A stretch of 64,000 nt of DNA from positions 310,001 to 374,000 of the forward strand of contig NZ_LT629775.1 of NCBI RefSeq assembly GCF_900105395.1, given 5' to 3'. This stretch comes from Streptomyces sp. TLI_053 (GTDB lineage: Bacteria > Actinomycetota > Actinomycetes > Streptomycetales > Streptomycetaceae). Made by a program: the position numbers and the translations under genes. Under the pieces are notes generated by a model that saw only the letters and a program-made list of their open reading frames with translations, had not been told where the DNA came from and made no database searches. Shown here piece by piece: positions 1-64,000 of this stretch (positions are counted from its first letter, which is position 1; every line of letters begins with the position of its first letter).

Positions 1-187
1 CAGCGCCACCTGACAGGTCTCGGCGTACGTACGGCATGCTCCGCTCGGAACACGGGAATGTGCACCGCTCACCATGCCGAGCGCGGCCGGCCTGTGGCCC
101 GATGCTCCGGTTCTGCAGGCCGCTGCCGGATCGAGTCCATCGGCCCGCGTACGGCCCCATCGGTGCCTCGCGGTATCGGGGTGGTCA

Positions 188-730
188 TCAGGTCGTGGCA
201 GTGGTCTGCTCGCGTCGGGTGTGGCCCTGGCGGTACCAGCGGCGGTGGACGACCGGCTCGACGGACAGCACCGCTGCCCCGGCCGCCGCACCGACGGTGA
301 GGGAGGCCCAGCCGCCGCCGTTGAGGAGCGCGGCGAGGCAGGCAGCGGCGATGGCCACTGGGCGCAACAGGGTGAGCGGGCCGAGTCCGATGACCATGGC
401 GAGGGTGCTGGCACGGAACGGCAGGAGGAAGTATGCGGCGAGCGAGAGCAGGACGGCGGCGGCGTAGACGACGAGCGGAAGCAGGTAGCCGAGGCCGCCG
501 GCGGCCAGCGCGGCGTGGACGCGGGCCGGGTCGGCGGCGGTGAGCAGGCAGAGAACGGCGGCCAGTGCGGGAACGAGCAGTAGGACGGCCCCGACCGCCA
601 GCCCGCGCAGTGCGGCGTGCGCGTTGGCACGGTGTTTGCGGATTCGCGCGTCGCGGCCGGCGAAGGCACGAAAACCGCTGAATGCCGCGTCGACCAACCC
701 GAGTACGGCCAGTGGTAGGGCGGGCGTCAT
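188..730 (-). CDS. Four-helix integral membrane protein, function unknown
   Basis: A 180-residue protein with about four hydrophobic segments (roughly residues 40-65, 75-100, 100-130 and 135-160) and a short basic C-terminal tail (HRRWYRQGHTRREQ). No enzymatic motif is visible. The start is the ATG whose first bases overlap the TGA of the upstream methyltransferase gene (ATGA), so the two are almost certainly co-transcribed and translationally coupled. The protein may be a membrane partner of the methyltransferase, or it may help to handle a lipid substrate; this is inferred from context only. Longer upstream starts would overlap the methyltransferase deeply and are unlikely. Confidence 0.72.
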   Translation of the reverse strand: MTPALPLAVLGLVDAAFSGFRAFAGRDARIRKHRANAHAALRGLAVGAVLLLVPALAAVLCLLTAADPARVHAALAAGGLGYLLPLVVYAAAVLLSLAAYFLLPFRASTLAMVIGLGPLTLLRPVAIAAACLAALLNGGGWASLTVGAAAGAAVLSVEPVVHRRWYRQGHTRREQTTATT

Positions 731-1668
731 CGGGCGGCCTGCGCGAACTGCTCGGGGCCGAGGAGTCGGCGGGAGGCGCGGCCAAGGGCCTGGCGCAGCG
801 GCGCCTCCAGGTGCGGCCGCAGGCCGAGGACCGGACGCAGGGTTGTGCAGAAAGGGTTGGCGGCTCGTCGGGGCTCGTAGAGCAGTGGGCGCATGCCCGA
901 GGCCGCGGCGGCCCGCAGCAGGGTTTCGTCGCTGTGGGCTCGTCGGGCGGAGGCGACGCCGTCGTGTCGGCCCAGCGGGTGGCGCATCCGGGCCCGGTGG
1001 AACATCCACGCGCCGATGGGGGCGAGGCCGGTGGCGGCGATGTCGTAGTGGCAGAACGCCAGGGCCGGGGAGGCGCCTTGGGCCCGGAAGAAGTCCGTCA
1101 GCGCGGGCTCGGGGAAGTGGTGCAGCACGCCGGTGGAGACATAGACGGTGGCAGCCTCCGGCAGCGTGAAGGCGTTGCCGTGGACGAAGCGGCAGTCGAG
1201 TCCTTCGGCGTGGGCAAGGTGGTCTGCCTCGCCGACCAGCGCGGCGTCGAGGTCGACTCCGACCAGCTCGACCTCCGGGGGGAGTGCGCCGGTGGCAGCC
1301 AGCCAGCGGACCAGGTAGCCGAGCCCGCAGCCGATGTCGACCAGGCGGTACGGCCCGGGGTGGCCGGTGGCCCGGATCGCGGTGAAGAGGGGGTCGAGCA
1401 GGTGGACGAGGCGTTCGCCGATGCGCAGTTCCTCGCTCAGTCGCTGGAGCTCGGTGTGGACGCTGATCAGCAGGCGGTCGACGGCGCCCGCGTCCAGGAC
1501 CCCGTCCCGGTCGGCGGGCAGCCCCGCCACGATCCGCGCCGCCCGCCCGTCGCCGTTCGCACGAAGCTGCTCGACGACCTCGGCGCGCCGCACCGGCAAC
1601 CGTCGGCCGTCGGCCGGGTCCACCGCGGTGATCAGGTCAGAAATCTCAAGCTGAGGCACACACGGCAC
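727..1668 (-). CDS. Class I SAM-dependent methyltransferase
   Basis: A protein of about 313 residues. A Rossmann-type SAM-binding motif I (VDIGCGLGYL) lies near residue 125, followed by an acidic motif II (VELVGVDLD) and a motif IV/post-IV region (VYVSTGVLHHFPE), typical of class I small-molecule methyltransferases. A helical N-terminal region of about 100 residues precedes the catalytic fold. The GTG at 1668 (or GTG at 1659) is preferred because codons upstream of it read like non-coding DNA. The substrate cannot be told from sequence. It overlaps the following membrane-protein gene by 4 bp, so the two form an operon. Confidence 0.8.
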   Translation of the reverse strand: MPCVPQLEISDLITAVDPADGRRLPVRRAEVVEQLRANGDGRAARIVAGLPADRDGVLDAGAVDRLLISVHTELQRLSEELRIGERLVHLLDPLFTAIRATGHPGPYRLVDIGCGLGYLVRWLAATGALPPEVELVGVDLDAALVGEADHLAHAEGLDCRFVHGNAFTLPEAATVYVSTGVLHHFPEPALTDFFRAQGASPALAFCHYDIAATGLAPIGAWMFHRARMRHPLGRHDGVASARRAHSDETLLRAAAASGMRPLLYEPRRAANPFCTTLRPVLGLRPHLEAPLRQALGRASRRLLGPEQFAQAAR

Positions 1669-1916
1669 TCTACGACGCCAGTTCGAGGCCCACTCCTCGC
1701 CCGGACCAAGCCGTGGCGCTGGGCACACCGGCTTCCTGGTACCCGGGCTGGTACCCGGGCCCTCCGTGGGTCTGCCAGGACCGGTGCGCGTAGCTCCGCA
1801 CCCTGTGGAGAACGTACGGGCCGACCACCGGCAGGCCGGAGGACGAGCCGCCCAGCCGCCCAGCCGCATGCCACGGATCAAGCAGGGGGGCTGGCTTGTC
1901 GGTGGTGGGGCTTAGC

Positions 1917-2645
1917 ATGCGGAGCATGACACGATATGTCGATGAGGATCTGCAGGGTGCGGAGTTCCGCGAGTGCGACCTGACGGGGTCGCGCCTGATC
2001 GGCGTCGTCATGCAGGATGCCGTGATCGACGGGCTCGTCACCAACCTCGTGGTGAACGGTGTCGAGGTCACCGAATACGTCGAGGCGGAGCTCGACCGGC
2101 GTCATCCGGTACGGGTGCTGATCCGCTCCGAGGACCCTGCCGATCTGCGCGAGGCAGCGCATCGGCTCCATGCCGGCTGGGCCGCCACGATCGAGCGGAT
2201 CCGCCGTACGCCCGGCATCGAGCGCCGCAGCGTCAACGACGAGTGGTCGGCGGTGGAGACTCTGCGCCACCTGGTCTTCGTTCACGACTCGTGGTTCCGC
2301 CGCTGTTGCCTGGGCTCGACGGAGCTGTTCACCTCGATGGGCATCGGGCCGACCGTCGAGCCCTACCGTGGGGCGCACGGGCTTGACCTCGCGCTCGATC
2401 CATCCCTCGACGAGATCGTGAGCGTGCGTGAGGCGCAGGCCGCAGAGCTGGAGACGTGGCTCGACAAGGTCACCGCCACGCAGCTCGCAGTGCCGGCGCC
2501 GGTGCCCGACGACGATGTCTGGCCGCCGTACGCCCGGGGCCGCTCGGTGCGACAGTGCCTCGGCACAGTGCTCAACGAGACATTCGAGCACCATCGCTTC
2601 TGCGGCCGCGACCTCGACCTGATCGAGGCACAGGACACTGCGTAG
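1917..2645 (+). CDS. DinB-superfamily protein with pentapeptide-like N-terminus
   Basis: A protein of about 242 residues. The N-terminus (DLQGAEFRECDLTGSRLIG) has the A(D/N)LXX periodicity of pentapeptide repeats. The body has the helical DinB-like fold signature: a WSAVETLRHLVFVHDSW segment with the first helix histidine, and FEHHRF near the C-terminus, which together would supply the metal-binding histidines. Relatives in actinomycetes are thiol-dependent (mycothiol or bacillithiol) transferases or uncharacterised stress proteins. The ATG at 1917 follows a GGTGGGG stretch. ATG 1926 and TTG 1896 are alternatives. No neighbour points to a substrate. Confidence 0.78.
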   Translation: MRSMTRYVDEDLQGAEFRECDLTGSRLIGVVMQDAVIDGLVTNLVVNGVEVTEYVEAELDRRHPVRVLIRSEDPADLREAAHRLHAGWAATIERIRRTPGIERRSVNDEWSAVETLRHLVFVHDSWFRRCCLGSTELFTSMGIGPTVEPYRGAHGLDLALDPSLDEIVSVREAQAAELETWLDKVTATQLAVPAPVPDDDVWPPYARGRSVRQCLGTVLNETFEHHRFCGRDLDLIEAQDTA

Positions 2646-2780
2646 GGCCGACTGCGAACTCAGCATTCGGCCCGAATGGATCTTGAACGAAGCATCGAAA
2701 GAGTGTTTGATGAGGCCGAGTGTTCCGGGCGTCCGACAGGGGCCGGCGAAACCAGACGAACCAGACGAACCGGGGGAACG

Positions 2781-3752
2781 ATGCTCGAGGTGCTCGGACT
2801 GACCACCGCAGCCACGGCGGTGTACCGGGCCATGCTCGACCACCCCGGCTACAGCGTCGACGACATCGCCGCCCGTTGCGCCCTGACCGTCACGCAGGTG
2901 CACGACCACCTCGACGAGCTGAGCCGGCTCACTCTCGTGCGTGTCTCCGCCGAACGCCCCGGCCAGATGCGCGCGGTGAGTCCCGAGATCGGTCTCGCCG
3001 ACATCCTCGCCAACCAGGAGGCCGAACTCGCCGCCCGCCAGGCCCGGCTGGCAGCCTCGCGAGCCGCCGTGACCCGCATGGTCGCCGAGCGCGCCGAGCA
3101 TCGCACCACGCATGGTGAACGTCTTCTCGGCATGGACGCCATCCACAGCCGTCTCGAACGGATGGGCCACAGCGCCACCACTGAGGTCCTCAGCAGCCAG
3201 CCCGGCAATCAGCGCGCCGAAGACCTCGCCGTCGGCCGTCTCGCCGACGCCGAGGCGCTCGGACGCGGCATCACCATGCGCACCCTCTACCAGGACGCCA
3301 CCCGCAACCAGCCCCACGTCGCCAACTACGCCCACTGGCTCCTCAGCCAGGGCGGCGAGGTCCGCACCGCCCCCACGATCCCCCAGCGACTCGTGGTCGT
3401 CGACCGCGCCCAGGCCCTCGTGCCCATCGACCCGGGCGACAACCGCCTGGGCGCCCTGTACGTCACCGAACCCGGCATCCTCGCCGCTCTCCTCGACTTC
3501 TTCGAACAGGCATGGAGCACAGCTGTACCCCTCGGTGCCGCCCACACCGACGACCCCCAGTGCGGCCTCACCCCCACCGAACGCGAACTCCTGCGCCTGC
3601 TCGGCACCGGCCTCACCGACGACACTGCGGGCCAGCGACTTGGCATCTCCTCACGGACCGTCGGCCGCCACATGTCCTCCATCATGGAACGCCTGGGCGC
3701 CAGCAGTCGTTTCGAAGCCGGCATCAGGGCCGCACACAATGGGTGGCTCTGA
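2781..3752 (+). CDS. TrmB-like / LuxR-type transcriptional regulator
   Basis: A 323-residue regulator. The N-terminal part (residues 1-70) is a winged helix of TrmB type (LTVTQVHDHLDELSRLTLV). It is followed by an Ala/Arg-rich helix (ANQEAELAARQARLAASRAA) that probably dimerises and a central sensor-like region. The C-terminal 65 residues form a LuxR/GerE helix-turn-helix (LTPTERELLRLLGTGLTDDTAGQRLGISSRTVGRHM). Such proteins are common in Streptomyces, often with unknown ligands. The ATG at 2781 follows a purine-rich GGGGGAACG; upstream in-frame codons look non-coding. It is unlinked to a clear target, since the next genes are transposase debris. Confidence 0.82.
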   Translation: MLEVLGLTTAATAVYRAMLDHPGYSVDDIAARCALTVTQVHDHLDELSRLTLVRVSAERPGQMRAVSPEIGLADILANQEAELAARQARLAASRAAVTRMVAERAEHRTTHGERLLGMDAIHSRLERMGHSATTEVLSSQPGNQRAEDLAVGRLADAEALGRGITMRTLYQDATRNQPHVANYAHWLLSQGGEVRTAPTIPQRLVVVDRAQALVPIDPGDNRLGALYVTEPGILAALLDFFEQAWSTAVPLGAAHTDDPQCGLTPTERELLRLLGTGLTDDTAGQRLGISSRTVGRHMSSIMERLGASSRFEAGIRAAHNGWL

Positions 3753-3842
3753 ACCGCCAACGACGCCCACGGGCCCCTCCAGAAGGAGACCCCGCCCCTG
3801 CCGTGTCGGGCATCCCGCGTGCTTGGCCTGCAGGCCGGGTCG

Positions 3843-3986
3843 AGCGTGGTCAACACCGTCGAGCGCCTGATCAACAGGCTGAGGGCCTGGCGGGGCATCG
3901 CCATCCGGTTCGACAAGAAGCCCGAGAGCTACCTCGCCGGGCTCCACCGCCGCGCCTCGACGAGAAGGAAACAGGGCACCGCATGA
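3843..3986 (+). pseudogene. IS5-family transposase, C-terminal fragment
   Basis: The frame reads VVNTVERLINRLRAWRG, then IAIRFDKKPESYLAGLH, which is the conserved C-terminal block of Streptomyces IS5-family transposases (including the last catalytic-domain helix). Nothing upstream continues the DDE domain, so only about 45 codons remain, ending at a TGA that overlaps an ATG. It is a decayed insertion-sequence relic and lies upstream of an N-terminal fragment of a similar transposase at 4511. Confidence 0.7.
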
Positions 3987-4172
3987 GCCGAACCATGCTG
4001 AACCCCTCACCAGAGCTGGTGGCCATCAGCTCCGAAGGGGACTTGGTGGCCGAGGTGGTCCACCGCGGACCGTGTCTCGTCCGGAAGCGGGCGACGGGAG
4101 CCGTGGTGGCCTCGATCGAGACCGCCGCGACGGGTGCCCTGCGCTGGTGGCCCTGGGTGACGTCCATCCGGA

Positions 4173-4436
4173 TCAGCACAGCGGCGCTGTCGCGGCGGAC
4201 GTGTCGTCGAAGCGCCGGCCGGTGCGCGCGGGCAGTTTCTCGGTCAGGCTCCGCCGGTGGTCCTGTGGAAGCGTCCAGGCGGCCAGGCAGCGGCGCCGGT
4301 GGTGGTAGTCGACAAGGTGCGCGGCCGCGTCCAGGTGGTCGGCGAGCCGGATCAGGCCCCTTCGGACCTCGTCGGCCGCGCGGTGGGCGGCGATGCGGCG
4401 CCCGGCGTCGAACAGCAGCCCCTGGGACGGCCCAGC
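4173..4436 (-). pseudogene. Unidentified gene fragment between IS relics
   Basis: A minus-strand frame of about 87 codons reads like real protein (for example ADEVRRGLIRLADHLDAAAH) but has no credible start codon and no recognisable family. It lies between two transposase relics and is best seen as the remaining 3' end of a lost gene. On the other strand a short frame from ATG 3983 (MSRTMLNPSPELVAISSEGD) may be another remnant. Its composition degrades after about 55 codons. Confidence 0.3.
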
Positions 4437-4510
4437 TCAGCAGGCTTCCGTCGGTGACCCGGTTGGTGGATTGCCTGCGCGCGGCGGTTCGGCTTTGGTG
4501 AGCCGTCAGC

Positions 4511-4900
4511 ATGGCGCGAGGCGATCCCACCGACGAGCAGTGGACCCTGATCGAGCCGCATCTCCCCCGTCGCTGCGGTCGGGCCTGTCCCCGACCTGCG
4601 GAAACACTTCAACGCGGTGATGTGGCGCTTCCGGGTCAGCAGCCCGTGGCGCGACCTGCCGGACGAGTTCGGGCCCTGGCGGAGCGCGTACGACCGGTTC
4701 CGGGTCCGGTCCAAGCAGGGCACCTTTCAGCTGATGACGGAAGCGGTGATCGCCGAGGCGGCGGCCCGTGGCGTGGTCGACCTGGGCCCGGTCAGCGCGG
4801 ACTCGGCGACCTCGCGGGCCCACCACCATGCCGACGGGACGGCCGGGGCGGCCCGCGTCCGGTGGCGGCGCGCCGGACGGAGCGTCAGGTCGGAGGGCGG
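4511..4900 (+). pseudogene. IS5-family transposase, N-terminal fragment with frameshift
   Basis: It begins MARGDPTDEQWTLIEPHLP, the standard start of Streptomyces IS5-family transposases. After a frameshift near 4580 it continues in another frame as LRKHFNAVMWRFRVSSPWRD and VIAEAAARGVVDLGPVSADS, including the first catalytic aspartate region. The similarity fades before 4900, so the DDE core is missing and the element cannot make an active enzyme. It is not continuous with the C-terminal relic at 3843, which lies upstream in the same orientation. Confidence 0.72.
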
Positions 4901-5094
4901 CACCCCTGCCGGTGGCGGTGCGTGGGATCCGGAGCTGATGGTGTGTCGGCCAGATCGGGTCTGTTGCAGGGCTGGACGAATGACGGGGCCGTTTCGGGCA
5001 CTCTGTTCCAGCGCGAGAGTGGGATAAGCATCCGATCGCACAAGTCCGTGCGGTTGTGACGGCCGCTGCCCGGCCCCGTTGCTCGGAGTTCTGG

Positions 5095-8000
5095 ATGTCC
5101 GCACACCAAGGCCACACCTGGCGAGCCTCGCTCGCTGCCCCGGTACGACGTTCACTCGCGGGCATGGCCGTCGCCTCGATACTGGTCGCCTCGGCGCTCG
5201 GCCCCCTGATGGACAGCCCGCCGGCGCAGGCCGCCGTACCGCTCCCCGAGTGCGTGGCCGACCCTGGCTTCGACCACTGTGCGGCCTTCGGCTACCGGAA
5301 CGAACCCCACTCCTTCACCGTGCCCGAGGGCGTCTCCGCCGTGACCGCCAAGGTCTGGGGCGCGGGCTCCGGCGCGAACGGCGAGCGCGCGGGCGCGGCC
5401 GGCGAGTACGTCACGGGTGTGCTCGCCGTCGACGGCGACCGTACCCTCACCGTCTCCCCCGGCCTGGGCGGCCGGGCGGGGGTCTCCGCTGCGGCGGGGA
5501 CCCCCGCGCAGCAGGGCGGGGCCGGAGGTCGCTCCCGGGTCCGGGTCGCCGGTGCCAACGCCGGCAGCGACGTCGCCACCAAGGCCGCCGGCGCCGACGC
5601 GCGCGAGCAGCCGGCCAAGTCCTCGCTGACGGCCGCCGGCGGGGCCACCGCCGCGAAGGCGCCCGGCGCCGAGGCCCCGCACCGCGACGAGGCGCAGTAC
5701 GTCGCCGGGATCGCCGCCGGCGGCACCGCCGAGGTCGCCCGGGGAGCGGGCGGCAACGGCCTGGTCGTCCTGGAGTGGTCCGGCCCCGCGGCCACCAGGT
5801 CGGTGGCCGACCGCCGGACGGGCGGCAGCACCGACGCCGGCACCGACACCGACACCGACCGGGCGGAGTCCCCGTCGCCGAGCGCGCCGGGATCGGCCTC
5901 CGCCACGACCTCCACGGCCGCCGCGTCCGCGTCCGCCTCTGCGGAGCCGGGTGCCCAGCCCTCGTGGTCCGGTGCCACCGCCCGGGCCACGGCGGTGCCG
6001 TCCGGTGCCGCCACGGCGACGCCCGACGGCACCGCCCGCTCGGCGCCCGCCCCGGGCGCCACCGGCACGGTCCCCAAGGGCCGGGCCCCCGGTGACCCGC
6101 TCGACTGCACCGGCAACGTCATCTACGCCTACCAGCGCGGCGCCGACGCCACGGCCAACGGCACCCTGCTGGCGCTCAGCGCGCCCACCCTGGCGGGCCC
6201 GACCCCGACCAGCGTGACCGCCACGGCGATCAGCACCGTCCCCGGAGCGGGCTTCGCCAACGCGCTCGGCATCGCCGGCGGCGGCACCGCCGCCTACCTG
6301 GTCCGGCAGACCCCGCTCGTCGCGGGCTCGGTCGACGTCTACGCGTACAGCACGGCCACCAACACCTGGACGACCTTCACCGGCAGCGCGACCGGACCGG
6401 CCGACAACTTCGTCGCCGGCGCCGTCGACCCCGCCAACGGCATCTACTACTACGCCGACTACACCAACGGGATCGCGACCCTCTACGGCTTCGACACCGC
6501 CACCAACACCGCGATCCCCGGCATCGTCGCCACCTTCCCGCTGCCGATCAGCGCGACCGGCGGCTCCAACGGCGACCTGGCCTTCGATGCCGCGGGCAAC
6601 CTCTACGCCCTCAGCTCCCTCGGCACCACCGCCGCCATCGGCCGCGTCGACGGCCCACTGCCGACCACCGGCTCGGCCACCGGGACCCCGCTCGCCTCCA
6701 CCACGGTCAGCGTGATCGACAACCCGGGCTCCAACTCGTACAACGGGATCGCCTTCGACAACGCGGGCCACCTGTTCGTCGAGTACACGGACGGGACGAA
6801 CACCTACCTGAAGGAGCTCGACCCGAACACCGGTGCGCTGATCAGCGGCCCGAAGCCGTACTCCGACAACGCCTTCCTCTCCGTCGACCTCGGGGCCTGC
6901 TCGACCAACCCGACGATCGAGCTGCAGAAAGACGTCGTGGGCCGCTTCGTCTCCTCGGCCTCGTCGAACGACCAGTTCACGCTGTCGGTCACCGGCGGCG
7001 GCATCGACACCGGCAACACCGCGACGACCACCGGCACCGCCACCGGCGTCCAGCCGGTCACGGTGGGCCCGCTCATCGCGGTCTCCGGCACGACCTACAC
7101 GCTCGGCGAGAGCGCGGCGGCCGGTGGCAGCCTCGCGAACTACACCACGACCTACAGCTGCGTCGACACCGCGAACGGCGACGCGCCCGTCGCCTCCGGG
7201 AGCGGCACCTCGTTCGCCCTGCCCTTCCCGCCGACCGTCTCCGGTTCCCACAGCCCGGCCGTGCTCTGCACGCTCACCAACACGCCCGTCGCCCAGTCCC
7301 CGGCGATCACGATCGTGAAGTCCGTGGACGCGACACAGCTCACCACCGCCGGACAGGTGCTCACCTACAGCTTCCTGGTGACCAACACCGGCAACGTCAC
7401 ACTGACGAACGTGTCGGTCACCGAGACCGCGTTCACCGGGAGCGGCACCGCACCGGCGGCGGTCTGCCCGGCCGGCGCCACCTCCCTCGCCCCCGGTGCG
7501 TCCGTGCTGTGCACGGCCACCTACACGGTCACCCAGGACGACATCGACCGCAGCACCCTCGACAACACGGCCGTGGCCACCGGCACCCCGCCCTCGGGCC
7601 CGCCCGTGACCTCGCCGCCCTCGTCCGCCCACATTCCGAACACCCCGGCGCCGGCGCTCACCCTGGTGAAGACCGCGGACCCGACCACGGTGACCGCCGC
7701 CGGCCAGAGCGTGACGTACAGCTTCCGCGTCACCAACACCGGGAACGTGACGCTGCGGAACCTGACGGTGAGCGACACGGCGTTCTCCGGCACCGGCACG
7801 CCGCCGGTGATCAGCTGCCCGGTCGCGGTCCTCGTCCCCGGTGCCGCGACCACCTGCACGGCGACCTACGCCGTGACGCAGGCGGACATCGATGCCGGGC
7901 AGGTCACCAACTCGGCGACGGCGACGGGCACCCCGCCCACCGGCCCGCCGGTGACGACGCCCCCTTCCTCCGCGACCGTCACGGCCACCCAGGCCCCGGC

Positions 8001-10029
8001 GATCACGATCGTGAAGTCGGTGGACCCGGGCACGGTCGGTGCCGCCGGCCAGGCAGTGGCGTACGCGTTCCTGGTGACGAACACAGGGAACGTGACGCTG
8101 ACGAACGTGTCGGTGTCGGAGACGGCGTTCTCCGGGACCGGCACGCCGCCGGTCATCACCTGCCCGGCCGGCGCGGCCTCGCTCGCGCCCGGCGCGTCGG
8201 TGACCTGCACCGCCCCGTACACCGTCACCCAGGCCGACGTGGACGCCGGTAGCGTGACCAACTCGGCCGTGGCGACCGGGACCCCGCCGACCGGTCCGGC
8301 GGTCACCTCGCCGCCCTCCAACGCGGTCGTGATCGCCATGCCCACCCCGGCCCTGACGATCGTCAAGTCCGTGGACGCGACGCGGCTGACGGCGCCGGGC
8401 CAGGTGCTGGCCTACTCGTTCCTGGTGACCAACACGGGCAACGTGACACTGACGAACGTGTCGGTCACCGAGACGGTCTTCACCGGCAGCGGCACCGCCC
8501 CGGCCGTGACCTGCCCGGCCGGCGCCGCCTCCATGGCCCCGGGCGCGTCGGTGACCTGCACCGCCTCGTACACGGTGACGCAGGCCGACATCGACCGGGG
8601 CACCATCGACAACACGGCGGTCGCCACCGGCACCCCGCCGACCGGCCCGCCGGTCACCTCCCCGCCGTCCTCGGCGAGTGTGCCGAGCACGAAGACCCCC
8701 GCGCTGACCGTCGTGAAGTCGGTGGATCCGGCGACGGTGACGGCTGCGGGTCAGAGTGTGGCGTACGCGTTCCTGGTGACGAACACAGGGAACGTGACGC
8801 TGACGAACGTGTCGGTGTCGGAGACGGCGTTCTCCGGGACCGGCACGCCGCCGGTCATCACCTGCCCGGCCGGCGCGGCCTCGCTCGCGCCCGGCGCGTC
8901 GGTGACCTGCACCGCCCCGTACACCGTCACCCAGGCCGACGTGGACGCCGGGAAGGTGATGAACACGGCGGTGGCGACGGGTACTCCGCCGTCCGGCCCG
9001 CCGGTCGCCTCGCCGCCGTCGGACGCGGTCGTTACGGCGACCCCGACGCCTGCGCTGACGATCGTGAAGTCCGTGGACGCGACGCGGCTGACGGCGCCGG
9101 GCCAGGTGCTGGCCTACTCGTTCCTGGTGACCAACACGGGGAACGTGACACTGACGAACATGTCGGTCACCGAGACGGTCTTCACCGGCAGCGGCACCGC
9201 CCCGGCCGTGACCTGCCCGGCCGGCGCCGCCTCCATGGCCCCGGGCGCGTCGGTGACCTGCACCGCCTCGTACACGGTGACGCAAGCCGACATCGACCGG
9301 GGTTCGGTGATGAACACGGCGGTGGCCACGGGTACGCCGCCGACCGGCCCGCCGGTCACCTCCCCGCCGTCGTCCACCAGCGTGCCGGACACGCCGACCC
9401 CGGCACTGACCATCGTGAAGTCGGCCGAGCCCACCAGGGTCACCGCCGTCGGCACGACGATCGCCTACGCGTTCCTGGTGACGAACACGGGGAACGTGAC
9501 ACTGACGAACGTGTCGGTGACCGAGACCGCGTTCTCGGGTTCGGGCACCGCCCCGACGGTGACGTGCCCGGCGGGTGCGGCGTCGTTGGCGCCGGGGGCG
9601 GCGATGACGTGCACGGCGTCGTACACGGTCACGGAGACGGACCTCGCCGCCGGACGGATCACCAACACGGCGACGACGACGGGTACTCCGCCGACCGGTC
9701 CGCCGGTCACCTCCCCGCCGTCGACCGTCACGGTGACCACCGTGCCGCCGACCGTCACGACGTCGCCCTCCCCGTCGCCGTCGACGACGCCGTCCCCCTC
9801 ACCGTCGACCCCGGCTCCGAGCGGGACACCCTCCGCGTCCCCGAGCGAGCACCACGGGAACGGGCACGGCCACGGGACGCCGGGGCACTCGCCGTCCTCC
9901 GGTGGGCAGCCGCTGCCGGACACCGGTTCGCCGGTGGGCGTGCTCGGCCGGATCGCCCTGGTGCTGTCGCTGGTCGGAGCGGGGCTGTACACGGCCAAGC
10001 ACCGGTCGCGCCGCGGCCGGCACGAGTGA
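5095..10029 (+). CDS. Large secreted surface protein with seven DUF11-like repeats and LPDTG anchor
   Basis: A 1,644-residue secreted protein. A signal peptide covers residues 1 to about 45 (AGMAVASILVASALG then PAQA). A glycine-rich domain follows (about 50-235), then a Ser/Thr/Ala linker and a beta-propeller-like region (about 345-600) with NGDLAFDAAGNLYAL and NGIAFDNAGHLFVEY blades. A SpaA-like module comes next (about 605-730), then seven immunoglobulin-like DUF11/DUF7507 repeats (about 737-1547), each opening with A(I/L)TIVKS and containing FLVTNTGNVTLTNVSV. A Pro/Ser/Thr stalk leads to LPDTG at about residue 1607, a membrane helix and RRGRHE, the layout of sortase substrates. The ATG at 5095 has GGAG six bases upstream; GTG 5056 is less likely. 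A surface or adhesive role is probable. Confidence 0.88.
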   Translation: MSAHQGHTWRASLAAPVRRSLAGMAVASILVASALGPLMDSPPAQAAVPLPECVADPGFDHCAAFGYRNEPHSFTVPEGVSAVTAKVWGAGSGANGERAGAAGEYVTGVLAVDGDRTLTVSPGLGGRAGVSAAAGTPAQQGGAGGRSRVRVAGANAGSDVATKAAGADAREQPAKSSLTAAGGATAAKAPGAEAPHRDEAQYVAGIAAGGTAEVARGAGGNGLVVLEWSGPAATRSVADRRTGGSTDAGTDTDTDRAESPSPSAPGSASATTSTAAASASASAEPGAQPSWSGATARATAVPSGAATATPDGTARSAPAPGATGTVPKGRAPGDPLDCTGNVIYAYQRGADATANGTLLALSAPTLAGPTPTSVTATAISTVPGAGFANALGIAGGGTAAYLVRQTPLVAGSVDVYAYSTATNTWTTFTGSATGPADNFVAGAVDPANGIYYYADYTNGIATLYGFDTATNTAIPGIVATFPLPISATGGSNGDLAFDAAGNLYALSSLGTTAAIGRVDGPLPTTGSATGTPLASTTVSVIDNPGSNSYNGIAFDNAGHLFVEYTDGTNTYLKELDPNTGALISGPKPYSDNAFLSVDLGACSTNPTIELQKDVVGRFVSSASSNDQFTLSVTGGGIDTGNTATTTGTATGVQPVTVGPLIAVSGTTYTLGESAAAGGSLANYTTTYSCVDTANGDAPVASGSGTSFALPFPPTVSGSHSPAVLCTLTNTPVAQSPAITIVKSVDATQLTTAGQVLTYSFLVTNTGNVTLTNVSVTETAFTGSGTAPAAVCPAGATSLAPGASVLCTATYTVTQDDIDRSTLDNTAVATGTPPSGPPVTSPPSSAHIPNTPAPALTLVKTADPTTVTAAGQSVTYSFRVTNTGNVTLRNLTVSDTAFSGTGTPPVISCPVAVLVPGAATTCTATYAVTQADIDAGQVTNSATATGTPPTGPPVTTPPSSATVTATQAPAITIVKSVDPGTVGAAGQAVAYAFLVTNTGNVTLTNVSVSETAFSGTGTPPVITCPAGAASLAPGASVTCTAPYTVTQADVDAGSVTNSAVATGTPPTGPAVTSPPSNAVVIAMPTPALTIVKSVDATRLTAPGQVLAYSFLVTNTGNVTLTNVSVTETVFTGSGTAPAVTCPAGAASMAPGASVTCTASYTVTQADIDRGTIDNTAVATGTPPTGPPVTSPPSSASVPSTKTPALTVVKSVDPATVTAAGQSVAYAFLVTNTGNVTLTNVSVSETAFSGTGTPPVITCPAGAASLAPGASVTCTAPYTVTQADVDAGKVMNTAVATGTPPSGPPVASPPSDAVVTATPTPALTIVKSVDATRLTAPGQVLAYSFLVTNTGNVTLTNMSVTETVFTGSGTAPAVTCPAGAASMAPGASVTCTASYTVTQADIDRGSVMNTAVATGTPPTGPPVTSPPSSTSVPDTPTPALTIVKSAEPTRVTAVGTTIAYAFLVTNTGNVTLTNVSVTETAFSGSGTAPTVTCPAGAASLAPGAAMTCTASYTVTETDLAAGRITNTATTTGTPPTGPPVTSPPSTVTVTTVPPTVTTSPSPSPSTTPSPSPSTPAPSGTPSASPSEHHGNGHGHGTPGHSPSSGGQPLPDTGSPVGVLGRIALVLSLVGAGLYTAKHRSRRGRHE
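7303..9740 (+). repeat. Seven tandem repeats in the surface-protein gene, with a 702-bp two-module duplication
   Basis: Seven roughly 350-bp modules encode the immunoglobulin-like repeats. Modules 3 and 5 match base for base over about 190 bp (from 8056 and from 8758). Modules 4 and 6 are nearly identical from 8371 and 9073. Both pairs are offset by exactly 702 bp, so a two-module block was duplicated recently in tandem. Confidence 0.85.
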
Positions 10030-10046
10030 GGGCCCCGTGAGGTAGT

Positions 10047-10110
10047 CCGGTGCCGGTCCGACCGGCACCGGTGAGACGGTCCCCCGGGCACGACGTCCCG
10101 GGGGACCGTC
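10047..10110 (+). terminator. Two consecutive hairpins after the surface-protein gene
   Basis: The first stem is 10047-10057 with 10061-10071 (11 bp perfect, CCG loop). The second is 10075-10088 with 10097-10110 (14 bp perfect, 8-base loop). There is no long U tract, as is usual for Streptomyces terminators. The rest of 10111-10516 shows no convincing gene. Confidence 0.7.
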
Positions 10111-10516
10111 ACCGCTACGCCCCGGCCGGCGCCGCCCGCAGGGCAGGCGACCGCGCGGCTGTCACCGGACCGTTACGGCACGGACGGACCGGGTGACAAC
10201 GGCCACCGCCACGAACCGGTCCCGCCCGGCGCGATACCACGCTCCCGCCCAGGCGCAGGAACGAACCGGCCGGAAGACGACGACTCCCGGGACGGGGCCC
10301 GACGACGCATTCGCCGTCGAGCCCCGTCCGCGCGAGTCGTGGACCGCGTGGCTCGTGCGGTGGGCCTCGTTCGACGAGAGGCTCCAGCGGCAGGAACTCA
10401 CAGTGGGGCGGCACCGGACCGAGGTGCCGGTGTCGTGCCGGCCGAGGAGCCCGGCGGTGCTGAAGCGGACAGGGCATCTGGTGAGCATGCCGCCCTCCAC
10501 GGTGGAGCCGGGGGGG

Positions 10517-10816
10517 TCATCGTGGCAGGAGGCCCAGGAGGAGGGATCCCGAGACGAGGAAGGAGCAGTGGGCGCCGACCAGGAGCGCCCACTCCATGGG
10601 CTTCGCACGCCACTGACTGCGGAACATCAGTACCCACTCGTTCACGGCGGAGCCGACCGCGAATCCCAGTAGCGGGAGCCACAAGGCGCTCCACCAGGAC
10701 CAGATATCAGCGTACTTGAGCACGACGAGGAGCGCACCGCACAGTGTTGCGGTCAGGAACCACCCCGGTTCCCGCTCGTGTTCGCCCGTACGTTCCGTTC
10801 GCGCGGAAAACGTCAA
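10517..10816 (-). CDS. Small integral membrane protein
   Basis: A 99-residue protein with three hydrophobic segments (FLTATLCGALLVVLKY, LWLPLLGFAVGSAVNEWVL and ALLVGAHCSFLVSGSLLLGLL) and a charged N-terminus. It begins at TTG 10816, with only a weak ribosome-binding site. There is no family I can name. It is transcribed in the same direction as the secreted-protein gene upstream at 11353 but is separated from it by about 110 bp. Confidence 0.6.
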   Translation of the reverse strand: MTFSARTERTGEHEREPGWFLTATLCGALLVVLKYADIWSWWSALWLPLLGFAVGSAVNEWVLMFRSQWRAKPMEWALLVGAHCSFLVSGSLLLGLLPR

Positions 10817-10927
10817 TTGAGACCCTGCTTTGTGAAGTAGTCGATACTTTCGTCACTCGCAGGTGAAGGGGCGTGCCGCAGCGAGTGCCTGTGGCACGCC
10901 CCGTCACCTATCCGATCAGCCCGGCCG

Positions 10928-11353
10928 TCAGTGGAAGACCTGCCAGATTCCGTAGAGGTTGGAACCCACGTTCGCGATCGTCAACGGGGCCTTCACAGCC
11001 CAGGACAGGCTGTCGTACCACTTCTTGAAGGCCTCGAACGATCCCCCGACGGCCTTGGCGAAGCCCGGGACCTTCTTCAGCAGCTTGACGAAGCCGTCGA
11101 ACTTGCCGGTGACGGCCGCCTGGCCGGTGGCGATCGACTCCAACTCCGCGCGCTCTGAAGTGCTGTACAGAACGGGCGAGTTCAGCAGACCGGTGGCCAG
11201 CGACCGGATCGCCCGCTGCTGCTCCGGCGTCGCGACGGTGACAGCAGGGCGCTCCGGAGCGCCGGTGCTCGCCTGCGCGGCCGTGCCACCGACCCCCAGA
11301 ACGATCGCGGCGAGTACGGTGGCGGCGCCGAGGCGCACCGTGGTGCGGTTCAT
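10928..11353 (-). CDS. Small secreted protein, function unknown
   Basis: A 141-residue precursor with a clear Sec signal peptide (MNRTTVRLGAATVLAAIVLGVGG cut short here after AAIVLG; a likely cleavage site follows AAQA). The mature part is Lys/Phe-rich with amphipathic segments (GFVKLLKKVPGFAKAVGGSF and AFKKWYDSLSWAVKAP) that could bind membranes. The ATG is preceded by AGGGAG at good spacing. The composition resembles small secreted bacteriocin-like proteins, but no family is recognised and no maturation genes are nearby. Confidence 0.7.
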   Translation of the reverse strand: MNRTTVRLGAATVLAAIVLGVGGTAAQASTGAPERPAVTVATPEQQRAIRSLATGLLNSPVLYSTSERAELESIATGQAAVTGKFDGFVKLLKKVPGFAKAVGGSFEAFKKWYDSLSWAVKAPLTIANVGSNLYGIWQVFH

Positions 11354-11940
11354 GTATTCTCCCTTTGTTTTTATCGAGGGGTAGGGCTGGACGACGGGTC
11401 GTGCGGCCGATAGGCCTGGAAACTCTTCGGCCCCGCGCTCGCGTTCAGCCTCAATCCCGCGGCAACTGTCCTTTTGGCATTCGCATATGAATGGCCGTCG
11501 GACCGAGCTCTGCTCTGTGGAAGAACGTAGTGCATCGCTTCCGGATTGCCCATGGAACTTCTGTCATGAACCGGATAACTGGACAGGTGGCGGGTTCGCC
11601 TCCGCCGATCGGCGGGGAGGGCACCGCTGCTCCGCATCCGGTCATCACTGTGATCGCGGCTCAGAAATAGCCACGTGGACGAAACCTCGGTCGGTCGGTA
11701 GCGCCCGCCTCGACGCCGCCACCTTCGAAGACCGGCAGCGGTCACACCCGCGTCACCGTTCCGTCGGTCGTCGACTCCTTCATCGCCCGCGACGCCATCC
11801 TGGCCGGCGCCACGGACCGCGGCCTCACCAAGGACCGGAAGCGTCCGGCGGGCCGCTCCCGACGCCGGCTCGGGCGGAAGCCGGGCGGGGTCGAGAATTC
11901 CTGAGGACACCCCACCGCGTATGCAGCAGGATGACGCAGT
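11354..11940. other. Intergenic stretch without a confident gene
   Basis: The first 150 bp are comparatively AT-rich and probably hold the promoter of the secreted-protein gene ending at 10928. Around 11740-11904 a plus-strand frame (VTVPSVVDSFIARDAILAG) looks like the 3' end of a lost gene, ending at the TGA at 11902-11904. Nothing else is supported. Confidence 0.4.
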
Positions 11941-13452
11941 GTGAAACCCGCGCTGCTCGGCCTCGCCGTGAACCCCAACCTCCCGTCCCACCTGGTCGAC
12001 CGGCTGATCGACCAAGCGGACGAGGATCTCGCCTGTGAGCTGGCGCTGCGTGTGGACCTGAACCGCGCTCAGGTCCGCACGCTGGCGGCTCGGTCCCAGG
12101 CGGCCGCCGTCCAAATCGCCTACGGCGGAAAGCTGCAACCGGAGGACGTCGACCCGGCCTCACAGCCGCTGGCCGCACTCGCCCTGCTCGACCAGGGGAC
12201 CGGGCTGCCACAGTGGGCCCGGTACTTCGCCGCGGATCCGCGCGTGGAACACCGTGAGAAGCTGGCCGCGTGTCCCGGGCTCCCGCCGGACGTGGCCCGA
12301 AGCCTCGGGGACGACCCCGACATCCGGGTCGTCGCCGAACTCGCCCGATGGGCCCCGACCCACCTGGCCGCCGAACTCGCGCCGCATCCGCACGCGGAGG
12401 TCCGCCGCGCGGTCGCCGGCAACGAGGCGACGCCACCGAAGCTGCTGGCGGCGCTGCTCACCGGCGAAGGCATACCTCCGGTGCAGTTGTGCCGGGTCTG
12501 CGACCAGGAGCGGGTTCCCTTCGCCCATGCCCCGGACTGCCCCCGCGCCGACTGCCGGCTGCTGCCGGGGGACGCATGCGACGGATCCCACCAGTCCGCC
12601 GTACACGACGTCCGATGGCAAGCACTGCACAACCCGGCCACCCCGGCGCCGGCCGTGGCCCGGTTCGTCGACCACCCGTCGGCGCTGCTGCGTGAACTCG
12701 TCGCCGCACGCGAGGGCCTGCCACAACAGGCGTACGCGCGGCTGGCCGGGGATCCGATGCCGGGGGTCCGCGCGGAACTGGCGAAGAACCCGTCGATCGA
12801 CGAGCCCCTGGTCCGCAGGCTGGCCCAGGACTACGGCCACGACGTCCAGCGGTCGCTCGCACACCACCCGAACCTGCCCCTCGACGTCCTGGCGCAGCTC
12901 GCCCGCTCGACCAAGCTCGGCTCCCCGCTGCTCCCGCGCATCGCCGCGGCCACGCCCCCCGAGGTCGCCGGCCTCGCCACGGCGGCCGACCCGACCCTGC
13001 GCATGCTGGTCGCCCTGCGCCGCGACCTGCCGGACGCGATCCGCGACACGCTCGCCCGTGACTGCGACGCGAAGGTCCTCAACGCGATCGCCCCGCACCC
13101 AGGTCTCACCAAGGACCAGCTGCTCGCCATGATCGACCGCCACGGCCCCCGCGTGGCCGCGAAAGCTGCCACGAACCCCGACGCGACCGCGATCGTCCTT
13201 GAGCAACTGATCCGTCAGCCCGGTTCCGCGCGCAAGGCCTTCCGCGAGATCGCCCGCCACCCGAACACGTCGCTCCCGGCGCTCCTCGCCTGTCTGGCCG
13301 ACCCTCAGGCCCGCCCCGTCGCAGCCGCCCGTCCAGAACTCCCTCCCGCCGTCATCGTCAGCCTGCTGGCCGACGAGGACTGGCAGGTCGCGACGGCCGC
13401 CGCCGCCAATCCCTCCCTCCCCACGGACGCGATGAGCGCGCTCCTGCCCTGA
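11941..13452 (+). CDS. Leucine-rich-variant / HEAT-like repeat protein with cysteine cluster
   Basis: A 503-residue protein made of about 20-25-residue helical repeats of LRV type, for example LAVNPNLPSHLVDRLI, LAKNPSIDEPLVRRLAQD, LAHHPNLPLDVLAQLAR and AAKAATNPDATAIVLEQLI. In the middle (about residues 185-220) a Cys-rich insert reads CRVCDQERVPFAHAPDC, then C-R-L-L-P-G-D-A-C, suggesting a bound metal or Fe-S cluster. LRV proteins of diazotrophs also join an Fe-S cluster to such repeats, but there the cluster is N-terminal. The start is GTG 11941. The function is unknown; a scaffold or redox-linked protein-binding role is inferred. Confidence 0.8.
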   Translation: MKPALLGLAVNPNLPSHLVDRLIDQADEDLACELALRVDLNRAQVRTLAARSQAAAVQIAYGGKLQPEDVDPASQPLAALALLDQGTGLPQWARYFAADPRVEHREKLAACPGLPPDVARSLGDDPDIRVVAELARWAPTHLAAELAPHPHAEVRRAVAGNEATPPKLLAALLTGEGIPPVQLCRVCDQERVPFAHAPDCPRADCRLLPGDACDGSHQSAVHDVRWQALHNPATPAPAVARFVDHPSALLRELVAAREGLPQQAYARLAGDPMPGVRAELAKNPSIDEPLVRRLAQDYGHDVQRSLAHHPNLPLDVLAQLARSTKLGSPLLPRIAAATPPEVAGLATAADPTLRMLVALRRDLPDAIRDTLARDCDAKVLNAIAPHPGLTKDQLLAMIDRHGPRVAAKAATNPDATAIVLEQLIRQPGSARKAFREIARHPNTSLPALLACLADPQARPVAAARPELPPAVIVSLLADEDWQVATAAAANPSLPTDAMSALLP

Positions 13453-13734
13453 GCCGCAGGCCGCTCGTCCTCTCCTGGCTGTGAGCGACGGCCTGTTCGA
13501 TCTCCGCCACGAACGTTCCCGAGCTGGTGTCCGCGCCGGCCGACCCCGACGTCCTGCGTGCCCGCCGCCGGACGCTGACGCCGGCGACCACCCAGGTCGC
13601 GATCCGGTGCTCCATCTCCTCCATCGTCAGCAGCGGCCCGCATGCCGGATCCGCGCCGCGGTCGGCGACGTCCACGCCCGTCGGCTCGGCCTGGACTACC
13701 GGCGTTGCTCGCGGACACCGGCCTCCGCGGTGCG

Positions 13735-14000
13735 CTGGCGGGGTACGGGGCGGCAGGTGGCTGGTGCTGCAGTGGGCCGAGCGCGGGCGCGCCGGCCAGA
13801 ACCTGGGCGGGCGGCTGGTCGGGATCGTACTCGTCGACGAGGACGCCGGTGCGCCGATCGGTCCGGCCCGGGCGATACTGCGCGTCCTCCTGCACGCCCT
13901 GGACGCGCTTCCCGCCTCACCGGCTTCCTACGGCCGGTCACCCAGGCTCGGCGCTCACAGGCCGAGACGAACGGCATCGGGTCGGTGCCGTGTACGGGAG
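13735..14000 (+). pseudogene. RDD-family membrane protein remnant
   Basis: One frame carries RAGQNLGGRLVGIVLVDEDA and ARAILRVLLHALDALP, matching the GQxLGKRLLG and RxLLR segments of RDD transmembrane proteins. The downstream block (TQARRSQAETNG), which resembles the RRQTLAD motif of the family, is in a different frame. The first helix and a start codon are lacking. It is a frameshifted relic lying between the repeat protein and the convergent WD-like gene. Confidence 0.4.
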
Positions 14001-14005
14001 GGCCC

Positions 14006-15538
14006 TTACGTGGTGACGGAACAGATGAGGATTCGGCCGTCGCGGGTCCCGATCAGTAGGCGACCCGGTTGGGAGACAGTGAGTGCGGTGGGTATCGCGG
14101 TCACGTTGCCGAGGGTGAGACGGTGGCGCCAGAGCACGGTGCCGTCGTCGAGGTCGAGGGCGACGATCTCACCGTCGTCGTAGGTGATGAAGGCGGTGGT
14201 CGAGTCGGTGTCCAGCGCGGTGGCGTTGCAGTCGGTGAGGAAGACCCATCGCGGTGTTCCGTCCGAAGCTTCGCGGCGTACGACGAACGAGTCACCGGGC
14301 TGACGGCTCTGCCTGAAGACGGTGCCGGCGTGGATCAGGCTTCCGTCTGCGGCCTCCACGCCCGGTCCGCCGAAATGTTCTTCATCGGGGACCCAGGAGT
14401 AGGGGAACAGGCGCAGCCCGTCCGTCTTCTTCGTCTCGGTCGGCCGGTCGGGCCCTCGTCCGGACTTCAGCTCGGCGGTGGCTACCCATGGAATTCCAGG
14501 ATGTGAACGACGAGTGCCCTCCTTCTTCACGTAGGACAGGAACCAGGCGCGGCTGGCGTGCCGGATGTGAAAGGGGTACTTGGCGGCAACGGGTACACCC
14601 CGGATTCGGTACCCGGACGGGGCGAGGAGTGGATCGCCGTCCGCCGCTCTCGACAGCGATACGTAGCCGGACGGTTCGGCCTGGTCCACTTCAGCACCGT
14701 CCGCCAGGGACAGCCGGACCAGAGACTGTGTGCGCCGGTTGTGTCTTTCGGGGCGTGCGAGGGAGACCCAGGCCGTGTTCTCGTCCCGGGCCACGGCGAT
14801 CTCGCGGCCCCCTTCTTCGTCCGGGACTGCCCATTCCCGTGTTCCTGACGGGAGCCAGCACTCCAGCTGCACTCCGCCGAGCGTGGCGAGGATCCGGCCG
14901 TCCGAGAGCTCCTGGACCGCCTGCACAGTGAGACGCGGATCCCAGTCCGGGCCCAGCTCGCTCACCAGCTGGTACGCGGCCGCCCTGCCCTCGGGGCGCG
15001 GCGCCGGTATCCGGGGGCCGACCAGTTCGTGGGGGGCGATGGACCCGGGCGCAACCGACGTCCAGTCGGGCCGGACGACCACAGCGGTGTGGCCCTGGGT
15101 GTGCGCTTCCCCGTCCTGCCAGTCATCGGGCGGGGCGATGAGCAAGCGAAGTCGCTGCTCGTCGAGCCACTCCAGCTCCAGGACCTGGCGCCCGCTCCAA
15201 TGCTCGAAGGCCGAGACGGACGTTCCCGTCTCCAGATTGAGCAGGAGCAGGTCACCGGAGAAGAAGTACCCGCCGTCGTACGAGCCGGTTCCGACTGCGA
15301 GCAGCGGCAGCGTGGGGTGGAAGGCCATCGCCTGCACCACGTCGCGGGAGCGGATCAGTGCGCGGCAGGACAGGGTGGCACGGTCGTAAACGCCGACCGT
15401 CGGGTGCTTGGAGAAGCTGTGCGTCCCTGCCACAGCGAGCAGGCCCCGCTGGCCGTCAGCCACAGTAAGGGCGGGGTGGCCGATCTCGGCAAAGGATCGG
15501 GCGCCCAGAATCCGGTCGACGGAGAACGAGTAGGTCAT
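14006..15538 (-). CDS. WD-like beta-propeller protein
   Basis: A protein of about 510 residues, cytoplasmic (no signal peptide), with blade-like repeats such as GLLAVAGTHSFSKHPTVGVYD, shortened here, and HPTLPLLAVGTGSYDGGYF near the N-terminus. Outer-strand motifs GEIVALDLDDGTVLWRH and RLLIGTRDGRILIC close the propeller at the C-terminus, like PQQ- or WD-repeat proteins. It is probably a protein-interaction scaffold; no catalytic site is visible. ATG 15538 is chosen; ATG 15553 is an alternative five codons upstream. The group II intron begins 165 bp upstream of this gene, within its likely promoter region. Confidence 0.75.
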   Translation of the reverse strand: MTYSFSVDRILGARSFAEIGHPALTVADGQRGLLAVAGTHSFSKHPTVGVYDRATLSCRALIRSRDVVQAMAFHPTLPLLAVGTGSYDGGYFFSGDLLLLNLETGTSVSAFEHWSGRQVLELEWLDEQRLRLLIAPPDDWQDGEAHTQGHTAVVVRPDWTSVAPGSIAPHELVGPRIPAPRPEGRAAAYQLVSELGPDWDPRLTVQAVQELSDGRILATLGGVQLECWLPSGTREWAVPDEEGGREIAVARDENTAWVSLARPERHNRRTQSLVRLSLADGAEVDQAEPSGYVSLSRAADGDPLLAPSGYRIRGVPVAAKYPFHIRHASRAWFLSYVKKEGTRRSHPGIPWVATAELKSGRGPDRPTETKKTDGLRLFPYSWVPDEEHFGGPGVEAADGSLIHAGTVFRQSRQPGDSFVVRREASDGTPRWVFLTDCNATALDTDSTTAFITYDDGEIVALDLDDGTVLWRHRLTLGNVTAIPTALTVSQPGRLLIGTRDGRILICSVTT

Positions 15539-15654
15539 GGGAGATGTTCGCATCCTCTGGAGAGGCGGAGACCACTGCGGGCAGCAGCAACCGCCGCGTG
15601 ACCGCTGCCTGGCAGCGCGGACGCATGCTCGGAGCGGACCGCTCAACTCGCCGA

Positions 15655-15686
15655 CTCAGCCGCTCAGCCGCTCAGCCGCTCAGCCG
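15655..15686 (+). repeat. Four tandem copies of CTCAGCCG
   Basis: Four perfect 8-bp units end 16 bp before the start of the group II intron, in the left flanking DNA. They may mark a replication-slippage site or part of the intron's insertion target. Confidence 0.75.
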
Positions 15687-16375
15687 CCAACTGAAGGGCT
15701 CAGTGTGCGACACGAGGTCGCACCAGGTAAGTAAGGACAGCCACGTGAAGGAGGTATCGATCGGCTGAACTTCGGGCCAGTGTCCAAGGCCCGTCCCCGC
15801 GCTCGCATGCGTCGCTGGTAACGGCGGGGTGTGAAGCCGAGCGTTCAAGCTCAAGAGCACCTCGGCCATCGAGGAGCCACAGGCGAGGGGAAGGCCGGAC
15901 GGGCGAACGAAAGTGAACCCCTGTCTGATGCTCCGTGACTTTAAGGCTGCGCGATGGCATGTAAGCGGCGGCCACAGGACCCGGTGCTGCGAGGCACCAA
16001 GCGACCTCCGGGTAACTGTTCCCGGAGGGAGGACACCGCTGGTTCCGGAGTAGAGGGGGCGCCCACCCCGGTCGCGTCTTACTGGTGCGGAACGTGGAAA
16101 CCCCGTCGGGGTCCAGGCAAGGGCCTGGTAAGCCGACCGCAAGGAGAGCTGAACTCCCCGGCGGGAGAAGGATGATCCAAGAAGCGAAGGCCGGCAGGCC
16201 GAAAGGCCGGAGGAAACCGGAGGACGGGACCTTCGCCCGCCCTGCGCATAACTCGCCGGATACGGGCCCTGGTGGCCCGGCCCGAAAGGGCGCCCACGTG
16301 GATCGGGTGAGCCTTTGAAGTCACCACTGCAAGGACGTCAGAACCGAAGGACAAGTTAGGTACTGGAGGCGCGAA

Positions 16376-18136
16376 TTGGGGGGCACGGTCTTGGTCGGGT
16401 CCTCGGCGGCTGCGGTGAACGGACCGGAGGACGCGACCCTCGACTGGCACGGCATTGACTGGGCCGAGTGCGAGGAGAACGTACGGCGACTGAGGCAGAG
16501 GATCTTCAAGGCGACGCAGGACGGGGACCTGAAAAAGGTCCGCAACTTGCAGAAGCTCATGCTGCGGAGCCGGAGCAACACGCTGGTCAGCGTGAAGCGG
16601 GTGACGCAACAGAGCAGTGGTCGCATGACCGCTGGCATCGACGGGGAACGAGCCCTCACCCCAGTGGCGAGGGGCAAGCTGGCGGCCGAAGTCCATCGGT
16701 CGTCCCAGCCCTGGAAGGCCAGGCCGGTCAAGCGAGTGTTCATCCCGAAGAGCAACGGGAAACAGCGACCGCTCGGCATCCCGGTCATCCGTGACCGGGT
16801 GCTCCAGGCCCGCGTGAAGAACGCGCTGGAGCCTGAGTGGGAGGCGCGGTTCGAGCCGAGGTCGTACGGCTTCCGACCCGGCCGCAGCTGCCAGGACGCG
16901 ATCGCAGCGATCTTCTGGACGGTGAAGGGCAAGGCCCCGAAACGTCTGTGGGTCCTGGACGCGGACCTGGCGGCGGCGTTCGACCGCATCGACCACGACC
17001 ACCTGATGACCTCCATCGGGCAGTTCCCCGCCAGGGACCTGATCCGCCGGTGGCTGAAGGCGGGCGTGATCGACCGCGGCCGGTTCGCACCGATCGAGGA
17101 GGGAACTCCCCAAGGCGGTGTGATCAGCCCGCTGCTGATGAACGTTGCTCTGCACGGACTTGAACAGGCCGCCGGGTGCCGATACACGGTGCGGGCCGGG
17201 CGCGAGCCCGGCGCGGCACCAGGCACCCCGGTGCTGGTGAGATACGCCGACGACTTCATCGTGCTCTGCCACGACGAGAACGAGGTGCACCAGGTCAGGG
17301 CCCGGCTGGCGGAATGGCTGGAGCCGAGAGGTCTTCGCTTCAACGAGGAGAAGACCAGAGTCGTCCACCTCGAAGAGGGGTTCGACTTCCTCGGGTTCAC
17401 CGTCCGCCGCACGGGCGGCAAGCTGATCATCAAGCCGAGCACGGCAGCCTGCAAGAGGCTCCGGGCGCGACTACGGACCGAAGTGAAGGCCCTGCACGGG
17501 ACCAACGCCGAGGCCGTATTGCGCAGACTGATCCCGATCGTTCGCGGTTGGGCAGCCTATTACCGGGCGGTGGCGTCCACGACGACGTTCTCGTCGCTGG
17601 ACCACTACATGTGGCGGCTGACCTTCAAATGGGCCAGGCGTCGCCACCGCAACAAGTCGAGGCACTGGGTCGTGGCCCGGTACTTCGGCAAGTTCCACCC
17701 GTCCAGGCGGGATCGGTGGGTGTTCGGCGACCGCGACAGCGGCGCCTTCCTGCCCAAGTTCGCCTGGACCGGCATCGTCCGCCACCAACTCGTCAAAGGC
17801 GGAGCGTCCTTGGACGACCCAGCCCTGGTCGAGTACTGGCGGGATCGCCGCCGACGGAAGGCGCCACCGCCGATGGACAAGACCAGTCTCGTCCTAGCGG
17901 TGAGACAGCAGGGGCTCTGCCCCCTCTGCAAACAGGCGCTGATCGCCGGGGCCGAGTACGAACCGGACAGCCCACGCGAGTGGATCAACTGGTTCGCGGC
18001 CTCGAAGAAGATGCTCCACAAGCATCACTTCACCTACCGGCGACATGGCGGCACGGACGAGCGGAACAACCTCCGCCTCGTGCACTCCGAGTGCCACCGC
18101 CAGCACCACGCGGGCGACAGCAAACGGACCACATAA
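16376..18136 (+). CDS. Group II intron reverse transcriptase/maturase with HNH endonuclease
   Basis: A 586-residue intron-encoded protein. It has an N-terminal RT0-like region, then RT blocks with IPKSNGKQRPLGIPVIRDR, YGFRPGRSCQDAI, GTPQGGVISPLLMN and the catalytic YADD (LVRYADDFIVLC) near residue 290. A maturase domain X follows (IVRGWAAYYRAVAS). The C-terminus is an HNH endonuclease with CPLCKQAL, HKHHFTYRRHGG and NNLRLVHSECHRQHH. The set supports reverse transcription, RNA splicing and second-strand cleavage during retrohoming. TTG 16376 has GGAGG seven bases upstream; GTG 16412 is an alternative. No catalytic residue is missing. Confidence 0.93.
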   Translation: MGGTVLVGSSAAAVNGPEDATLDWHGIDWAECEENVRRLRQRIFKATQDGDLKKVRNLQKLMLRSRSNTLVSVKRVTQQSSGRMTAGIDGERALTPVARGKLAAEVHRSSQPWKARPVKRVFIPKSNGKQRPLGIPVIRDRVLQARVKNALEPEWEARFEPRSYGFRPGRSCQDAIAAIFWTVKGKAPKRLWVLDADLAAAFDRIDHDHLMTSIGQFPARDLIRRWLKAGVIDRGRFAPIEEGTPQGGVISPLLMNVALHGLEQAAGCRYTVRAGREPGAAPGTPVLVRYADDFIVLCHDENEVHQVRARLAEWLEPRGLRFNEEKTRVVHLEEGFDFLGFTVRRTGGKLIIKPSTAACKRLRARLRTEVKALHGTNAEAVLRRLIPIVRGWAAYYRAVASTTTFSSLDHYMWRLTFKWARRRHRNKSRHWVVARYFGKFHPSRRDRWVFGDRDSGAFLPKFAWTGIVRHQLVKGGASLDDPALVEYWRDRRRRKAPPPMDKTSLVLAVRQQGLCPLCKQALIAGAEYEPDSPREWINWFAASKKMLHKHHFTYRRHGGTDERNNLRLVHSECHRQHHAGDSKRTT

Positions 18137-18170
18137 CCCTGCTGACCTGCGAAGCCCTTGGGGCTTGCTT

Positions 18171-18206
18171 GAGCCGTGTGCCTGGAAATCGGGCACGCAC
18201 GGTTCT
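18171..18206 (+). ncRNA. Group II intron domain V catalytic hairpin
   Basis: The 36-base hairpin opens GAGCCGTGTGCC, has a GGAAAT loop and closes GGGCACGCACGGTTCT. It keeps the catalytic AGC triad region and the GNRA-type cap typical of domain V, and sits 34 bp after the reverse transcriptase stop codon. Confidence 0.88.
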
Positions 18207-18282
18207 GAGGGGGCCGGGTCATGGCAACGTGACCCGGCTACCCGACCACACCGGACGGTCGGCGCAGCGGTGCGGCCTGGCC

Positions 18283-18823
18283 CTACAGCTCGAGGTCCAT
18301 CCAGGCGACGTCGTTAGGTGCGACTTCCAGGCCGCGGGCGCGCCCGCCCTGGCGGAAGCAGTGCTCGCCGAGGGCTTCGGCGAGGATCTCCTCCTGCTCG
18401 GCCTGGCCGGCTCCGGCGTCGCGGGCGGCAAAGAGGCGACGGGCGACCTCCCCGGGCATTTTCTGCCGCAGGACGCGGCCGTCGCGCGGGTTGTCGGTGG
18501 ACTTGGGACCGGACTTGAAACCGAAGGAGCCGCAGATGTGGAGGGTGAAGCCGTTCTTCTCGGCATCGCGCCGCACCCGCTGCTTCACCCACGGCTGCCA
18601 GGCGGCGCGGACCTTGGCCTCGACGGCATTCGCGGCGGCCGGCTCGGGGGCCCTGGCCCTTGAGCCAGCGTTGCACGGTGCGTTGGGACACGCCCAGGTC
18701 AGCGGCCAGGGCCTTGGTGGAGCCGTTGGCCCCCTTCAACGGGAACCGCATCCGCGCCGGCACGGACTGCGAGATCGGGCGGGTGCGCTCGGCGCGCTCC
18801 AGGCCCTCGTCGATCTCCCCCAT
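18283..18823 (-). pseudogene. tpg: Telomere terminal protein Tpg homologue, frameshifted
   Basis: The N-terminal frame begins MGEIDEGLERAERTRPISQS and contains a helix-turn-helix (TKALAADLGVSQRTVQRWLK), as in Streptomyces Tpg, which primes and caps telomere ends of linear replicons. The C-terminal frame (AAWQPWVKQRVRRDAEKNGF through GGRARGLEVAPNDVAWMDLE) also matches Tpg. The two are out of register. A run of five G on the plus strand (18646-18650, C on the coding strand) has one base too many, and removing one restores a continuous protein of about 180 residues. The start ATG 18823 follows GAGGGAGAG. It may be a true null allele, a sequencing error or a slippage-prone site. No tap gene is seen next to it. 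Confidence 0.8.
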
Positions 18824-18890
18824 CGGGCTCTCCCTCCTCGGGGTGGCCGTGGTGGTGGCCGTCCGGCGGTCGGCGCCGGGCGGCCGGGGT

Positions 18891-19064
18891 TCAGCAGCTC
18901 CAGCCGAGGAGGGCAAGGCGGTGGCCCCGCTCCTCGAGGTCGCGGCGGGAGACGGCCTCCTCGCGGGCGTGGACCAGTGGCAGCACCAGGTCACCGCCGT
19001 CGCCGCCAGCGGTCGGGACGTCGTTCCACACGCCGCCCTCGTCGTCCAGCCACAGAGCGCCCAC
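18891..19064 (-). CDS. Possible small protein upstream of tpg
   Basis: A 57-residue frame begins at GTG 19064 (VGALWLDDEGGVWNDV), preceded by GAGGAG at a workable distance, and ends LGWSC 67 bp before tpg in the same direction. The DGGDLVLPLVHAREEAVSRR segment reads like real protein. It could be a small gene or the 3' end of a truncated upstream gene. Tap is the usual partner at this position, but the identity cannot be shown. Confidence 0.35.
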   Translation of the reverse strand: MGALWLDDEGGVWNDVPTAGGDGGDLVLPLVHAREEAVSRRDLEERGHRLALLGWSC

Positions 19065-19115
19065 TTGTCATGCTCCTCTCACGAGCACGCTCTCGGGCTC
19101 TGCTGCACAGCGACG

Positions 19116-19334
19116 GTGGCGCGCACGGCGGCGACCCTCGCCGGCGACCGGAACGGCAGCGGCACCACCCAGGTCGGCGTCTACCGGGCTGTCGGCAGCG
19201 TCTTCCACTTCCGCGGCGCCGCCCCCGACGGCTCCACCGCCTCCGTCTCCTACGGCGACAGCGGATTCCCCGTCACCGGCGACTGGAGCGGCACCGGCAG
19301 GACGACTCAGGGCATCGCCGTCCCCGGTCGGTGA
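19116..19334 (+). pseudogene. FG-GAP/VCBS-type repeat fragment
   Basis: Two repeats remain (GDRNGSGTTQVGVYR and GDSGFPVTGDWSGTGRTT) of the kind found in the C-terminal regions of secreted actinomycete hydrolases. There is no start, signal peptide or catalytic domain. It is the tail of a gene whose front has been lost. The short stretch to 19590 contains no supported gene. Confidence 0.5.
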
Positions 19335-19590
19335 GGCCCCAGCACCCGCCCAGGTGGACGCCGTCGGTACCGGCAAGCCCCCGACCGCGGAGCAGCCGAC
19401 CATGGACCAGTCGCGCCGGGCTCCGCCGGCGGTGCCGAAGGAGCGCGTCCGGCCGCCTTCCGGAGGATTGTCCGTCGGCAGTCAGCAGTCGAATGACTGA
19501 TGCGCCGCCGCGCCGGCGAGTGCGAGCGTCGGTCGAGGCCCCGCACGGCAGTGGGGGCCTCGACCGACAGGGAAGAAGAGGGAACCGGAC

Positions 19591-20613
19591 ATGCGCGATC
19601 TTCCGAAGCGGCGGCTCCTGCCGGCTGTGGCTCTGCTCACCTCGGTCTCGGTGGCGTTCCTGGGGATCTCCTCGGCCCACGCGTCCCAGCCCGGGGAGGG
19701 GAGCGACTGGGCGCACGAGACCGTGGGGGGAAACTACGTCACCACACCCGGGGCGATGGCGGAGTCCCGCGACCCGAACAACAACAACGTCCTCCAAGTG
19801 TGGCGGACGACGAGCAACACCATCCACGTCTCGGTCGGCCACGGCCAGGAGGTCGAGCTGGCCGGGGCCACCACGTACGCGGACCCGGCGCTGGAACTTG
19901 CGGTCTCGAGTGGGCAGTCCTCGACGTTCCGGGTCTTCCACACCGGGACCAACGGATTCGTGTTCCACACCGAGGTGACGGTCACCGCCGGGAGCCAGAC
20001 GCCCCAGGTGCGGCCCGGGTGGACCCAGGTACCCAACGGCGTGGCGACGCCGAACACGATGGCCGTGTCCGTGGTCGCGCTCCCCAACCGCAGCACCCTG
20101 ATGGCCTTCCGGGGTTCCAGCAGCGACGAGAACTGGAGTGCCTTCCTCGACGGGACGTCGAACTCCTGGAACACCCCGACCCGGATCACCGATGCGAGGA
20201 GCAATACCCCTCTGCACCTCGAGATGGACCTCAGCTCGTGGAACCTCCACTGGCGGGGCACCATCATCGGCACCTGGGTCGGCACCGACCGTCAGGTCAA
20301 CGTCATCCGCCAGACGTACGGCCAGAGCAACTGGTGGGGGCACGAGATCCTCGCCGGCATCCAGGGCGAGGGCTCGCCCTCCGTGGCGATCACCGACAAC
20401 GGGGAGGGCCAGGTGGCCGTCCGCCGGGCCGGCGACAACCGGATCGCCCTCACCCGCGTCAGCGCCAACGGCGGTTGGCAAGGTGGATGGGACATGGAGC
20501 GCAACGGCTTCACCGCCCGTGCCTTCGCCCTGTTCGCCTACCAGGCGGCGATCTACGTCCTGGCCACCGGAGGCAATGGCCGGGTCGACTGGAAGCAGAC
20601 CCGCCAGTACTGA
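19591..20613 (+). CDS. Secreted beta-propeller-like protein
   Basis: A 340-residue precursor with a Sec signal peptide (LPAVALLTSVSVAFLGISS, cleavage near AHA-SQ). The mature part repeats motifs such as NNNVLQVWRTTSNTIHVSV, PNRSTLMAFRGSSSDENW and SPSVAITDNGEGQVAVRRAG, resembling sialidase/fucose-lectin-like propeller blades. No sialidase Asp-box is clear, so lectin-like carbohydrate binding is as likely as catalysis. The ATG is preceded by AAGAGGGAA. A strong hairpin at 20777-20821 lies downstream, between this gene and the convergent one. Confidence 0.8.
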   Translation: MRDLPKRRLLPAVALLTSVSVAFLGISSAHASQPGEGSDWAHETVGGNYVTTPGAMAESRDPNNNNVLQVWRTTSNTIHVSVGHGQEVELAGATTYADPALELAVSSGQSSTFRVFHTGTNGFVFHTEVTVTAGSQTPQVRPGWTQVPNGVATPNTMAVSVVALPNRSTLMAFRGSSSDENWSAFLDGTSNSWNTPTRITDARSNTPLHLEMDLSSWNLHWRGTIIGTWVGTDRQVNVIRQTYGQSNWWGHEILAGIQGEGSPSVAITDNGEGQVAVRRAGDNRIALTRVSANGGWQGGWDMERNGFTARAFALFAYQAAIYVLATGGNGRVDWKQTRQY

Positions 20614-20776
20614 CCACCACCCACGGCCCGGAAGGGCGGTCCACCGCTCCGGGATGCCCGCAACCGCAGGTCGTCCCGCCGGCTGTTCGGAGCCGGACCT
20701 CGAACGGCAAGCTCAGTGGCGGTGTCTCGACCTTGCCGTGGCTGGTCCGGCGCGGCATCGCGGCCAGGATGCGATA

Positions 20777-20821
20777 GTGCCGTTCGTTTCAGCGTCACGG
20801 TGACGCTGAAACGGACGGCAC
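20777..20821. terminator. Strong bidirectional hairpin between convergent genes
   Basis: A 21-bp stem (20777-20797 with 20801-20821, one mismatch) with a CGG loop sits between the convergent genes ending at 20613 and 20839. Confidence 0.85.
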
Positions 20822-20838
20822 TTGGCTGCGGGACGTAC

Positions 20839-21336
20839 TCAGCGGTTCCGGCGAAGCCGTTCTTCGGCCTCGGCCGGCGTGTCGTAGTAGCCGGGCCGGG
20901 CCAGGAGGACCGTGGTGAAGTAGTACCCCTGCTCGTCCTCTGGATCGTCGTCGGTGGCGAACGGGCGCCAGAAGCTCAGGAGCAGGTCGGGGGCGACGAA
21001 GCAGCCCGGTTCGTCAGGGTCGGCGTGAACTGCCGTGTGCTCGCGCATTCGGGTGACCACCTCCCGGGCCGGCAGGGCGAAGACGTCCACGTTCCGGAAC
21101 GTCACGCAGTCGGTGGCATCGCAGGGGCGGCTCAGTTCGACCGATTCGAGGAGGCCGCGGGTGCAGTGAATGCTGATCATGAGCCCACTGGGCCTGAAGA
21201 TGTGCTGTCCCGGACGGTCCGACTCCGACACCGACGAGAGATCGCGGAGCGAGTCCAACGCGACGTCGGCCGCCTCCCGGCTCATGCCGATCTGCAGGGG
21301 GCCGATGCCGGTCGGCGGAGCGAGTTCGAAGTCCAT
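20839..21336 (-). CDS. Conserved hypothetical cytoplasmic protein
   Basis: A 165-residue acidic protein starting MDFELAPPTGIGPLQIGMSR. The GIGPLxxGM segment is typical of a widespread family of small actinobacterial proteins, some of which occur as immunity-like partners of polymorphic toxins. No catalytic motif is visible. The start ATG has no obvious ribosome-binding site, but upstream codons do not look coding. No toxin gene is adjacent, so an immunity role is only a possibility. Confidence 0.68.
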   Translation of the reverse strand: MDFELAPPTGIGPLQIGMSREAADVALDSLRDLSSVSESDRPGQHIFRPSGLMISIHCTRGLLESVELSRPCDATDCVTFRNVDVFALPAREVVTRMREHTAVHADPDEPGCFVAPDLLLSFWRPFATDDDPEDEQGYYFTTVLLARPGYYDTPAEAEERLRRNR

Positions 21337-22168
21337 GCGGTCATGATGCCAACGCCCGCCGTCAGCGGTCCGGTGGGGCCCAGGCTGCGGTCATGCCGCC
21401 CGACCGCCCGGGCCAACGGTAGTGGCAGTGCGGGTTGTTCCCTGCTGGCGGGCCAGCCGTCGCGGCAGGTCCCGTCGGCGGGCCGGCCCCGTCGGACGCC
21501 GGCGACGGCCGCGCGGTAGGCGGCGGCCTCGTCCTCGAGCATCGCGGCCGTCGAGAGGCCGAAGTCGGGGGCCGGCAGGGCCGGCGTCGCACGGGGCCCG
21601 ACAAGGCCGGCGTCGCACGGGCCCGGCCGGGACGGCTGCAGCGGTTCGACGGCGTCGCCCAGGTCATCGTTGACGGGCCGGACGGGGTGCCGGCGCGGGT
21701 GCTCGCAGGCGTCCTTCGGCAGCGGTCGTCGGGGTCGCCGCTCCGGTCGGGCGTGCCCTCACAGGAGACGGCCGGGGCGGCGAAGAGGGCGTCCGGGGTC
21801 GAGCCCCGGTGCAACCGGGCCGCCGCTGCGCGAACCCCGCAGCCCTCGACGGTGAAGGCGTACGGCTCGGTGCCCCGCTCGGCGACTGAGAGATCAAAGG
21901 TGTTGCGGGGAGTGGAAGCGTCGGACAGGTTCCTCCGTGTTCCATGATCAGAGTCAGAAGCCCCCAACCGGCGGTAGCGGGACCACCCGGGTGACTGGGT
22001 CGAACCCGCTGAGAGCGGGCTACCGAAGGCCGTTCCGTGTGGGAGAACCTGGTCCTCGCCTCGCTGTCGTCCGCGAAGCCTCGAGGTGTCTTCTGACGCC
22101 TTTCCGCTGTTCCCCCCCATTCCGTTCCGAATCCCGGCACGCCTGACAACGGCGTGTCCCGAGGTTCG
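21337..22168. other. Intergenic stretch without a confident gene
   Basis: Several open frames exist on both strands, but none has a good start and natural composition. A minus-strand frame near 21400-21540 (MLEDEAAAYRAAVAGVRRG) may be a gene relic. From about 21900 the sequence is less GC-rich and probably holds the promoter of the secreted-protein gene at 22169. Confidence 0.35.
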
Positions 22169-23125
22169 GTGCTCAGTGCATACGAATCGAGTTCTGAAGT
22201 GCGTACGTCGTTCCGCCGTTCCCTCACGCCTGCGGCCACAACCGTGGGCGCCTCGGTGGCGGTCTCCGTGTTGCTGGCGTCCGGCCAGGCGATGGCCGCC
22301 GCTCCCGTCCCGGACGCGGACAGCCAGGCCGCCCGCACGGCGGCCGTCGTCGAGGCGGCGACCGGCACCAGCGACATCGCCCCGGCCCCGGCCCCGGGCA
22401 CCACCGTCCCCCAGCAGTCCACCGCAAACGTCAAGGCCGGCACCGCGACTGGCCACGCCGTATCCATCACTCTCCCCAGTGCCAGGAACGTCACCGGTGC
22501 CACGGCCGGTAAGAACACCACCGTCTACCCCGGCGCAGCCCAGGCCACCGACCTCGCCGTCCAGCCCACCACCGACGGTGGCATCCGTGCCCTGGCTGTC
22601 CTCAAGGACGCCACCGCACCGCGGGAGCAGCGCTACGACATCGGCCTGCCCGACGGCGCGCACCTGGTCGAGCTCGACAACGGCGCCGTCGCCGCAATCG
22701 CCGAGAACGGCACCTTCCTCGGCGGTTTCGACACCCCCTGGGCCAAGGATGCCAACGGCAGGCCCGTGCCCACCAGCTACCGGCTGGAGGGGAATACCCT
22801 CGTCCAGACCGTCCAGATCGACAATTCCACGGTTTTCCCCGTCGTTGCCGACCCCAAGTGGTGGGACAAGACGAAGGAGATCGCGAGCGGTATGGTCGGC
22901 GACACGTGGAACTCCATGAAGTGCGGTGGCGCGCTGGGTGCGGCGTTCATTCCCGGTTCGTCCGCCTACAAGGTGATCAAGAATGCCGGCGGGGTCAAGA
23001 AGGTCCTTGCCACCCTTGCCAGCGTGGACACCAAGAAGGGGGCCCTCTCCGCGCTCGGAAGCGGCGGATCCACGCTGTTCGGGATCAAGTCGATCAAGAC
23101 CGCGTGCTTCGACAACCTGAAGTAG
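22169..23125 (+). CDS. Secreted protein with small hydrophobic C-terminal domain
   Basis: A precursor of about 318 residues with a signal peptide (VGASVAVSVLLASGQAMAAA). The middle domain (YDIGLPDGAHLVELDNGAVA and STVFPVVADPKWW) is a module shared by many Streptomyces secreted proteins whose C-termini vary. The final 80 residues (WNSMKCGGALGAAFIPGSSA and GSGGSTLFGIKSIKTACF) are hydrophobic and carry two cysteines, a possible disulfide. A small membrane-protein gene follows 27 bp downstream. A toxin or bacteriocin-like role is an inference. GTG 22169 has GAGG upstream; GTG 22154 or 22199 are alternatives. Confidence 0.72.
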   Translation: MLSAYESSSEVRTSFRRSLTPAATTVGASVAVSVLLASGQAMAAAPVPDADSQAARTAAVVEAATGTSDIAPAPAPGTTVPQQSTANVKAGTATGHAVSITLPSARNVTGATAGKNTTVYPGAAQATDLAVQPTTDGGIRALAVLKDATAPREQRYDIGLPDGAHLVELDNGAVAAIAENGTFLGGFDTPWAKDANGRPVPTSYRLEGNTLVQTVQIDNSTVFPVVADPKWWDKTKEIASGMVGDTWNSMKCGGALGAAFIPGSSAYKVIKNAGGVKKVLATLASVDTKKGALSALGSGGSTLFGIKSIKTACFDNLK

Positions 23126-23152
23126 TCGCCGTACTTTCCTCAAGGGACCTCC

Positions 23153-23425
23153 GTGAAAAATCTCGACGCAGACGGCACGAGCCAACGGTCGGGCCCCTGG
23201 CGCGGGGCAGCCGTGCTGGCGGCCGGATACGCCGTCTTCTATATGCCGTTGGCCTATTTCATCGGCCGGCCGATCAGTCTGCGGTGGTTGATCTGGCCCG
23301 CGCTGGCAGTAGCCGGCGCGACGTTCATCGCCGACCGGAAGGGCATCGGTGACCGCCCCTGGTTCGTCAGGACGATGACACTACTCATCGTCGTGGTCGC
23401 GATCGTCGGCGCGCTCCTGTCGTGA
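23153..23425 (+). CDS. Small membrane protein, putative partner of the upstream secreted protein
   Basis: A 90-residue protein with three hydrophobic segments (AAVLAAGYAVFYMPLAYFIG, LIWPALAVAGATFIAD and MTLLIVVVAIVGALL). It starts at GTG 23153, directly after the secreted-protein gene and in the same direction, so it is likely co-transcribed. Its size and topology would fit an immunity protein or a transport accessory. There is no recognised family. Confidence 0.65.
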   Translation: MKNLDADGTSQRSGPWRGAAVLAAGYAVFYMPLAYFIGRPISLRWLIWPALAVAGATFIADRKGIGDRPWFVRTMTLLIVVVAIVGALLS

Positions 23426-23674
23426 CACAACGCCGTACCCGCGGCGACCGCGGCCGAGACCTCCGGACCGTGGAGGGACAGATCGGTGCCCATGGGCAAG
23501 AACTGGCGGAGCGAACGGTCCGGCTACATCGGTACGCGATGAACGGCGCCGCTCCGGTCCGCGCTGCTGGTACGGCCCGGCTCCGGTGCCGCTCGCGGGA
23601 CCGTCGGCAGTAGGCGACCCCGTCGCCGGGCGAAGGCGACCGGCACCGGCCGGGACCGGTGCCCATACGGGCGA

Positions 23675-23704
23675 GGCGGCCCGCGACCGGTGTCGCGGGC
23701 CGCC
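23675..23704 (+). terminator. 13-bp GC-rich hairpin
   Basis: A perfect stem 23675-23687 with 23692-23704 and a CGGT loop, 250 bp past the small membrane-protein gene. The remaining 23426-24025 interval shows no supported gene. Confidence 0.55.
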
Positions 23705-24025
23705 CGGGCACGACGTGTGTCAGCGGCTGTCGGAGATCGCCGCGGGGTGGATCGTCACGCCTGTGCGCGGTGGCGGGAGTAGTGGCTCGGTTCCACCGTG
23801 GCCAGGCCCCAGAACAGCGCGGTCGTCGGCACCAGCGCCGGGGGCTGCTCCAGCACTCCGGCACCCATGGCCGCGACGGCCGCGACGGCCGCGACCGGCG
23901 TGCCGGTACCCGGCGCGACAAGATCCCCGAACGCTCCCAGGCGCGTGGTGCGGCCCCGTCCGGCCCGCAGGAATCCCCGGCCGACGGCTCGCCGAAGGGC
24001 CGAGGCACCGGACGAGAAGGGCCTC

Positions 24026-24721
24026 TCAGAGCTCAATCCTCGAACTCCCCGGTTCCGTGCGGGCGGACGGCGGGTCGGGCACGGGGTCGTACGCCGGGAT
24101 CTGGGTTTCCGGCATCGTCACCCGCTCCGTTCCCACCACGTCGGGCACCGGCCCGACGTAGTCACCGCGGTGCGCGTGCCCCCTCCCATTGCTGCTCGGG
24201 TTCGTACTGTATTCGGCAGCCGCCCGGGCTCCGTTCTGATCGTCGTCGAAGTTCATGACGAACACACGATGGCTGATCGTCTCGGCGATCGACCAGGGAA
24301 CGATGTACTCGTCCACCCCGCCACCGGCCGTGTCATCCACCCGCAGGACGATGCCGCGTTCCCCGAGTGCGTCCATGAGGGGCTCGTCCCCGGGAATGCC
24401 GAGGACGGACTTGATCTTGTTGATGGCCTCCGTGTCCCTCTGGTCCTCGCCCGTGGACTCGACGAGTTCCTTGTCGACCGGCATGACGCTGACACGCTCG
24501 ATCCGCACCTCGACGACGGCACCCGCGGTCGCCATGTGCGTCTGGTCATAGGCGTAGGCAGCCGCCCCATGAGGGGTGGGGCTCAGATAGAACGCCTGCC
24601 ACTCCGGGCTGCCATGGCCCTGATGTCCGGCACGCCTGATCCCCGCCCGGATGTTCTCCGCATCCTGGCGGCTCTTGCACCCGTGGTAGCCCGTCACCCC
24701 TGTGTCTTCGATGATCGGCAT
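24026..24721 (-). CDS. Possible ADP-ribosyltransferase-fold protein
   Basis: A 231-residue protein. Its first 70 residues (VTGYHGCKSRQDAENI, then EWQAFYLSPTPHGAAAYAYD) have the order of motifs seen in small ADP-ribosyltransferases of the DUF3990/PARP-like kind: H in a YHG strand, an F-Y-L-S strand with Tyr, then an Ala-rich helix. A later VEVRIERV or KELVEST stretch could supply the acidic residue. The assignment is by pattern only. The C-terminal 60 residues are polar and probably disordered. The ATG has a strong GGAGGGCGAG ribosome-binding site. No immunity gene is evident. Confidence 0.6.
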   Translation of the reverse strand: MPIIEDTGVTGYHGCKSRQDAENIRAGIRRAGHQGHGSPEWQAFYLSPTPHGAAAYAYDQTHMATAGAVVEVRIERVSVMPVDKELVESTGEDQRDTEAINKIKSVLGIPGDEPLMDALGERGIVLRVDDTAGGGVDEYIVPWSIAETISHRVFVMNFDDDQNGARAAAEYSTNPSSNGRGHAHRGDYVGPVPDVVGTERVTMPETQIPAYDPVPDPPSARTEPGSSRIEL

Positions 24722-25944
24722 TCTCGCCCTCCGTACTGGTGTGGCCGCTGGCCACCGGCCCGTTCGGCCCGGCAGGCCCCGGGATCAATCATGTCCAGGA
24801 GATCCCGCCGGGAAAGAGAATGCTCGCTTTCCGACAAGAATCACCGCCCCCGGCCGGAGAGGCTTCAAATGCGGAACCCTCTGCCAGGTGCCCGCGGGCA
24901 TGCTGCGGAAATCCACGGGATCGCGCGGAGAGGGCCATCGTTTTCGGCTGAATTCCAGGAACCGGTCGAGCCCGGCAGAAAGCCGGCCGACGATCCGGTG
25001 CCCACCCGCCGTCACCTGGCAACTCGTCAGGGCGAACGCGTGCGGAACGGCCGCGCCGGGGAAGCCGACGATCACTCACGCCGCCGGGGACGGGGACGCA
25101 GTCCTCGCGCTCCTTCCCGTCCGGCCCGTCCCTGGCGTTGCCCGGCCCGTCGTTCCCGCTGCTCGGCGCCGGGCAACCATCTGGTCAGCCGATCATCCGA
25201 GGGCCCCGTCACAAGATCAACGCCTTCACGATGCCGAGGCGTGGGTTGCGAGGAGCGCATCGCGCGGCCGTCGCCGAGTACCCGCTCCAGGGGCAGGCCG
25301 GCCAGGCGGGCGGAGGCAGTCGGCCAGGCCGCTGAAATTTCTCCGGCCGCTCGACAGGTTGCGCACACCCCACCACGGTGTGGATCGTAACCGTCGCATA
25401 CCACCGCAACTCGGTCCGCCACCTCGGAAATCCACTCCTGGTGTCGGCCACGGGCAACTGGTCGGTGGCCGCCCGCACCCATTCAGAACCGGCCTCACGC
25501 CCTCACCTCTGGAACAGGACCTCTTCACCCATGCACAACCTCAGGACAGCCACGGGAGCCGCTGGCATCGTTACCACGACGGTCTCGCTCATCCGGTCCG
25601 CAGGACGCGCGATCGGCAGCAATGGCCGCCGCCGCTGCCCCGGACGTGGCCGGTGCTTTCTCCGGCGACCGATCCAACCCCCGTGTTCCGGCCCGGCGGG
25701 TTGCCGGAAGTCCCTGAGCTTCACGTCGCTGGCTCCTGGAGCCCTGCACGCGCGGACCGTCGTGCGCTCCGACTCGAATCCCCGTCGGCTCGCGGAGCAC
25801 GTGCGGCGCCTCGGACGGCTCCTCTTCGCTCTCGTCCTGGTCCTTGCCATACTCTTGAGCGCGGCTTTGTGGGCCCCCGCGCCGCTCCCCCTGGTGCCGC
25901 ATCAGGCAACGTTCGACCTGTGATGGGCTCGTGGCAGGGCTTTG
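24722..25944. other. 1.2-kb stretch with only weak coding candidates
   Basis: No confident gene is seen. Two weak candidates are recorded. The first is 25072-25482 minus, a frame with VADRVAVVCDGYDPHRGG and CATCRAAGE that looks partly natural. The second is 25531-25923 plus, beginning MHNLRTATGAAGIVTTTVSL and ending with one membrane helix (LLFALVLVLAILLSAALW). Both have poor starts or mixed composition and may be decayed genes in a region rich in transposase relics. Confidence 0.35.
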
Positions 25945-26100
25945 GCCTTGCCAGTAGTACGGACGCGCTTCGCGTGCGGGCTCAGCCGAAGGAGCCGTCG
26001 CAGCCGGGTGCGGGCGTTCGTGCTCGGCCTGCTCGCGGACCTGCCGAGAAAGCACTGCGGGACCATCGCCGAGTACGTCAGTGACGCCGGCCCCTTGCCG
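25945..26100 (+). pseudogene. IS701-type transposase N-terminal relic
   Basis: The frame reads RSRVRAFVLGLLADLPRKHC, then GTIAEYVSDAGP, the N-terminal signature of Streptomyces IS701-like transposases. The reading ends within about 35 recognisable codons, just before the bounded element at 26133. It is a truncated relic. Confidence 0.6.
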
Positions 26101-26132
26101 CGCACCCTCCCGGCCGCCACGCTCGGACTCAG

Positions 26133-26150
26133 TTTGTTCTTTAACCTCTG
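26133..26150 (+). repeat. Left terminal inverted repeat
   Basis: TTTGTTCTTTAACCTCTG matches the reverse complement of 28258-28275 except at the outermost base. CTCAG lies immediately outside. Confidence 0.82.
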
Positions 26151-26264
26151 CCCGTGGTCGGCCCCCTTGCTGACCACGGGTTTTCGTGTTCGCAGGACAG
26201 CTGGACGACGTCCGCGTGATCATGTGCTTCGGCTGCAAGGCGCGATGACAACCTGAGGACGAGT

Positions 26265-27738
26265 GTGCTGGAGAATGCCGACCGTGCCGGGGCACTGAGT
26301 GTGATGTCGGATTTCCGTGCGGGCTTCTACGGATGCCTCACCGCCCGGGCGGACGCACTGTTCGAGCTGACCGATGCCATGCTCTGCGCCGACGGACCGG
26401 TGAAGACTCTGGTCGACCTGACGCTGACGCCCGAGCACCGGCGCGGACACGGTGCGCTCTACGACGGATTGAACCGTGGCCGGATCGAGGTGGAACGACT
26501 CCGTGCCGAGTTGTCCGGCCTGCCTCTTCCCAGAGCGGCCGACGGACGTATCGTGCTCGCGGTGGACTTCAGCCCGTGGCTACGCTCGGACGCGCCGACC
26601 AGCGCCGAGCGGCTCTTCTGCCACGTCTACGGGCGCGCGAAGAGCACCTCGCAGTTCATCCCGGGCTGGCCGTACTCCTTCGTGGCCGCGCTGGAGTCCG
26701 GCCGCACCTCGTGGACGGCGGTGCTCGATGCGGTCCGTCTCGGTCCGCAGGACGACGCCACCGCGGTGACCGCCGACCAGCTCCGCGATGTCGTCGACCG
26801 CCTGATCACCGCCGAGCACTGGCAGACCGGTGATCCGGACATCCTCATAGTGATGGACGCCGGCTACGACGTCACCCGCCTCGCCTTCGTCCTGGCCGAC
26901 CTGCCCGTGGAAGTCCTCGGCCGGATCCGGTCGGACCGGGTACTGCGGCTACCGAAGCCCCCAGGAAGCCGGGGACCAACGGCCGCCCTCCCAAACACGG
27001 CCCCGAGTTCGCGCTGAACAAGCCGATCACCTGGCCCGAGCCCCAGCACGCCACGACCACCGAGACCACTCGCTACGGCACCGCCAAGGCCAGCAGCTTG
27101 CACCCCCGCCTCACCCACCAGACCTGCTGGATCGACCACGACGGCGACCTCCCCGTGATCGAAGGGACGCTGATCCGGCTGCAGGTCGACCACCTCCCTG
27201 GTGACCGCGACCCCAAGCCCGTCTGGCTGTGGTCCTCCCGCACCGGCGCCACTGCCCACGACATCGACCATCGCTGGCAGGCGTTCCTCCGCCGATTCGA
27301 TCTCGAACACACCTTCCGGTTGTTCAAGCAGACCCTCGGCTGGACCCGCCCGAAGATCCGCACACCCGAAGCGGGTGACCGCTGGACATGGCTGGTGATC
27401 ACCGCCCACACCCAGCTCCGCCTCGCCGACCGCTCGCTGAGGACCTCCGCCGGCCATGGGGAAAGCCCGCCGCACCCGGACGACTCACCCCGGCGCGAGT
27501 CCGGCGAGGATTCAGGAACATCCGCGCAAAGTCGCTCCTCCCGGCCAGTGCGCCGAAACCCGGAAGGCCTGGCCCAGGCCGACCGCTCGGCTCCACCAAC
27601 CGGCAGAAGGCCTCGCGCTTCGACGTGCGCAAGACCGAACTGCGTGATCTGACGATCAAGGAACGACGACAGCGCATCGAAGGGGGAACGCGACCGCCTG
27701 GCCGCGTCGTTGGTCCACCAGGAAAGGAGCGTCCGTGA
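26265..27738 (+). pseudogene. Transposase of the bounded element, frameshifted
   Basis: The frame from GTG 26265 (ribosome-binding site GAGGAC) gives ARADALFELTDAMLCADGPV, DFSPWLRSDAPTSAERLFC and DILIVMDAGYDVTRLAFVLA, a common Streptomyces transposase family with DDE-type aspartates. Near 26960 the frame shifts: GTNGRPPKHGPEFALNKPIT continues in another frame, with LEHTFRLFKQTLGWTRPKI. Near 27427 it shifts again to RLTPARVRRGFRNIRAK. A further slip near 27685 is likely, and the last frame runs into the phosphatase start. At least two breaks make it inactive unless they are sequencing errors. Confidence 0.85.
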
Positions 27739-28247
27739 AGACACGACAGAGAGACCGAGGCGCCCCCGAACCGCAGGCGCCGTGGAACGAGGTCAGGCCG
27801 CGGCTATGGCAGGGCGGGCACTTCTGGGCCAGTCCTGACGGCGAGGTGCAGACCGCCGTTGTCGGTACTGAATTCGACCTGGTCATCAGCTTGTTCACCC
27901 GACCGGGCCATGGACCGCATCCCGGAGTAGACCATCTGATCAATGAGATCCCGGACGGCCCACTCACGGCTGAGCAACTCCACTCGGTGCAACAGCTGGC
28001 CCTCACGGCGGCTGAGGCCGTACGGAATGACCGCACCGTTCTCGTGCGCTGCCACTCCGGCTACAACCGCTCCGGCCTCGTCGTCGCACAGACCCTGATC
28101 GAGCTGGGTCAGGACCCGGCGACCGCCATCGCACTCGTTCGACAGAGTCGATCGCCCTGGGCCCTGAACAACCAGACCTTCGAGCAGTACCTCACCACGG
28201 GACTCGACGTCGCCTACCTTCTGGCCGGACTCGAAACCCGCACCTGA
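27735..28247 (+). CDS. Dual-specificity / tyrosine phosphatase carried by the insertion element
   Basis: A 170-residue protein with the cysteine phosphatase loop LVRCHSGYNRSGLV (C-x5-R) near residue 108 and a preceding conserved region (EFDLVISLFTRPGHGPHPGV, then the general-acid segment EIPDGP). This is the layout of small DSP/PTP enzymes that remove phosphate from Tyr or Ser/Thr, or from nucleotides and lipids. GTG 27735 overlaps the end of the last transposase frame and has AAAGGAG at ideal spacing. The gene lies wholly inside the inverted repeats and, unlike the transposase, is intact, which suggests it is under selection. Confidence 0.85.
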   Translation: MKTRQRDRGAPEPQAPWNEVRPRLWQGGHFWASPDGEVQTAVVGTEFDLVISLFTRPGHGPHPGVDHLINEIPDGPLTAEQLHSVQQLALTAAEAVRNDRTVLVRCHSGYNRSGLVVAQTLIELGQDPATAIALVRQSRSPWALNNQTFEQYLTTGLDVAYLLAGLETRT

Positions 28248-28257
28248 TCAACAGCAC

Positions 28258-28275
28258 CAGAGGTTAAAGAACAAG
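28258..28275 (-). repeat. Right terminal inverted repeat
   Basis: It pairs with 26133-26150 (17 of 18). CTCAG follows at 28276-28280, repeating the five bases before the left end. Confidence 0.82.
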
Positions 28276-28305
28276 CTCAGGTCGGACTCGACACCTGGGG
28301 GTTCC

Positions 28306-28452
28306 TTGGACACCACCAACCACCGCCGCAACCGGCGAGGCAGCGGCCTCGGCTGCCTCGTCCTCGCCCTTCTCGTCGCCACGGTGTTCGTCGCCTTCCT
28401 CGTCTGGGCCTGGCACCAGCCCGGCAACGGCACCCCCAGCTACTGGCACTGA
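28306..28452 (+). CDS. Small single-pass membrane protein
   Basis: A 48-residue protein from TTG 28306 (preceded by CTGGGGG): a basic N-terminus LDTTNHRRNRRGSG, one membrane helix CLVLALLVATVFVAFLVWAW, and a short outside tail ending PSYWH. The composition and topology look real despite its length. It starts about 30 bp outside the insertion element, so insertion may have separated it from its promoter. No family is recognised. Confidence 0.5.
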   Translation: MDTTNHRRNRRGSGLGCLVLALLVATVFVAFLVWAWHQPGNGTPSYWH

Positions 28453-28801
28453 CGCTCTCGACCGGCCGGCCGCCCGCGGCGGAGCCGTCGCGGACCGGGA
28501 CGGGGACCAGGTCGAGAACGAGGTAGAGAACGAGGACGAGCCGCGACATCCCGACGATGGCATCCGGCGCGCGACACCTGCCCGGCGGAACAGTGCCGAG
28601 GCCCGGTGCGAGGCGTTCGCCCGGGCGGCCGGGCCGCCCCGCGTCGTCGGTCCGGCATCCGTCGGGCGCTGCGGGGCCGGGTGGCGGAACACGCACGGTC
28701 CGGCGAACGGGTGCGAGCGGCACCGAACGTCAACGGGTCCGGGAAGGCGACCCGGCTCCGTCGACGACTGCGGCGGCGGTCAGCAGCACCAGGTTCTGCG
28801 T
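28453..28801. other. Intergenic stretch, nothing recognised
   Basis: Very GC-rich, between convergent genes. No hairpin longer than a few base pairs and no convincing frame were seen. Confidence 0.4.
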
Positions 28802-29110
28802 TCAGCAGTCCGACTGCTCGGTGGCGACCTCGGTGCCGCAGGCCGCGCAGACGAGATTGGGCCCGTCCCGGCCGTCGAGTCCGCAGCAGCCGTTACGACG
28901 GCCGAGGTCGGGGTGCGCAGCCGTTCCCGGCAGGTCGTCGGGATGCAGGACAAAGGCAGCGGCATCGTCACCGATCGCGTAGGTGCCCCGGGCCATCCGG
29001 GGAGGGGCGATCCGGTGGCCGGACCGCTTCTCGCCGTCCCGCGACGGCCGTGCTCGCCTGAGTTCCCCGGTGAGTGGCCGGCCGCAGTTCGCGCAGGTGA
29101 AGAGGGTCAT
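28802..29110 (-). CDS. Zinc-ribbon protein of a Streptomyces-specific family
   Basis: A 102-residue protein with an N-terminal knuckle (FTCANCGRPLTG) and a C-terminal Cys-rich end (NGCCGLDGRDGPNLVCAACG, then TEVATEQSDC), suggesting two bound zinc ions. The middle (MARGTYAIGDD) is conserved in the family. The start MTLFTCANCG is chosen by analogy with the related protein at 42745-43209. The function is unknown. Such proteins sometimes sit near regulators, but none is adjacent here. Confidence 0.72.
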   Translation of the reverse strand: MTLFTCANCGRPLTGELRRARPSRDGEKRSGHRIAPPRMARGTYAIGDDAAAFVLHPDDLPGTAAHPDLGRRNGCCGLDGRDGPNLVCAACGTEVATEQSDC

Positions 29111-29359
29111 CCGGACATTCGCATCGACGCGCAGCGCGTCGGGGCGGCCCGCCGGCCCGACGCGGTCGCGTCCGGAAGATCGAGTCCGGAACGTCCGACA
29201 CGCTCCTCCCCATGAAGGCCGGTGGATCCCGCCCGGCGTCCCCGCACCGTCGATCGCCGCGATCGGGTGCGGCGGCACGCCTCTTGCCCCCGTTCAGCAC
29301 GACCGCGCACGCTGGGTTCGGCGCCCTCGTGGAGCGATGGGCCGGGGAGGGAGGAACGA

Positions 29360-30130
29360 GTGGTGGAAGTGTCGGCTGGGGCGCACGAACACAGCGGCGG
29401 GAGTGGGGAGCAGGAGGGGCGCAGCGGCGGGAGCCGGTTGTGGGCGGTGGGGCGGATCGTGGTTGCGGTGGGCCTGGCGGCGGGGCTGACGGTTGCCGTC
29501 GTCGGGCTGGGGTGGGCATCGGCGTGGCTCGTCTACCACTGGGCGCCCTACCGGTTGGTCCATGTCGTCGACGTGATCGTGCTTCTCGTGTTGCTGCTTC
29601 TCGGGATCGCGGCCGCCGTGGCCGGCACGCGGCGGCCGTGGCGGTTGTCCGTGGTGTCGTTGACCGTGTTCTCGGCCGGTTGGCTGTTCCTCGAGCTGTG
29701 CTGCGTGTTCATGGCCGGCCGGCAGGCGCTCCACGACCGGGGCGAGCCCGTCCCCGCCGTGGTCGTCGAGGTGTCCGAGGGCCATTGGCAGTCCTCGACC
29801 TTCGCCGAGGTGCGGCTCGCCGACGGGACGAGGCATGCGAATGTCCCGGTGGGCGACGAGCACCCCCGCCCTGGAGACAGGATCACCGTCACGCTGGACC
29901 CCGAGGGGCTTGCCCAGCCCCGCCTGGGTCCGCCGCCCGGGCCTCCCGGCACGACCTGGCGCAACGTCAGCCTGGCCGCCACCGCGGTCGGCGCCGCCGG
30001 TCTGGGCACGCACCTCGCCGGGCGGCAGGGCCCCGTCCTGTTCCGCTCGCCCCGGCCTCCCGAGGACACGCCTCGCCCCGGATACCGGCGACGGCCGGCA
30101 CGACCGCGCCGACGGCTCCGGAAGCCGTGA
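29360..30130 (+). CDS. Membrane protein with DUF3592-like C-terminal domain
   Basis: A 256-residue protein. It has a soluble, glycine-rich N-terminus (about 30 residues) and three membrane helices between about residues 35 and 130 (VVAVGLAAGLTVAVVGLGWA and VIVLLVLLLLGIAAAVAG). A beta-rich domain follows with VVVEVSEGHWQSSTFAEVRL and RPGDRITVTLDPEGLAQPRL, similar to DUF3592-like modules, and the tail is Pro/Arg-rich. GTG 29360 is supported by GGGAGGAACGA. The role is unknown. Confidence 0.72.
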   Translation: MVEVSAGAHEHSGGSGEQEGRSGGSRLWAVGRIVVAVGLAAGLTVAVVGLGWASAWLVYHWAPYRLVHVVDVIVLLVLLLLGIAAAVAGTRRPWRLSVVSLTVFSAGWLFLELCCVFMAGRQALHDRGEPVPAVVVEVSEGHWQSSTFAEVRLADGTRHANVPVGDEHPRPGDRITVTLDPEGLAQPRLGPPPGPPGTTWRNVSLAATAVGAAGLGTHLAGRQGPVLFRSPRPPEDTPRPGYRRRPARPRRRLRKP

Positions 30131-31068
30131 CGACGAGGACGATCGGGGCGCCGTCGCGGACGCCCCGCCCGCGCAGCTGATTGCCCGACGAACTGACGCA
30201 CGCACCACGCGACGTTCTCTCCGGTGGACCTCACCACCCGGCGGAGTGGCGGCCGGGACGCGCCCTGCTCCGCGTTCCCTCACTCGGGGAGCATCGAGGC
30301 CGGCCGCGCCGGAGGACGGCCTCCGCTCGCTCGCCGTGGGGCGGACAAAGATCCACGGCCGCTGCCCGCCCGGGTGCGGGCCGTCCAGGTCGTGGCCGCC
30401 GCGTTCGCGGGTACGACGGCAGAACCGGGCAGGTGCGCACCCGGGCGGGCGGGCGCGGCAACCGGACCCGCGGAGACAGGCGTCGCAGGACCGCCCGGGC
30501 CGACATGCTGCCGCCCGGGCCGACATGCTGCCGCTCGGGCCGGCCAGGTGGCAGAGACAAGCAGGCCGATCGGCGGTGCAATCCAGCTTGTCGGGGGTCC
30601 CGGTATTGCCGTGCGGGCACGCAGGATTGGCACTCGTGCCCGGCGCATCCGTATGGCAGGCGCCGATACCGACTCGATCTCATATTTGATGACTGAATCC
30701 ATGAATCCGATCCCGGTCCGGATCGCTCCCGTTCGCCTCGGCTTACGGCGGCGACCGCCCACGCCGGCCGCGTAGCAGACCGGCCGACCGCACTCTGTCG
30801 GCTCCATCCGGGCATCCGCCTGCCGGACGCCGGAACCGGCCGTGGCCGAGCGGCGTCGCCGAGCCCGGACCTTCCCCGGACGACCGAGCCGGGTCCTCCT
30901 GGCGGACCTCCCTGCGGGAAGCGTTGCCCACCGGCGCGAGCCGACCCCACGCCCGTCGCGCGCCCGCCCGACAGCGCGACGCCACCGTGGCCCGGCACAG
31001 GACACGCGAGGGCGGTGCCGTGCCTGGGCTCTTCTGCCGAACATCCCCCACCCTCGCTGGAGCTTTCC
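30131..31068. other. 938-bp stretch without a supported gene
   Basis: Open frames occur on both strands but are Arg/Pro-rich, as expected for non-coding GC-rich DNA. A 19-base unit (GGGCCGACATGCTGCCG with flanks) occurs twice in tandem near 30497-30540. The 30640-30700 segment is notably less GC-rich and could hold a promoter for the Stealth gene at 31069, but no clear -35/-10 pair was identified. Confidence 0.4.
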
Positions 31069-32907
31069 ATGCCCCTTCGCCCGGCCCGTCTCACCACCGC
31101 AGTGCGCCGGCTCGCCTTCCTGGTGCACCGCCCGCGACGCACCGGGCTCACCGGCCTCGGACCAGTCCCGGAGCCCGAGCAGGAGCAGGAGCAGGCATCC
31201 ACGGAACCCCCGTCTCCACTCCCGGAACCTGCCCCACCGGGCGAGAGGCTGGCCGCGGGGCGTCGTGAGCGCGAGGCCGAGCTCGCTGCCACCCTGACCG
31301 GTGTCGTCCGTCACGGCGGGCTGTTGGCGCAGGCGGACCGGATACGGCTGCCGGGTCAGCGTCTGGACGACAACCTCGCCGAGGTCGCCGGAGCGCTGGG
31401 CGCGGCGGGCATCGACTACGGCATCGTGCCCGACCGCGGCAGGCGTCACCGCCTGGCCGTAGCGGCCGGCGACCGCTCCGCAGCACTGGAGGCGCTCTCG
31501 GTGCCGTTCGCCGGGCAGGCCGTGTACGCGGACCTGCTGGAGCACGGGCGCGTGCTCACCACCGTCCTGGCCGAGCAGGTACGCACCGCCGTCGCGGTCG
31601 TGGAACGCGAGGCGACCGGCCCCGGCGACCTCCTGGACGCCGAACCCGGTGCGACCCCGCCGGACCGGGTCAAGGGGCTGCGCATCTACCGGCCGGCCGT
31701 GGTCGGGACCCTTCTGTACGGCTCCGAGGCCGCGTGCGACGTCGAATTCTGGGATCCTGCCCCGCAGGCCCCCGGGGCCGTTGCCTCCATCGACGAGACC
31801 CCGCTCGGCTGGTGGGTGCCCTCGCTGGAGGCCACGGCCAGGACGGCTGTCGGCGGGCAGGTGTACCCGCTGGTCAACGCCTTCGCCGTCGACCTGCCGG
31901 ACCGCGTCGCCTTTCCCGTGGACGCCGTCATCACCTGGGTCGACGACACCGACCCGGCCTGGCAGAGGCGGCGTGACACCGCCCGGGCCGGCCTCGCCCG
32001 CACGGCCGCACCGGTCGCGCCGGAGGACGGCGACGCCGCCAGCGGCATCGCCGGTGACGCCGACCAGCGTTTCCGCAACCGCGACGAACTCCGTTACTGT
32101 CTGCGCGCACTGGCCGCGCACGCTCCCTGGATCCGCCACGTCCACCTGATCACCGACGACCAGACGCCTCCGTGGCTCGACACCGACCGGCCCGGCCTGA
32201 CCGTCGTCCCGCACCGGGACCTGTTCGCCGGCACCGACGCCGGGCCCGTGTTCAACTCCCATGCCATCGAGAGCCGGCTGCACCTGATCCCCGGCCTCGC
32301 CGAGCACTTCCTGTACATCAACGACGACGTCTTCCTCGGCCGCACCGTCGCGCCCGAGGACTTCTTCCTCGGCAACGGCCTGCCCCTGTGCTTCCCCGAC
32401 GACCGGATCATTCCCCCCGGTGACGCCCGGAGCGACGACTCGGTCTACGTCGCCGCCCTGAAGAACACACGCGCGGCCCTGACCGCCTCGACCGGCAAGA
32501 CCTACCCCCGCACCCTCAGACACGCCCCCCACCCGCTGCGCCGCAGCGTCATGGCCGAAAGCGCGGAGCGGTTCGCGGCCGAGCTTCGTGCCACGGTCCG
32601 CTCGCCGTTCCGGGCCGGCACCGATCTCGCACCGGTGACCCTGGCCGCGTACTACGCCCACGCGACCGCGCGCGCCGTGGACGGGCATCTCTACGGCGGC
32701 TACTTCGTCACGGACAGCCACGAGGACCTCGCCCGCCTCGCAGACCTCCACGAGGAACGCTGGGCCGACTACTTCTGCCTCGCCGACGGCATCCGCGACC
32801 GCATCTCCCCCCAGGCGCAGCACGACGCCCTCACCGGCTTCCTGAGCGAGTACTTCCCCGTCCCCTCCCCCTTCGAGACGGGGCCCGCGCGTACGACGGT
32901 CCGATGA
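31069..32907 (+). CDS. Stealth-family hexose-1-phosphate transferase
   Basis: A 612-residue protein with the four Stealth blocks: CR1 FPVDAVITWVDDTDPAW (about residue 285), CR2 RFRNRDELRYCLRAL with HLITDDQTPPWL, CR3 FNSHAIESRLHLIPGL with FLYINDDVFLG, and CR4-like HAPHPLRRSVM. Stealth proteins transfer sugar-1-phosphates from nucleotide sugars to build phosphodiester-linked capsule or wall glycans, like UDP-GlcNAc phosphotransferase. The N-terminal 250 residues are variable. The ATG has GGAG six bases upstream. No capsule operon adjoins it, so it may act alone on wall polymers. Confidence 0.88.
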   Translation: MPLRPARLTTAVRRLAFLVHRPRRTGLTGLGPVPEPEQEQEQASTEPPSPLPEPAPPGERLAAGRREREAELAATLTGVVRHGGLLAQADRIRLPGQRLDDNLAEVAGALGAAGIDYGIVPDRGRRHRLAVAAGDRSAALEALSVPFAGQAVYADLLEHGRVLTTVLAEQVRTAVAVVEREATGPGDLLDAEPGATPPDRVKGLRIYRPAVVGTLLYGSEAACDVEFWDPAPQAPGAVASIDETPLGWWVPSLEATARTAVGGQVYPLVNAFAVDLPDRVAFPVDAVITWVDDTDPAWQRRRDTARAGLARTAAPVAPEDGDAASGIAGDADQRFRNRDELRYCLRALAAHAPWIRHVHLITDDQTPPWLDTDRPGLTVVPHRDLFAGTDAGPVFNSHAIESRLHLIPGLAEHFLYINDDVFLGRTVAPEDFFLGNGLPLCFPDDRIIPPGDARSDDSVYVAALKNTRAALTASTGKTYPRTLRHAPHPLRRSVMAESAERFAAELRATVRSPFRAGTDLAPVTLAAYYAHATARAVDGHLYGGYFVTDSHEDLARLADLHEERWADYFCLADGIRDRISPQAQHDALTGFLSEYFPVPSPFETGPARTTVR

Positions 32908-32988
32908 TCCACCGGTACACGGACAACGGATGCCGACCGCCGGACGCCGCACTGCAACGGAACGCGGGCGCGCGGGACGGCAGGGTGG

Positions 32989-33423
32989 TCAGGCGGTGGG
33001 CAGGTCGCGGGGCACCGGCCGGTCGGCGAGCCAGAAGTCGACCGTGCTACCGAGGACGGTGCGGAACAGGTCGAAGTTCAGCGGTTTGAAGATGTAGCTG
33101 TCCGCGCCGGCCGCGTAGCAGTCCTCGACCTCGGCCGGCGCGGTCGAGGAGGTGAAGACCACCACCGGCACCTTGGCGAGTTCCGGCCGCAGCCGTATGT
33201 CGCGCAGCAGGGAGTGCCCGCTGTAGCCGGGGAGGTTGAGGTCGAGCAGTACCAGCGCGGGCCGTTCGGCCCCGGGGTCCAGCAGCCGGGGCACGACGGT
33301 CCGGGGGGAGGCGGTGAACTCCAGCCGGACCAGTGGGTGCGAGCGGCCCAGCGCGCGGGCCACGGCCTCGATGTCCTCCTCGGAGTCCTCGACGACCAGG
33401 ACCAGGCCCTCCTGCATGGTCAT
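32989..33423 (-). CDS. Single-domain response regulator (Rcp1-like)
   Basis: A 144-residue REC-only protein. It has acidic residues in VLVVEDSEEDIEAV, the phospho-acceptor Asp in LVLLDLNLPGYSGH, the Thr/Ser in VVVFTSSTA, and Lys in YIFKPLNFDLF. The sequence style, with the extended C-terminus after FKPLNFDLF, matches the response regulators that pair with cyanobacterial and other bacterial phytochromes. There is no output domain. It overlaps the PP2C gene by 4 bp (ATGA), and a phytochrome kinase lies divergently at 35475, which is its probable phosphodonor. Confidence 0.88.
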   Translation of the reverse strand: MTMQEGLVLVVEDSEEDIEAVARALGRSHPLVRLEFTASPRTVVPRLLDPGAERPALVLLDLNLPGYSGHSLLRDIRLRPELAKVPVVVFTSSTAPAEVEDCYAAGADSYIFKPLNFDLFRTVLGSTVDFWLADRPVPRDLPTA

Positions 33424-35246
33424 CGCTCGGCACGCCTCTCGTCGCGGCTGGTCGCCGTCCCGGCCCGGACGGCCAGGACGGCCATGTCGTCGGCGCAGCC
33501 CCGGCCGAAGTCCAGGGCCGCCCGGGCGAGGCCGGTCACCAGTTCCCGCGGACCGTGGTCGGCCAGGCCGGTTAGCACCCGGGACAGGCGGTCCTCGAAG
33601 AACGCTCCGTCGGCGGCCCGGGACTCCGTGATGCCGTCGGTGAGCAGGACGGCGGTGTCGCCCGGGCGCAGGACCTCCGTGGCCTCGGGCAGCGCGTAGT
33701 CGTCCAGGACTCCGAGCAGGGGACCCGGGGCGCTGTTCAGGGAGTGGACGGTCCCGTCGGCGCGCAGCACGCGCACCGGCGGGTGGCCGGCCGTGGCGAT
33801 GCGCAGGGCGAAGGAGCCGTCGCCCTGCGGAGCGAGGGCCGCGACGATCGCGGTGACGAACTTCGAGGACGTGCTGGCGCGCAGCGAGCGGTTCAACCGG
33901 GTCAGGGCCGCGGCCGGCGCGACGTCGTCCTCCAGCAGGGTCCGCAGGGTGTGCCGGGCGAGACCGGTCAGTGCCGCCGCCTCCGCGCCGCGCCCGCACA
34001 CGTCGCCCACCACCAGGGAGAACGAGCGGGCCCCCGCGACCGCGTCGTAGAAGTCGCCGCCCACGTCCAGCGCGGCGTCGCCCACCTCGTAGGCGGCGGC
34101 GAGTTCCAGGCCGGGGTACTCGGGCAGGACGGCCGGGAGCAGGTGCTGCTGGAGCGATCTGACGTTCTGCCGCCGCTGTTCGTACAGCGTCGCGTTGTCG
34201 ATGGCCAGGGCGGCCCGCAGGGCCAGGTCCGCGAGGAAGGCGGGCCCGGCGATCTCGGCGGCGCCGCGCTGGTAGGCGAAGGTGACCGTGCCGAGCAGTC
34301 GGCCGCGCGCTCGCAGCGGGTTCACCGTGACCGTCCCGCTGGGTGCGGGGCCGTGAGCGGCGAAGGGCGTTCCCGCGAGTTGCTCACCGGTCAGGACGAC
34401 GCCCTCGCGCAGGTCGGACACCTTCGGCAGGACTTCGGCGAGCCAGACCGGATCACGGCCGGCCGCCTCGAAGCTCTCCCGCGCGTCGGCGGCAAGGTGT
34501 GCGGCGGCGACCAGCCGGTAGCCGGTGGGGTACCGCAGATGGACCAGGCAGCCCTCGGCGACCGCGGGAACGGTCATCCGCGCGACCCGCTGCAGGGTCT
34601 CCTCGGTGTCGAGGGAGGAGTCCATCTGCAGCGAGGCCTCGGCGAGCAGGGCGTCGCGCGCCTGCCGCCGGGCGTTCTCCCGCTCGTGCAGGATCCGGGT
34701 GTTGCAGGACGCCACCACGTCGCACACCTGGCCGAGCATCGCGGGCAGGGCCGGAGGGGCCTGCCCGTCGCCCGCGAGGCCGACCGCGACCGCGGCCCAG
34801 TCGCCGTCCTCCAGGGGGAGGGTGCACTCCACCACGTGGGTCGCCGACGCCGCCTCCCACACGGGCTGTTCGGGGCGGGCGCGGCCGTGGCTGTCGTCCG
34901 CGCGGAACCGGCGTACCTCCCCGTGGGCGGGCGGCGCGCCCGCACGGCTCCAGGCGTCGCCGGCGGGCAGGAGGACACGGACCGGAGGGCTCCCGGCCTC
35001 GGCGCTGCTGCGCAGGTAGAGGGCCCGGCCGTTCGACGAGAATCGGCAGCCGGTCACCACGGTCACCCGGGGCACCGTCAGCAGCAGGTCGTACAGTTCG
35101 TCGGACAGACCGGTGACGTCGGTCGTGGTCTGTGCCCGCAGCCAGATCCGGTGGAGCCCGGCGGCCCAGTCCGACCGCGGCGCGCCGGAGGTACGTGGTG
35201 CCGGCAGGTTCTCGCCGGCCACTGTCCACACGTCCGAGCTGATCAT
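33420..35246 (-). CDS. GAF domain-containing PP2C (SpoIIE-type) phosphatase
   Basis: A 608-residue protein. An N-terminal sensory region (about 1-190) precedes a GAF domain (about 200-350: LQRVARMTVPAVAEGCLVHL to LALRAALAIDNATLYEQRRQ) and a C-terminal SpoIIE/RsbU-type PP2C domain (VGGDFYDAV, VVGDVCGRGAEAAALTGLAR, ITESRAADGAFF and GCADDMAVLAVR, with the metal-binding Asp residues). Such enzymes dephosphorylate anti-sigma-factor antagonists. It is co-transcribed with the response regulator (ATGA overlap) and divergent from the phytochrome kinase across 228 bp. No anti-sigma pair is in the window. Confidence 0.88.
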   Translation of the reverse strand: MISSDVWTVAGENLPAPRTSGAPRSDWAAGLHRIWLRAQTTTDVTGLSDELYDLLLTVPRVTVVTGCRFSSNGRALYLRSSAEAGSPPVRVLLPAGDAWSRAGAPPAHGEVRRFRADDSHGRARPEQPVWEAASATHVVECTLPLEDGDWAAVAVGLAGDGQAPPALPAMLGQVCDVVASCNTRILHERENARRQARDALLAEASLQMDSSLDTEETLQRVARMTVPAVAEGCLVHLRYPTGYRLVAAAHLAADARESFEAAGRDPVWLAEVLPKVSDLREGVVLTGEQLAGTPFAAHGPAPSGTVTVNPLRARGRLLGTVTFAYQRGAAEIAGPAFLADLALRAALAIDNATLYEQRRQNVRSLQQHLLPAVLPEYPGLELAAAYEVGDAALDVGGDFYDAVAGARSFSLVVGDVCGRGAEAAALTGLARHTLRTLLEDDVAPAAALTRLNRSLRASTSSKFVTAIVAALAPQGDGSFALRIATAGHPPVRVLRADGTVHSLNSAPGPLLGVLDDYALPEATEVLRPGDTAVLLTDGITESRAADGAFFEDRLSRVLTGLADHGPRELVTGLARAALDFGRGCADDMAVLAVRAGTATSRDERRAER

Positions 35247-35474
35247 CGTTCCTGGCCTCCACCGACGCTGCCGCGCACGCCCGCACGGGGCCCCGGGCTC
35301 CGGGGACGCTCACGAGGTCGATGCTTGTGGCCGGCCGGTCCTGGAAGGCCGGCACGTACCGCCTCGGAACTCTATCGGCCGGAACCCGCATGCGGGAACC
35401 GCACCCGGCCCGTGGGCGCGTAGGGTTGCCGTCCAGCCGCCTCGGCCCCCGGGGCACCGGAGAACGGACACCCC

Positions 35475-37784
35475 TTGGCCGACGACGACTGGCTGTCCCC
35501 CCGCGCCCGGGCGGCCGAGAGCGCGGCCGGCGGCGGCTTCGATCTCACCGAGTGCGTCCGCGAGCCGATCCACCTCCTGGGCAGAGTGCAGTCGTTCGGC
35601 GTCCTGCTGGCAGTTGGTCTGCACGACGGCATCGTCCGGGTCGCCTCCGACAACGTCCACGACCGGCTCGGCCTGACGGCCGGGCAACTCCTGGGACGCC
35701 CGGCGCACGACGTGCTCGGCCACGACGTGCTCGGCCACGACGTGCTCGAAGCCGCCCTCCGGGAGACCGTCCGCTCCGGGGAGAACTCGGCCCTCCTCCC
35801 CGAGCCGTTGCGCACGGCGTCCGGCGCGCTCTTCGATGTCACCGCACACCGCCGAGACGCGCTGCTCGTCCTGGAGCTCGAACCCTGCCAGGACCTCTCC
35901 CGGGCGCGGCCCGGCCTGCACCGGAGGGTCCAACAGGCGCTCCTGCGGATCCAGCGCTGCACCACGGTGGCCGACTGCTGTGCCGCGGCCGTACGGGAAG
36001 TGCGGCTGCTGACCGGCTACCAGCGGGTGGTCGCCTACCGCTTCGAGGACGAGGACGGCCCCGGCGAGGTCGTCGCCGAGGACGCCGCGGCGCACCTCGA
36101 ACCCTGGCTCGGCCTGTGGTTCCCGGCCAGTGACATCCCGCCGCAGGCCCGCCGGCTCTACCAGCGCAACTGGATCCGCGTCATCGGCGACGTCGACGAC
36201 CCCGGCGCGGGCCTCGACCCGCCGCTGCGGCCGTCCACCGGCCGTCCGCTCGACCTCTCCTCCGCGGCGCTGCGGACCGTCTCCTCCTTCCACCTCGAGT
36301 ACTTGCGCAACATCGGCGTCCGTTCCTCCATGTCGGTGTCCGTCCTGCGCGACGACACCCTGTGGGGCCTCATCGCCTGTCACGGTGAAGAACCGGTCTG
36401 GCTCTCCCCCGACGTCCGGTCGGCCTGCGAGCTGTTCGGAAGCGCCCTGTCCGTGCAGCTCGCCACCATCGACGACCGCGAACAGGCCACCGCACTCGAA
36501 CATCGCCGGGCGGCCCTGGAGCGTCTGCTGGCCGACCTGTCCGACTCCCCCGCGGCATCGCTGCACGACCACGCGGACGCGCTCGGGGCCCTGGTCGACG
36601 CCGACGGCACGATCGTGGTGCACGACGGAGCGACCACCGTTCGGGGTCCCGCCGTCGCCGGCTCCGTGGTGGAACGGCTCCGGTCCCTGGCCGCCGACCT
36701 GCGGCCCGGCGAGGTCTGGGCCACCGACCGGCTCCCCGAGATCCTGGCACCGCACGCCGACGGCACGACCGACGGCACGGCCGACGCCCCGGAGCCGGCG
36801 GGAGTTCTCCTGCTTCCCCTGGGTGACGGCCTCCTGGCCTGGTACCGCACCGAGCGGCCCACCTCCCGGTGCTGGGCCTCGGACCCCGCACTGCCCGTAC
36901 GGCTCGGACCGCACGGCGAACGGCTGACGCCCCGCGGATCCTCGGCGGTCTTCCGTGCCACGGTCCGCGGCCGGAGCCTGCCGTGGACCGCGGCCGACCG
37001 GGCGGGCGCCGGGGAGGCCACCCGTGCGGTCGCCGACCTCCTCGCCCGCCACTCCGCCTGGACCGCCGACTTCAACCGGCGCCTGCAGCGCAGCAACGCC
37101 GACCTCGACGCGTTCGCCCATGCCGCCGCCCACGAACTCAAGGAACCGCTGCGAGGAATCTCCAACGCGGCGATCTTCATCGTCGAGGACGCCGCGGCAT
37201 CACTGGACGAGGTCAGCCTGCGGCGACTGGACACCGTACGTCGCCTCGCCGCCCGCATGGACAGCCTCCTCGACTCGCTGCTGCGCTACTCGCAGGTCAG
37301 CGCGGTCGGCCTCGACCGGATCCGGATCCCGCTCGCCACCGCCCTCGACGCGGCGCTCGACATCGCCGGCGAGCGGCTCGCCGAGCACGGGGTCAGCGTG
37401 GTGCGCGGCGTCCTGCCGGTCGTGTCCGCCGACCCCGACCGGCTCCAGGACGTCCTCGTCAACCTGCTCGTCAACGCGGCCAAGTACGCACGCGAGGACG
37501 GACCGCGATTCGTGTGCGTCGATGTCGAGCGCCGGGACGACGAGCACGGAACCGCCCAGGACGTCGTCGTGGTCCGCGACAACGGGATCGGCATCCCCCC
37601 GGAACACCAGGACGAGGTGTTCGGACTCTTCCGGCGCCTGCACCGCCCCACCGAGAAGGGCGGCGGCTCCGGCGCCGGACTGGCCATCGTCCGACGCATC
37701 GTCGAACGGCACGGTGGCAGCGTCTGGCTGCGGACCCCACCGGCCGGCGGCACCGAGGTCTGCTTCACCCTGCCCGACGACTGA
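35475..37784 (+). CDS. Bacteriophytochrome-like histidine kinase
   Basis: A 769-residue kinase. The N-terminal PAS region has FDLTECVREPIHLLGRVQSF, with Cys27 in the position of the biliverdin-binding Cys of bacteriophytochromes. The GAF domain carries WFPASDIPPQARRLYQRNW and SFHLEYLRNIGV, with IACHGEEP. A PHY-like region follows, then the HisKA box (FAHAAAHELKEPLRGIS) and the HATPase (NLLVNAAKYA, VVRDNGIGI and GSGAGLAIVRRI). TTG 35475 is the only start that keeps the PAS knot; GGAG lies 12 bases upstream. A 15-bp triple repeat encodes GHDVLGHDVLGHDVL in the PAS domain. No haem oxygenase gene is in the window. Confidence 0.9.
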   Translation: MADDDWLSPRARAAESAAGGGFDLTECVREPIHLLGRVQSFGVLLAVGLHDGIVRVASDNVHDRLGLTAGQLLGRPAHDVLGHDVLGHDVLEAALRETVRSGENSALLPEPLRTASGALFDVTAHRRDALLVLELEPCQDLSRARPGLHRRVQQALLRIQRCTTVADCCAAAVREVRLLTGYQRVVAYRFEDEDGPGEVVAEDAAAHLEPWLGLWFPASDIPPQARRLYQRNWIRVIGDVDDPGAGLDPPLRPSTGRPLDLSSAALRTVSSFHLEYLRNIGVRSSMSVSVLRDDTLWGLIACHGEEPVWLSPDVRSACELFGSALSVQLATIDDREQATALEHRRAALERLLADLSDSPAASLHDHADALGALVDADGTIVVHDGATTVRGPAVAGSVVERLRSLAADLRPGEVWATDRLPEILAPHADGTTDGTADAPEPAGVLLLPLGDGLLAWYRTERPTSRCWASDPALPVRLGPHGERLTPRGSSAVFRATVRGRSLPWTAADRAGAGEATRAVADLLARHSAWTADFNRRLQRSNADLDAFAHAAAHELKEPLRGISNAAIFIVEDAAASLDEVSLRRLDTVRRLAARMDSLLDSLLRYSQVSAVGLDRIRIPLATALDAALDIAGERLAEHGVSVVRGVLPVVSADPDRLQDVLVNLLVNAAKYAREDGPRFVCVDVERRDDEHGTAQDVVVVRDNGIGIPPEHQDEVFGLFRRLHRPTEKGGGSGAGLAIVRRIVERHGGSVWLRTPPAGGTEVCFTLPDD

Positions 37785-37995
37785 CCCGCCCCGGTCCGCG
37801 CCGTGGGCGGGTCCGAGTCGTGGGAGGGTCCGCGCGGTCGCGTCGACGTGCGGCGCCGCGCCCGGGAGCGGGCCGCGGTGGGAGACACGGCGAGCCGCCG
37901 GGCCGTGCGCGGGGCGGCGGGCCCACCCCTCCGAGGGTCGGGAGCAGCGGCGGCGCGAGCCGCGTGCGGGCGTGGATCATGGGCGGAGGGCGGTG

Positions 37996-38214
37996 TCACC
38001 ATCCGGCGATCCTCCCCACGGCGAAGCCGACGCAGCACACCACCACGACGGCGATCACCACCAGTGGGATCCAGGAGGGCCAGGCGTCGTGAAGCTCGAC
38101 CGGCTCCGGGGTCGAGATGCCCGAGCACGTGGAGGCCTCGCACTCGGGAGTCTCGGTGGGGGGATTCGCGGGCACGGCGCGTTCGATGACCGGGCTCTGT
38201 TGCTCGGAGGTCAT
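37996..38214 (-). CDS. Small C-tail-anchored membrane protein
   Basis: A 72-residue protein: an acidic, Pro/Thr-rich soluble N-terminus with two cysteines (ECEASTCSG), then one C-terminal helix (WIPLVVIAVVVVCCVGFAVG). The ATG is preceded by GGAGGAC at ideal spacing. There is no family I can name. It stands alone between the convergent phytochrome gene and the glycosyltransferase. Confidence 0.62.
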   Translation of the reverse strand: MTSEQQSPVIERAVPANPPTETPECEASTCSGISTPEPVELHDAWPSWIPLVVIAVVVVCCVGFAVGRIAGW

Positions 38215-38481
38215 GACGTCCTCCTGCTGTCGGAATGCGGGCACTGCGGTGGCGGTCGTGTTTCGGTCTGCTCGGGTCGGTGGCCGACGGGCTGTGGTCG
38301 CGCCACCGGGGTCACGGGTCCATGGTCGTCCCGTCCGTGCGCGGCATCCAGTCGCAGCGTTTGCGCATCGTCGCGGGTGGCGGCAGGCGTCGCTGCCGGG
38401 GTGTTCACCGGCCGGACGGGTCCGGTGGTCCCTCGGCGGGCCGATCATCGCAGCGGTGGTCGGCCGACCGTGGTTCCGCGG

Positions 38482-40605
38482 TCATCGCGGACCGTCCAGG
38501 TCACCGTCTGCACCCTCCGAACGGCCCGGCCGGGCCGATGGTGACGTTCGGCCGCAGACGGCCCGGTAGGCCCGGGCCAGGGACTCGGCCATCGAGTCGA
38601 TGCCGAACCGCTCGCGCACCGTCGCCGCGCCGGCGCGCGCCATGGCCAGTCGTTGCGGCACCGGCGTGCTCAGCACCGAGCACAGGCCCTCGGCCAGCCG
38701 GGCGACGGACGCGGTGTCGAGCAGTCGGCCGTTGACACCGTCGCGCAGGTAGTGGGAGGCACCGCCGCGCCGCGGCGCGGCCACCAGGAGGCCCGCCTCC
38801 ATGGCCTCCAGCACCGCCAGGCCGAACTCCTCCTTGGCACTGGGGCACACATAGAGGACCGATCCCGGCCGACCCTGTGCCAGGGCCCGCTCCAGCAGCC
38901 GCACCTGCCGGTTGGGCAGCGCGGGCCACACGACGGCGCGTCGCCCGGCGACCGGATCGGCGGCGAGGTGCCCGGCGAGCCGGGCACGCACCGCCGCTTC
39001 GACCGGGGTCGGGTGTGTGGGAGACCCTCCGACCAGCAGCAGGGTGCTGCGGTGGTGCAGGCCCGCGAGCATCCAGGCGCGCACCAGGTGCTCCTGCTGC
39101 TTGACGGGGTGGAGCCGGCCGACGCACAGCAGCAGCGGCAGTTCCCGGTCGGCGGGATCGAGGCCGCCCGCGCCGGTGCCGCCGTACAGACGGGCGAGCA
39201 GGCGGTCGCCCGCCGCACCGTCGCCCGCCTCGGGACGGAAGGGGGCGATGCCCTCGGGCTGGACGTGGACCGGGCGCTCCGCCAGTTGGGGGAAGTGCGC
39301 CACCAGCTCCTGCCCCGGTGTCGTGGGCATGGCCACCAGCAGATCGGCACGGGCGACCAGGCGGTCGGCGACGAAGACGCGGTGCAGGTCCAGACGCAGC
39401 GCGAGCGCCGCGTCTCCGGTGTGCTCCGGCGGCAGGCGGCCGTGCCGTTCGTCGATCGTGCGGTGGGGGTCGGGAGTGACGGTGAACGCGAGCCGCGCGC
39501 CGTGGCGGCGGGTGGCGCGGGCGACCGCGAGCGAGGCGTCGTCGGCGAACCTGACATGGACGATGTCCGGCCGGGCGCCCGGGAGGGCGAGGATCCGGGC
39601 GGTCCACCAGGCCAGTGCGGCCTGGTGCTCGACAGCGGTGTGCGGCTCCAGTGGCTGCGGCGAGTCGAGGGGCAGCCGGACCAGCAGATGTGATCGGCCC
39701 GCCGGCCGGACCAGGTCGCCGCAGTCGGCTTCCGCGGGTCGGGCGGTGGTGAGGGTGAGGACCCGGGCGACGCCCGCCTCGGCGGTCAGGGCCCGGCCCA
39801 GCCCGGTCAGCAGGACGCTCATACCGCCGCTGAGCCCGGCGCCGGGCTCTTCCGGACGGCCCAGCAGCATCGACTGCGCGACCACCAAGGACCCGGGCGC
39901 GGGCTCAGCCAGCGCGGCGAACGCCGCCCTGAACAGGTGGCCCGACGGGCCTGCGGGGCGTACGCGCTCGGCGCAGGCGGCGAGCAGCAGCTGCTCGTAG
40001 CCGTCCCGGCCCTCGCCCGGGTGGGGCAGCACGAGGTGACCGCCGGGCACGCCCGACAGGTAGCGCCACAGCGCGTGGGCCGCGTGCCGGCCGGCGGGCC
40101 GACGCCGGTGGGCTTCGACCGCGGAGAGCGGTCGCAGACCGTTCGCGTCGGCCACGTCCAGCAGGAACCCGGTTTCCGCGGAGCCGGGACCGGCGAGCAG
40201 CCGGCGGCGGATCTCGACGGTGGCGGCGGCCCCCGCGTCGAGGCGCGCGGTGCGCTCCCAGGCTTCCGCGAGAGCGGTCCGATCGAAAGCCCGGAGATCG
40301 GGCGCCGCGCCGACTGCCGCCAGGACCCGCGCCGGGAGGGCGCCGTCGCGCCGGGCGAGCCCGCGAAGGCGCGCCGTGCGCCGGTCGGCGACGGACAGCA
40401 CCGCGTCCGCGCGGCCGCAGGACCCGCCGTACTCGGCCCGCGCCAGCCGGTCGAGCAGGCCCGCGACCGGTACCGCGCCGACATCCTGGCCCCAGTGGAA
40501 CCGGCGCCACCCGGTGAGGACCCCGGCGTCGCCGGGGCCGCCGGAACCGCCGGGGCCGCCGCGCGGGGGCGCCGCCCCGGCGGTCGGTGTCAGGTGGTGG
40601 GTCAT
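38482..40605 (-). CDS. GT4-family glycosyltransferase
   Basis: A 707-residue protein. The N-terminal 240 residues are Arg/Ala-rich with no known fold. The rest is a GT-B enzyme of the sucrose-phosphate-synthase/GT4 kind: LLTGLGRALTAEAGVARVLT, DIVHVRFADDASLAVA (acceptor half), and LPLLLCVGRLHPVKQQEHLV, then VCPSAKEEFGLAVLEAMEAG (donor-binding E-x7-E motif). It would transfer a sugar from a nucleotide-sugar donor to an unknown acceptor. The ATG is preceded by GGGAGGAC. It diverges from another glycosyltransferase gene at 40819, with tandem repeats in the shared promoter region. Confidence 0.82.
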   Translation of the reverse strand: MTHHLTPTAGAAPPRGGPGGSGGPGDAGVLTGWRRFHWGQDVGAVPVAGLLDRLARAEYGGSCGRADAVLSVADRRTARLRGLARRDGALPARVLAAVGAAPDLRAFDRTALAEAWERTARLDAGAAATVEIRRRLLAGPGSAETGFLLDVADANGLRPLSAVEAHRRRPAGRHAAHALWRYLSGVPGGHLVLPHPGEGRDGYEQLLLAACAERVRPAGPSGHLFRAAFAALAEPAPGSLVVAQSMLLGRPEEPGAGLSGGMSVLLTGLGRALTAEAGVARVLTLTTARPAEADCGDLVRPAGRSHLLVRLPLDSPQPLEPHTAVEHQAALAWWTARILALPGARPDIVHVRFADDASLAVARATRRHGARLAFTVTPDPHRTIDERHGRLPPEHTGDAALALRLDLHRVFVADRLVARADLLVAMPTTPGQELVAHFPQLAERPVHVQPEGIAPFRPEAGDGAAGDRLLARLYGGTGAGGLDPADRELPLLLCVGRLHPVKQQEHLVRAWMLAGLHHRSTLLLVGGSPTHPTPVEAAVRARLAGHLAADPVAGRRAVVWPALPNRQVRLLERALAQGRPGSVLYVCPSAKEEFGLAVLEAMEAGLLVAAPRRGGASHYLRDGVNGRLLDTASVARLAEGLCSVLSTPVPQRLAMARAGAATVRERFGIDSMAESLARAYRAVCGRTSPSARPGRSEGADGDLDGPR

Positions 40606-40646
40606 CGCGCGTCCTCCCGTGCCGCCGTCCCGTCGACGGCGTGTTC

Positions 40647-40733
40647 GGAGCAGGGTGGCGCGACGGTTTGGATTCGGAGCCGGGTGACGCAACGGTTCGG
40701 AACCGGAGCCGGGTGACGCAACCGTTCGGAACC
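40647..40733. promoter_or_regulatory. Three tandem 29-bp repeats between divergent glycosyltransferase genes
   Basis: Units start at 40647, 40676 and 40705 and share GGAG(C)CGGGTGACGCAAC and then GGTTCGGAACC. Units 2 and 3 differ at one base; unit 1 is more diverged. Each unit contains the near-palindrome GGTTC-GGAACC. The position between two divergent starts suggests an operator for a shared regulator. Confidence 0.6.
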
Positions 40734-40818
40734 GGCCGCTGTCGGTTTCCCGGACGCGGCACCGCGCCTGGCATCATCGAAGGCCGCATGCGCAGCGTCA
40801 CCCCCGACGGAGGACACC

Positions 40819-42174
40819 GTGGCCCGCGTCGTCGTGATCAGCCCGCCCTTCCACTCCCACGCCCGGCCGCTGGCCGCACTCGGCCGCGCGCTGAGCGGGC
40901 TCGGCGCCCGCGTCGACTTCGCCTGCACCCCGGCGTTCGCCGACCTCGCGGCCCGCAGCGGGCTCGGATTCACCGAGCTGGCCGTCACCCGCAACGCCAA
41001 CACCGGCATCGCCGAGGCGACCCGGCAGGACCGGGCGGAGAGCAGGCGCCTGCGCGAGTTCCTCGACGCAACGCGCCAGGGCCCGACCGCGACGCTCCTC
41101 ACCCAGGCCCGCCACCGGCGCGCCGACATGCTGCCCGACCCGGAGCACCTGCTCGGCGAACTCGCCGCCCTCGACGAGCGGCTGCGCCCCGACTGGTACC
41201 TCGTCGACCAGCTCTCCTACAGCGCGACCCTCGCCCTGCACTGCCTCGACCTGCCCTACGCCACCTTCTGCCCGGGCCACCCCAGCTACCTGCCGACCGG
41301 ACCCGACGCCTACTTCGGCCTCCCCCTGGTCTGGCCGGACGCCCTGCGCCCCGCCGCCGCCGACCTCGACCGGCTGCGCGCCGCGGCGGCGGCGAACGAC
41401 GCCGCGTTCACCGCGGCGTTCCGGGCGGTCGTCCGCCGCCACGCCCCGGGGCGGCCCGTTCCCGAGCGGGCCTTCGCCCTGTGCTCGCCGCACGCCGTCG
41501 TCTTCAACTACCCCCGCCTGCCGTGGCTCCCGACTCCCCCGGCCGGCCCCCGGGCCCTGTATGCCGGGCACCTGCTGCCCGAGACGGGCCCGGAGCCGCT
41601 GGACGAGCACTGGCGGGGCGCGCTCGCCCGGCTCACGACCGGCGGACGCCCGCTGGTGCTCCTGGCCCTCGGCACGTTCCTGTCCGCCCGCGACGACGTC
41701 CTGACCACGGCCGCGGCCGGGATCCTCCGGCATACCCCGGCCTCGGTGGTCATGGCGGCCGGCCGACGCACCGACGCCGTCGCGGCGCACCCCCTGCTGC
41801 GCGGCACCTCACCGGAACGACTGCACGTCGCCCCGGTGATCCCGCAGCAGGAACTGCTGCCGCACGCCGCGGCGATGGTCCACCACGGCGGCAACAACTC
41901 CTTCACCGAATGCCTGCACGCCGGTGTGCCCGCCCTGGTCCTGCCGTTCTCCAGCGACCAGTTCGCCATCGCCCACGACGCCGAACGCGCCGGGGCCGGC
42001 TACTGCCTGGACCCCAACACCGTCACCCCCGACGCCGTCGGCCACGCGGTGGCAGCCCTCCTCGCCGGGCAGGGCCGCCGCACCACCGCGCTCGGCACCG
42101 GCCCGAGTCCGGTCCCGCACGGCCCGGCATGGGCCGCCGCCGCACTCCTGCGGTCCGTGCCGGCCCGCCCCTGA
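40819..42174 (+). CDS. MGT-family (UDP-glycosyltransferase-like) glycosyltransferase
   Basis: A 451-residue GT1/GT-B enzyme. The N-terminal acceptor domain begins ARVVVISPPFHSHARPLAAL, with the catalytic His candidate in FHSHARP. The donor half has LVLLALGTFLSARDD, VAPVIPQQELLPHAAAMVHH, then HGGNNSFTECLHAGVPALVL, the GT1 signature that binds a nucleotide sugar. Relatives glycosylate small molecules or antibiotics. GTG 40819 has GGAGG upstream. It diverges from the GT4 gene and may share its regulation. The acceptor is unknown. Confidence 0.85.
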   Translation: MARVVVISPPFHSHARPLAALGRALSGLGARVDFACTPAFADLAARSGLGFTELAVTRNANTGIAEATRQDRAESRRLREFLDATRQGPTATLLTQARHRRADMLPDPEHLLGELAALDERLRPDWYLVDQLSYSATLALHCLDLPYATFCPGHPSYLPTGPDAYFGLPLVWPDALRPAAADLDRLRAAAAANDAAFTAAFRAVVRRHAPGRPVPERAFALCSPHAVVFNYPRLPWLPTPPAGPRALYAGHLLPETGPEPLDEHWRGALARLTTGGRPLVLLALGTFLSARDDVLTTAAAGILRHTPASVVMAAGRRTDAVAAHPLLRGTSPERLHVAPVIPQQELLPHAAAMVHHGGNNSFTECLHAGVPALVLPFSSDQFAIAHDAERAGAGYCLDPNTVTPDAVGHAVAALLAGQGRRTTALGTGPSPVPHGPAWAAAALLRSVPARP

Positions 42175-42414
42175 CGCCTTCGGCACGAACCGCACACAGT
42201 GCCGCGCCGCCGGGCAGCGGGCGACTCCGCCGAGCAGATCCTCGTCCGCCGCAGCCAACCGGGCACCGCAGGGCGCCGGCTCCCGCACGATCACCACGGC
42301 ACCCGCGATCCGGGTCCGGCCCCGGAGGGCGGGGCCGGAGGACACCGCCCCCTGGTGAGGCCCGGTACGTCCGATCACCGACCGGTCACAGGGCCCCTCG
42401 AACCACGGAGCCCG

Positions 42415-42592
42415 GTGTCCGATGCCCGTTGGAGCCTGATCGAGCCGGTCTTCACAGCTTGGCGGGCTCGCCGCGCCGGCCCCGGCGCGGCGAGCCCGCG
42501 TCCATGACCTGCGGGAGATCGTGAACGCGGTCCTCTACGTCGACCGGACCGGTATCCCGTGGGAGTACCTGCCGCACGACTTCCCGCCCTGA
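42415..42592 (+). pseudogene. IS5-family transposase N-terminal relic
   Basis: It begins [18 protein letters not shown] and, after a frameshift near 42500, continues [20 protein letters not shown], then EYLPHDFPP before a stop. This is the N-terminal signature of one subgroup of Streptomyces IS5 transposases. It has an 18-bp palindrome at 42462-42499 inside. The rest of the transposase is absent. The flanking DNA (42175-42414 and 42593-42744) holds no supported gene. Confidence 0.7.
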
Positions 42593-42744
42593 ACGGTCCA
42601 CGCCGCGCAGGCGGGGGTCGACCGGGGGTCCTGGAGTACGTCGAGGTTTCTGGGATGTCCTCCTCGCACGGACGGGGTCTGTCGGTTCCGTGGGCGGGTC
42701 CTGGCCGTGAGTGCCGGCGGAAGTGGCAGTGGCCGGTGCCGGCC

Positions 42745-43209
42745 TCAGGTGTGAACCGTGCGGACGTGGTCGGCCGACAGGTGGAGCTCGTAGGGCAGGC
42801 AGCAGTCGGAGCACAGGGTGGCGACCAGGGTTCCGCAGACGCACTGCTGATTCATGCCGCCGTCCGGCGTGGCTCCGCAGCATGCGGCGGACGCGTGGCG
42901 GAGCTCCAGGCCATGGGCGTCGTGCGGGTTGATGACGATGTTGCCTCTCGGGCCCCGCGACACCAGCGGCTTGCCCTCCGCGTTGTACGTCGTGCCGTGA
43001 CGGGGCATCACCGGACCCGGCACCTCGGCGACGACCAGGGGTGCACCGTACGGCTCCGGCTCGATCGCGAAGTGGCCCGACGGTACGGTCGGCGGCGACG
43101 GGCCGGGTTCGTCGGCGTCCCACCACTCGTAGTACGGCGCCTCGGGAACCGCCGGCAGCCGTGTGAGCGGTCCCGTCAGCGGGACGTCGCACGTTGCGCA
43201 GACGAACAT
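42745..43209 (-). CDS. Zinc-ribbon protein, paralogous to the one at 28802
   Basis: A 154-residue protein with an N-terminal knuckle (FVCATCDVPLTGP) and a C-terminal CCGATPDGGMNQQCVCGTLV, then ATLCSDCC. This is the same order of cysteines as the 102-residue protein at 28802-29110. A longer middle contains SGHFAIEPEPYGAP, matching the GTYAI segment of the relative. The start at ATG 43209 is supported by GAGG eight bases upstream and by the relative; ATG 43314 would add 35 polar residues. The function is unknown. Confidence 0.72.
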   Translation of the reverse strand: MFVCATCDVPLTGPLTRLPAVPEAPYYEWWDADEPGPSPPTVPSGHFAIEPEPYGAPLVVAEVPGPVMPRHGTTYNAEGKPLVSRGPRGNIVINPHDAHGLELRHASAACCGATPDGGMNQQCVCGTLVATLCSDCCLPYELHLSADHVRTVHT

Positions 43210-43433
43210 CACCGTTTCGGCCTCCGTGCCTGGGTCGGTGACATCGGCGGGTGAAGCGGACTGCCCGAGTTCCGACGCGCCGTCGCCCTGCCCCTGGTCA
43301 TGCGGTTCGTACATGTGGCGAGCGTACGCGGCACGCCCCCGCACGCGGCCTCCGCCCCCGAAGGGGCGGCCCGCCGCTGCGCGTCGCTTCCGGCCCGCTG
43401 AGCCGCCGGCCCCTGCCCGGCGGCCGTCCGCGC

Positions 43434-44090
43434 CTACCCAGGCCCGACCAGCCCGCACTCGTACGCGAGGATCACCGCCTGCACCCGGTCGCGCAGGCCC
43501 AGCTTGGCCATGACCCGGCCGAGGTGCTTCTTCACCGTGGGCTCCGCGAGACCGAGGGCGGCGGCGAGTTCCGTGTTGGTCAGGCCGCGGGCCGCCCCCA
43601 GCAGGACCTCGCGCTCGCGCGCGGTCAGCACGCGCAGCCGCTCCGCGTCGCCCCCGGCGGCGGGGAGCCGGTGCGCGAAGCGGTCCAGCAGCCGCCGGGT
43701 CACCCGGGGGGAGACCACGGCGTCCCCCCGGGCCACGTCGCGGATCGCCCCGAGCAGTTCCTCCGGCCGGCTGTTCTTCAGCAGGAAGCCGGAGGCCCCG
43801 GCACCCAGCGCCTCGAAGGCGTAGGCGTCCAGGTCGAAGGTCGTGAGAACCAGTACCCGCGTCCCGGGCGCCTCCCGCAGCAGCAGCCGGGTCGCCTCGA
43901 TGCCGTCGGTTCCCGGCATCCGCACGTCCATCAGCACCACGTCCGGCCGCAGCCGCCGCGCCAGCTCCACCGCCGCCGCCCCGTCGGCCGCCTCCCCGAC
44001 CGGCTCCATGTCCGGCTCGGCGCGCAGGATCATGCCGAACGCCAGCCGCAGCAGTTCCTCGTCGTCCACCAGCAGCACCCGGACGCTCAC
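43434..44090 (-). CDS. NarL/LuxR-family response regulator
   Basis: A 218-residue regulator. The REC domain (residues 1-120) has VLLVDDEELLRLAFG, the phospho-acceptor in DVVLMDVRMPGTDGIE, Thr in LVLTTFD and Lys in GFLLKNSRPEELL. The LuxR DNA-binding domain follows (LTAREREVLLGAARGLTNTE, then LAEPTVKKHLGRVMAKLGLR). GTG 44090 overlaps the stop of the histidine kinase gene (GTGA), so the two are translationally coupled. Its likely target is the divergent esterase gene at 45552. Confidence 0.9.
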   Translation of the reverse strand: MSVRVLLVDDEELLRLAFGMILRAEPDMEPVGEAADGAAAVELARRLRPDVVLMDVRMPGTDGIEATRLLLREAPGTRVLVLTTFDLDAYAFEALGAGASGFLLKNSRPEELLGAIRDVARGDAVVSPRVTRRLLDRFAHRLPAAGGDAERLRVLTAREREVLLGAARGLTNTELAAALGLAEPTVKKHLGRVMAKLGLRDRVQAVILAYECGLVGPG

Positions 44091-45289
44091 GGCGTGCCCC
44101 CGGGATCCAGCCGTACGAAGACCCGCCAGCCGTCGCCCGGCCGCGGGCCCGCCTCCAGCACTCCGCCGAAGGCAGCGGCGCGTTCGCGCATCCCCGTGAG
44201 GCCCAGCCCGGACCCGGCGGATCCCGTCCGCCCGGTCCCTGCGGCCCGCCCGTCGTCGGTCACCTCGACCGTGACCGCCCCCGGCGCGCAGGACACCCGT
44301 ACCTCGGCGCGCGCCCCCTGCGACGCGTGGCGCAGCACGTTGGTCAGCGACTCCTGGACGAGCCGGTGCACGGTCAGCTGCGCCGCGGCCGGCACCCCGG
44401 CGGCCTCGCCGTCCACCTGCAGCCGGGTCACCAGGCCCGCCGCCTCCATCCGCTCGCACAGCGCCCCGAGCTGCCCGATCCCCGGCGGCGACCGCCGGTC
44501 GTCCCTCGGCCCGGCCTCGGGACCGGCGTCGCTCCCGGCGTCGGGAGCGGCGGACTGGAGCAGGCCCAGCGCCCGCCGCATGTCGGTCAGCGCCTGCCGC
44601 CCGGTCTCCGCGATCCGGGCCGTCACGGCGGAGGCGTCGGCCGGCCGCGCGTGCCCGAGCGCGTCCGCCAGCGCCACCACCACCGACAGGCCGTGCGTCA
44701 CGCTGTCGTGCAACTCCCTCGCGATCCGGGCGCGTTCCTCCTCCACCGCCCGACGCTCCCGCTCGTCGCGGTCCCGTTCCAGCCGCGCCAGCCGCTCCGC
44801 CCGCGCGGCCCGCCGGATCCTGGCGTTCGCCCCGAGCAGCGCGCTCGCGGCGACCGCCGCCGTCATCGCGGCGGCCGAGGCGAGGAACCGTCCCTCGGGC
44901 GCCCAGCGCGCCGCCGCCAGCACCGCCCCGGCCACCGCCACCAGACCCGCCGCCCACGCCGACCGGGACGGCGCCCGCGCGGTCACCGTCCCGAGGGCGA
45001 CCAGCAACGCCGCGTCCGCCGGCAGCTGAACACCCAGCAGCCAGTGCGCGAACGCCGCGGCGGCGATCACGCCGAACACGGACCGGGGCGCCCGCCGCCG
45101 CCACACCAACGGGAGGACCAGAGCGGTCTGCAGGGCGAAGCCCGTACCGTCCGCCACCCGCCCCGGCCCGAGCGTCAGCAGGAACAGGGCCGCCGCGAGC
45201 GCGGCGTCCGCCACCAGGGGCGGCACCCGCCCCGGCAGCCGGGCGACGGCGCCCGGCGGGGCCGTCCGTACCGCGCCGCTCTCGGTCAT
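44087..45289 (-). CDS. NarL-type sensor histidine kinase
   Basis: A 400-residue kinase of the HisKA_3 type. It has four to five membrane helices in the first 150 residues (VADAALAAALFLLTLGPG and ALQTALVLPLVWRR), a coiled-coil (ERLARLERDRDERERRAVEE), the H-box RIARELHDSVTHGLSVVVA, and a HATPase (VQESLTNVLRHA, then GSGLGLTGMRERAAAF). It has little extracytoplasmic sequence, so it probably senses membrane or cell-wall stress, as LiaS/DesK-like kinases do. The ATG is at 45289. It is coupled to the response regulator downstream and divergent from the esterase gene. Confidence 0.88.
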   Translation of the reverse strand: MTESGAVRTAPPGAVARLPGRVPPLVADAALAAALFLLTLGPGRVADGTGFALQTALVLPLVWRRRAPRSVFGVIAAAAFAHWLLGVQLPADAALLVALGTVTARAPSRSAWAAGLVAVAGAVLAAARWAPEGRFLASAAAMTAAVAASALLGANARIRRAARAERLARLERDRDERERRAVEEERARIARELHDSVTHGLSVVVALADALGHARPADASAVTARIAETGRQALTDMRRALGLLQSAAPDAGSDAGPEAGPRDDRRSPPGIGQLGALCERMEAAGLVTRLQVDGEAAGVPAAAQLTVHRLVQESLTNVLRHASQGARAEVRVSCAPGAVTVEVTDDGRAAGTGRTGSAGSGLGLTGMRERAAAFGGVLEAGPRPGDGWRVFVRLDPGGTP

Positions 45290-45551
45290 CGTGTCCGTCC
45301 TCGCGTCCGCGTCGTCCGGCGTCCTCGCCGGAGCCCAACGGTAGGGCCTCCGCGCGCGCGAAGGCGTCCGCCCACCGGCGGAGGCCGGGGAGACCCCGGG
45401 ACACCGGGGCCTCCTCCGAGCGAAGGAGCCGACGCACCCCGGGGCGACCCGCGGCCACCGGTGGGATCGTCCCCCGGCAGGGCGCCCCGCACCCCCGGTG
45501 GCGAAACCCTGGTGGTGACCCCGCAGCCGCACCCGCCGAAGGAGCCCGCCC

Positions 45552-46814
45552 ATGCCCCCGACCCGCCGCGCCCTGCTCGGCACGCTCGGCGCCGCCGTGC
45601 TCGCCACCGCCGCCGCCCCGGCCCCCGGGAACCGCCCGGCCGCCCCCGCTCCGGACGGGCGTGCCGGCCCCGTGCCAACCCCCGGCACCCCCGTCCCGCT
45701 GCAGTTGCCCGCCCCCACCGGGCCCTGGCCCGTCGGCACCGTCGCGCTGCACCTGGTCGACGACAGCCGCCCCGACCCCCTTCTCCCCGCCAAGCCGTAC
45801 CGGGAGCTCATGGCCGGCCTCTGGTACCCGGCGGAACCCGGCGCTGGCCACCCGACGGCCTCCTGGCTGCCCCCGGCCGCGGCGGCCGACTGGGACGCGC
45901 ACTCCGCACCGGCCCTCGGTGTCCCCGCCGGCGCCGCCGACTGGCAGGGGATCAGGACCCACGCCCGCACCGGCGCGCCCGTCGCCCGCCGTGCCGGCCG
46001 GCTGCCCGTGGTGCTGTTCTCCTCCGGCGACGGCGGCTCGCGCGCCCTGGGCACCACCCTGGTCGAGGAGCTGGCGAGCCGCGGCCACCTCGTCGTCGCC
46101 CTCGACTCCACGTACGAGGCCGAACAGGTCGAGTTCCCCGGCGGCCGGGTCGAACGGGCCCTCCCGCTCCCCGACGACCTCACCCCGGAGGTCGTCGCCG
46201 CCCTCCTCGCCGGGCACTCCCGGGCCCGCCTCGCCGACGCCCGCTTCGTCCTCGGCGCACTCGACCGGCTCGCCCGCGGGGAGCGCCCCGACACCGGCAC
46301 CGACCCGCTCCCGGACGGGCTCGCCGAAGCCGCCGACCCGGCCAGGACCGGCGTGCTCGGGCAGTCCCTCGGCGGCTCCGTCGCCGCCCAGCTCGCCCAC
46401 GACGAGCCCCGCGTCCGCGCGGCGGCCGACCTCGACGGCGCCCTCCTCGGACCCGTCGCCGACAGCGGCCTCGCCAAGCCCTTCCTGCTGATGGCCTCCG
46501 GTACGAAGACCCTGCGCACCGAACCGAGCTGGGCCTCCTGCTGGGCGGCGTCCACCGGCCCCCGGCACGCGCTGCGGCTGCGGAACGCCGCCCACGGCTC
46601 GTACACCGACCTCCAGGTCCTCCTGCCCCAGCTCGTCCGCCGCCTCCCGGTCCCCGACGTGGCCGGACTCATCGGCACCGTCGACCCCCGGCGCTCCCTG
46701 GCCGCCCAGCGCACCGTCGTCGCCGCCTTCTTCGCGCGGTACCTCACGGGGCGGCCCACCGACCTCCTGGACCGGCCCGGCGACCACTGGCCGGAGCTGG
46801 AGGTGCTGCGCTGA
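45552..46814 (+). CDS. Secreted alpha/beta-hydrolase (PAF-acetylhydrolase-like esterase)
   Basis: A 420-residue protein with a twin-arginine-like N-terminus (PPTRRALLGTLGAAVLATAA). The hydrolase core has LPVVLFSSGDGGSRALGTT (oxyanion region), the nucleophile elbow VLGQSLGGSVAAQLA, and LDGALLGP; the catalytic His is probably in NAAHGSYTD. This matches platelet-activating-factor acetylhydrolase-like lipases. The ATG has AAGGAG upstream. It lies divergently from the two-component genes across 262 bp, so induction by that system is plausible. Confidence 0.85.
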   Translation: MPPTRRALLGTLGAAVLATAAAPAPGNRPAAPAPDGRAGPVPTPGTPVPLQLPAPTGPWPVGTVALHLVDDSRPDPLLPAKPYRELMAGLWYPAEPGAGHPTASWLPPAAAADWDAHSAPALGVPAGAADWQGIRTHARTGAPVARRAGRLPVVLFSSGDGGSRALGTTLVEELASRGHLVVALDSTYEAEQVEFPGGRVERALPLPDDLTPEVVAALLAGHSRARLADARFVLGALDRLARGERPDTGTDPLPDGLAEAADPARTGVLGQSLGGSVAAQLAHDEPRVRAAADLDGALLGPVADSGLAKPFLLMASGTKTLRTEPSWASCWAASTGPRHALRLRNAAHGSYTDLQVLLPQLVRRLPVPDVAGLIGTVDPRRSLAAQRTVVAAFFARYLTGRPTDLLDRPGDHWPELEVLR

Positions 46815-46820
46815 ACCGGC

Positions 46821-46853
46821 CCGCCCGGCACCCCCCCCCATCGCGCCGGGCGG
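46821..46853 (+). terminator. 9-bp hairpin after the esterase gene
   Basis: CCGCCCGGC at 46821-46829 pairs with GCCGGGCGG at 46845-46853; the loop includes a run of nine C. It is a moderate candidate terminator. Confidence 0.45.
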
Positions 46854-46912
46854 CCCGGCGGGAGCGGCGCGGCCGGAACGCGGCAGACGTCCTGGGGAAG
46901 GGGGAGGACTTG

Positions 46913-47932
46913 TTGCGCATCCACTTCACCCACGACGACCTGACGAGGGTCCGGATCGCGCGGGCACCCGATCCGCTCGCGGAGTCGATGCTGAGTCTGT
47001 CGCTGGTGCAGACCCGCGACACGGGCGGAGTGCTGCTGGAGGGGTGGCGCAGCAGGACCCGTGGCAGTATGCGCCCCGAACACCGGGTGCTGTTCGACCT
47101 GGCCACGCCGCTCGGGGTGGCGGAGGCCGCGGAGGCTCTCCTGCACGCCCGCAGCCGCACCCTGTCCGAGAGCCTGGAGCAGATCTGGTCGCTGCCCGGC
47201 CGACGGTGGAGCGCCGACCTGCGCGTCCTCAGCGGAACACGCCCCCGCGCACCCCGCTGGGTCCACGAACTGCGCAGCGGCGAAAGCGAAATGCGCGCGA
47301 CGGTCGACCGCCGGCTGCGCGAGTACCACGCCTTCGCCGTCGCGCCGTACTGGTCGCAGCTGCTGGCCGCCGCACACACCGAACGCGCCCGCAGGGCCGC
47401 CCTCGCCGTCGACCGCGGTCTGGATGCACTGCTGGGCAGCCTCCACCCCGACATCGGCTGGCAGTCACCGGTGCTGACGCTGCCCTCTCCCGTCGACGCC
47501 GACCTGCGGCTGCGCGGCGCCGGCGTCGTGCTCGTCCCCACCTTCTTCTGGCCCGAACCGCTCGCGCTCACCGACAACCGCGGCCTCGACCACCCGCTCG
47601 TCCTGCACTACCCCCTCGCCCCGGACCTCCCCGCCTGCCGCGCGATCCGCTCCTCCGCCGCCGAGGACGGGCCGCCCGGCACGCTCGACGCCCTGCTCGG
47701 AACGACCCGCGCCCGTGTGCTGGGCGCGGCAGCGGACCCGGCGGGCACCGCCGAACTCGCCCGCCGCAGCGGCTGTTCACCCGCCACCGCGAGCCACCAC
47801 CTCAGCGTCCTGCGTACCGCCCGCCTCCTCACCACCAAGCGCACCGGGCCGGGCGTCCGGCACACCCTCACCCCTCTCGGCCGGGCCCTCCTCGACGACC
47901 GCGCCCCCGACCGCCCGGAACCCCGACCGTGA
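46913..47932 (+). CDS. ArsR-like winged-helix transcriptional regulator
   Basis: A protein of about 339 residues. The C-terminal 75 residues form an ArsR/SmtB-type winged helix (GTAELARRSGCSPATASHHL, then SVLRTARLLTTKRTG). The long N-terminal domain (LRIHFTHDDLTRVRIARAPD through ESLEQIWSLPGRRW) is typical of a family of large Streptomyces ArsR-like regulators with no known ligand. TTG 46913 (or 46910) follows GGGGGAGGAC. It lies at the left edge of the polyketide cluster, convergent with the glycosyltransferase gene. A role in the cluster is possible but unproven. Confidence 0.82.
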   Translation: MRIHFTHDDLTRVRIARAPDPLAESMLSLSLVQTRDTGGVLLEGWRSRTRGSMRPEHRVLFDLATPLGVAEAAEALLHARSRTLSESLEQIWSLPGRRWSADLRVLSGTRPRAPRWVHELRSGESEMRATVDRRLREYHAFAVAPYWSQLLAAAHTERARRAALAVDRGLDALLGSLHPDIGWQSPVLTLPSPVDADLRLRGAGVVLVPTFFWPEPLALTDNRGLDHPLVLHYPLAPDLPACRAIRSSAAEDGPPGTLDALLGTTRARVLGAAADPAGTAELARRSGCSPATASHHLSVLRTARLLTTKRTGPGVRHTLTPLGRALLDDRAPDRPEPRP

Positions 47933-48027
47933 CCCCCCGCACCCCCGCCCGGGACTCCTACCGCCCGGGACCGTGGCCGCCCCACGTGCGAACGCGGGGG
48001 TGGCGGGGCCGTACCCCTGTGGTGGGA

Positions 48028-49212
48028 TCAGGTCGTGCGCTTCAGGTAGGCCTCGATCTCGTCGGCCGCGCGGGTGGCACCGCCGGCCGCCCGGACGAGC
48101 CGCTGCGCCTCGACGACCCGCTCCCGCACGGCCTCGTCGGCGGCCACCTCGGTGATCGCGGCCCGCAGCACGCTCACGTCGGCCTGCGCCGGCAGCAGTT
48201 CCCGGCCGAGGCCCAGCTCGGCCACCCGCGCGGTGTTGGCGGCGACGTCCGGCCAGGACGGCACTCCGAGTATCGGGCAGCCGGCGTCCAGGGCCTCCAG
48301 CACGCCGCCCACGCCACCGTGGGTGATCACCAGCCGAGCGTGCCGGAGCACCGCCAGGTGCGGGACCCAGCGGTGGACCTCGACGTTGTCCGGCAACGGA
48401 CCGAGGTCGGCCGGGTCCATCCCGCCGCCGACCGAGACGACGGCGTGCCAGGGCAGCTCGGCGAAGGCGTCCACGCACAGCCGGAAGAACTCCGGATGCC
48501 GGTTGTGCACCGTCCCCATCGAGACCAGCGCCACCGGCAGGCCGCTCGCCGGGGGCTGCCACTCCCCCAGGAAGGAGCGCTCCGCAAGACACGGCCCGAC
48601 GAAGGCGAAGCGCTCGTCGAAGCTCTCGCCGTGCGGCTGGAAGAACCGCGGCACATGGACGATGTTGAGGCGCTCGGTGCGCGTCATGAACTCCTGCACC
48701 GGCTCGTCGACGCCGTGCGAGGCCAGCAACTCGGCCATCCGGACCCCGAATTCGACCAGCACCTCCTCGGTGAGCGGGACCGCACCGTCCGCCTCCATCA
48801 TCTGCTGCACGAAGGAGTAGGTGTCGTTGGAGGCGAAGAACGGCGTCGACTGGACGGCCGGGATCCCCCAGGTGTGCGCCAGAACCCGGCCCGCCTGGAA
48901 CGCCACGGCGTCGTAGACCACCGCGTCGGGCCCGGCCTGGCCGAACCGCTCCTGGACCGCGCGCAGGACGGCGATGTTCTCGTCCAGGAAGACCAGCGGC
49001 GCGCGCCCGTTGTCGGGGCCGCCCACGCTCTCCAGCGGCTGGGTGGAGTCGTAGCGCAGGTGCTCGGCGCCGACCTCGGCCAGCGCCTCGGCGAAGTCGT
49101 CGACCGCCGCGTAGGTGACCCGGTGCCCTCGGCGCACCAGTTCACCGACGACCGCCAGAGTGGGGAAGACATGGCCGTGGGTCGGGATGTTGACCATCAG
49201 GATGTGACTCAC
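48028..49212 (-). CDS. OleD-like macrolide glycosyltransferase
   Basis: A 394-residue GT1 enzyme. It begins SHILMVNIPTHGHVFPTLAV, with the catalytic His in THGHV. The donor half has PVALVSMGTVHNRHPEFFRL, GPLPDNVEVHRWVPHLAVLR, then THGGVGGVLEALDAGCPILG, close in pattern to OleD/OleI/Mgt enzymes, which put glucose on the 2'-OH of macrolides and inactivate them. It follows the sugar O-methyltransferase gene by 76 bp in the same direction, so the two form an operon. It could give self-resistance, or add a sugar that the methyltransferase then modifies. Confidence 0.88.
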   Translation of the reverse strand: MSHILMVNIPTHGHVFPTLAVVGELVRRGHRVTYAAVDDFAEALAEVGAEHLRYDSTQPLESVGGPDNGRAPLVFLDENIAVLRAVQERFGQAGPDAVVYDAVAFQAGRVLAHTWGIPAVQSTPFFASNDTYSFVQQMMEADGAVPLTEEVLVEFGVRMAELLASHGVDEPVQEFMTRTERLNIVHVPRFFQPHGESFDERFAFVGPCLAERSFLGEWQPPASGLPVALVSMGTVHNRHPEFFRLCVDAFAELPWHAVVSVGGGMDPADLGPLPDNVEVHRWVPHLAVLRHARLVITHGGVGGVLEALDAGCPILGVPSWPDVAANTARVAELGLGRELLPAQADVSVLRAAITEVAADEAVRERVVEAQRLVRAAGGATRAADEIEAYLKRTT

Positions 49213-49288
49213 TGCGACTCCGTCGGTATCGGGAAGAGGAACGAGGGAGTGGAACGGGGAAGGAGGAGCGGCGCGGCAGGGGCGCGGC

Positions 49289-50581
49289 TCAGCTGTGGTC
49301 CTTGTCCGGGCCGGCCTCGGACTGCTGCTCGAACTGCTGCTCGGCGGCCTGCCGGGCGGCCGCGATCTCCTCGGCGCTCAGCTCCCGGCGCGGGATCCAG
49401 GCGGGGAGGGTGCCCTCCTCGTTCCGGCCTTTGTCGAGGATCGCCAGGTTGTGGTAGAAGTGCGCGCCGGCCAGCGTCCGGTCGGTCCCGCTCGGACGGT
49501 GCGCGGTCGTCGGCTCGTGCTCCTCGTGGTTGAGGCCGTCGAGCAGCTGCTTGAGGAAGCCCATGCTGGTGGTCGGGTCGCCGAGCCGCTCCGAACTGCC
49601 GCCGAAGCCCGGCCAGTAGGAGGTCTGCAGGTCCTCGATCACATAGAGCCCGCCCGGGACCACGTGCGGGAAGAGCGCACCGAAGGCGGCGATGACGTCC
49701 GGGCAGTGGTGGCTGCCGTCGTCGATGACGATGTCGATCGGCCCGATCCGCTCGGCCAGCGCGGTGAGGAAGGCCGGGTCCGCCTGGTCGCCCCGGACGG
49801 TGTGGATCCGCTGCTCGCGCAGCGCCGTCTTGTCGTACACGTCGACCCCGTAGACGAGGCCCCGCCGGAAGAAGCGCTTCCACATCCGCAGCGAGCCACC
49901 GCCGGCCGCCGGGTCCGCGTAGCCGCCGATCCCCAGTTCCAGGACGGTGAGCGGCCGGTCCCGCAGCGGGGCGAAGTGCCGGGCGTAGTGATCGGTGTAG
50001 TAGTGCAGCCCCCACTTGTCCGAACCGTGACGCAGCGACAACTCGGCCAGGTCGACCGGCTGTTCCGTCAGACCGCGGAGCAGCTGCTGGACCACCGGGA
50101 AGGCCGCCAGCACGGACACCAGCCGGGCCGGGTCCTCGATACCGTGCCAGGTGATCACGGGCGCGCGGTGGCCCGCGGTGTGCCGGGCGCCGAAGACGGC
50201 GCGGGCCAGGTCGAGCAGGTCCAGCGCGACGGTGGCACCGGGCTCCTCGGCCGGCCCGGCGCGGTGCTCGGCCTTGGGGCCGGTCAGCAGGTGATGCCGG
50301 AGCACCTGGCCGTCGAAGGCGAGCTCGAACTCCACCACCACCGCCGCGGCGGCGAGTTGCTCGCTCAGGTCGGCCCGGCCGGCCAGTTCGTCCACCAGGG
50401 CGGCGGCCGTCCGCTCGGCGCCCGCCGACCTGATCACCGCCGCGAGCTGCTCCTCGGGCCCGTCCGCCGCCAGGATCAGGGCGTGGATCCGGCGCAGGTC
50501 GCTCTCGTGCGGGTCCGGGTCCCGTTCCGACGGGCTGTTCACGTGCCGGCCGTTCTCGTGCTGTCCGGTGAGGGCGGTCAT
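49289..50581 (-). CDS. MycE/TylE-like sugar O-methyltransferase
   Basis: A 430-residue enzyme with the two-part layout of mycinamicin MycE and tylosin TylE. An N-terminal helical domain (about 25-170) precedes a SAM domain: LSLRHGSDKWGLHYYTDHYA, LTVLELGIGGY (SAM motif), YGVDVYDK, and IDIVIDDGSHH (residues 283-292), with VIEDLQTSYWP (314-324). The Asp in IDDGSHH and the Glu-Asp in EDLQT match the metal ligands of MycE, and the His next to DGS its catalytic His. It should O-methylate a sugar on the polyketide. ATG 50581 is chosen. It is co-directional with the glycosyltransferase gene. Confidence 0.88.
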   Translation of the reverse strand: MTALTGQHENGRHVNSPSERDPDPHESDLRRIHALILAADGPEEQLAAVIRSAGAERTAAALVDELAGRADLSEQLAAAAVVVEFELAFDGQVLRHHLLTGPKAEHRAGPAEEPGATVALDLLDLARAVFGARHTAGHRAPVITWHGIEDPARLVSVLAAFPVVQQLLRGLTEQPVDLAELSLRHGSDKWGLHYYTDHYARHFAPLRDRPLTVLELGIGGYADPAAGGGSLRMWKRFFRRGLVYGVDVYDKTALREQRIHTVRGDQADPAFLTALAERIGPIDIVIDDGSHHCPDVIAAFGALFPHVVPGGLYVIEDLQTSYWPGFGGSSERLGDPTTSMGFLKQLLDGLNHEEHEPTTAHRPSGTDRTLAGAHFYHNLAILDKGRNEEGTLPAWIPRRELSAEEIAAARQAAEQQFEQQSEAGPDKDHS

Positions 50582-50741
50582 GAGTGAGCCTTTCCACGAG
50601 GGATTCGGGAGGACGGGCACCGGTGCGAAAGGAGGGGTCGGTGGTGCGGCCCGGACACGGTGCGGCAGAAGCGGGGCCCGGCAGACACAATGCCGCAGAA
50701 TCCGCCGTTCGACCGGACGCGCGGGAACATGTCTCGTCGCG

Positions 50742-50790
50742 CGATATCGATACGATATCCAGGCCCCGGAAGATATCCGGCGGCATATCG
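50742..50790. promoter_or_regulatory. Cluster of GATATC motifs, candidate SARP operator
   Basis: CGATATC occurs at 50742 and again at 50753, an 11-bp period with a 4-bp spacer (GATA). AGATATC follows at 50771 and CATATCG at 50784. SARP regulators bind direct heptamer repeats with 11-bp spacing near the -35 region, and a SARP gene is in the cluster. The patch is strikingly AT-rich and lies in the 304-bp gap upstream of the sugar methyltransferase gene, between it and the LuxR gene. Confidence 0.5.
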
Positions 50791-50885
50791 TCCGCGTCGC
50801 TCCCCGCCTTCGGAACTGATTTCTTTTCGGCCCGTCCTCCGGAGCGGGCCCGCGAGGGCGGGAGAACGGCGTGCCCCGCCCTCGG

Positions 50886-51239
50886 CTAGGACTCGAGGAA
50901 TTCCGGGAGGACGCGGGGTGGCCATGCCCCGACGCTCAGCACTCCGAGGGAGTGCGCCCGGGAGACCAGGGCGGGCCGGTTCGCGGCCTGGAAACGGCGC
51001 ATCAGCAGCCCGACGCGGTACTCGATGCCCTGCCGGCTCAGATAGAGCGATGCCGCCAGTTGCACGGTCGAGGTGCCGACCGCGACACCTTCCAGGATGC
51101 GGGCGTCCACGGTGGTCAGCCGCCGCACGCCCCCGCCTCCGGCAGAGCCCCCGCCCGCCGGACGGGCGTGGCCGGCGGGCCCGGACCGCGGCGGCCGCCG
51201 GGCGGGCTTGGTCTCCTCGGAGGTCGCTGACGGTGTCAC
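50886..51239 (-). CDS. Small LuxR-type DNA-binding regulator
   Basis: A 117-residue protein, mostly a helix-turn-helix of GerE/LuxR type (LTTVDARILEGVAVGTSTVQ, then LYLSRQGIEYRVGLLMRRFQ) after a 40-residue flexible N-terminus rich in Gly and Pro. There is no sensor domain. GTG 51239 follows a GGGGGGCGGAA ribosome-binding site and is 30 bp after the type II thioesterase gene, so they are one operon. It is probably a cluster-linked transcription factor. Confidence 0.82.
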   Translation of the reverse strand: MTPSATSEETKPARRPPRSGPAGHARPAGGGSAGGGGVRRLTTVDARILEGVAVGTSTVQLAASLYLSRQGIEYRVGLLMRRFQAANRPALVSRAHSLGVLSVGAWPPRVLPEFLES

Positions 51240-51269
51240 TTCCGCCCCCCTTCCCTGTCGTCGGTGCTC

Positions 51270-52031
51270 TCAGGTGCGCAGTGTGCCGGCGAGGTGGTCG
51301 CGGAGCATGCCGGTCACCTCGTCCGCCCGGCTGCTGAGGTAGAAGTGCCCGCCGGGAAAGACCTTCAGGTCGAACGCGGCCGTCGTGCGGTCGCGCCAGT
51401 GCCCGGCCTCGGCCACCGGTGTCCAGGCGTCCTGGTCCCCGACCACCGCGGTGAGCGGGCAGCCCACCGCGGCGTCCTGGTCGGCCCGGTAGGCCCCCAG
51501 GGCCAGGTAGTCGCCGCGCAGCGCGGGCAGCACCATCCCCAGCAGTTCCCGGTCCTCCAGGAACCGGGCGTCGGTGCCGCTCATGGCCCTGACCTCGGCC
51601 AGGATGCCCTCGTCGTCGAGCGGGTGCGAGGGCCCGGGCCCGTCCGCGGAAGGCCCCTTGCGGCCGGAGACGAAGAGGTGCTCGATCCGACCTCCCGCGC
51701 GCTCGATCCGCCGGGCCACCTCGAAGGCGACGAGCGCGCCCATGCTGTGTCCGAAGAGGGTCAGCGGGAGGTCGTCCCGGCGGCGCAGCGCCTCGGCCAC
51801 CTCGTCGGCCGTGCGGTGCAGGTCCTGGACGCCGGGTTCCTCCCGGCGGTCCTGCCTGCCGGGGTACTGCACGGCCAGGACGTCGACCGGGCCGCTCAGT
51901 GCGGCGGACACCGGGAAGTAGAAACTCGCCGAGCCGCCGGCGTGCGGGAAGCAGACCAGTCGGCGTGCGGCCGTCGGCGAGGGATGGAAGCGACGGCACC
52001 ACAGGTCGCTGTCCAAGGAGGGGGAGGTCAT
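51270..52031 (-). CDS. Type II thioesterase
   Basis: A 253-residue alpha/beta-hydrolase with LVCFPHAGGSASFYFPVSAA (oxyanion region), the nucleophile elbow LFGHSMGALVAFEVAR, Asp in VVGDQDAWTP and His in VFPGGHFYLSS. This is a standard editing thioesterase that removes stalled or aberrant acyl groups from PKS carrier proteins. The ATG at 52031 has AAGG upstream. It leads the operon with the LuxR gene. Confidence 0.9.
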   Translation of the reverse strand: MTSPSLDSDLWCRRFHPSPTAARRLVCFPHAGGSASFYFPVSAALSGPVDVLAVQYPGRQDRREEPGVQDLHRTADEVAEALRRRDDLPLTLFGHSMGALVAFEVARRIERAGGRIEHLFVSGRKGPSADGPGPSHPLDDEGILAEVRAMSGTDARFLEDRELLGMVLPALRGDYLALGAYRADQDAAVGCPLTAVVGDQDAWTPVAEAGHWRDRTTAAFDLKVFPGGHFYLSSRADEVTGMLRDHLAGTLRT

Positions 52032-52656
52032 GTCGGCCTTACATTCCTTTCTCGAAATCCGCGCAGTGCCGGCGGGCAGGGTGTGGTGACCACGCGGGAC
52101 GTCCTCCGCACCGGCGGACCGCCTGTTACGCGGTGATACGGGAGGCTCCGAGCGACGGTGACCGGCGGCGATCGGCGAGTCACGGACAGCGCATATGACA
52201 GCCTGCCATGCCACTCGGAATGTCAGCAAGTGCGCATCGGTACGAATCCGGCCACTCGGGTCCGGATTCAATTCGGGCCGTCGCTTCGGTGAATGACGGG
52301 AGCGGAGCGTTGCGGCGCGGGGCAATCCTGTGGGATTCGCTCGGCTCCGGCTCGGCGGTGACAGTCCGGCAGGACCGTGCACCGCGGATCCGGCCGAGGA
52401 GGCGACGGCACCCCGTGGCGGGCCGCGGGGTCGGCGACGGTGCGGTGGCGAGCGGCTTCACCGGCCGGTGGGCCGTGGCGGGCGGCCCGGTCGTGACCGC
52501 CGTGACGGTACCGCGCAGCGTAAACCCGGCAGGAGCACAAGACCTGCGCTCTAGGAATACACCTAGACCCGACGGGACCGCGTTGACCCGTACACGGTCG
52601 CCCAAGAGGCTGTAGGCAGTCTTGCCCGCCGGTCGTACGACGAAGAGGACTCCCCC
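52032..52656. other. Divergent promoter region between the thioesterase and SARP genes
   Basis: 625 bp without a supported gene. It contains the small inverted repeat CTAGG-AATACA-CCTAG at 52551-52566, about 90 bp before the SARP start, and a TTGACC at 52583, but no -10 at standard spacing was found. The promoters of both the thioesterase-LuxR operon and the SARP gene must lie here. Confidence 0.45.
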
Positions 52657-54540
52657 TTGAACTTCCTGTTGCTGGGCCCGCTTTCGGTCCGGTTGAACGC
52701 GTGCGAGGTGCACGTGTCGGCGCCGAGGCAGCGCGTGGTCATGGCAGCGCTCCTCCTCAACGCCAACCGGGTGATCTCGGTCGACCGGATCGCCGAGTAC
52801 GTCTGGGACGGCTCCCCGCCGCCGAGTGCGGCCGCGACCGTCCGCACCTATGTGATGCGCCTGCGGCAGTCGCTGGGCGAGCGCGCCTCCGCCCGGATCC
52901 TCACCCGGGCACCCGGCTACCTCCTCGAACTCGGCGAGCACGAGAGCGATCTCGGGCAGTTCACGGCCCACCGGCGGCGCGCGGCGGAGCTCGCCGAGCG
53001 CGGAGATCTGGAGGGCTCCTCCGCCGAGCTGGCCGGGGCGCTCGCCCTGTGGCGCGAGGAGCCGCTGGCGGACATCCCGTCGCAGACGCTGCGCGACGTC
53101 GAGGGCCGCTACCTCCAGGAGCTCCGCCTGCAGACCATGGAGTTGCGGTTCGACACGGAGCTGGCGCTGCTGCGGCACGCCGAGGTCGTGCCGGAGCTGG
53201 TGCGGCTGGTACGCAAGCACCCCTTGCGGGAGGCCCTGGCGGGCAAGTTGATGCTGGCACTGAGCCGCTCGGGACGGCAGTCGGAGGCCCTGGACCTCTA
53301 CCAGCGCACCCGGGCGCTGCTCGTCGAGCAGCTCGGCGCCGAGCCGAGCAGCGATCTGCGCGAGGTCCACCAGCACATCCTCTCGGCCCACGACCGGCCC
53401 CGCGCGCCCGACCCGCTGGAGCAGCCCGCGAAGGCCCAGGCGGCGGCCGTCGCGCCGGCGCCGGCCGCCGCCTGGGAGAGTTCCCGCTGGCCGAGCCCGG
53501 CGCAGCTGCCCTCGGTTCCGCTGCCGCTGGCGGCACGCTCCGGTGCGCTGGCGCGGCTGCAGCACTTCCTGACGACCGCCACCATGCCTGCGGGCATGGT
53601 GGCGACGGCGGTGGTGACCGGCCGGGGCGGTGTCGGCAAGAGCGCGCTGGCCCTGCAAGCGGCGCACGCCGTGCGCGCTTCCTCGGTGCACGGCCAGCTC
53701 TACGCGGATCTCGGCGGGGCCGAGCGGCCGCTGACCGCCCGGGCGGTGCTGCCGCGGTTCCTGGCGGACCTCGGTGTTCCCCGGGACGAGATACCCGGGG
53801 AGGAGTCGGAACGGGAGAGCCTCTACCGCTCGCTCACCGCGGGCCGCCGTCTGCTGGTGGTGCTCGACAACGCCTCCAGCGCCGCGCAGGTGCGGCCGCT
53901 GATCCCGGGCAGCGGGGGCAGCAGACTGCTGGTGACCAGCCGACGGCGGCTGGCCGATCTGGAGGGGGCGTCCCCGCTCGTGCTCGACCCGCTGGACGAG
54001 GCCGGCTCGCTGGAGCTGCTGGGCAGCATCGTCGGCCCGGCCAGGATCGGTGCCGAACCGCGGTCGGCCCGTTCGGTGCTGACGGTCTGCGCGGGCCTGC
54101 CGCTGGCGATCCGGATCGCGGGGACCAGGCTGCTGGAGCGCCCGCACTGGACCATCGGGCACTTCGCCCGGCGGCTCACGGACGCCCCGCGGCTGCTGGA
54201 CGAACTGAGCGCGGGCGACCTCGGCGTCCGGTCCTGCTTCGACGCCGAGGTCGCCGGGCTCCGGCGGACGGCCCGGACCGGGGTCGACCCGGCCGAGGTG
54301 TTCAGCGCGCTGGGGGCCACCGGATCGCGTTCGGTCTCCAGCAGCAAGGTCGCGGTGATGTTCGGCTGCTCCGAGGCGCAGGCCGAGGAGGCCTTGGAGG
54401 CCCTGGTCGAGGCGAATCTGCTGGGTGAGCCGGCGGGGGGCCGCTACCGGCTGGACGCGCTGCTGCGGGCGTACGCCCGCGAGCGGGCGCAGGCGGTCGC
54501 CGTGCGGCAGCACGACCACCCGTACATGCGCGCCGGGTGA
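52657..54540 (+). CDS. SARP-family pathway regulator with NB-ARC domain
   Basis: A 627-residue regulator. An OmpR-type winged helix (residues 1-95: PRQRVVMAALLLNANRVISV, VRTYVMRLRQSLGERA) precedes a bacterial transcriptional activation domain (100-245: LREALAGKLMLALSRSGRQS, EALDLYQRTRALLVEQLG). A P-loop NTPase of AfsR/NB-ARC type follows (GRGGVGKSALALQA, then RRLLVVLDNAS). The TPR region of AfsR is absent. The TTG at 52657 follows AGAGGAC. It is the likely activator of the cluster, reading towards the fkbG-type gene. Confidence 0.9.
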   Translation: MNFLLLGPLSVRLNACEVHVSAPRQRVVMAALLLNANRVISVDRIAEYVWDGSPPPSAAATVRTYVMRLRQSLGERASARILTRAPGYLLELGEHESDLGQFTAHRRRAAELAERGDLEGSSAELAGALALWREEPLADIPSQTLRDVEGRYLQELRLQTMELRFDTELALLRHAEVVPELVRLVRKHPLREALAGKLMLALSRSGRQSEALDLYQRTRALLVEQLGAEPSSDLREVHQHILSAHDRPRAPDPLEQPAKAQAAAVAPAPAAAWESSRWPSPAQLPSVPLPLAARSGALARLQHFLTTATMPAGMVATAVVTGRGGVGKSALALQAAHAVRASSVHGQLYADLGGAERPLTARAVLPRFLADLGVPRDEIPGEESERESLYRSLTAGRRLLVVLDNASSAAQVRPLIPGSGGSRLLVTSRRRLADLEGASPLVLDPLDEAGSLELLGSIVGPARIGAEPRSARSVLTVCAGLPLAIRIAGTRLLERPHWTIGHFARRLTDAPRLLDELSAGDLGVRSCFDAEVAGLRRTARTGVDPAEVFSALGATGSRSVSSSKVAVMFGCSEAQAEEALEALVEANLLGEPAGGRYRLDALLRAYARERAQAVAVRQHDHPYMRAG

Positions 54541-54600
54541 CCGTCCCGGCGGCCCGGTGACGGGCACCCGGCCGCCCGGTTCCCCTGCCCGCGACGCTTT

Positions 54601-54660
54601 TTCGGCCCGATCTCCTTCGGCCCGATCTGCTCCGTCCCGATCTGCTCCGTCCCGATCTGC
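54601..54660 (+). repeat. Four tandem 15-bp repeats upstream of the O-methyltransferase gene
   Basis: Four units begin at 54601, 54616, 54631 and 54646, each ending CCCGATCTSC. The last two are identical (TCCGTCCCGATCTGC). They lie in the 140-bp gap between the SARP gene and the methyltransferase start and may be a protein-binding array or a leader repeat. Confidence 0.65.
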
Positions 54661-54680
54661 CTCGAGAGGACCCCCGCGCC

Positions 54681-55343
54681 ATGGCCCACCAGACAGAAAC
54701 CACCCACGACCTGCTCGCCTACGTCCGGGAGGTCTCCCTCCGTGACGACGATCTGCTCAGGGAACTGCGGGAGGCCACCGCGGACCTGCCGGGCGGGACC
54801 GCCATGCAGGTGATGGCGGAGGAGGGCCAACTGCTCTCTCTGCTGGTCGGGTTGACGGGGGCGCGGGCGGTGCTGGAGATCGGCACCTTCACCGGCTACA
54901 GCACCCTGTGCATGGCCCGCGCGCTCCCGGCCGACGGGGTGCTGGTGTCCTGCGACATCGACGACCGGTGGCCGGCCATCGGCTCCGACTTCTGGAAGCG
55001 GGACGGGGTCGACTCGCGGATCGACCTGCGGATCGGCGATGCCACCGCGACCCTGGACGCGCTGCTGGCGGAGCGCGGGCCGGAGAGCTTCGACCTGGTG
55101 TTCATCGACGCGGACAAGACCAACTACGTCTCCTACTACGAGACTTCGCTGGCGCTGCTGCGCACCGGCGGACTGATCGTGGTCGACAACACCCTCTTCT
55201 TCGGCCGGGTCGTCGATCCGGCCGCCGTCGACCCGGAGACCGCCGGGGTCCGGGCTCTGAACCGGCTGCTGCACGAGGACCCCCGGGTGGAGCTGTCCCT
55301 GCTGGTGATGGCCGACGGGATCACGCTCGTCCGCAAGCGCTGA
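54681..55343 (+). CDS. fkbG: Methoxymalonyl-pathway O-methyltransferase (FkbG-like)
   Basis: A 220-residue catechol/caffeoyl-CoA-type O-methyltransferase: [20 protein letters not shown] (SAM motif), [12 protein letters not shown], and the metal-site segment [18 protein letters not shown] with [14 protein letters not shown]. In methoxymalonyl-ACP formation it methylates the 2-hydroxyl of hydroxymalonyl-ACP. The assignment rests on the family plus the presence of the four partner genes at 55400-58830. The ATG at 54681 has GAGAGGA upstream. It is the only gene of the set on the plus strand, downstream of the SARP gene. Confidence 0.87.
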
Positions 55344-55355
55344 GGACGGCGGGCC

Positions 55356-55392
55356 GGGGCCGGCGCTCCCGGGGCCCGGGAGCGCCGGCCCC
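55356..55392. terminator. 18-bp bidirectional hairpin between convergent genes
   Basis: 55356-55373 pairs with 55375-55392 as a perfect 18-bp, very GC-rich stem, between the genes ending at 55343 and 55400. Confidence 0.85.
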
Positions 55393-55399
55393 GCGGCGG

Positions 55400-56500
55400 T
55401 CACGACGTTCCCGGGCCCCCTTCCGGCACGCTCAGGTCGGGTGCGTCCACGTCGATGACGGTGGACACCACACGCGGGCCGGGGGCGAGGTGCAGGCGCT
55501 GGAGCCCGGTGCCCTCCGGAGCCGGGTCGAGGACGGCCGCGCACGGGCACGGGGCCTCGTCCAGGCCCTCGAAGCCCGCGAACCGGTAGGCGATCTCCAT
55601 CATCCGGTTGCGGTCGGTCGCCCGGAAGTCCGCGACCAGGTGGGCCCCGGACCGGGCGGCGGTGTCGGCCAGCCAGTTCAGCAGGGTCGCACCGGCGCCG
55701 TAGGCGACCACGCGGCAGGAGGTGGCGAGCAGCTTGAGGTGCCACAGACCCGGGTGCCGCTCCAGCAGCAGGACGCCGACCGCGCCGTGCGGGCCGAAGC
55801 GGTCGGTGAGGGTGACCACCAGGACCTCGTGCCGGGGGTCGGTGATCAGGCCGCGCAGCACCGCGTCCGGGTAGTGGACCCCGGTCGCGTTCATCTGGCT
55901 GGTGCGCAGGGTGAGTTCCTCGACCCGGGACAGCTCCTCGCCGGTGGCCCGGCCGATCCGCATCCGCAGGTCCAGGGAGCGCAGGAACTCCTCGTCGGAA
56001 CCGGGGGCGGCCGCCCGCTCGGCCTCCCGGCGGAAGCCCGCCTGGTACATCCGGCGCCGCCGCCGGGAGTCGACGGTGCTGGTCGCGGGGGTGAACTCGG
56101 CGAGTTCGGGGAGGCCGAGGACCTCCTCGGCCGGGTAGCACCGTACGTCGGGCAGGTGGAAGGCCACCTCGGCGCGTTCGGCGGCCCGGTCGTCGACGAA
56201 GGCGACGGCCGTCAGCGCGAAGTTCAGCCGGTCGGCGATCCGCCGCACCGACTCGGACTTGGCGCCCCACCCGATCTCCGGCAGGACGAAGTACTCGGCC
56301 AGGCCGAACGCCTCCAGCCGGGCCCAGGCGTGCTCGTGGTCGTTGCGGCTGGCGACGGACTGGAGGATGCCGCGCGAGTCGAGCTCGATCACCACCTTGC
56401 GCACCTCGTCCGGCAGGTGCACTTCGCCGTCCTCCAGCAGGGTGCCCTGCCAGAGGGTGTCGTCCAGGTCCCAGACCAGGCACTTGACGATCTCGGCCAT
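55400..56500 (-). CDS. fkbH: FkbH-like glyceryl transferase/phosphatase
   Basis: A 366-residue protein. The HAD domain opens KCLVWDLDDTLWQGTLLEDG, with the nucleophilic Asp, and continues SVASRNDHEHAWARLE and AVAFVDDRAAERAEVAF. The C-terminal GNAT-like part has LTLRTSQMNATG and VLVVTLTDRFGPHGAVGVLL. FkbH enzymes load 1,3-bisphosphoglycerate onto the dedicated ACP as glyceryl-ACP, the first step to methoxymalonyl-ACP. The ATG at 56500 has AAGGAC upstream. The last gene of the minus-strand operon, 35 bp after the dehydrogenase gene. Confidence 0.93.
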   Translation of the reverse strand: MAEIVKCLVWDLDDTLWQGTLLEDGEVHLPDEVRKVVIELDSRGILQSVASRNDHEHAWARLEAFGLAEYFVLPEIGWGAKSESVRRIADRLNFALTAVAFVDDRAAERAEVAFHLPDVRCYPAEEVLGLPELAEFTPATSTVDSRRRRRMYQAGFRREAERAAAPGSDEEFLRSLDLRMRIGRATGEELSRVEELTLRTSQMNATGVHYPDAVLRGLITDPRHEVLVVTLTDRFGPHGAVGVLLLERHPGLWHLKLLATSCRVVAYGAGATLLNWLADTAARSGAHLVADFRATDRNRMMEIAYRFAGFEGLDEAPCPCAAVLDPAPEGTGLQRLHLAPGPRVVSTVIDVDAPDLSVPEGGPGTS

Positions 56501-56535
56501 GTCGTCCTTCCTCGTCGTCGCGTCCGCGGGCCCGG

Positions 56536-57651
56536 TCACGGTGCCCCCGTACCGGCGAGGGCGTGCTGTGCCAGCATCAGCCGGCACAGCTCGTTGCTTC
56601 CCTCGATGATCTCCATCAGCTTGGCGTCCCGGTACGCCCGGGCCACCGCGTGCCCGTCCCGGGACCCGGCCGAGGCCAGTACCTGGACGGCCGTCGCTGC
56701 GCCCCGGGCGGCCTGGGTCGCACTGACGTGCTTGGCCAGTACGGTCGCCACCACCTGGTCCGGCGACCCTTCGTCCCAGCACCGGCTCGCGTGCTCGCAG
56801 ACCCGCGTGGCCACCTGCTCGGCCGTGTAGAGGTCCGCGAGGTGTCCGGCGACGAGCTGGTGCTCCGCCAGCGGCCTGCCGAACTGCTCCCGTCCGGCGG
56901 CGTGCGCGGTGGCCGCCGCCAGACAGGCCCGCAGGATGCCCACGCACCCCCAGGCGACGGACATCCGCCCGTAGGCGAGCGCGGTCGTCACCAGCAGGGC
57001 GGGCGGCAGTCCGTGACCGCCCAGGACGCTGTCGGCCGGCAGCCGCACCCCGTCGAGGTGGACGTCGGCGTGCCCGGCCGCGCGGCAGCCGAGCGGGTCG
57101 GCGATCCGCTCGATCCGCACGCCGGGCGTGTCGGCGGGCACCACGACGGCCGCCGCGCCGTCCTCGTAGCGGCCGACGACGACCAGCAGGTCGGCGTAGT
57201 GGGCGGCGGTCACCCACTTCTTGTGCCCGTCGACGACGACCGCGTCCCCGTCGCGGCGGACGGTCGTCGTCATCGCCGCGAGGTCGCTGCCGGCGCCGGG
57301 CTCGCTGAAGCCGACCGCCGCCAGTGCGCCGCCGGTCAGCCGGGGGAGGTGGACGGCCGACTGCTCGGCGGTGCCCAGGCGCTGGACGGTCCATGCCGCC
57401 ATGCCCTGGGAGGTCATCACGCTGCGCAGCGAACTGCACAGGCCGCCCACGTGAGCGGTGTACGCGCCGCTGCGCGTGCTGCTGAGCCCCCAGCCGCCGT
57501 ACTGCTCCGGGACTTCGGCGCACAGCCTGCCCTCGGCGCCGAGTTCGCGGAGCAGGTCCAGCGGGATCAGGCCGGTCCGGTCCCACTCCCCCGCCCGGTC
57601 GCCGACCCGCAGGGTGACGGAGGTCGTGGCGCCGCTCAGGTCCTCACCCAT
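56536..57651 (-). CDS. fkbI: Acyl-CoA dehydrogenase-like glyceryl-ACP oxidase (FkbI-like)
   Basis: A 371-residue flavoprotein of the acyl-CoA dehydrogenase fold: AEVPEQYGGWGLSST, VGFSEPGAGSDLAAMTTTVR (FAD/substrate loop), DGHKKWVTAAHYADLLVV, and the C-terminal IIEGSNELCRLMLAQHAL. In the methoxymalonyl pathway it oxidises 2-hydroxy-3-oxopropionyl- or glyceryl-ACP. The start ATG overlaps the end of the ACP gene by 8 bp, so they are translationally coupled. Confidence 0.9.
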   Translation of the reverse strand: MGEDLSGATTSVTLRVGDRAGEWDRTGLIPLDLLRELGAEGRLCAEVPEQYGGWGLSSTRSGAYTAHVGGLCSSLRSVMTSQGMAAWTVQRLGTAEQSAVHLPRLTGGALAAVGFSEPGAGSDLAAMTTTVRRDGDAVVVDGHKKWVTAAHYADLLVVVGRYEDGAAAVVVPADTPGVRIERIADPLGCRAAGHADVHLDGVRLPADSVLGGHGLPPALLVTTALAYGRMSVAWGCVGILRACLAAATAHAAGREQFGRPLAEHQLVAGHLADLYTAEQVATRVCEHASRCWDEGSPDQVVATVLAKHVSATQAARGAATAVQVLASAGSRDGHAVARAYRDAKLMEIIEGSNELCRLMLAQHALAGTGAP

Positions 57652-57925
57652 GCCGGCCCCCGGCGGCGGACACCCGGAGCCGGTCCACCAGCTCCGCCAT
57701 CCGCCGTACGGTGCGGAAGTTGTCCAGCCGCAGGTCCGCGCCGCGGACGGCGACGGCGTAGGTCTTCTCCAGGTGCACCACCACCTGCATGGCGAAGAGG
57801 GACGACAGGCCGCCGGCGCCGAACAGGTCGGTGTCGGCGTCCCAGGCGGTTCCGGTGCGTGCTTCCAGGAATCCCAGGAGTTCCTTCTCCAGGTCCTGGG
57901 TGTCGGGCGTGTTCGCTGCGGTCAT
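57644..57925 (-). CDS. fkbJ: Dedicated acyl carrier protein for methoxymalonyl-ACP (FkbJ-like)
   Basis: A 93-residue carrier protein with the phosphopantetheine Ser in FGAGGLSSLFAMQVVVHLE near residue 42. It is distinct from PKS ACPs (no GxDSL) and typical of FkbJ-like carriers. It holds glyceryl, hydroxymalonyl and then methoxymalonyl groups and delivers them to the AT domain of selected PKS modules. ATG 57925 is 35 bp after the dehydrogenase gene. Confidence 0.92.
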   Translation of the reverse strand: MTAANTPDTQDLEKELLGFLEARTGTAWDADTDLFGAGGLSSLFAMQVVVHLEKTYAVAVRGADLRLDNFRTVRRMAELVDRLRVSAAGGRHG

Positions 57926-57960
57926 GGCCTTCTCCTCGTCGGGGTGAACAGGTGGGGTGC

Positions 57961-58830
57961 TCAGGCGTAGTCGTAGAAGCCGCGTCCGGACTTGCGGCCC
58001 AACCGCCCCTCGCGGACCAGCCGGAGCAGCAGTTCGGTCGGGCGGCAGCCGTCGTCGCCGGTGCGTTCGTGGAGCACGGTGAGGGAGTCGACAAGGTTGT
58101 CGATGCCGATCAGGTCCGCGGTGCGCAGCGGGCCGGTGGGGTGTCCCAGACAGCCCTGCATCAGGGCGTCGACGTCCTCGGCGGTCGCCGTTCCCTCCTC
58201 CACGACCCGGGCCGCGTCGTTGATCATCGGGTGCAGGATGCGGCTGGTCACGAAGCCGGGCGCGTCCCGGACGACCACCGCGCGCCGCCGCAGGGTCGTG
58301 AGCAGGGCCGCCACGGCGGCCATCGTGGCGTCCCCGGTCCTGGCGCCGCGGACCACTTCGGCGGTTCCGATCAGGTAGGGCGGGTTCATGAAGTGGGTGC
58401 CGACCAGTTCCTCCGGCCGTTCCAGGGCCCCGGCCAGTTCGTCGACGGGGATGGAGGAGGTGTTGGTGATCAGCAGGGTTCCGGGCCGGACCAGTTTGGA
58501 GACCTCGGACAGGACGGCGGCCTTGGTCGCGGCGTTCTCGGTGACCGCCTCGACGACGGCGGTGGCTCCGGCGGCGGCCTCGAGCGAGGTGCCGGTGGCC
58601 AGGGCGCCGAGGGGCGTCCCGGCGGGCAGGGCGCCCATGAGTTCGGCGAGCCGGAGTTCGCCGTCGATCAGGTCCGCGGCCCGGTCGAGCCGTTCGCGGT
58701 CGATGTCGACCAGCTGGACCGGCAGGCCGTGTCCGAGGGCGAGGACGGTGATTCCGACGCCCATCACCCCGGCTCCCAGCACGGTGAGGGCCTGTCGCGG
58801 GGGGGAATCGTCGTACGGGGCCGTGGTCAA
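57961..58830 (-). CDS. fkbK: 3-Hydroxyacyl-CoA dehydrogenase-like glyceryl-ACP dehydrogenase (FkbK-like)
   Basis: A protein of about 289 residues with an N-terminal NAD-binding fold (LTVLGAGVMGVGITVLALG), the catalytic-site segments VVEAVTENAATKAAVLSEVS and LVGTHFMNPPYLIG, and a C-terminal helical domain ending RLGRKSGRGFYDY, as in 3-hydroxybutyryl-CoA dehydrogenases. It oxidises glyceryl-ACP in methoxymalonyl-ACP synthesis. TTG 58830 has AAGGAG at ideal spacing. GTG 58851, which overlaps the PKS stop, is the alternative. Either way it is coupled to the PKS gene. Confidence 0.88.
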   Translation of the reverse strand: MTTAPYDDSPPRQALTVLGAGVMGVGITVLALGHGLPVQLVDIDRERLDRAADLIDGELRLAELMGALPAGTPLGALATGTSLEAAAGATAVVEAVTENAATKAAVLSEVSKLVRPGTLLITNTSSIPVDELAGALERPEELVGTHFMNPPYLIGTAEVVRGARTGDATMAAVAALLTTLRRRAVVVRDAPGFVTSRILHPMINDAARVVEEGTATAEDVDALMQGCLGHPTGPLRTADLIGIDNLVDSLTVLHERTGDDGCRPTELLLRLVREGRLGRKSGRGFYDYA

Positions 58831-58847
58831 CGGCTTCTCCTTCGTTT

Positions 58848-61800
58848 TCACCGGGCACCGGGGGTGCGGAGGGTGCTGTCGAGCCAGCCGGCGACGGCGT
58901 CGCCGGTGGTCGCGACATGCTGTTCCATGATCGAGAAGTGGTCTCCGGGGACGTCGACGACGCTGTCGGCGCCGGCCCAGGTCGAGCGCCAGTCGCCCGC
59001 TTCGGCCGACGGGCGACCGAGCGGGGTGGAAGCGCGGACCAGCAGCAGCGGGGCGCGGACCGCCGGGGGCTTCCAGTCGTCGAGCAAACGGAAGTAGCCG
59101 CCCATCGCGGTCAGCCTGGTCCCGTCCATCGGGGCCGCCCGGTCCTCGCGGGCGAACATGCCGCCCAGCAGGACGTCGTTGAACTGGGTGATGCCCTGGT
59201 TGTCGGAGAGGTAGGTGTCCAGCAGCACCACGGCCGCCGGGCCCTCGCCGCGCTGTTCCAGCGCGGCGGCCACTCCGTGGGCGAGCGTGCCGCCGGAGGA
59301 GGAGCCGGCCAGCACGAGCGTCCGTCCGGGCAGTTCCCGAAGCAGTGTCGTCGCGTGGAAGTCCAGCAGGGCCGACATGTCGGCGGGCAGTTCCTGCTCG
59401 GGGACGAATCCGGGGGCGTCCAGGGCGGCCACGGCGTAGCGGTCCCGGAAGCGGGCGGCGAAGCGGGCGTACTGGTGGGCGCCGCCGAGCGCGACGACGG
59501 AGCCGAAGCAGACGAGTACGGGGGCGTCGGCTCGCTCGTTCAGGCGCAGCAGCCGCGGGCCGGTGCCGGCGGCCGCGAGGTCGCCGCCGCGGTGGAAGGC
59601 CGGGCGCAGGGCGGAGGCGTTCTTGAGCAGGGCGATGCCCTCGTCGATCCGGCCGAGTGCGCAGGCCTGGCGGAACAGCACGCTCACCGGGTCGCTGTCG
59701 ACGGCGTCGGTGCCGGACACGGAGGCTCCGGCCGCGGGGGTTCCGGCCGCGGGTGCCGTTCCGGCCCTGGGGGTGTCCTCCGGCCGGGCCTCGGCGGCGA
59801 GGCGCGCCGCGAGCGCGGCGGGGGTGCCGCTGTCGAAGACGGCGGAGGGCCGCAGCCGCAGTCCGGTGGCGGCGGCCAGCCGGTTGCGCAGCTCCACCGC
59901 GGTCAACGAGTCGAATCCGACGGAGAGGAAGGGCACCGTCGCGGACAGCGCCCCGGAGTCGCTGTGGCCGAGGACTTCGGCGGCCTCGGCGAGGACGAGT
60001 TCGCGCAGGACCAGCTCACGTCCCTGTTCGTCGGCGGCGGTGTCGAGCCGATGCCGGAGCGCTGCGGCGGCGGTCGGCGTCCCCTTCGCCCCGGTCGTCG
60101 CGGTCGGGCCGCGGCGGACCAGGGAGCGCAGCATCGGGTGCACCGGGCCGTCGCCGCGCACGGTCAGGTCCAGGTGGGCCAGGACGACGGGACTCCCGCC
60201 TGCCGACGGGGCGGCGTCCGGGACGCACACGCTGTCCAGCAGGGCCATGGCCTCCTCGTCGGAGAGGCCGCGGGCGCCGCGCCGGTCGATGCGCCGCCGT
60301 TCGGCGCCGCCGAGCTCCGCCGTCATCCCGCTCACCCGCTCCCAGGGCCCCCAGGCCAGGGACAGGCCGGGGAGCCCGAGCCGTCGGCGTTCCGCGACGA
60401 GGGCGTCCAGCGCGGCGTTGGCGGCCGAGTAGGACGCCTGTCCGGGGCTGCCCAGCACGCCCGCGGCAGAGGAGAAGACGACGAACGCGGCGAGGTCCGC
60501 TCCGCGCGTCAGCCGGTCGAGGTGGTGGGCGGCGTCGACCTTGGGCCGCAGGACGCTGCTCATCCGCTCCCCCGTCAGCCCGTCCAGCAGACCGTCGTCG
60601 AGCACTCCGGCGGTGTGGACCACGGCGCACAGGGGACGGTGTTCGGGGATGCCTGCCAGGGCGGTGGCCAGGGCCTGACGGTCGGACACATCACAGCTGA
60701 GGGCGGTCAGTTCCGCTCCGGCCCCGGAAAGCTCCGCCGTCAGCTCCGGCATGCCGGGGGCGTCGGCGCCGCGGCGGCTCAGCACGAGGAGGTGGCGCAC
60801 CCCGTGCGCGGCGACCAGGTGGCGCGCCAGGACGGCCGCGAGAGCGCCGCCGCCGCTCAGCAGGACCGTCCCGTCGGCCGGTCCGAACGCGCCGGCCGGC
60901 CGGGCCGCTGTCCCGGGAGTGGGCGCGGGAGTGGACGCGGGGGCGGCGTTCGTGGCGTTCGTGGCGTTCGTGGCGGTGGCCGGCGGCCTCACCAGTCGGG
61001 GCGCGTACAGGGCGCCGCCGCGCAGGGCCGCCTGCGGTTCGCCCGTGGCGAGCAGGTCGGCGAGCGCGTCGCCGAGACCGTCAGCGTCCGGCCCTTCGAC
61101 GTCCAACAGCACGAACCGGTCCGGGTGTTCGAGCTGAGCGGCCCTGAGCATGCCCCAGACGGCCGCCGCGCCGAGGTCCGCCGGCTGCGGCTGCGCGCCG
61201 AACGGGCCGGCCGCACCCCTGGTGAGCACCACCAGGGGTGTCCGGGCGGTGGTGTCGTCGGCCAGGTGGGCCCGGAGGCGGTCCAGGACCCCGGACGCGA
61301 CCGCGTGCACCGCCGCGGGGTCCGCGTCCCGGGCGGGGGCGTCCGCGGTCGCACCGTTCGCGGTCACGGTCTCGGCAGTCGCGGTGTCGGCAGTCACGGT
61401 CCCGGCGGACGGAGGGCAGGTCAGCAGCATCGCGTCGGGTGTCGCGGACGGGGGTTCGGTGGGGAAGGCGGCCGGCAGTACCCGCTCGTCCCGCGGGCCG
61501 AGGAGGCCCCAGCGGGTGACCGGGCGCGGACCGGGCCCGGCAGCGACCGGCGTCCAGCCGACGTGGAAGACGGAGCCGGAGGACGCCCGCAGTGCGGCGG
61601 TGGACGCCGTGCGCAGGGTGAGCGAGCCGACGGTCGCCACGGTGCTCCCCGACGGATCGGTGATCAGCGCGGTGACGGCGTCGGGGCCGTCGGGGCGCAG
61701 CCGGACACGCAGGACCGTCGCGTCGGAGGGTTCGATCGCGACCCGCTGCCAGGAGAACGGCAGCGGGACGCCGTCGGCGGGCTCCGGGCTCGCGACGCCG

Positions 61801-64000
61801 TCGCGCAGACCGGTCGTCTGGAGGGCCGCGTCCAGGAGGGCCGGGTGCACGCCGAAACTGTCCGCCCCGGTGCCGGGGAGGCCGTCGGGGAGGGCCACTT
61901 CGGCGTGGATCGCGTCCGCGGTGCGCCAGGCGGCGCGCAGGCCCCGGAACGCCGGGCCGTAGGCGACGCCCCGGGCTTCGAGCAGCCCGTACAGTGCGTC
62001 CACGTCGAGGGGGACCGCGTCGGGCGGGGGCCAGGTGCCGACCGGTTCGGTCGTGTCGTCCCGGTCGGACGTGTCGTCCCGGCCGGTCGTGTCGTCCCGG
62101 TCGGCCGAGGGCTCCCGGGGGCCGACCGCGCCGGTCGCGTGCCGGGTCCAGGGCCGTTCGGCGGAGCCGGGGGCGGCCTCGGGCCGGGAGTGGAACTCCA
62201 CCGGGCGCCGTCCCGTGCCGTCCTCGGCACCCACCCGTACGCGCAGTTGCACCGCCTGATCGTCGGGCAGCAGCAGCGGGGCGGCGAGGGTCAGCTCCTC
62301 CACGAGGGCGCAGCCGAGGCGGCGGCCCACGTGCGCGGCCAGCTCCACGAGGGCCGCGCCGGGCACGATCACGGCTCCGGCCACGGCGTGGTCGACGAGC
62401 CAGGGGTGGGTGGCCGGGGAGAGCCGGCCGGTGAAGAGCGTGCCCGCGTCGTCGGGCAGTTCGACCGCGGCGCCGAGCAGCGGGTGGTCCACGGCGGACT
62501 GGCCGACGGCCGCCTGGTCCCGGTCGGCCGGCACGGCGTCGAGCCAGTAGCGGCGGCGCTGGAAGGCGTAGGCGGGCAGGTCCACCCGCCGGGCGCCGGT
62601 TCCGGCGAACAACCGCTCCCAGTCGACCCGCAGGCCCCGGACGTGTGCCTCGGCGAGCGCGAGCTGGAACCGGTGGAGTCCTCCGGCCCCGCGTCGCAGG
62701 GTGTCGAGCAGCAGCGTGTCGGGGGCGCCGGCGTCGGCAGCCGTGTCCTCGATCGCGTACATCAGGGCGGGCTGGGGGCCGGACTCGACGAAGACGCGGT
62801 GCCCGGCCGCGAGGAGCGAGCGGGTCGCCCGCTCGAACTCGACGGTCTGCCGGATGTTGCGGTACCAGTACTCAGCGTCCAGGGACTTCGTGTCCAGCAG
62901 GCCGCCGGTCACGCTGGACCAGTACGGCACGGCACCTGCGAGGGGGGTGATCCCGTCCAGGTCGGAAAGCAGGCGCTCGCGGATCTGCTCCACGTGCGAG
63001 GAGTGCGACGCGAAGTCGGTCTCGATGCGAGTCGCCCACACGCCTTCCTCAAGGAGTTGCGCCACCAGTGCCGCCACCGCGTCCGCGTCACCCGACACCG
63101 CCACCGACGAAGGGCCGTTCACCGCCGCCACCGAGAGCCGGCCCGCCCACGGGGCGATGCGCTCCCGTGCCACGTCTGCCGGCAGGGGCACCGATGCCAT
63201 CCCGCCACGGCCCGCCAACGCCCCCACCGCGCGGGAACGCAGCGCCACCACCCGCGCCCCGTCGTCGATGCTCAGACCGCCCGCCACCACCGCCGCGGCG
63301 ATCTCGCCCTGGGAATGGCCCACCACCGCGTCCGGCACCACACCGAACGAACGCCACACCTCCGCCAACGACACCATCACCGCCCACAGCACCGGCTGCA
63401 CCACATCCACCCGCGCCAACAGCGCCTCCGAACCCAACGCCTCCACCAACGACCAGTCCACGTACGGCGCCAGAGCACGCCCGCACTCCGCCATCCGCCC
63501 CGCGAACACCGCAGACCCGGCCAGCAGCTCCGCGGCCATCCCCACCCACTGCGAACCCTGACCCGGGAACACCAGCACCGAACGACCCGGGACCGGCCCA
63601 CCGCCGACCCTCACGGCCGCCGAGCCCACGCCCCGCGACAGGGCGGCGACACCGGCCAGCAGCTCGCCCCGGTCCGCCCCCACCACCACCGCACGCTCCG
63701 CGAACCGCGAACGCCCTGCCACCAGTGAGAGACCCACGTCCGCCACGCTCAGGCCCGGGTCCGCCACCACCCGCTCGTGCAGCGCCGTCGCCTGGGCGCG
63801 CAGCGCGTCCGGAGTGCGCGCCGACAGGATCCAGGGAACGGCGGGGAGTACCGGTTCCGGCGTGGCGGGCCCGTCGGAGGCCGCCGGGTCGGCCGGGGCC
63901 TGTTCGAGGACGACGTGGGCGTTGGTCCCACTGGCGCCGAAGGAGGACACCCCGGCCCGGCGCGGACGGCCCGTCTCCGGCCAGGGGGCGGCCTCGGTGA
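58848..64000 (-). CDS. Type I modular polyketide synthase, terminal module with thioesterase (5' part outside window)
   Basis: The gene enters from the right edge (its 5' end is missing). In order: KS C-terminus (SSFGASGTNAHVVLE), AT (63.6-62.7 kb) with FPGQGSQWVGM, RVDVVQP, GHSQGEIAAAVVAGGLS and FASH, and DH (62.5-61.7 kb) with HAVAGAVIVP and HPALLDAALQ. Then KR (61.6-60.3 kb) with an LDD motif (HTAGVLDDGLLDG) and active Tyr (GQASYSAANAALD), but a damaged NADPH loop (VLLSGGGALAAVLARHLV). The ACP has GFDSLTAVELRNRL near 59.9 kb. The TE has LAGSSSGGTLAH and DVPGDHFSIMEQ. This is a chain-terminating, lactone-forming module. The AT reads as methylmalonyl-like or branched (methoxymalonyl possible). 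Linkers have short repeats (RDDTTG/RDDTSD). It is the first gene of the operon with fkbK. Confidence 0.95.
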   Translation of the reverse strand, partial: TEAAPWPETGRPRRAGVSSFGASGTNAHVVLEQAPADPAASDGPATPEPVLPAVPWILSARTPDALRAQATALHERVVADPGLSVADVGLSLVAGRSRFAERAVVVGADRGELLAGVAALSRGVGSAAVRVGGGPVPGRSVLVFPGQGSQWVGMAAELLAGSAVFAGRMAECGRALAPYVDWSLVEALGSEALLARVDVVQPVLWAVMVSLAEVWRSFGVVPDAVVGHSQGEIAAAVVAGGLSIDDGARVVALRSRAVGALAGRGGMASVPLPADVARERIAPWAGRLSVAAVNGPSSVAVSGDADAVAALVAQLLEEGVWATRIETDFASHSSHVEQIRERLLSDLDGITPLAGAVPYWSSVTGGLLDTKSLDAEYWYRNIRQTVEFERATRSLLAAGHRVFVESGPQPALMYAIEDTAADAGAPDTLLLDTLRRGAGGLHRFQLALAEAHVRGLRVDWERLFAGTGARRVDLPAYAFQRRRYWLDAVPADRDQAAVGQSAVDHPLLGAAVELPDDAGTLFTGRLSPATHPWLVDHAVAGAVIVPGAALVELAAHVGRRLGCALVEELTLAAPLLLPDDQAVQLRVRVGAEDGTGRRPVEFHSRPEAAPGSAERPWTRHATGAVGPREPSADRDDTTGRDDTSDRDDTTEPVGTWPPPDAVPLDVDALYGLLEARGVAYGPAFRGLRAAWRTADAIHAEVALPDGLPGTGADSFGVHPALLDAALQTTGLRDGVASPEPADGVPLPFSWQRVAIEPSDATVLRVRLRPDGPDAVTALITDPSGSTVATVGSLTLRTASTAALRASSGSVFHVGWTPVAAGPGPRPVTRWGLLGPRDERVLPAAFPTEPPSATPDAMLLTCPPSAGTVTADTATAETVTANGATADAPARDADPAAVHAVASGVLDRLRAHLADDTTARTPLVVLTRGAAGPFGAQPQPADLGAAAVWGMLRAAQLEHPDRFVLLDVEGPDADGLGDALADLLATGEPQAALRGGALYAPRLVRPPATATNATNATNAAPASTPAPTPGTAARPAGAFGPADGTVLLSGGGALAAVLARHLVAAHGVRHLLVLSRRGADAPGMPELTAELSGAGAELTALSCDVSDRQALATALAGIPEHRPLCAVVHTAGVLDDGLLDGLTGERMSSVLRPKVDAAHHLDRLTRGADLAAFVVFSSAAGVLGSPGQASYSAANAALDALVAERRRLGLPGLSLAWGPWERVSGMTAELGGAERRRIDRRGARGLSDEEAMALLDSVCVPDAAPSAGGSPVVLAHLDLTVRGDGPVHPMLRSLVRRGPTATTGAKGTPTAAAALRHRLDTAADEQGRELVLRELVLAEAAEVLGHSDSGALSATVPFLSVGFDSLTAVELRNRLAAATGLRLRPSAVFDSGTPAALAARLAAEARPEDTPRAGTAPAAGTPAAGASVSGTDAVDSDPVSVLFRQACALGRIDEGIALLKNASALRPAFHRGGDLAAAGTGPRLLRLNERADAPVLVCFGSVVALGGAHQYARFAARFRDRYAVAALDAPGFVPEQELPADMSALLDFHATTLLRELPGRTLVLAGSSSGGTLAHGVAAALEQRGEGPAAVVLLDTYLSDNQGITQFNDVLLGGMFAREDRAAPMDGTRLTAMGGYFRLLDDWKPPAVRAPLLLVRASTPLGRPSAEAGDWRSTWAGADSVVDVPGDHFSIMEQHVATTGDAVAGWLDSTLRTPGAR

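Follow-up and report, generated by a model that had tools for sequence, protein, structure and literature searches.

Small insertion sequences (ISs) carry passengers that are mostly resistance, virulence or metabolic genes. A search of the open-licence literature returned no transporter IS (tIS) of the IS701 family, no tIS carrying a phosphatase and no mention of NF041680 by name. The term tIS denotes an IS derivative that carries passenger genes (PMC9330008). In the relevant passages of a 2008 survey, such modularity was described for the IS231 subgroup and had not been seen in any other IS4 subgroup or IS family, and a target duplication of four bp was given for IS701 (PMC2266710). The passages of two later surveys that mention IS701 describe no passenger (PMC11092175, PMC7371123). 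GGAAC-N18-19-GTT is described as the consensus of sigmaE-dependent promoters in Corynebacterium and mycobacteria, and in Corynebacterium sigmaH is described as reading the same sites as sigmaE (PMC10012870). The sigmaE sites of Streptomyces coelicolor are reported to have a GGAAC-like -35 element and mostly an 18-bp spacer (PMC10771440).

Here, we describe a 2,143-bp insertion bounded by terminal inverted repeats (TIRs) at positions 26133-28275 of a 64-kb window, that is, the whole stretch of DNA analysed, which corresponds to 310-374 kb of a 9.9-Mb single-contig genome. With a probability of roughly 0.85, the segment is an IS701-like (NF041680) insertion that carries a complete DSP/PTP-type phosphatase gene with its own predicted sigmaE-type promoter, the gene having likely been selected after the transposase broke. 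The features of the segment are as follows:

26128..26132, + strand: left copy of the target duplication CTCAG; present as a single copy at the empty sites, e.g., as TTCAC in L196
26133..26150, + strand: left terminal inverted repeat; 17/18 to the right end, 29.7 bits against the NF041680 end profile
26151..26180, + strand: subterminal palindrome CCCGTGGTC...GACCACGGG; counterparts at the left end of the phosphatase-free L040 and of L072 and L151
26265..27014, + strand: transposase piece 1; NF041680 profile positions 2-215, Pfam DDE_5, 281 bits
26981..27427, + strand: transposase piece 2, in another frame; middle of the NF041680 profile, 145 bits
27433..27675, + strand: transposase piece 3, in a third frame; C-terminal part, NF041680 profile to 437/439, 72 bits
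27685..27711, + strand: predicted ECF (sigmaE-type) promoter of the phosphatase; GGAAC at 27685-27689, CGTT at 27708-27711
27735..28247, + strand: phosphatase gene, 170 aa, GTG start; CX5R site C106-R112, invariant D74, frame open
28258..28275, - strand: right terminal inverted repeat; 17/18 to the left end, 34.4 bits against the end profile
28276..28280, + strand: right copy of the target duplication CTCAG; present as a single copy at the empty sites

Boundaries of the insertion and its empty site

The original prediction described 18-bp TIRs agreeing at 17 of 18 positions and a flanking CTCAG repeat, and both were borne out; the inverted arms (26128-26150 and 28258-28280) are 23 nt long and 91% complementary. 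The 17/18 match alone is not decisive because the window contains seven other such inverted pairs, 0.2-4 kb apart, that arose by chance. When scored with a profile derived from the ends of other NF041680 elements, the two ends reached 29.7 and 34.4 bits, and the next best site in the window reached 11.9 bits. In addition, the downstream flank had counterparts in other genomes of the host's genus from its first bases (28281-28453). In all six related places compared (L192-L197), both flanks lay together without the element; four of them (L192, L193, L195, and L196) showed no junction gap against the joined window flanks, and the alignments of L194 and L197 contained small gaps near the insertion site. 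The junction of L196, for example, reads ..GCCACGCTCGGATTCAC/GTCGGACTCGACACC.. versus ..GCCACGCTCGGACTCAG/GTCGGACTCGACACC.. in the window. The empty sites in these six relatives therefore indicate that 2,143 bp and one target copy were inserted. Since both ends match the NF041680 end profile and related genomes show the empty site, the bounded insertion is settled. Its inverted ends are of the family type, and the duplication (CTCAG on both sides) fits ~4 bp, its length being fixed only to 3-5 bp because CTNAG is palindromic.

The element end was found at one place in its own genome at ≤1 mismatch, namely in the window element, and the exact-end pattern occurred nowhere besides the window in 70 genomes of the host's genus. 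No further copies of the element beyond fragments were detected in its own genome, where the NF041680 profile search returned eight matches, all partial and none over the cut-off. Because this genome has neither an NF041680 match over the cut-off nor a second end at one mismatch, the element is single and probably immobile. The element has likely become stranded, the phosphatase being what survives of it. Among the phosphatase-carrying loci, the window alone has clean ends with matching CTCAG on both sides.

Several other features were observed around the element. Directly upstream of it, at 25991-26093, lies a remnant of the N-terminal part of a different transposase of the IS701 family (NF033540, 24 bits, below the cut-off), and genomes of the host's genus contain stretches ~77-88% similar to this region at many places. 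An open frame on the - strand (24029-24721) matched Pfam catalytic domains of the ADP-ribosyltransferase type at borderline scores (27.6 and 27.4 bits, slightly over the cut-offs). The region 28720-29119, to which no gene was assigned, shows 80-81% identity to places in G054 and G056.

The broken transposase, the phosphatase and the promoter-like site

The transposase gene is broken, and its three pieces score 281, 145, and 72 bits separately against NF041680 (IS701-like), for which the cut-off is 440 bits. As predicted, at least two frameshifts are present: comparison with open relatives gave three frames and thus two frameshifts, and the matched pieces contain no in-frame stop. The full-length relative transposase of L158 (= L074, Streptomyces fildesensis) scored 565 bits against the same profile. 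The phosphatase was also predicted to begin where the transposase frame ends. That arrangement is probably fortuitous, since the similarity to transposases stops near 27675 and the next 60 nt of the frame cross the promoter-like region of the phosphatase. Translational coupling of the two genes via a GTGA overlap was considered and dropped because the transposase similarity ends 60 nt earlier.

The presence of an intact CX5R phosphatase, with its stop codon 10 bp before the right TIR, was confirmed, and the frame is open throughout 27735-28247. Residues C106, R112, and D74 were invariant in all 44 aligned sequences, which comprised the window protein and 43 sequences chosen among 120 matches listed of 729; D74 is the putative general acid. 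The window protein scored 23.8 bits against Pfam DSPc, below the cut-off of 33.5, and DSPc was matched at E 0.001 or better by all 44 aligned members. The DUSP fold was found in a fold comparison, in which the best 50 rows were all DUSP/PTP-type entries and the missing other folds carry little weight. The Pfam family Tc-R-P (polymorphic toxin phosphatase) was matched by 4 of the 44 sequences, and PHROGs gave a match to a dual-specificity phosphatase family; a weak PHROGs match to a family named thymidylate synthase was taken as chance. The PADLOC defence library gave no match at E 0.1. The product is predicted to be a DSP/PTP-type protein phosphatase.

The relatives of the gene were compared in a set of 93 distinct phosphatase loci, window included; L199 lay outside the set and was inspected by eye. 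In the window, a GGAAC-N19-GTT site is located 23 nt before the phosphatase start. A GGAAC-N18/19-GTT site was found within 90 nt upstream of the start at 37 of the 93 loci, related loci not being independent in this count, versus 0.5% of 15,652 control windows. All ten loci with element remains carry it. The spacer was 19 nt at 26 of these sites and 18 nt at 11, and one locus has an extra site with a spacer of 15. The exact motif was absent at 56 of the 93 loci, including two of the three Streptacidiphilus loci in the element clade described below. We therefore predict that the phosphatase is transcribed from a sigmaE-type promoter of its own. For L074 and L072, the blastn similarity with the window starts at 27683-27684, at the promoter-like site, and the preceding sequence differs, being the transposase start in L074 and the left end in L072; in L151, the similarity resumes at 27662, just upstream of the site. 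These starting points suggest that the captured or retained unit consisted of the promoter-like site and the phosphatase.

Other phosphatase loci and the origin of the cargo

A phosphatase match at E 1e-20 was present in 31 of the 70 genomes of the host's genus; it was single in 30 of the 31 and partial in two. Remains of an NF041680 element were found at ten of the 93 loci, namely the window, L157, L071, L072, L151, L152, L158, L073, L153, and L144. Right ends lie 12-34 bp behind the phosphatase stop at 6 of the 93 loci (best control window, 4.0 bits), and transposase tails just upstream of the phosphatase were found at six by a profile search with a leave-one-out run; L075, a candidate holder of such a tail, was unsupported by the profile search. 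In L072, the left end stands directly before the phosphatase and was the only end found, L151 retains the right end together with the left palindrome and part of the transposase start, and L157, L071, and L073 have a transposase scar only. In L144 (= L174) and L158, the transposase or its remnant is opposite to the phosphatase, in a divergent arrangement. L158 combines the full-length transposase and the phosphatase with ends outside both genes; a matching target repeat was looked for at these ends and was not found. The weakest ends (L151, L153, and L144) rest on position together with score because the scanned DNA contains further end-like sites of 9-12 bits at other places. In L174 (6580-6640), the terminal repeat includes the stop codon of the phosphatase, and hence the C-terminus of this phosphatase appears to have been shaped by the capture joint.

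No flanks common to the ten element loci were found beyond the element (blastn, E 1e-10, up to 5 kb per side, with a much shorter flank for L144 and, on one side each, for L158 (left) and L157 (right)). The related element-borne copies at unrelated places therefore suggest that such elements likely moved the gene around. Kilobases of flank are common to the Streptacidiphilus loci L154-L156, which are nested in the element clade, and six Kitasatospora-group loci in another clade had common flanks in 30 of 30 comparisons; recurring neighbours were also observed for phosphatase groups in Streptomyces and Actinomadura. The expectation that conserved chromosomal neighbours would be absent consequently failed, as they exist in genomes without element remains at the gene. 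They point to a captured host gene and leave the predicted cargo status standing, because the latter is borne out by the empty site, the ends and the scattered copies. In L085, L097, L098, L099, L127, and L136, a relative of the phosphatase is located ~20-85 bp after a conserved gene, among conserved neighbours. The product of that gene is presumably DinB-like, which is a possible functional link for the phosphatase family.

The phylogenetic tree included 86 of the 93 loci; L130, L132, L134, L135, L136, L137, and L138 were excluded, their extended frame being short or containing a stop (at least L130 and L136 match part of the gene only, and the others may be frame-extension artefacts). Nine of the ten element loci fell into one clade of twelve (support 88/89), and L144 was placed elsewhere. 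The label "element" required three changes of state on the tree, and the tree alone is therefore compatible both with a single origin followed by losses and with two or three captures. Transposase piece 1 of the window was nearest to that of phosphatase-free L040 among L040-L069 and L158 (82% identity), and the comparison of the window transposase with that of L074 gave 65%. Two or more captures are favoured because of this difference and the two gene arrangements.

Outside these loci, a piece of the phosphatase (81 bp at 84%) is present on the other chromosome arm (L009, G000:C1:9505492-9505611), and partial matches occur in G003 and G007; since such decayed pieces exist, the phosphatase is not always kept. 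Among plasmid records, no single place covered 80% of the element, and three records contained a relative of the phosphatase. Four phage records have distant phosphatases (30-33%). Of 392 genomes of Streptomyces as defined by GTDB, 3 had a match at E 1e-72, none closer than 71%, and L173 from this search had no element end.

Taken together, these data lead us to infer that NF041680-type elements took up a host gene on two or more occasions and that the gene at times became settled again, as in Streptacidiphilus. According to the proposed scenario, the elements would have captured a chromosomal unit of promoter and phosphatase next to the transposase gene, at least twice and independently, which produced the parallel and the divergent arrangement. 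Working on the outer ends, the transposase would then have transferred the entire segment to CTNAG targets. Wherever the segment landed, transcription of the gene could start at its own promoter irrespective of the neighbouring genes, likely under envelope stress. The transposases would subsequently have decayed, while the promoter and the phosphatase were kept.

The retention of the phosphatase, which presumably occurred for the host's sake, could alternatively be apparent: the gene may be neutral baggage, too recent to have decayed. This explanation, which we consider unlikely, agrees with a possibly young insertion (perfect duplication, ends 17/18) and with the decayed phosphatase pieces elsewhere, whereas two frameshifts have accumulated in the transposase of the same insertion. 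Furthermore, dN/dS was 0.12-0.40 in the 45 pairs of the ten element-linked phosphatase genes, with dS of 0.26-1.03 (Nei-Gojobori), and the element remains of L151 and L072 resume shortly ahead of the promoter-like site, at window positions 27662 and 27684. The predicted contrast of a broken transposase beside an intact phosphatase thus holds, with purifying selection on the phosphatase in the element-linked set and a transposase that is broken, reduced or gone at nine of the ten element loci. Because the tree set was chosen to contain full-length genes, the number of intact phosphatases among these ten is no evidence by itself, and the purifying selection may partly predate the insertions.

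It is more improbable still that the phosphatase serves the element without benefit to the host, changing phosphorylation in favour of transposition or maintenance like an accessory transposition gene. Such a role would fit the recurrent association with a single transposase family, seen in two gene arrangements, and the position next to a full-length transposase in L074; however, the gene occurs at loci whose transposase is broken, reduced or gone, copies of it free of element remains also exist, often with the same promoter-like site, and none of 30 NF041680 loci elsewhere has it. The phosphatase probably has no part in transposition. Finally, an ordinary chromosomal gene beside which an IS landed, with a second end beyond it by chance, is very improbable: the conserved chromosomal neighbours in several groups of the family and the chance occurrence of 17/18 pairs in the window speak for it, but it is already contradicted by the empty site, which shows that the transposase and the phosphatase occur together or are missing together as a single piece (barring a loss of precisely this segment in the empty-site genomes), and both ends match NF041680 ends far above background, five sister copies have such an end 12-34 bp after the stop, and the element-linked copies lack common flanks.

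Capture by NF041680-type elements followed by selection for the host remains the preferred reading. A broader version of it is tentative, and we rate it at somewhat below even odds: streptomycete IS701-type elements may have repeatedly picked up a self-contained, sigmaE-driven phosphatase unit and planted it at new sites, where it outlived the transposase and rewired the host's phosphorylation response to envelope stress. If true, regulatory parts could spread by a simple route, as a signalling enzyme carried together with a portable stress promoter. The likely repeated captures, the scattered sites, the full-length relative and the clean empty sites make the question testable.

Comparison with known elements and enzymes

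The window protein resembles DSP/PTP phosphatases (Pfam DSPc; the solved structures of DUSP28, Tk-PTP, and VHR) in the CX5R loop, the fold and the invariant Asp, and differs from them in having an Arg before the catalytic Cys and a DSPc score below the cut-off. The GGAAC-N19-GTT of the window fits the GGAAC-N18-19-GTT of the sigmaE-type ECF promoters of actinobacteria at promoter distance; unlike them, the predicted site is carried on an insertion element.

NF041680 elements were represented by 30 loci from other genomes (L040-L069) with flanks of up to ~1.5 kb. A convincing end pair with CTNAG-like flanks was found in 11 of 19 elements from the host's genus, and 8 of the 19 had no convincing pair at ≤5 mismatches. 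The window element resembles these IS701-type ISs in its transposase pieces, each of which matches the family profile below the cut-off, and shares with them DDE_5, the CTTG..TTTA(A/T)CC ends, the CTNAG-like flanks and the left subterminal palindrome (seen in L040). The elements examined measure ~1.6 kb between ends and lack the phosphatase, whereas the window element measures 2.14 kb and includes a second gene with a promoter-like site. Because none of the 30 loci encodes the phosphatase, carriers of the cargo seem to be in the minority. Copies with ends that leave the phosphatase outside, which would speak against the cargo, were found as different NF041680 elements (the nearest of 30 having 82% over piece 1) and not as copies of this element. 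In a family for which the literature searched describes no tIS, the window element probably works like a tIS: its passenger, the phosphatase at 27735-28247, lies between IS ends, as confirmed by the empty site.
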